From Candidatus Delongbacteria bacterium (GTDB lineage Bacteria; UBA4055): a DNA stretch of 6,294 bases. A model generated the notes under the pieces. It worked only from the letters and a program-made list of their open reading frames with translations, had not been told where the DNA came from and made no database searches. Shown in pieces: positions 1-6,294 of the stretch. Both the position numbers and the translations under genes were made by a program. The stretch covers positions 1 through 6,294 of the forward strand of contig JAKLPX010000354.1 of NCBI GenBank assembly GCA_022013635.1, written 5' to 3'. Each line of letters begins with the position of its first letter. Within the stretch, counting starts at the first letter, position 1.

Positions 1-2346
1 AAAATTGAATTTTGATATTGCATCGTCGAATATTTTTTGAGCTTTAGGCATTATATTAAAAGCTTTTACGGGTTCAAAAATATATGAACTCAAATCTGAA
101 ATCAGCTTCGCCGTTTCCTTTTCGCTCAACTTTTCTTTTTGCGCTCTTTCTAAAGCGTAAGAGATTAGATTTTTATTGTATTTAATAAAATATTCAAGAT
201 CTTTTGTTCCGAATATTGTATTAAACCCTAAAATGGTATTAGGGCCGTGTTTGAATTCTGATCCTTCGATTCCCTGTGTATGATTTAACACTGTTTCTCT
301 GATTTTTAAAGCACCTTCTTCAGCGACCGAGCTTACTTTTGTAGCTAAAATATGTATACTTGGCTGCATAAATAAAGAATCAGCCATTTTTTCAACCTGA
401 GATTCTGTCGTTTTTATGGTTTCGTCAATCAAATCAGGAATGTAATTAAGAGTTTCTTTTCTTCTTTCCAGTTCTTTCAATTGATTATCAAATTCAGCTC
501 CTTTACTCATTTGAGAAATCTTAAATTCTCCAACTTTTATAGCGAGATAATAAAAAAGCAAGACTTGATTCATATAACTTTTTGTTGCCGGAACCGCTAT
601 TTCCGGTCCGCACTTGATAGGCAGATAAAAATCGCTTTTCTCCTGAGCTAAAGTTGAATTTTCATTATTCACTATAGTTATCTTTTTGACATTTATACCG
701 GAAGAATCTATATCGTTAAAAATGTCAATCAGATCTTTGGTTTCCCCGCTTTGACTGACACCAATAAAGACATCATCCTCTCTTATTGAGCTCGAATACT
801 GCCCTCTGAAATTTCCTGGTAAGATCGGAGTGAATTTAATACCGGCTATCTCATTAAAAAAAACAGCGGCTGTCTTAGTTGCGTTGTATGAAGTTCCGCA
901 AGATATGGTATAGATACTACGGTGATTTTTCCATGCCTCAAAAATCGTTTCGGCGAATTTATCCGCATGTTGATGAAATTTATTGATTTCTCTTATCTCC
1001 GCCCCTATATCCAATATTTTTGCAGTTAGGATATTGTCTTTTATATATTCTTTATCAGATATAATATCGAGAAATATATTAGAGTAAGTCGAGAAAAATT
1101 CCGTATCTAAAAACTTTTTCTTGTGTAATTTATCGCACAGATCGGGAAAATCCTGTTTAACGGTATCTAATATTTTCTTGAATTCCTTTGAGGACTTGAA
1201 TTGTTCGAACAATTCTTTTTGCCGGCTTAAAGTCTCTTCTCTGTAAATATTTTTTGAAGTTCCGGTTACAAAATCGGTAAATTTTAATTTTTCGAGAGTG
1301 TTCTTTATCTGACTGGTACTTTCACTTCCTTTATTAAAAAAAGCTATTAATTTTCTAGAACTTTCTACCTGATTGAAAATTTCCTGATGCATAAAAAATT
1401 TAAACGGAGGTACCAATTCTGTGTCTTCCGCTCTTAATTTACTTCTTGTGACAGAAACGGGTATTTTTTCCCCTTTGTTGATCTTTTTTACTGTGCCGTC
1501 CTTAAATTTCCATTTTAAATCTTTAAAACTGTAAACCTGATATTCATCGCTTGTGTATTCAATAAATGTACCTTCTTTCAAATCTATAATATTCTTCGTG
1601 AATTTCAAAATAGCTGTCAGGTCGGAAGACAATAAAATGAAATTATTATCGTCTATTGCGCCTTTTCCTGCATATAAACTGCTTCCGGCTTTTATTGCAT
1701 AAGAAATTTCGGTAACCGGATCAACGATTACTGCCGCATAAGAACCGACGATTTTTTCGGATGAGCTGAGAATTGCCTTTTTCATGCAGTCTCTTCTGAT
1801 CTCTTTATTCCTTTGCTCTTCATCGTTGTATCTTTCCAAATACATATCAAAATAGTGTTCAACAGTATGCACGAGCATTTCTCCGTCGTTATCGCTTACG
1901 ACTATATGCCCTTGATTCAATAAAAATTCTTTCAACGAATTTGTATTTGTAATATTTCCGTTATGGGCGCCATAAATGTGTTTCTTACACTTGACTTCAT
2001 GCGGTTGAGCATTGATTTTTGTTACGGCTCCGAATGTAGCCCATCTTACTTGTCCGCAAAATAATTTACCCTTCATTCCGTTTATACCCAGTGTTTTAAC
2101 CAAGTCGGACGGAGCTCCAACATCTTTTTTTAAGGTAATATTCCCTTTGTCGTCCTGAATTGCGGCTCCGGTTGAATCATATCCTCTGTATTCCAAGCTT
2201 TTTAATAGCTGCGAAGCATATTTACCCATGTGAATATTCATTTTGGCAAATGATAATCCCAACACACCGCATCCTATAGCAGGTACAGGCAGTTTAAAAG
2301 TAAATTTCATCTTATTTTCCAATAATCTTGATAAATTTTCAAACAT
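1..2346 (-). CDS. GlmS-like glutamine-fructose-6-phosphate aminotransferase (isomerizing), oversized and divergent; 3' end outside window
   Basis: The minus strand is open for 782 codons from ATG 2346-2344 to the window edge with no stop. The family makes glucosamine-6-phosphate from fructose-6-phosphate and glutamine in the cytoplasm, for peptidoglycan and other amino sugars. Glutaminase domain, about residues 26-260: GCGVLG (Cys26), LEYRGYDSTG (51-60), RWATFG (101-106), NAQPH (112-116), HNG (128-130) and an Asp at 154. FMHQEIFNQ (318-326) matches the usual linker. SIS 1 has CGTS (483-486) and SQSGET (531-536). SIS 2 has GALKIRE (678-684) and KHGP (699-702), so the isomerase-type residues Ser486, Ser531, Gln532, Ser533, Thr536, Lys681, Glu684 and His700 are kept. 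Oddities: Cys26 is not next to the start Met, about 110-140 extra residues lie at roughly 340-470, several glutaminase-site His are replaced, and canonical GlmS is only about 610 residues. ATG 2346 follows a GGGGA ribosome site (2352-2356); Met13 is a possible alternative. Family is sure; exact substrate is inferred. Confidence 0.88.
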   Translation of the reverse strand, partial: MFENLSRLLENKMKFTFKLPVPAIGCGVLGLSFAKMNIHMGKYASQLLKSLEYRGYDSTGAAIQDDKGNITLKKDVGAPSDLVKTLGINGMKGKLFCGQVRWATFGAVTKINAQPHEVKCKKHIYGAHNGNITNTNSLKEFLLNQGHIVVSDNDGEMLVHTVEHYFDMYLERYNDEEQRNKEIRRDCMKKAILSSSEKIVGSYAAVIVDPVTEISYAIKAGSSLYAGKGAIDDNNFILLSSDLTAILKFTKNIIDLKEGTFIEYTSDEYQVYSFKDLKWKFKDGTVKKINKGEKIPVSVTRSKLRAEDTELVPPFKFFMHQEIFNQVESSRKLIAFFNKGSESTSQIKNTLEKLKFTDFVTGTSKNIYREETLSRQKELFEQFKSSKEFKKILDTVKQDFPDLCDKLHKKKFLDTEFFSTYSNIFLDIISDKEYIKDNILTAKILDIGAEIREINKFHQHADKFAETIFEAWKNHRSIYTISCGTSYNATKTAAVFFNEIAGIKFTPILPGNFRGQYSSSIREDDVFIGVSQSGETKDLIDIFNDIDSSGINVKKITIVNNENSTLAQEKSDFYLPIKCGPEIAVPATKSYMNQVLLFYYLAIKVGEFKISQMSKGAEFDNQLKELERRKETLNYIPDLIDETIKTTESQVEKMADSLFMQPSIHILATKVSSVAEEGALKIRETVLNHTQGIEGSEFKHGPNTILGFNTIFGTKDLEYFIKYNKNLISYALERAQKEKLSEKETAKLISDLSSYIFEPVKAFNIMPKAQKIFDDAISKFNF

Positions 2347-2385
2347 ATTTTTCCCCGTTTATTTTCTTCTGTTACATATCGCGTA

Positions 2386-2414
2386 AATATGAGCAATTTA
2401 TTTATTTTAATCAA
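2386..2414 (-). promoter_or_regulatory. Candidate sigma70-type promoter of the GlmS-like gene
   Basis: Read on the minus strand, a -35-like TTGATT (2414-2409) is followed after 17 bases by a -10-like CATATT (2391-2386). Each box matches four of six consensus bases. Transcription would start near 2379 and leave a leader of about 30 bases before the ATG at 2346. The region is AT-rich, so chance matches are likely and this call is tentative. Confidence 0.35.
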
Positions 2415-2432
2415 GAGAATTAATAAATTGCT
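2392..2432. repeat. 11-bp perfect inverted repeat in the divergent intergenic region
   Basis: AGCAATTTATT at 2392-2402 is the exact reverse complement of AATAAATTGCT at 2422-2432, with 19 bases between the arms. One arm falls in the spacer of the proposed minus-strand promoter and the other lies just upstream of its -35 box. That arrangement would suit an operator for a dimeric regulator of the GlmS-like gene. It has no following T-run in either direction that would make it a convincing terminator. No regulator can be named from the sequence. Confidence 0.4.
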
Positions 2433-2516
2433 GAAACCAACTGAAAGCTAATTAAGTATCGGTTCATTTTCAAGTAAATATTAAAGATATTTTGGTTATT
2501 ATTTTTAGTTCTTGCA

Positions 2517-2545
2517 TTGACAGCGCTGAATATATTTAATATATT
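2517..2545 (+). promoter_or_regulatory. Sigma70-type promoter of the selenoprotein-mltG-lipoprotein-pcrA operon
   Basis: A perfect TTGACA (2517-2522) is separated by exactly 17 bases from TATATT (2540-2545, five of six consensus bases). The expected start site is about 2552, giving a 5' leader of roughly 40 bases before the ATG at 2592. It is the only strong promoter I see upstream of the four tightly packed rightward genes, so it probably drives all of them. Confidence 0.7.
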
Positions 2546-2577
2546 TGGAAGATATGGGATCTAACAACACTATATTT

Positions 2578-2583
2578 AAGGAG
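2578..2583 (+). promoter_or_regulatory. Shine-Dalgarno site fixing the selenoprotein start
   Basis: AAGGAG lies 8 bases before ATG 2592. This strong site, with a promoter upstream and a signal peptide downstream, fixes translation start at 2592. It argues against the alternative of a shorter protein starting at TTG 2757, which lies beyond the in-frame UGA and cuts into the conserved N-terminal part of the domain. Confidence 0.8.
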
Positions 2584-2591
2584 TGCTTCAA

Positions 2592-3473
2592 ATGAATAAG
2601 TTTATCATCGTCTTTTTAATGATGTTTAACCTGCTGATTTCGGCAAAAACAGCAACAATTATTTTCAGCGGAAGCAACAACGGTTATTACAGAGACTGCG
2701 GCTGACCGATCGAAAGACTCGGCGGTCTTGCCGAAAGAAAAACATGTTTCGACAGTTTGAAAACTTTTGACGAAAATACTGTCTTTTTCGATACGGGAGA
2801 TATTTTGAATATAAAATCTTCGCTTAGCGACGACGAAATAGTCGCAGGGGTTTATCAATATCTCGGTTACGATGCAGTTGCCGTCGGCGATCAGGAGTTA
2901 ATCAATGGAATCAGTTTCTTTAAAAACAATCTGAGCAGTAAATTACCTGTTATATCTTCAAATTTAGAATTCAGCGACAAAGATATTAAGATTGAAAAAT
3001 ATAAAATAATCGAAACTAAAAACGGTATAAAGATTGGAGTTACAGCCGTGAATTTCAACACCAATTTCAGATACCTGATGAGAACCGATATCATCAGCGA
3101 AAGCGATATTATCGTTGATAAAGCTTTCGATAATCTTAAAAACACACTTGCCGATTTAAAAACAAAAGCGAACATTGTCGTTATTTTAGCTCACCTTGAC
3201 GAAGAAGGAATCGTAAAACTGTTGGATTTCGTTGACGATTACGATCTTGTAATCGGCGGAAATAACGGACAGGAATTCAAATACGCGCGGAAAGTGGAAA
3301 ATAAAATCTTTGTCCAAAACGGTAAGGACGGGGAGAAAATCGGAAAGGTTGTTTACGGAATAAATTCCGACGGAAAAGCTCAGTTTGAAAATTACGAGCT
3401 GATCAAAATCTTTGCAAAAAAATTGAAGCGAAACGATGAAATAGAAAAAATAATTTCGGATATGGAAAGATAA
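2592..3473 (+). CDS. Secreted UshA/metallophosphatase-like selenoprotein with Cys-Gly-Sec motif (UGA at codon 38 read as selenocysteine)
   Basis: This is one continuous frame of 293 residues if UGA 2703-2705 is read as selenocysteine. Residues 1-18 form a signal peptide (short basic start, hydrophobic core FIIVFLMMFNLLI, cleavage probably after ISA), so the product is exported. The rest resembles the N-terminal calcineurin-like domain of UshA/5'-nucleotidases: IIFSGSNNG (23-31), RDCGUPIERLGGLAER (34-49), FFDTGD (65-70), LGYDAVAVGDQE (91-102), ISSNLEF (121-127), LAHLDEEG (199-206), LVIGGNNG (219-226) and VQNGKDGEKIGKV (241-253). The 5'-nucleotidase C-terminal domain is absent. Metal-site motifs are degraded: DxH is SxN, GNHE is GDQE and GHxH is lost; Asp67, Asp70 and His201 remain. 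The only cysteines are Cys36 and Cys52, so Cys36-Sec38 could form a selenenylsulfide pair. It is first in the operon, one base before mltG. I recall NCBI family names of the type 'UshA-like (seleno)protein', not checked here. The biochemical role is unknown; a redox role is inferred. Confidence 0.85.
2703..2705 (+). other. In-frame UGA selenocysteine codon (Sec38)
   Basis: The codon lies between Gly37 and Pro39 in DCG-UGA-PIERLGGLA. From memory of related proteins, this family usually has Cys here (a CGC motif before a GGL-R block), so Sec would replace Cys in kind. Protein similarity to the family runs across the codon on both sides, and the next base is C, as in the E. coli fdhF UGA. UGA is not reassigned in this genome: Trp is TGG and UGA stops the next gene at 4501-4503. 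Confidence 0.85.
2706..2752 (+). promoter_or_regulatory. Bacterial SECIS element (selenocysteine insertion hairpin)
   Basis: Five perfect pairs, TCGGC (2719-2723) with GCCGA (2730-2734), close a six-base loop GGTCTT (2724-2729). The loop begins exactly 18 bases after the UGA. As I recall it, the E. coli fdhF SECIS also has its GGUCU loop core 18 bases after the UGA, where the GG and the bulged or looped U are read by SelB. A lower helix is possible between TCGAAA (2710-2715) and TTTCGA (2747-2752), with an asymmetric internal loop of 3 and 12 bases. The element lies inside the coding frame, as bacterial SECIS elements do. Confidence 0.82.
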
Positions 3474-3474
3474 A

Positions 3475-4503
3475 TTGACGAAACACAAACGGTTTTTACT
3501 TATCACACTGTTTATAACGCTTTCTGTTTTAATTATTCTGCCTGTTTGGACCAAAATTAGAATTTTTGAAAAAATTGTTTACTCCGGCACGGACAGCGTT
3601 TATTTTGAAATACCGAAAAGTTCTTCTTTGGAAGAAATATCATGTATATTGCAAAGAAATGGTTTTGACATTACCGAATTCGAATTAAAGCTTACGGCAA
3701 AATGGTTCGGAAAAGACTCCAAAATAAGGTATGGAAGATTTGTGTTTTATCCGTCTGATAATGTCAGATTAAGGGATTTTATAAATTTTTTAACGACGAA
3801 CGGCTCTTTGACAACAAATGTAACTATTCCCGAAGGTTCGAAAACTATTGACATCGCAAAGATTTTGAAAACGAATTTGAATATTGATTCGATATCATTC
3901 GTAGAAAGAACCCGCGATACTGAAATTTTGGAGAAATATAATTTGCCTGCGCAATCATTGGAAGGTTACTTGTATCCTGAAACATATAATTTTAACGAAG
4001 ACGAAAAAATTGATCAAATTATTGATAAAATGTTTCAAATGAACCGTATGAAATTGAGCGTGATAAGATCAAAAATTGACAGCTCTGGTTTCAGTGAGCA
4101 TCAAGTACTGACTTTGGCTTCGATCATTCAGGGTGAAGTGATGAATTATGACGAGATGGAATTCATAAGCGCCGTTTACAATAACAGACTAAAAAAAGGT
4201 ATGCTCCTTCAGGCAGATCCGACGATTCAATATCTTTTTGATAAACCAAAGAGGCTTTTGAATAAAGATTTAGCTATAGACAACCCTTATAACACATATA
4301 TTTACAATGGTTTACCGCCCGGACCGATTAATAATCCTTCTTTAAGAGCAATCAAAGCCGCCTTGGAGCCATCCGGCGAGCCATATACATATATGGTGGC
4401 AAAAGGCGACGGAAATCATTATTTCAACACTAATCTTGAGGGTCATCTCGAAGATAAAGCTAAACTTGATAAACTACGAAAAAGCGTAAAATATAGAAAG
4501 TGA
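3475..4503 (+). CDS. mltG: Endolytic murein transglycosylase MltG (YceG-like)
   Basis: The enzyme cleaves glycan strands within peptidoglycan at the outer face of the inner membrane and is thought to set strand length by acting as a terminase. The protein is 342 residues, close to E. coli MltG (340). It has one N-terminal membrane segment (about 7-25), a LysM-like region (about 40-110), then the YceG catalytic region: YLYPETYNF (165-173), LTLASIIQGEV (212-222), VYNNRL (234-239), LLQADPTIQY (244-253), PYNTYIYNGLPPGPINNP (271-288) and HYFNTN (315-320). Glu221 in ASIIQGE aligns with the catalytic Glu of the usual ASI-xxE motif. Start is TTG 3475, one base after the selenoprotein stop; it is the only usual start before an in-frame stop at 3451-3453, and GGAAAGA just upstream may serve as ribosome site. 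It ends with UGA, followed in the same frame by the lipoprotein gene. Translation is probably coupled to the upstream gene. Confidence 0.95.
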   Translation: MTKHKRFLLITLFITLSVLIILPVWTKIRIFEKIVYSGTDSVYFEIPKSSSLEEISCILQRNGFDITEFELKLTAKWFGKDSKIRYGRFVFYPSDNVRLRDFINFLTTNGSLTTNVTIPEGSKTIDIAKILKTNLNIDSISFVERTRDTEILEKYNLPAQSLEGYLYPETYNFNEDEKIDQIIDKMFQMNRMKLSVIRSKIDSSGFSEHQVLTLASIIQGEVMNYDEMEFISAVYNNRLKKGMLLQADPTIQYLFDKPKRLLNKDLAIDNPYNTYIYNGLPPGPINNPSLRAIKAALEPSGEPYTYMVAKGDGNHYFNTNLEGHLEDKAKLDKLRKSVKYRK

Positions 4504-4506
4504 GGA
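4503..4506 (+). promoter_or_regulatory. Shine-Dalgarno site of the lipoprotein gene, overlapping the mltG stop
   Basis: AGGA overlaps the last base of the mltG UGA and sits 6 bases before ATG 4513. It supports separate initiation of the lipoprotein rather than UGA read-through, even though both genes share a reading frame. Confidence 0.6.
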
Positions 4507-4512
4507 ACAATT

Positions 4513-4857
4513 ATGAAGAAGGTATTAATGGCTATTTTAATATCATTTTTGATCATAACTACAAATTGCGTAAAAAAAGAGAAGAACGATAACCGTTTGA
4601 ATGATGATTCTCAAGTTGTAAAATATTTTACCGTCGTTGCCAGCGGTTACGGTGAAACAAAAGAAAGAGCCGTGGAAGACGCAAAAAACGACGCTCTAAG
4701 ACAATTCGGATTTAATACAGTTAACAACAGCGGCAAACCCGAGTTATCGTATGCCGGCAAAATAGTGAGTTTTAAAATTATTAATGACTATTCCGAAGTG
4801 CTGAAAAACGGAATGTGGTGGGAAATTAAAGTAGAAGCGCAAATAGAAAAACTATAA
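4513..4857 (+). CDS. Small putative lipoprotein with LPP20/FlgT-N-like fold
   Basis: This 114-residue protein starts with a signal sequence: Lys2-Lys3, then a hydrophobic stretch (about 4-16), ending in TTNC with Cys19 as the likely lipidated residue. The lipobox is weak, with Thr at -3 and Asn at -1, although spirochaete-type lipoboxes tolerate this kind of variation. A charged linker follows. Residues about 40-114 read FTVVASGYGETKERAVEDAK, then DALRQFGF and a C-terminal strand WWEIKVEAQIEKL. The pattern 'G-G-t-x-x-A-x-x-x-A-x-x-x-A-l-r-q-x-G' resembles LPP20-type lipoproteins and the N-terminal domain of flagellar protein FlgT; this is pattern recognition, not a search result. It lies between mltG and pcrA, 9 bases after the former and directly touching the latter. 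The role is unknown; an envelope-associated protein is the safest description. Confidence 0.75.
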   Translation: MKKVLMAILISFLIITTNCVKKEKNDNRLNDDSQVVKYFTVVASGYGETKERAVEDAKNDALRQFGFNTVNNSGKPELSYAGKIVSFKIINDYSEVLKNGMWWEIKVEAQIEKL

Positions 4858-6294
4858 ATGAAAAACGAACTGAATTCAAAGCAACAATCGGCTGTAGTTA
4901 CAATTGAAGGACCTTTATTGATAATAGCCGGAGCCGGCAGCGGAAAAACCAGAACTCTTATTGAAAGAATAGCAAATATAATTTTATCGAAAAGAGCATT
5001 TCCTTCAGAAATTATGGCTGTAACTTTCACCAATAAAGCCGCTAAGGAACTTAAAGAAAGAATTGTTTACAGAGTGGGAGAAATAGGTAAAGCGGTTTTT
5101 GCAGGGACATTTCATTCCATAAGTGCCAGAATTTTAAGAAAGTACGCAGACAGATTGGGTTATAATTCCAATTTCGTCATCTATGATACCGAAGACAAAG
5201 AAAAAGTTGTGAAAGGAATGATCAAGAAGAATAATTTCAACAATTCGTCTTTCCCCCACAAGAAAATTTCGACTCTGATATCAATCCTGAAAAACAAATT
5301 GATTTATCCGGAAAATTACAATTCTGACACTGACGAATATTTTTACGATAAGATAAAAGATATTTACAGCGATTATCAGAGAGAGCTTGAAAAATGCAAC
5401 GCTTTTGATTTTGATGATTTGATCTGTATGACCGTAAAACTGTTCCAAAAGAACGAAGATGTGTTGTTTGAATATCAGAACAGGATTAAATATATCTGCG
5501 TTGACGAATATCAGGATACAAATTTTGTTCAGGACGAATTTGTCACACTCCTTTCAAAAATATATAAAAATGTCTGCGTAGTCGGAGACGAAGATCAGTC
5601 AATTTACAGCTGGCGTGGAGCGGATATAAATAATATTTTGACTTTTAAGGACAGACATAAGAATTGCGCCATGATTCAATTAGAGCAAAACTACAGGAGC
5701 TCCGCAAACATTCTCAAAACTGCCAATTCGATAATTTCAAAGAATATCCAGAGACTTGGAAAAAATTTATTTACCGAATCTGATTCGGGAGAAAAAATAA
5801 AGCTGATTTCATGCTTATCCGATATCAAAGAGGGAAATATCGTGATTGACGAAATTGTGAACACGGTTAACGAAGGATCCGAATTAAATGAAATCTGTGT
5901 ACTTTACAGAACAAACTCTCAAAGCAGAATTATCGAAGAAAATTTAAGAAAGAAGGGTCTCCCCTACTCTATTTTCGGGGGATTGAAATTTTATGAAAGA
6001 AAAGAAATAAAGGATATCACGGCTTACTTAAGGCTGTTGATAAATTCCGATGACAATGTTTCGTTTGAAAGAATATTAAATTTTCCGCCCAGAGGAATCG
6101 ACAAGAAAACCCTGGAAAAAATTAAATCTAAGGCAATTCAAACGGGATTGTCGTATTTTCAGGTATTAAAATCCTCGGATATATTTCATTCGGATTCAAA
6201 ATCAAACAATAAAATTTCGGAATTTATTGAGCTGATAGAGACAACTGCCATTGAAATGATTAAGTTTAATGCTCAAAAAACAGCAGAATTTATC
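4858..6294 (+). CDS. pcrA: UvrD/PcrA-type superfamily 1A DNA helicase, 3' end outside window
   Basis: This ATP-driven 3'-5' DNA helicase family unwinds DNA in repair and replication restart and strips proteins from DNA, in the cytoplasm. The first 479 residues are present, about two thirds of the usual 720-740. Visible motifs in order: Q motif LNSKQQSAV (5-13), Walker A AGAGSGKT (24-31), motif Ia AVTFTNKAAKEL (54-65), Ib GTFHSISARIL (83-93), DFDDL (184-188), motif II VDEYQDTN (215-222), motif III GDEDQSIYSWRGAD (243-256), motif IV LEQNYRSS (275-282) and GGLKFYERKEIKD (374-386). Motifs V and VI lie beyond the edge. DEYQDTN and RGADI are closer to PcrA than to E. coli UvrD, but the two names overlap. 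ATG 4858 touches the lipoprotein's TAA in the same frame, with no clear ribosome site, so translation is probably coupled. No frame damage is seen. Confidence 0.95.
   Translation, partial: MKNELNSKQQSAVVTIEGPLLIIAGAGSGKTRTLIERIANIILSKRAFPSEIMAVTFTNKAAKELKERIVYRVGEIGKAVFAGTFHSISARILRKYADRLGYNSNFVIYDTEDKEKVVKGMIKKNNFNNSSFPHKKISTLISILKNKLIYPENYNSDTDEYFYDKIKDIYSDYQRELEKCNAFDFDDLICMTVKLFQKNEDVLFEYQNRIKYICVDEYQDTNFVQDEFVTLLSKIYKNVCVVGDEDQSIYSWRGADINNILTFKDRHKNCAMIQLEQNYRSSANILKTANSIISKNIQRLGKNLFTESDSGEKIKLISCLSDIKEGNIVIDEIVNTVNEGSELNEICVLYRTNSQSRIIEENLRKKGLPYSIFGGLKFYERKEIKDITAYLRLLINSDDNVSFERILNFPPRGIDKKTLEKIKSKAIQTGLSYFQVLKSSDIFHSDSKSNNKISEFIELIETTAIEMIKFNAQKTAEFI

Follow-up and report, generated by a model that had tools for sequence, protein, structure and literature searches.

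A protein-coding frame on the forward strand of a 6,294-nucleotide stretch of DNA (hereafter the window) from a Candidatus Delongbacteria bacterium contains an internal UGA, and raises the question of whether this codon marks damage, a reassigned sense codon or the insertion of selenocysteine (Sec), and, in the last case, what the protein might do. The predicted selenoprotein gene, of UshA fold, occupies 2592..3473 (forward strand; 293 residues) and runs from ATG 2592 to the stop TAA 3471-3473. As the first-pass annotation had described, it is broken only by the UGA at 2703..2705, the predicted Sec codon 38, which is the single in-frame stop in both sequence and translation. With the two codons before it, the UGA would specify Cys-Gly-Sec (residues 36-38; 2697..2705), as read from the translation and the orthologue alignment. 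The Shine-Dalgarno-like AAGGAG claimed for this gene can indeed be read at 2578..2583, 8 nt 5' of the ATG, and the first 18 residues (MNKFIIVFLMMFNLLISA; 2592..2645) form a predicted signal peptide, judged by eye from the translation; the first two ten-residue blocks of the predicted structural model have pLDDT values of 58 and 63. The sigma-70-like promoter claimed by the same annotation exists as a TTGACA-17-TATATT site at 2517..2545 with 11 of 12 consensus matches, but the scan overall returned 5 sites against 4.5 expected in shuffles, and its role as the promoter of gene 2592-3473 is only suggestive.

Were the gene a pseudogene or the UGA a sequencing error, the codon would be a nonsense mutation and the downstream frame a remnant, or else translated from an internal start; gene callers do set starts downstream, and among 36 database homologues the start falls at residues 40-91 in 25. 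Both the Shine-Dalgarno site and the signal-peptide-like start lie 5' of the UGA, however, and the codon itself is conserved. Among 13 phylum genomes (its own and relatives labelled Candidatus Delongbacteria), ten encode the protein with one TGA, namely the window and nine others at 57-70% identity, from five genera; the remaining three hold a longer copy at 33% identity with one TGA (G002), a weak fragment only (G010) and no copy (G001). DCG-UGA-P is read in 10/10 orthologues, codon change falls mostly in third positions to either side of the UGA (with a weaker signal in the 18 codons 5' of it), and coding constraint on both sides is seen in all ten. A scan of the genome contigs returned nine loci, the same as the nine phylum orthologues, and no Cys or Trp form.

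Gene order is conserved as well. The gene for the endolytic transglycosylase MltG (YceG; 3475..4503, forward strand, with TGA as its own stop) starts 1 base past the selenoprotein stop and is the next gene in 9/9 relatives' loci. A UvrD/PcrA-type helicase gene (4858..6294, forward strand), which runs off the window, is likewise present in 9/9, and six of the nine have between mltG and uvrD a 114-aa ORF, here at 4513..4857 (forward strand), with a start that is lipoprotein-like by eye and with no Pfam or NCBIfam match. On the other side lies the gene for a divergent GlmS-like protein (glutamine amidotransferase plus SIS domain; 1..2346, reverse strand, running off the window), found in eight of the nine loci; the contig of the ninth (L096) begins just 5' of the UGA-containing gene. 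This GlmS-like protein has at least 782 residues and scores 275.3 bits against a cut-off of 418.05 for the 607-position GlmS model. Because the UGA, the coding bias and the gene order are all conserved, we reject the pseudogene and the sequencing error, and give them practically no chance.

The database copy of the window protein (P0002, 222 aa) starts at residue 72, TTG 2805. The truncated protein that the first-pass annotation expected from gene calling, with its start at TTG 2757, is a 238-aa frame in the ORF listing of the window. Residue 38 is covered by nine of the 36 database homologues (5 Cys, 4 Trp) and missing from 27, which include the 25 with late starts. The four Trp entries (P0003, P0028, P0031 and P0033), which read RDCGWP, would fit an altered genetic code in which UGA means tryptophan, but themselves probably come from automatic gene calls that translated UGA by table 4. 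In the window mltG uses TGA as its stop, as does the UshA-like gene in L016, L017 and L020. At this column of the family alignment 42 DNA rows have a sense codon, 35 of them Cys and a single one Trp (L163), whose NDHHGYCW resembles an ordinary hydrolase there. With TGA used as a stop and the sense-codon rows mostly Cys, we reject the tryptophan reading, to which we allow a very slim chance.

That family alignment drew on a search with the NCBI profile NF041198 in 290 genomes (229 with a match, 19 over the cut-off). Its 91 rows have UGA (49, among the matches listed), Cys (35) or another codon (7) at the codon-38 column, a UGA/Cys ratio that is uninformative on frequency since UGA rows were fetched for having one TGA. 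The 39 UGA rows other than the orthologues are 38 with exactly one TGA among the matches listed, together with L021, the longer G002 copy; the 35 Cys rows are 12 loci from the NF041198 search, 14 of 20 further fetched loci and nine phylum paralogue loci. Cys-Gly precedes the TGA in 47 of the 49 TGA rows among the matches listed, the exceptions being L126 (CPT-U) and L136 (SG-U). Alignment of homologues at position 38, which the first-pass annotation had proposed as a check, thus gives UGA in 10/10 orthologues and Cys in other homologues.

Several related copies deserve separate description. The G002 copy (L021:1474-2682) reads HCG-UGA-P and has a cytochrome c554-like region at its C-terminus; the public entry for the protein is shorter (P0038, 354 aa) and covers 88% of it, and a homology search with this copy returned its own truncated entry as the sole match. 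A UGA-free UshA-like paralogue of about 300-311 aa (L023:1363-2295 and L027:1435-2346) has CxC at the Sec column (ENCNCP, EGCNCP) and adjoins an ORF that by eye is secretin-like. Two adjacent NF041198-type genes, each with one in-frame TGA, lie on one contig as L147 and L103 (G208:C229:22588-25725).

A codon for selenocysteine should be accompanied by an RNA signal, and the predicted SECIS apical hairpin lies at 2719..2734 (forward strand), with the stem TCGGC/GCCGA and the loop GGTCTT. The hairpin is where it had been claimed to be; the 18 nt given as its distance from the UGA is the distance to the loop (2724), the stem starting 13 nt 3' of the UGA. Published criteria, as given in PMC13188914, are a loop of 3-9 nt with G in its first two positions, a stem of 4-16 bp, a spacing of 16-37 nt and a minimum free energy of -7.5 kcal/mol or lower. 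A SECIS-model check near the UGA, suggested in the first-pass annotation, came out in favour: loop, stem and spacing fit, and the bare 16-nt hairpin at -7.3 kcal/mol falls 0.2 short of the -7.5 limit, reaching -8.3 kcal/mol with one base added on each side. The lower helix that had been thought possible (2710..2715 pairing with 2747..2752, forward strand) is so, the two helices together giving about -9.8 to -10.0 kcal/mol; in 11 homologues 74.2% of its cells are paired, with one double change, compared with 94.5% for the apical stem. The window has 264 TGA triplets, counting both strands, and that of the UGA at 2703-2705 is the only one followed by a SECIS-model hairpin at or below -7.3 kcal/mol; in 11 other loci of this genome, 22 of 1367 TGA triplets reach the threshold. 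At gathering scores, no Rfam family matches the window. Folded without constraint, the 48 nt from the UGA have as their minimum-energy structure a different hairpin, which uses the UGA bases and pairs in 88.9% of cells; we infer that a ribosome at the UGA would prevent it.

Codons 39-51 show less synonymous variation than the remaining codons (19 distinct codons across 11 columns; permutation p 3.4e-4), as expected of an overlapping RNA element. Across the ten orthologues and L021 the stem has no double change and no excess over shuffles; it takes more distant copies for covariation to show. Among 23 copies that share the loop type of the window (the ten orthologues and 13 others), both sides have changed in 16 stem cells where shuffles give 5.5, and the covariation score is 0.354 against a best of 0.129 when slid. 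Selection of these rows required GG in the stem and a GGTCT loop, a choice that favours pairing at invariant columns and not double changes at columns 25-27. They take in only 13 of the 39 other TGA copies, and in three of these 13 (L123, L136 and L140) the most stable hairpin is elsewhere.

The comparison between Sec and Cys copies is stronger when the hairpin is free to move. A SECIS-model hairpin at least as stable as that of the window is found in 32 of the 39 other UGA copies (among the matches listed) and in 3 of the 35 Cys copies, with a Fisher p of 7e-11, or 2e-9 on GC-corrected energies, values that overstate independence as the family rows are mutually related. The threshold of -7.3 is the window's own value, so that the 10/10 among Delongbacteria orthologues is partly built in and the 39 others form the test; this spacing-free comparison leaves out only the seven rows with another codon. 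A fixed-stem test, from which 26 of 91 rows drop out for other spacing or codon, is weak: all four pairs are present in 13/33 Sec against 3/22 Cys rows (p 0.07), and pair 17-30 in 16/33 against 11/22 (p 1.0). In the 39 other UGA copies (among the matches listed) the loop of the best hairpin starts at 18-19 nt in 11, at 28 nt in 21 and elsewhere in seven, and two SECIS placements, at 18-19 nt and at 28 nt, thus appear within one UshA-like family (for example L119, L121, L130 and L135).

The genes needed to decode such a codon were sought in the same genome (2.04 Mb, 413 contigs, 82% complete), as the first-pass annotation had recommended. Two are present, selB at 367.8 bits (cut-off 242.25) and selA at 540.6 bits (cut-off 267.9); selC and selD were not found in this 82% complete assembly by several searches, one of which had no positive control. 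Three matches to the tRNA-Sec model in this genome were rejected, ARAGORN calling them tRNA-Leu, tRNA-Leu and tRNA-Arg. Relatives mostly have both genes: across the phylum genomes, its own included, selA is present in 13/13, selD in 12/13 and tRNA-Sec over the cut-off in 10/13, the three without it being its own genome, G009 and G010 (82, 86 and 88% complete). ARAGORN reports tRNA-SeC in four of the ten relatives' loci over the cut-off and nothing in the other six, where the assignment comes from the Rfam model by itself. The gap is best explained by incompleteness, with selC and selD presumably in the unassembled part, and since the genome is 82% complete, a strict test by absence of selB, selC and selD does not apply. 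The relatives' selD genes (L062-L072) have an in-frame TGA of their own, read as AAG-UGA-AGK, in 11 of 12 phylum matches, followed in nine of the eleven by GTCCGGAGGAC; the twelfth (G006) is a partial match that lacks the N-terminus. Sec at codon 38, the central claim of the first-pass annotation, is therefore supported by the UGA in 10/10 orthologues, the Cys homologues, a covarying UGA-linked hairpin and the Sec machinery of the phylum. With high confidence we take the conserved UGA, together with the hairpin that fits it, for a Sec codon; incorporation of Sec at this position is what these sequences would lead us to expect.

The protein is not outside the known selenoprotein families, since an UshA-like family has been in print since at least 2008, and the NCBI 'UshA-like (seleno)protein' names mentioned in the first-pass annotation do exist (NF041198 and NF049981). 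An UshA-like (COG0737, CxU) selenoprotein is listed in PMC2398784, PMC9312934 and PMC13188914; the first of these, the marine survey of 2008, tabulates 76 Sec and 92 Cys sequences and names UshA-like, SelD and FdhA as exceptions among major families to a conserved Cys-based redox motif. No paper joining Delongbacteria with selenocysteine or selenoproteins was found in the PMC literature. The window protein matches the N-terminal module of NF041198 (UshA_like_PCGU; profile positions 18-300), sharing the C-G-(U/C) column and a GG a few residues on, and its loop type and spacing recur in several members. It differs in scoring 109.4 bits against a cut-off of 275, in ending its match at position 300 of a profile that runs to 519, in reading DCGUP where the family has mostly PCGU, and in its length of 293 residues, the three members over the cut-off that were compared having 498-581. 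It also has no cytochrome c554-like region, CxxCH or Pfam domain, whereas L098, L103 and L108 have four CxxCH. Its low score and missing C-terminal part explain why it is not filed as a member. NF049981 (family 2) is likewise an UshA-type selenoprotein of similar length (262 profile positions), but the window scores only 34.8 bits against its cut-off of 140 and has CxU where CxxU is listed for that family. By sequence, the window protein appears to be a short variant of the known UshA-like CxU selenoprotein, outside the NF041198 model, and is likely a wrongly annotated short form of this already published family. Among the matches listed, 14 of the 39 other UGA copies reach a stop in the available sequence, eight of them with four CxxCH and six with none. 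The heme-less copies (L111, L118, L121, L126, L136 and L146) belong to other lineages, and we therefore reject the idea that this form is special to Delongbacteria.

The predicted model of the window protein has a metallophosphoesterase fold, and fold and profile matches alike lead to 5'-nucleotidases and SoxB. The match is limited: the C-terminal domain of 5'-nucleotidases (E. coli UshA, 3ivd, CD73) is absent, and the SoxB thiosulfohydrolase score is far under the 550-bit cut-off. We took the ligand columns from L031, which looks intact, with identities that we assume to be those of E. coli UshA. Most are replaced in the window, D-x-H by S28 and N30, N-H by D100 and Q101, and GGHDH by N224 and G226. 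D70 and H201 are kept, and vary among orthologues (L012 and L016 have N or Q in place of H201, and L020 has G in place of D70). By this column comparison an intact two-metal ligand set is absent, and the Cys-Gly-Sec motif, which 5'-nucleotidases lack, sits 6-10 residues past loop positions 28 and 30, the first two ligands in hydrolases.

Proximity of the motif to the ligand positions, the surviving D70 and H201 and the hydrolase matches would also suit a selenoprotein in which Cys36 and Sec38 act as metal ligands or nucleophile, in a remodelled hydrolase or thiosulfohydrolase-like enzyme without a redox pair. We regard this as unlikely, if by no means negligible: the other ligand and catalytic columns are replaced, those that remain are not fixed among orthologues, and electron transfer is what the cytochrome-like region of relatives points to. 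The replaced metal ligands, the C-x-U spacing and that cytochrome-like region suggest instead that Cys36-Sec38 has a redox role. Taken as a whole, the locus very probably encodes a predicted exported UshA-fold protein whose UGA is likely read as Sec by way of a SECIS and which would do a redox or thiol-transfer job in the periplasm. In the mechanism we propose, the UGA at 2703-2705 would be read by SelA, SelB and tRNA-Sec as directed by the predicted hairpin at 2719-2734; the protein would retain its fold while having lost most metal ligands, and in the periplasm Cys-Gly-Sec would carry out either selenolate/thiolate redox chemistry or thiol transfer. In longer relatives this module is fused to a tetraheme cytochrome-like region, a possible electron supply; the short form would need a separate electron partner.

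On both NCBI selenoprotein models the short form falls below the cut-off, and the database entries of 25 of 36 homologues lack the stretch that leads up to the UGA. A candidate phylum is added to the holders of the Sec toolkit, including a SelD that mostly has its own in-frame UGA. More tentatively, and with slightly less than an even chance in our judgement, Delongbacteria and some other lineages may have converted a hydrolase fold to selenol redox chemistry, in the form of a free-standing periplasmic enzyme with Cys-Gly-Sec as its active site, neither the dimetal site nor the tetraheme half, and a separate electron partner; in Delongbacteria its gene would head the conserved row with mltG. 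Short heme-less and long tetraheme UGA copies together may make the function of the UshA-like family testable, the selenium module being separated in the one from the likely electron supply of the other.
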